7,017 bases of DNA from Desulfobacteraceae bacterium (GTDB lineage Bacteria; Desulfobacterota; Desulfobacteria; Desulfobacterales; Desulfobacteraceae): NCBI GenBank assembly GCA_023140455.1, contig JAGLLQ010000144.1:1-7017 (forward strand). The letters are read 5' to 3'. Of the stretch, positions 1 to 7,017 are shown piece after piece. The translations under genes and the position numbers were made by a program. Under the pieces are notes generated by a model, which worked only from the letters and a program-made list of their open reading frames with translations, was not told where the DNA came from and made no database searches. How positions within the stretch are numbered: the first letter of the stretch is position 1; the number at the start of each line of letters is the position of its first letter.

Positions 1-29
1 CGGGGTTGTGATCAACTCGGCTGTTCTGC
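1..29 (+). repeat. 3' end of an upstream attC-like integron recombination site (partial)
   Basis: The first 25 bases match 733-757 with a single difference, including the shared 15-mer TGATCAACTCGGCTG (9-23). The block ends in a GTT core (23-29, GTTCTGC) where the next cassette would begin. Spacing of AACTC, four bases, then GTT is the same as in well-known attC sites such as that of aadA1. The 5' half of the site lies outside the window, so its full fold cannot be checked. Confidence 0.6.
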
Positions 30-40
30 ATAATTGCAGC

Positions 41-77
41 TTGACAAATAATTATAATATACTTATCATGTAATTAT
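41..77 (+). promoter_or_regulatory. Probable brnTA promoter with overlapping inverted repeat
   Basis: A perfect -35 box TTGACA (41-46) is followed after 17 bp by TATCAT (64-69), five of six matches to the -10 consensus. Transcription would start at or very near the ATG at 76, and no Shine-Dalgarno sequence is present, so brnT may be translated from a leaderless mRNA. A second hexamer, TATAAT at 53-58, lacks a good -35. ATAATTA (48-54) and TAATTAT (71-77) form an inverted repeat across the -10 box. It could be an operator for the BrnA-BrnT complex, which represses its own promoter in the Brucella system, but AT-rich repeats also arise by chance. Confidence 0.5.
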
Positions 78-369
78 GAATAAATTGATCTTCATTTGGG
101 ATGATGATAAAAATATATCAAACAAACGTAAGCATGATATTTCGTTTGAAGAAGCTCAAATTGTATTTTTTGATGAGAATGCTATTGAATTTGATGATCC
201 TGATCATTCTATCAATGAGGAAAGATTCATTCTTTTGGGTTTAAACCAAAGCCTTAAAGTTTTAGTTGTATGTCATTGCTATCGTAAAGATGATACTGAA
301 ATTAGAATTATCACAGCAAGGAAAGCAACTAAAAAGGAGCAAATAGTTTATTTCAGGAGGTTGTCATGA
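76..369 (+). CDS. brnT: BrnT family ribonuclease toxin (type II toxin-antitoxin)
   Basis: This 97-residue protein is a BrnT toxin, a small RelE-like ribonuclease that stops translation by cutting RNA until its antitoxin binds it. The family pattern is clear: a WD pair and Lys at residues 8-12, N16, KH at 19-20 and SFEEA at 23-27. A central acidic stretch leads into an HS..EERF segment, and the C terminus reads IRIITARKATKKE. Length and ends match the family, so the gene looks intact. The toxin precedes the antitoxin, the unusual order typical of brnTA, and the two genes overlap by four bases (ATGA), which implies coupled translation. No ribosome binding site precedes the ATG. The pair is the payload of an integron-type cassette. 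Toxicity here is inferred from the family. Confidence 0.93.
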   Translation: MNKLIFIWDDDKNISNKRKHDISFEEAQIVFFDENAIEFDDPDHSINEERFILLGLNQSLKVLVVCHCYRKDDTEIRIITARKATKKEQIVYFRRLS

Positions 370-584
370 GAAAAGAATATGATTTTGATAAAATGGTAGG
401 GAGGAGAAACCCTCATGCGAAAAATTTAAAAAAACAGATAACAATGCGTATGGGTGTTGATATTATAGAATATTTTAAAAATTTAGCTGAGGAAACAGGT
501 GTACCATATCAAAATTTAATTAATTTATATCTACGTGATTGTATTAAATCAAAAAGAAAACTTTCCCTAAATTGGACACCATAA
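366..584 (+). CDS. brnA: BrnA family antitoxin (ribbon-helix-helix)
   Basis: This 72-residue protein is the partner of the BrnT toxin: it binds and neutralises the toxin and, with it, normally represses the shared promoter. The N terminus has the family pattern D-F-D-K followed by RRNPHAKNLKKQ (13-24). The segment KKQITMRM (22-29) would be the DNA-binding beta strand of a ribbon-helix-helix fold. A helix with DIIEYFKNLAEETG and the conserved VPYQNLINLYLRDC follow. The start overlaps the brnT stop (ATGA), with an excellent ribosome binding site AGGAGG at 355-360, five bases upstream. This contrasts with the missing site before brnT and could favour antitoxin synthesis. The stop codon lies three bases before the attC-like site, the compact spacing typical of cassettes. 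Confidence 0.92.
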   Translation: MRKEYDFDKMVGRRNPHAKNLKKQITMRMGVDIIEYFKNLAEETGVPYQNLINLYLRDCIKSKRKLSLNWTP

Positions 585-587
585 AAT

Positions 588-761
588 GCAGAACAAGTCG
601 ATTGAGAAGGATTTCTAAAAGCTCAGCCGAGTTGATCATTCTCCGATTGGCACACGCCCACAGGGCGCACGGACCAATCGTTTGAACACAAACCACACTT
701 CGCATGGCTTACACCCCTTTATCACCCTAAGTCGGGGCTGTGATCAACTCGGCTGTTATAC
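588..761 (+). repeat. attC-like recombination site closing the brnTA cassette
   Basis: The left end GCAGAAC (588-594) is the inverse core and complements this cassette's own core GTTCTGC at 23-29. The right end is GTTATAC (755-761). Inside these, CGATTGA (599-605) pairs with TCAACTCG (744-751) with one unpaired C (748), giving the R-L arms of an attC hairpin. The extra base lies in the right arm, whereas classical attC sites carry it in the left arm. The centre holds further pairing: CGATTGG (644-650) with CCAATCG (674-680), enclosing CGCCC (655-659) and GGGCG (663-667). CAGCCGAGTTGATCA (624-638) is also an exact inverted copy of 741-755. The site is longer than most attC sites. This stretch is richer in G and C than its surroundings and contains no gene. 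Confidence 0.65.
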
Positions 762-1133
762 ATCTTAAAAGAATGAAAGCACATTAGGGTTATTGAATAC
801 ATAATAGATAGCATATTCTTTTTAATTATAATCTGCTGGATGATAGTATTCATTCAGAGTCATAGAATGTTCTATCTATTTAGGAATAAGTATCCAGAGA
901 TTGCAAAAAAGGAAATTAGTCGCGCCTTTGAGCCGTATGCACATCCTGATAAAATCATATTCTTTTTTAAAAAGAAAAACCAAGAAGTCATTAAAAAAGA
1001 CAAAAAAGTTTGGGCATTAAAAAAACAAACCCAAGGTTTTCTAATTTTATCATTTGGATTAATATTTTGTATTTTAATAGTATTCTTTTCAGCCATGCTC
1101 TTAGGGTAAAAATATTGAAACTGGCTGTATAAC
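756..1133 (+). mobile_element. Second integron cassette, 3' end degenerate or truncated
   Basis: A new cassette would begin after the core GTTATAC at 755-761. GTTATACA (755-762) is the exact reverse complement of TGTATAAC (1126-1133), placed 17 bases after the stop codon of the only gene inside. That is where the inverse core of its attC should lie. No left arm, central hairpin or closing GTT core follows before the next gene at 1182, so the site is incomplete. An alternative reading is that 1119-1134 is a decayed right end, since AACTGGCTGTATAACA resembles AACTCGGCTGTTATACA at 746-762 with small indels. Either way the array seems to end here. Confidence 0.42.
840..1109 (+). CDS. Hypothetical small membrane protein of the second cassette
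   Basis: I do not recognise this gene. The 89-residue product has a short basic/aromatic N terminus, a soluble middle rich in Lys and Phe (residues about 15-65, including PEIAKKEI and an FFFKKK patch) and one strong membrane helix near the C terminus (about 67-87). The reading frame stays open upstream to a TGA at 774. Those extra codons spell another hydrophobic stretch (IIDSIFFLIIICW) but contain no ATG, GTG or TTG. Either the protein truly starts at 840, or an unusual start such as ATT adds a first membrane helix, or the N terminus has been lost. No Shine-Dalgarno sequence precedes 840. A TATAAT hexamer at 827-832 would place transcription start almost on the ATG, but its -35 is poor. Confidence 0.5.
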   Translation: MIVFIQSHRMFYLFRNKYPEIAKKEISRAFEPYAHPDKIIFFFKKKNQEVIKKDKKVWALKKQTQGFLILSFGLIFCILIVFFSAMLLG

Positions 1134-1181
1134 AAAATATAAGATATGAAACATATAGATAATAAATCGGGAGGTAGGTAA

Positions 1182-1739
1182 ATGGGCAAACAAAAAACTT
1201 TTCTATGTATAAACACATTGATGATTATTGGGATATTATTAATTTTTTCAACTATTGTTCATGGGAAATCTCAGCCTTTTAAAAGTTATGAAGAAGCATC
1301 AAAAAAGCTTAATACCCCAAAACTTATTGATGAATACCAAAAAAAATATTTTAAATGGGCAAGTACGCGCCGAGGAGGTGGATGCGGTGATAAATGGAAC
1401 ATAGGTGTAAATTTAGACGGGTGTCCAAAAAGTTTTATATTTGATAATAAGGGAAAGGGTAACTGCGGTGCCCATACAACATTTGCCGTCGATTGTTTAA
1501 GAAAGGCAGGCTATGAAGCATATCCACTATATATCTATCAGAGTTGGGGTGGTTGGAGCCCAAAGGTTAAACCACGAGATTACCACATTGTGACTCTTTA
1601 TAAAGAGAATGGCAAATGGTACATAATGAATAATGGGGCAAACCCAAAGCGTGGCGGACAGCAGAAGATAAAAGGCCCTTTTGATGCCATAAAGGATTTA
1701 CCCTATAAAGTTATTAAAGTTGATAGAGAATTTAAGTGA
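1182..1739 (+). CDS. Exported transglutaminase-like cysteine protein
   Basis: The 185-residue product starts with a signal peptide: Lys at 3 and 5, a hydrophobic core at about 7-26, and likely cleavage near residue 28 (VHG/KS). The mature part carries the order of residues seen in the transglutaminase-like / papain-like superfamily. Cys95 in GNCGAHTTFAVDCLRKAGYE is the candidate nucleophile, and His135 in DYHIVTLY is the candidate base. NGKWYIMNNG (143-152) supplies the third position, here Asn150 or Asn151 instead of the more usual Asp. Cysteines 68, 81 and 105 could form disulfides. It would act in the periplasm or outside the cell, as a protease, amidase or cross-linker; the substrate is unknown. 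The ribosome binding site GGGAGG (1169-1174) is seven bases from the ATG. Confidence 0.62.
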   Translation: MGKQKTFLCINTLMIIGILLIFSTIVHGKSQPFKSYEEASKKLNTPKLIDEYQKKYFKWASTRRGGGCGDKWNIGVNLDGCPKSFIFDNKGKGNCGAHTTFAVDCLRKAGYEAYPLYIYQSWGGWSPKVKPRDYHIVTLYKENGKWYIMNNGANPKRGGQQKIKGPFDAIKDLPYKVIKVDREFK

Positions 1740-1808
1740 TTCATATAGGATATGCGCTTGTTCAAACAATCCAAATGAATCGGTTGAGTCAGTTATTTGG
1801 GAGTTCTG

Positions 1809-1949
1809 CTAAATAAAAAACTTCTTGGTGATTTAGCTGGTGCATATTCAAGACGCTTAAATATTCAACATAGAATTGTTTATCAGGTTATAGATGAGGA
1901 AAAAATAATAAAAATTATTTCACTAAAAATTTTTGGAGATATAACATGA
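1809..1949 (+). pseudogene. C-terminal remnant of a YoeB/Txe-type toxin
   Basis: This frame reads KKLLGDLAGA followed by YSRRLNIQHRIVYQV and DEEKIIKIIS. That is the C-terminal third of YoeB/Txe-family mRNA interferases of type II toxin-antitoxin systems. The conserved SRR, the QHR and the VYQV strand are intact, but the usual ending (S-x-W-T-H-Y) is replaced by SLKIFGDIT. Upstream the frame is open only back to a TGA at 1785-1787, so the N-terminal half is missing, and I see no antitoxin gene before it. Its stop (1947-1949) overlaps the ATG of the next gene by ATGA. The remnant probably gives no product. The flanking 1740-1808 holds an imperfect hairpin (CCAAAT 1771-1776 with ATTTGG 1795-1800) and nothing else I can name. 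Confidence 0.65.
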
Positions 1950-2398
1950 AAAAAAAACTTATAGTAATCATACTGATACCAGCAATGATATTTATTCTAT
2001 CTTCATGTGTCAGCAATACGGTGCATTACAAGGATGCTGACGCAGAAATATGGATTGGAGAGATGACTGGTATGATGATTGGGGATATTACAATGCAGTC
2101 ATGGGAAGTGGAAAATTCAACGGGAGAACATAAAACAAAAAGCAAAATGTCTGTAAAAATAGCTCAAACTACTGATGGGCATGCTGGTACCATGGAAGGG
2201 ATCATAACTGGATTAATTATTGGGGAAAAATTTGAAGGGAGCTTCACGGGGCAGGTAATGATGGTGGAGGGAGGATCTCCTGTTAGAGGTAAATTTATTG
2301 GAGAATTTTCTGACACCAAAGGGTCAGGTTCCTGGGTTATTTCAGCAGATAGAGCCCTTTTAAGGTATACTGGAAAATGGACACTGAAAAAACAATAA
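1946..2398 (+). CDS. Small lipoprotein of unknown function
   Basis: The 150-residue product opens with a lipoprotein signal: three Lys, a hydrophobic stretch (5-17) and the lipobox L18-S19-S20-C21, so Cys21 would be lipidated after signal peptidase II cleavage. Residue 22 is Val, not Asp, which favours the outer membrane if the usual sorting rule holds. The mature part is rich in Gly and alternating hydrophobic residues. Repeating patterns such as EGIITG, FEGSFTG and RGKFIGEF end in GSGSWVIS and YTGKWTLKKQ, suggesting a small beta barrel or beta sandwich. I do not recognise a family. GGAG (1935-1938) lies seven bases before the ATG and is shared with the end of the toxin remnant. Confidence 0.75.
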   Translation: MKKKLIVIILIPAMIFILSSCVSNTVHYKDADAEIWIGEMTGMMIGDITMQSWEVENSTGEHKTKSKMSVKIAQTTDGHAGTMEGIITGLIIGEKFEGSFTGQVMMVEGGSPVRGKFIGEFSDTKGSGSWVISADRALLRYTGKWTLKKQ

Positions 2399-2569
2399 AC
2401 TGCTGTAAAGTTTTAAAAATTGCAGACTCAGTGAAGTATTTACCTCTTTACTGACCATGACCATTACATGTAATTACGTGACGAGCAAAAGAAACCAAAG
2501 GGCGGCAATCAAAATCCAATGAAGCAGAAAGAGAGTATAGAAGCATTAATATCATAAGGAATACTTATC
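2399..2569 (+). other. Intergenic region between the lipoprotein gene and metF
   Basis: This stretch has no convincing gene. CAGTGAAG (2429-2436) can pair with CTTTACTG (2446-2453) through one G-U pair, but no T-run follows, so it is a weak candidate for a terminator. A perfect 10-bp palindrome, TTACATGTAA (2464-2473), might bind a regulator. AAGGA (2556-2560) is the likely ribosome binding site of the next gene, nine bases before its ATG. Confidence 0.3.
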
Positions 2570-3388
2570 ATGTCATTCATGCTTGAGAAGAAAAAAGAAT
2601 TTAAAATTACCATTGAAGTTGTTCCGCCTGAAGGAAAAATTGATACTTTGATGGCAGAATTGAAAAAAATATCTCATTTGCCCTTTGATGGATTTAGTGT
2701 GGCATCTAATCCTATTGCAAAGCCAAAGATGTCAGCAATGGTATTTGCTTATTTGTTGCAACAGCAAACAGGTAAACCAGCTATTTTACATTTTACTATC
2801 AGAGATCATAATATAATTGGACTGCAGGGAGAAATGTGGGGAGCAAAGGCATTGGGCCTTAAAACAGTTTTAGCAATGACAGGAGATCCTGCAAAAAAAA
2901 TAGAAGATCAGAAAAGTGTTTCAACTGTGGGTGATGTTAATGTATTTGAGCTGATAAAAATGTCCCGGGATTCAGGTCTGAGTACAGGTGCAGTCCTTGA
3001 TTATAAACCTGAAATCAATGGTCTGGACAATGAAATTAAAAGGCTTGAGAAAAAAGTGAATTCAGGTGCCGAGTTTATTGTTACACAACCCATATATGAT
3101 GAAGAAACAGCTCAAAAAATAGTGAAAACAATCAATCATTTTAAAGTTCCGGTGATAATGGGAATACTTCCTTTGCTCTCTTACAGACATGCTGAGTTCC
3201 TGCATAATAAAGTTGCAGGGATAGCAGTACCGGCAAAATTAAGAGATGAAATAAAAAAAGCAAAAGAACCGGTTAAACAGGGCATTGCCCAGGCAAAGAA
3301 GATATTAGATATTGCAAAAGATCAGTTTTCAGGCGCTTGTATAATGCCTCCTTTTGACAGGTTTGAAATACTTTCCGGAATTCTATAA
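2570..3388 (+). CDS. metF: Methylenetetrahydrofolate reductase family protein (short MetF type)
   Basis: This 272-residue protein is a MetF-family flavoenzyme, which reduces 5,10-methylene-tetrahydrofolate to 5-methyl-tetrahydrofolate for methionine synthesis or, in anaerobes, the methyl branch of the Wood-Ljungdahl pathway. The TIM-barrel landmarks are present: Glu16 in ITIEVVPP (the position of the catalytic Glu of E. coli MetF), HFTIRDHN (73-80), TGDP (103-106) and TQPIYD (171-176) with the substrate-contacting Gln. It is slightly shorter than E. coli MetF and resembles the reductase half of bifunctional homocysteine methyltransferase/reductase proteins. No metV or methionine gene is next to it, so which role it serves cannot be told from context. 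ATG at 2579 is an alternative start. It seems to form its own transcription unit. Confidence 0.82.
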   Translation: MSFMLEKKKEFKITIEVVPPEGKIDTLMAELKKISHLPFDGFSVASNPIAKPKMSAMVFAYLLQQQTGKPAILHFTIRDHNIIGLQGEMWGAKALGLKTVLAMTGDPAKKIEDQKSVSTVGDVNVFELIKMSRDSGLSTGAVLDYKPEINGLDNEIKRLEKKVNSGAEFIVTQPIYDEETAQKIVKTINHFKVPVIMGILPLLSYRHAEFLHNKVAGIAVPAKLRDEIKKAKEPVKQGIAQAKKILDIAKDQFSGACIMPPFDRFEILSGIL

Positions 3389-3402
3389 AAATATATTTTA
3401 TA

Positions 3403-3422
3403 TTGACAATTATTTGTAATAT
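3403..3422 (+). promoter_or_regulatory. Candidate promoter of the aroF leader
   Basis: TTGACA at 3403-3408 is a perfect -35 hexamer just after metF. A -10 box is less clear: TAATAT (3417-3422) is a good match but only eight bases away, and the hexamer at the ideal 17-bp distance (TAAGAG, 3426-3431) is poor. If TAATAT is used with a weaker -35 upstream, the transcript would start near 3429, just before the leader peptide. The promoter is therefore placed only roughly. Confidence 0.35.
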
Positions 3423-3439
3423 GTGTAAGAGACTTTATT

Positions 3440-3568
3440 ATGGAATTTGGGAAGGCAGAAAATAACATTTATAAAGTGCAGGCTGAGAACAGTCTAACTG
3501 CTTCGTACTATTGGTGGTGGCGCTATTATTGGGTTTTTCGGAACACCTGCAGTCTGTTTTCTGTCTGA
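3440..3568 (+). CDS. Aromatic-rich leader peptide of the aroF-aroB attenuator
   Basis: A 42-codon reading frame (ATG 3440, TGA 3566-3568) starts MEFGKAENNIYK and contains the run SYYWWWRYYWVF at residues 22-33 (codons 3503-3538). Four Tyr, four Trp and one Phe thus fall within eleven residues, with another Phe at 40. Trp is among the rarest residues, so such a run in a short frame upstream of a DAHP synthase gene is very unlikely by chance. It is what leader peptides such as TrpL and PheL look like. AAGAGA (3427-3432) is a weak ribosome binding site seven bases from the ATG. The last codons lie inside the first arm of an RNA switch that ends in a terminator. The role is to make ribosomes pause when charged tRNA-Tyr or tRNA-Trp is scarce; the peptide itself needs no function. 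The function is inferred. Confidence 0.78.
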   Translation: MEFGKAENNIYKVQAENSLTASYYWWWRYYWVFRNTCSLFSV

Positions 3569-3664
3569 TATAGAAGTTAGAAATATAATTATAAGGGGCT
3601 GCAGGTTAAATCTTCAGCTCTTCTCGTTTTCAGGGTTGAAGAGAGAAATCTTCAGCCCTTTTTT
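3545..3664 (+). promoter_or_regulatory. Five-segment attenuator switch before aroF
   Basis: Five segments can pair in two exclusive ways. A (3545-3555) pairs with B (3596-3606) over 11 bp with two G-U pairs. C (3611-3620) pairs with D (3633-3642) over 10 bp with two G-U pairs. Together these leave the terminator arm E (3649-3658) free. Alternatively B pairs with C (3596-3605 with 3611-3620, one mismatch) and D with E, forming the terminator. Segment A lies inside the leader peptide frame, starting 12 bases after the last Trp codon (3530-3532). A ribosome stalled at the Tyr/Trp codons leaves A free and would allow read-through. One that reaches the stop codon (3566-3568) would cover most of A and would favour termination. 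C and E share the word TCTTCAGC, which is why D can choose either. Confidence 0.7.
3632..3664 (+). terminator. Intrinsic terminator (attenuator) upstream of aroF
   Basis: AGGGTTGAAGA (3632-3642) pairs with TCTTCAGCCCT (3649-3659), an 11-bp stem with a single G-U pair and a six-base loop GAGAAA. It is followed directly by a run of T (3659-3664). This is a textbook rho-independent terminator, yet it stands between the leader peptide and the aroF start, 58 bases upstream of the ATG, where only conditional use makes sense. Confidence 0.85.
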
Positions 3665-3721
3665 AATTGCTTAAATTAAGTATTAAAGATTACTTAAATT
3701 AAAGTAAATGGAGGAAATGTA

Positions 3722-4729
3722 ATGCTGGTAGTGATGAAAAAAGACGCAACTGAGGCTAATGTACAGGCTGTGGTTGATGCTGCTGAAAAACGAGGTTATG
3801 TTGCGCGCCCTATTCCCGGAGGAGACAGGGTTTCAATCGGGATTTTATATAATAAAGGTTCAGTGGATTCAGGTCTTTTTTTAGGGTTTGAAGATGTAAA
3901 AGAGGTTATTCCTGTTACAAAACCATATAAATTAGTCAGCCGGGAAATAAAAAAAGAAAATACTTTGATAAAAATTGGTAATGCTGTTTTTGGTGACGGG
4001 TCTTTGCCTGTTATAGCAGGGCCTTGTGCAATTGAAACTGAAGAACAGGCTCTTACAATTGCCAAAGTTGTTAAAGAGGCCGGAGCAGAACTTTTCAGAG
4101 GTGGTGCTTTTAAGCCGAGAACCTCACCCTATTCGTTTCAGGGGCTTGGAGAAGAAGGTCTTAAGATTCTTGCAAAAGTAAGAGAAGAAACAGGGCTACC
4201 TGTAGTAACTGAAGTTATGGATTGTGAAAATTTTTCCATAGTTGAAGAATATGCTGATGTTGTACAGATTGGAACCAGGAATATGCAAAACTACAGTCTT
4301 TTAAAACGGGCTGGTAAATCCCCCAGACCTGTTGTGCTAAAGAGAGGAATGTCAGCAACGCTTCAGGAATGGTTAATGGCAGCTGAATATATTATGGAAA
4401 ATGGTAATCATAATGTTATTCTTTGTGAAAGAGGGATTCGAACATTTGTTAAACATTCCAGAAATACTCTTGATCTTTCTGTAATTATGGCAGCAAAAAA
4501 AGAGAGTCATCTGCCTATTATAATTGATCCAAGCCATGCCGCAGGAGTTAGAGATCAGGTGATTCCTCTTGCCTGTGCATCTACTACGGTTGGTGCTGAC
4601 GGTCTTATGATTGAAGTCCATAATAAGCCAAAAGAAGCTTTGAGCGATGGAGCACAGTCTTTATATCCTGTTCAGTTTGAAGAATGTATGCACAAAGTCA
4701 GAAGCATTCATACTCTTATATCTAAATAG
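3722..4729 (+). CDS. aroF: 3-deoxy-7-phosphoheptulonate (DAHP) synthase with N-terminal ferredoxin-like domain
   Basis: This enzyme joins phosphoenolpyruvate and erythrose 4-phosphate to DAHP, the first step of the shikimate pathway to Phe, Tyr and Trp. The 335-residue chain has a ferredoxin-like domain at about 1-70, as in the Thermotoga maritima enzyme, where it mediates feedback inhibition by Tyr/Phe. A TIM barrel of the AroA/KDO8P-synthase type follows. Visible motifs are AGPCAIE with Cys102 (metal ligand), RGGAFKPRTSPYSFQG, QIGTRNMQN, LKRGMSAT, CERGIRTF, IIDPSHAAG (His ligand), MIEVH (Glu ligand) and ALSDG (Asp ligand). All active-site elements are intact. GGAGGA (3710-3715) is six bases from the ATG. 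The gene is preceded by the aromatic leader attenuator and followed after 24 bp by aroB. TTAAGTA (3676-3682) and TACTTAA (3691-3697) form a weak repeat upstream. Confidence 0.96.
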   Translation: MLVVMKKDATEANVQAVVDAAEKRGYVARPIPGGDRVSIGILYNKGSVDSGLFLGFEDVKEVIPVTKPYKLVSREIKKENTLIKIGNAVFGDGSLPVIAGPCAIETEEQALTIAKVVKEAGAELFRGGAFKPRTSPYSFQGLGEEGLKILAKVREETGLPVVTEVMDCENFSIVEEYADVVQIGTRNMQNYSLLKRAGKSPRPVVLKRGMSATLQEWLMAAEYIMENGNHNVILCERGIRTFVKHSRNTLDLSVIMAAKKESHLPIIIDPSHAAGVRDQVIPLACASTTVGADGLMIEVHNKPKEALSDGAQSLYPVQFEECMHKVRSIHTLISK

Positions 4730-4753
4730 CTTTAGAATAATCAGGGAATAATA

Positions 4754-5782
4754 ATGGAAACTTTCCATATACAGGCCGCAACAGGGAACTCAAGTATATA
4801 TATTGATGAGCGGCTTTCAAATGTGGACAAATATCTCCCTGATTGTAAAATAATTATTATTACTGATGAGAATGTAAAAAAGCATTATTTAGATGTTTTA
4901 CCGGATTTCCCTGTAATTACAATTTCCATGGGAGAATCCATTAAAACACTTGCCACTGTAGAATCAATTTACAGTCAGCTTATCGGTTTAGATTGCGACA
5001 GACAGACTTTTATACTTGCCATTGGCGGGGGTATTGTCTGTGATATCGCAGGATTTGTTGCATCAACATTTCAAAGAGGTTTGAGATTTGGATTTATTTC
5101 AACATCTCTTTTAAGCCAGGTTGATGCAAGTGTAGGTGGGAAAAACGGTGTCAATTTTGATTCCTATAAAAATATGGTAGGTGTGTTTATGCAGCCTGAG
5201 TTTGTTATCTGTGATATCAAATTATTAAACACACTGCCAAAAGAAGAAGTTGCCAATGGATTTGCAGAGATTGTAAAGCATGCATTAATTGAAGACTCTT
5301 TAATGTTTGATTTTATTGAGAAGAATAAAATAAAGGCATTGAACCTTGACCCTCAAGTTATTAAGAGGCTCGTGACAGATTCCATAAGAATTAAGTCAAA
5401 TGTTGTTCAGAAAGATGAAAAAGAATCTGGTGAGAGGCGTAAATTGAATTTTGGACATACTATAGGGCATGCCATAGAAAAAATTGCCCAGCCAGGACAT
5501 GGTAATGCAGTAAGTCTTGGAATAGTTGCAGCAGCAGAATTCTCATGCCTGAAAGGCTATATCTCAAAACAGGATCAAAAGAGAATAACCCAATTGCTTT
5601 ATGATCTTAATCTTCCTGTTACACACAATTATGAAATCCGGGATATTGTTGATGCATTAAAGGCTGATAAAAAAAGAGACGGAGATTATATCTATTTTGT
5701 TTTTCTTTCAAAAATTGGTCAAAGCATTATTGAGAAAGTAAGTTTTACTGAGATCACTGACTTTCTTTTCTCACAATCCTGA
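4754..5782 (+). CDS. aroB: 3-dehydroquinate synthase
   Basis: AroB turns DAHP into 3-dehydroquinate, the second step of the shikimate pathway, using NAD and a divalent metal, usually Zn or Co, in the cytoplasm. The 342-residue chain shows the NAD-binding GGGIVCDIAGF (91-101), RG at 108-109, the substrate loop SLLSQVDASVGGKNGVN (118-134) and KN at 139-140. Metal ligands are all present: Glu172 in GFAEIVKHALIED, His235 in NFGHTIGHAIE and His249 in PGHGNAV. Length is slightly below E. coli AroB (362), within the family range. It follows aroF by 24 bp with its own site AGGGA (4743-4747), so both should share the attenuator-controlled transcript and act in sequence on the same carbon flow. Its last 29 bases overlap the convergent gene on the other strand; no terminator is visible between them. 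Confidence 0.97.
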   Translation: METFHIQAATGNSSIYIDERLSNVDKYLPDCKIIIITDENVKKHYLDVLPDFPVITISMGESIKTLATVESIYSQLIGLDCDRQTFILAIGGGIVCDIAGFVASTFQRGLRFGFISTSLLSQVDASVGGKNGVNFDSYKNMVGVFMQPEFVICDIKLLNTLPKEEVANGFAEIVKHALIEDSLMFDFIEKNKIKALNLDPQVIKRLVTDSIRIKSNVVQKDEKESGERRKLNFGHTIGHAIEKIAQPGHGNAVSLGIVAAAEFSCLKGYISKQDQKRITQLLYDLNLPVTHNYEIRDIVDALKADKKRDGDYIYFVFLSKIGQSIIEKVSFTEITDFLFSQS

Positions 5783-6785
5783 AGCCTATATAATCTGTTT
5801 TCATAAATTTAACAGCTCCTTTACGGTAAGCGCATCTGAGATTTTCTATGTTGTCTGCAAAACTCCCGCCGCGAATTGTATGGCTTGACCCACCTTTTTT
5901 GTTTACAGGATTTAAATTTGCATGACCTGAATATGCATTTTTATCATACACATCTAAACACCATTCTGCCACATTACCGCCCATATCAAATAATTTAATT
6001 TTGTTTGAAGGAAAGCTTCCCACAGGAGCAGTTGAGCCATTGTATTGATCAGTTAAGCAGTTGCCACAGTTTGCCATATTTCCTGTTAAATTTTCATCCC
6101 ATGGAAAGGCATTCTTTTTGCCAAGGTTTCTGCATGCATATTCCCATTGAGCTTCTGAGGGCAGGCTGAATTCATATCTATGGGTAGTGGTTTTTGTGTT
6201 TAATCTGGAAATAAATCTCATGGTGTCCTCCCATGAAACATTTTCAACAGGATGGTTACTATTATAAAACCTTGAAGGATTTGTCCCCATAATTTTCTCA
6301 TATTCATTTTGAGTGATTTCATATTGCCCTATCCAGAATCCGGTCAGGCAGACTTTATGGGATGGAGCTTCTTTTTTCTTGCAGCCCATTGAAAAGCAGC
6401 CGGAAGGAATCCAGATAAATTTCATACCTGTTACAGGCTCTGTCCATACAGGTTTACGTTTTTTTCTAAATGGTTTTCTATTGCCTGGATTATTGTTCGG
6501 ATTGTCTGGAATTTTCCATAATTCAAGGTTCTCCCATACTTCCTGCGCTTCTGCTGAGCCGTTTTCATAAGCCTTTTGTATCCAGAATTTTGCCGTTGAC
6601 GGGTCTTTTAATACACCTTCCCCGTAGTAATATGCCTCGCCAAGTTCAAGCTGGGCATCAACATTGCCCCTTGCAGCTTGTTTTTTAAGTGTGAGGACGT
6701 CTGGATAGTCTGAGCCTGTGCAAATTGGGACGGCCAAAGGATTTACAAGTAAAATTAGAAAAACGAGAATCAAGATTCTTTTCAT
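5754..6785 (-). CDS. Exported Sel1-repeat protein with SUMF1/FGE-like domain
   Basis: The 343-residue product begins with a Sec signal peptide (MKR, then hydrophobic to about residue 20). One Sel1-type repeat follows (about 37-73: AARGNVDAQLELGEAYYYGEGV and the next helix), then a Pro/Asn/Lys-rich linker (about 93-112) and a formylglycine-generating-enzyme/SUMF1 domain to the end. Domain landmarks are GMKFIWIPSGCFSMG (120-134), GFWIGQYEITQNEYEKIMG, NHPVENVSWEDT, SLPSEAQWEYACR, GNVAEWCLD, RGGSF and YIGFRIV. The two cysteines that do catalysis in true formylglycine-generating enzymes, located after GGSY, are absent (GGSFADNIENLRCAYR has one Cys in another place). It is thus probably a non-catalytic binding or structural member, and no sulfatase gene is nearby. 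The ribosome binding site AAAGGAAAG reads on the minus strand at 6791-6799. Confidence 0.85.
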   Translation of the reverse strand: MKRILILVFLILLVNPLAVPICTGSDYPDVLTLKKQAARGNVDAQLELGEAYYYGEGVLKDPSTAKFWIQKAYENGSAEAQEVWENLELWKIPDNPNNNPGNRKPFRKKRKPVWTEPVTGMKFIWIPSGCFSMGCKKKEAPSHKVCLTGFWIGQYEITQNEYEKIMGTNPSRFYNSNHPVENVSWEDTMRFISRLNTKTTTHRYEFSLPSEAQWEYACRNLGKKNAFPWDENLTGNMANCGNCLTDQYNGSTAPVGSFPSNKIKLFDMGGNVAEWCLDVYDKNAYSGHANLNPVNKKGGSSHTIRGGSFADNIENLRCAYRKGAVKFMKTDYIGFRIVRKESQ

Positions 6786-6817
6786 TTTAACTTTCCTTTT
6801 GTTGTTGAGTCCTATTC

Positions 6818-6846
6818 AGGATAAATGATTTTACTGAATCTGGCAA
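6818..6846 (-). promoter_or_regulatory. Candidate promoter of the SUMF1-domain gene
   Basis: On the minus strand, TTGCCA (6841-6846) and TATCCT (6818-6823) are separated by 17 bp, with five and four matches to the -35 and -10 consensus. Transcription would start near 6811, giving a leader of about 25 bases that contains the ribosome binding site. The prediction rests on sequence match only. Confidence 0.4.
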
Positions 6847-6870
6847 ACAATAATAATTTAAGCTCACCTC

Positions 6871-6915
6871 TTGACGCAGGGATGTTATTTTGTTACCTTA
6901 TTACCAAAATAACAT
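6871..6915 (+). promoter_or_regulatory. Inverted-repeat operator candidate at the promoter of the 3' transporter gene
   Basis: ATGTTATTTTG (6882-6892) and CAAAATAACAT (6905-6915) are perfect 11-bp inverted arms around a 12-bp spacer that holds a direct repeat of TTACC. A -35-like TTGACG stands at 6871-6876, so the repeat would cover the -10 region (TACCTT, 6894-6899, at 17 bp). No T-run follows on either strand, so it is not a terminator. A repressor site, or an RNA hairpin just before the GGAGG (6920-6924), are the likely readings. Confidence 0.45.
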
Positions 6916-6934
6916 TACCGGAGGAGAGAGTGCA

Positions 6935-7017
6935 TTGGAAAAAACGAATAAGAATTTAAACCTTTTATTGACAGGTCAGTTTGTGTCACAGGTTGGAGAT
7001 AAGTTTTATATGCTGGC
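6935..7017 (+). CDS. N-terminal fragment of a probable major facilitator superfamily transporter (runs off window)
   Basis: From a TTG at 6935 the frame reads LEKTNKNLNLLLTGQFVSQV then GDKFYMLA and continues past the window end. A short polar N terminus followed by NLLLTGQFVSQVGD is typical of the first helix of MFS drug- or siderophore-exporter-like proteins (EntS/MFS_3 type). Only 27 complete codons are visible, so the assignment is tentative. The start is chosen because GGAGGAGAG (6920-6928) stands at a suitable distance and there is no in-frame ATG or GTG before it; the GTG at 6930 is out of frame. The gene is divergent from the SUMF1-domain gene, with about 150 bp between them holding both promoters. 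Confidence 0.55.
   Translation, partial: MEKTNKNLNLLLTGQFVSQVGDKFYML

What the first reader, a model, noticed from the sequence alone, without database searches (positions are those of the whole stretch)
3440..3568. Leader peptide with YYWWWRYYWVF upstream of aroF: attenuation by aromatic amino acids
A 42-codon frame in the gap before the DAHP synthase gene packs four Tyr and four Trp codons into nine codons plus a Phe, and is followed by a terminator just before aroF. This is the hallmark of ribosome-mediated attenuation (TrpL, PheL). The mix of Tyr and Trp, and the control of aroF-aroB at the pathway entry, differ from the classical E. coli scheme, where DAHP synthase genes answer to TyrR and TrpR. 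I do not know of a described example with this leader, but cannot search.
Basis: partly seen in the sequence, partly recalled or inferred. Interest (0 to 1): 0.88.

Follow-up and report, generated by a model that had tools for sequence, protein, structure and literature searches.

The report
Aromatic-sensing leader controls DAHP synthase
A short decoy reading frame packed with tyrosine and tryptophan codons sits in front of the first gene of aromatic amino acid synthesis in a sulfate-reducer-like bacterium, and comparison with relatives indicates that it switches the gene on when the ribosome runs short of those amino acids.

Summary
Window 3440-3568 encodes YYWWWRYYWVF, followed by two hairpins before aroF-aroB. 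A Trp-rich leader plus hairpin precedes aroF in 89 of 131 Desulfobacterales loci, against 3 reverse complements and a shuffle mean of 2.0. Leader tail and hairpin arms pair better within a locus than between loci, an arrangement like the his-operon relay.

Leader composition follows the controlled genes: Trp before trpE and in aroF-trpE operons; Trp plus Tyr/Phe before aroF-aroB (22 of 27 against 0 of 7); Phe before an aroF-pheA fusion (14 of 17); mostly Tyr and Phe, often with Trp, in another Thermodesulfobacteriota class (24 of 28, no shuffle control). The closest relative has a Trp, a Phe and a Phe/Tyr/Trp leader.

Attenuated DAHP synthase genes are known (C. glutamicum aroR, Acholeplasma). 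A Trp+Tyr(+Phe) leader and this division of the pathway turned up in none of ten paper searches; key subscription papers were not held. All evidence is comparative and in silico. Verdict: real; new variant of a known kind.

The parts
3403..3408 (+). TTGACA, putative -35 box; the -10 is weak (TAAGAG at 3426-3431), so a start only a few bases before the leader ATG is inferred
   Evidence: Sequence. In L019, L021, L022, L025 and L027 the same place reads TTGACA, then TATAAT 10-11 nt before the leader ATG
3440..3568 (+). Leader peptide ORF, 42 codons, no clear Shine-Dalgarno
   Evidence: same length, start and stop in L001
3506..3538 (+). Regulatory codons: Tyr Tyr Trp Trp Trp Arg Tyr Tyr Trp Val Phe
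   Evidence: comparative support
3545..3558 (+). Leader tail, segment 2 (like his segment B); pairs with 3593-3606 (predicted duplex energy -21.0 kcal/mol)
   Evidence: shuffles of the tail z -4.9, p 0.005; within-locus test over 73 loci
3594..3622 (+). Hairpin 1, segments 3 (3594-3606) and 4 (3610-3622), predicted -12.0 kcal/mol; its T tail is interrupted here (CTCGTTTT)
3611..3642 (+). Alternative pairing of segment 4 (3611-3621) with segment 5 (3632-3642), predicted -12.6 kcal/mol as a hairpin
3632..3664 (+). Hairpin 2, intrinsic terminator: segments 5 (3632-3642) and 6 (3649-3659) plus T run to 3664, predicted -17.6 kcal/mol. Segment 6 can also pair with segment 3 in one long stem 3593-3661
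3722..4729 (+). aroF, DAHP synthase with N-terminal ferredoxin-like domain; SD-like GGAGG at 3710-3714 lies outside the hairpins
   Evidence: Pfam PF00793, PF18152
4754..5782 (+). aroB, 3-dehydroquinate synthase, 24 nt behind aroF
   Evidence: Pfam PF01761, PF24621

Best explanation
The region is a ribosome-mediated transcription attenuator of aroF-aroB that senses charged tRNA(Tyr) and tRNA(Trp) together, with Phe possibly marginal. When either is short, a ribosome stalls between 3506 and 3532. The leader tail (3545-3558) stays bare and pairs with the 5' arm of hairpin 1 (segment 3). Segment 4 then pairs with segment 5 before segment 6 is made, so the terminator does not form and aroF-aroB is transcribed. 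[quoted passage not shown] Segment 3 is then free to form a terminator, either as two hairpins (3:4 and 5:6) or, in this window, as one long stem (3:6 around 4:5), and transcription stops about 57 nt before aroF. Shown here, by comparison: the frame, the codon bias, the hairpins, the within-locus complementarity and the link between leader composition and downstream genes. Inferred: stalling, the folding order, and the response to amino acids.
For: Leader plus hairpin at 89 of 131 aroF loci, against 3 reverse complements and a shuffle mean of 2.0. At least 3 Trp in 8 codons at 75 of 131, against 2 and 1.9. Hairpin behind 73 of 75 such leaders, 18.4 expected. Leader tail with hairpin-1 arm: own mean -17.17, cross-locus -14.52, 0 of 5000 permutations as good, 73 loci; hairpin-1 3' arm with hairpin-2 5' arm: own -18.39, cross -14.95, 0 of 5000, 43 loci. 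F/Y just before the first Trp in 34 of 75 aroF leaders and 3 of 41 trpE leaders, p<=0.003 after dereplication. F/Y in or just before the Trp run in 22 of 27 aroF-aroB and 0 of 7 aroF-trpE leaders, p 1.5e-4. aroF-pheA fusions have RFFF leaders in 14 of 17. The peptide itself is free to change (5 synonymous, 19 non-synonymous codon changes against L001), as expected of a leader and not of an arrest peptide.
Against: No expression data. 42 of 131 loci lack a detected leader, including three close AroF relatives (L016, L017, L020). Five of 27 aroF-aroB leaders have no F/Y at the scored positions (L019, L021, L022, L057, L109). With the tail free, the full-length minimum-energy fold still contains hairpin 5:6, so antitermination needs folding in order of transcription. 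With the tail covered, the window's best fold is the long stem (-31.7), not the two hairpins (-29.6), though 36 of 43 two-hairpin loci fold as two hairpins. A locus's own partner is among its two best in only 8 of 73 (tail) and 5 of 43 (arms). Hairpins 1 and 2 resemble each other, so part of the 4:5 complementarity may reflect duplication. The window's -10 box is weak. Loci are not phylogenetically independent. The Phe codon at 3536 is close to the tail, so Phe sensing is doubtful here.
Confidence: 0.85

Rival explanations
1. A plain Trp attenuator, derived from a trp-operon leader; the Tyr and Phe codons are passengers.
For: Trp is the most constant codon; L019, L021 and L022, also aroF-aroB, have no F/Y at the scored positions; 34 of 41 trpE leaders in the order have the same pair of hairpins with complementary arms.
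Against: F/Y enrichment next to Trp is specific to aroF leaders, follows the downstream gene, and aroF leaders of another class are built mainly of Tyr and Phe (83 Tyr, 74 Phe, 24 Trp in 24 leaders).
Confidence: 0.12
2. The peptide is an arrest peptide that senses free aromatic amino acids in the exit tunnel (TnaC-like).
For: Aromatic-rich leader before an aromatic gene.
Against: The peptide is not conserved: 19 of 24 codon changes against L001 are non-synonymous, and residues around the core differ widely.
Confidence: 0.02
3. A chance ORF and an ordinary terminator behind the metF-like gene, with aroF served by a promoter of its own.
For: The metF-like gene lies upstream; no transcript start is mapped.
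Against: Recurrence at 89 of 131 loci and within-locus pairing.
Confidence: 0.01

Closest known systems
Salmonella his operon attenuator (passages read in PMC4046918)
   Same: Leader codons of the product amino acid; alternative pairings B:C and D:E against terminator E:F, the same relay logic
   Different: Aromatic amino acids instead of His; in many relatives hairpin 1 (C:D) is itself followed by a T run, so tandem terminators are possible; controls DAHP synthase
C. glutamicum aroR-aroF (Neshat 2014, seen only as described in passages of PMC11802643 and PMC4046766)
   Same: Leader peptide and attenuation before a DAHP synthase gene
   Different: Phe-Tyr-Phe codons, described as responding to Phe and not to Tyr; Actinobacteria; the passages name no Trp codons
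Acholeplasma uORFC-13-1 motif before aroF (PMC8632094, passages)
   Same: uORF and terminator before aroF
   Different: At least one Phe codon named, other structure; a prediction
trpL attenuators; here, the trpE leaders of the same order
   Same: Runs of Trp codons, pairs of hairpins with complementary arms
   Different: Flanking Tyr/Phe are rare
ilvGMEDA and thr leaders (multi-amino-acid content recalled)
   Same: One leader senses several amino acids
   Different: Branched-chain amino acids or Thr/Ile, not aromatic
Predicted attenuators before Vibrio DAHP synthase-tyrA and a D. vulgaris aromatic supraoperon (table in PMC1173090, passages)
   Same: Predicted attenuation of aromatic operons, one with a DAHP synthase, one in a sulfate reducer
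   Different: The passages give no leader peptide or codons

Membership tests
Ribosome-mediated transcription attenuator | Short leader ORF rich in codons for the pathway's product | tested here: met
Ribosome-mediated transcription attenuator | Intrinsic terminator between leader and first gene | tested here: met
   By sequence and prediction: (73 of 75)
Ribosome-mediated transcription attenuator | Competing antiterminator that involves the leader tail | tested here: met
   Predicted pairing; own against cross-locus; single-locus shuffles p<0.05 in 31 of 73
Ribosome-mediated transcription attenuator | Ribosome at the stop codon masks the antiterminator strand, a stalled one does not | tested here: inconclusive
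   Covers at least half of the strand in 61 of 73; last Trp at least 12 nt away in 65 of 73; the search zone favoured this result
Ribosome-mediated transcription attenuator | Expression answers to charged tRNA | not testable with these tools
   Needs reporter or RNA data
his-type relay attenuator | Two chained alternative pairings (B:C and D:E) against C:D and E:F | tested here: inconclusive
   Alternative pairings predicted in the window before segment 6 is made and complementary arms in 43 of 75 leaders with two close hairpins; but with the tail covered the window's best fold is a long stem 3:6 around 4:5
C. glutamicum aroR leader | Phe-Tyr-Phe regulatory codons | tested here: not met
   YYWWWRYYWVF
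T-box or other Rfam family (including Trp_leader) | Match at the gathering score | tested here: not met
   No match in the window; only matches far below gathering at E<=5; 18 related loci likewise
TnaC-like arrest peptide | Conserved peptide sequence | tested here: not met
   5 synonymous, 19 non-synonymous codon changes against L001

The most novel reading that the evidence does not exclude
In these Thermodesulfobacteriota the aromatic pathway is divided among leader peptides: a Trp leader for trpE, a Phe leader for an aroF-pheA fusion, and a leader that sums Tyr, Trp and in places Phe shortage for the aroF at the head of the common pathway. Such leaders would do by codon choice what TyrR and TrpR do for the three DAHP synthases of E. 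coli (recalled), with paired hairpins that could keep basal read-through low where no Trp repressor exists.
Probability: 0.55. Interest if true: 0.72.

Novelty: new variant of a known kind. Interest (0 to 1): 0.62.

Why it matters
It gives a natural series in which the codon content of a leader follows the products of the genes behind it (Trp, Phe, Tyr/Phe, all three), so one can ask how a single ribosome sums several signals and how DAHP synthase isozymes are divided among end products where a Trp repressor is rare: a Trp_repressor-family gene was found in 16 of 146 genomes of the order (15 over the cut-off), not in the closest relative G001 but in G002, which also has the leader. TyrR was not searched for. 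The leaders could also serve as multi-input sensors.

Tried and rejected
No genome is held for the window, so the genome of L001 (G001, AroF 91% identical) stood in. First scans of upstream regions read minus-strand loci the wrong way round and suggested that the closest relatives lack leaders; orientation was corrected, which then stopped with an error at a locus with only 35 nt upstream (L012). tyrA was checked as a place for a Tyr leader: none convincing in 22 loci (at best 5 aromatic of 10), with gene starts only guessed. An aromatic-only criterion is noisier than the Trp one: 85 of 131 real, 20 reverse complements, 11.25 in shuffles. Rfam gave only matches below gathering. Paper searches with no paper found. 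One energy (both terminators together) came out as an impossible structure with a one-base loop; redid it. Rows left out: L003-L007 and L009 (not Desulfobacterota); L008 and L012 treated apart; 4 of 135 loci with under 250 nt upstream; partial AroF hits G193 and G149 and hits beyond the list not fetched; 2 of 30 loci (L282, L283, partial matches) not counted. The strong-leader candidate of L093 has no hairpin behind it and may be chance.

Full report
Observation. The frame at 3440-3568 is real and in place: 42 codons with YYWWWRYYWVF at 3506-3538. No resampled window of 300 had a frame with at least 9 aromatic of 12 codons and at least 4 Trp; 8 of 300 had at least 9 aromatic. It is followed by hairpins at 3594-3622 and 3632-3659, the second with a six-base T run, then aroF and aroB. 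The region 3500-3670 folds better than all 200 of its shuffles (z -3.36).

Organism. No genome is held for the window. The nearest AroF found, 91% identical, is in a Desulfobacterales MAG (L001, genome G001). Its leader has the same length, start and stop and reads FYWQWHYYWFF in the core. Between the two leaders 5 codons changed synonymously and 19 non-synonymously, so the peptide is not conserved while the aromatic codons largely are.

Recurrence. A search of 291 genomes of the order found AroF-like matches in 280. I took 135 loci with AroF of the window's type, the window included; 131 have at least 250 nt upstream. A start-codon frame with at least 3 Trp in 8 codons is present in 75 of 131, against 2 in reverse complements and 1.9 on average in 20 dinucleotide shuffles; counting any aromatic codons gives 85, 20 and 11.25. 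A looser Trp test with a hairpin required gives 89 of 131, against 3 and 2.0 in 10 shuffles. The other 42 have no detected leader, among them L016, L017 and L020, whose AroF is 76-80% identical. Of the 75, 73 are followed by a terminator-like hairpin, 18.4 expected in shuffled spacers.

Structure. In the window the leader tail 3545-3558 can pair with 3593-3606 (duplex -21.0; p 0.005 against shuffled tails). As hairpins, hairpin 1 is -12.0, hairpin 2 -17.6 and the alternative 4:5 -12.6 kcal/mol. If the tail is free and segment 6 is not yet made, the best fold has both alternative pairings, 2:3 and 4:5; if the tail is covered at that point, hairpin 1 forms. At full length with the tail covered, the best fold is one long stem, segment 3 with segment 6 around 4:5 (-31.7); the two hairpins together are close behind (-29.6). 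In the family, 36 of 43 two-hairpin loci fold as two separate hairpins, 3 (window, L001, L021) as the long stem, 4 otherwise. Either way segment 3 is needed for the terminator and the tail competes for it. At full length with the tail free the best fold keeps hairpin 5:6, so antitermination needs folding during transcription.

Within-locus tests. Over 73 loci the tail pairs better with its own hairpin-1 arm than with those of other loci (-17.17 against -14.52, 0 of 5000 permutations), though the own arm is among the two best partners in only 8 of 73. In 43 loci with two close hairpins, hairpin-1 3' arm with hairpin-2 5' arm is -18.39 against -14.95, 0 of 5000; own partner among the two best in 5 of 43. 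Single-locus shuffles of the tail reach p<0.05 in 31 of 73. The logic resembles the his operon, B:C and D:E against E:F (PMC4046918, passages). A model paper proposes that the extra his hairpin lowers basal read-through (PMC1183508, passages).

Which amino acids. Of 50 trpE upstream regions from the order (30 best matches, 20 picked from genomes with aroF), 41 have a leader with at least 3 Trp in 8 codons; Phe or Tyr directly precedes the first Trp in 3 of 41, but in 34 of 75 aroF leaders (Fisher 1.9e-5; about 7% elsewhere in the peptides). After dereplication p stays at or below 0.003. The gene behind aroF was looked at in 72 loci; 41 have an AroB match. Of these, 27 have a strong Trp leader, and 22 of the 27 have Phe/Tyr in the Trp run or within two codons before it; in 7 loci with trpE directly behind aroF it is 0 of 7 (p 1.5e-4). 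The seven are perhaps four lineages (by eye). Of the 41 other strong leaders, with other or unknown genes behind, 28 have it. L019, L021, L022, L057 and L109 are aroF-aroB without it.

Other leaders. A second DAHP synthase is fused to prephenate dehydratase and an ACT domain (Pfam on the G001 protein); full-length matches occur in 17 of 23 genomes, which I had chosen partly for having it, and in two pieces in G177. It has an RFFF leader in 14 of 17 loci; Trp lies near the run in 1 and Tyr in 2. In the class of genome G292 (Thermodesulfobacteriota; 42 genomes) 24 of 28 aroF loci have leaders with at least 6 aromatic of 12, 23 with both Phe and Tyr and 16 with all three (no shuffle control was run there). 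Of four next genes there checked by Pfam, three are tyrA and one has no match. tyrA elsewhere in the order has no clear leader (22 loci). In G001 the three leaders read RWQCWR (trpE), IFSIERFFF (aroF-pheA) and FYWQWHYYWFF (aroF-aroB).

Reach of each codon. With a footprint of 12 nt ahead of the A-site codon (recalled), a ribosome stalled at 3506-3532 leaves 3545-3558 bare, one at the Phe codon 3536 covers part of it, and one at the stop covers it. Tyr and Trp are therefore the likely signals here and Phe is doubtful (inference). Over the family the last Trp is at least 12 nt from the tail pairing in 65 of 73 and the stop-codon ribosome covers at least half of it in 61 of 73, but the search zone favoured this.

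Other control. Trp_repressor-family genes were found in 16 of 146 genomes of the order, not in G001 but in G002. TyrR was not searched for. The SD of aroF lies outside the hairpins, so transcription termination is more likely than occlusion of the SD (inference).

What is known. DAHP synthase leaders exist: aroR of C. glutamicum, FYF, Phe-responsive (PMC11802643 and PMC4046766, passages), and an Acholeplasma uORF (PMC8632094, passages); a Shewanella survey lists aroF and aroH (PMC2659441, passages). A table of predicted attenuators includes Vibrio DAHP synthase-tyrA and a D. vulgaris aromatic supraoperon (PMC1173090, passages). Searches (listings; passages of 13 of the papers) showed no Trp+Tyr(+Phe) leader and no Desulfobacterales case; Vitreschak 2004 was not held, and Neshat 2014 and Panina 2001 were not read. 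Hence: a new variant of a known kind.

Noticed in passing
76-584 (+): BrnT toxin and BrnA/CopG antitoxin pair (Pfam), flanked by similar stretches ending in atcaactcggctgtt at 1-25 and 733-757 (seen by eye).
   Followed up: no
5754-6785 (-): Sel1 plus FGE-sulfatase domain protein convergent with aroB.
   Followed up: no
2570-3388 (+): MTHFR-like (metF) gene ends about 50 nt before the leader.
   Followed up: no
L012:604-2472 (-), L316-L333: DAHP synthase fused to prephenate dehydratase and ACT domain, with RFFF leaders in 14 of 17 loci.
   Followed up: partly
L048 and L069 (genome G109): Two aroF copies in one genome, each with its own aromatic leader.
   Followed up: no
genomes G084, G225, G234, G023, G121, G249, G273, G285, G291: trpE lies divergent from aroF, 626-1157 nt apart. 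In G084, G225 and G249 each gene has its own strong leader; in G285 the trpE does, while the aroF-side candidate (L093) has no hairpin.
   Followed up: partly
window 3403-3440; L019, L021, L022, L025, L027: TATAAT only 10-11 nt before the leader ATG in relatives: the leader peptide may be translated from a nearly leaderless mRNA.
   Followed up: no
L045, L059, L074, L078, L094: The gene behind aroF is a CinA-like gene in these genomes.
   Followed up: no
L192, L257-L285: Many leaders of the other class end in PPVG or a similar Pro-Gly tail, mostly with one strong hairpin behind.
   Followed up: partly
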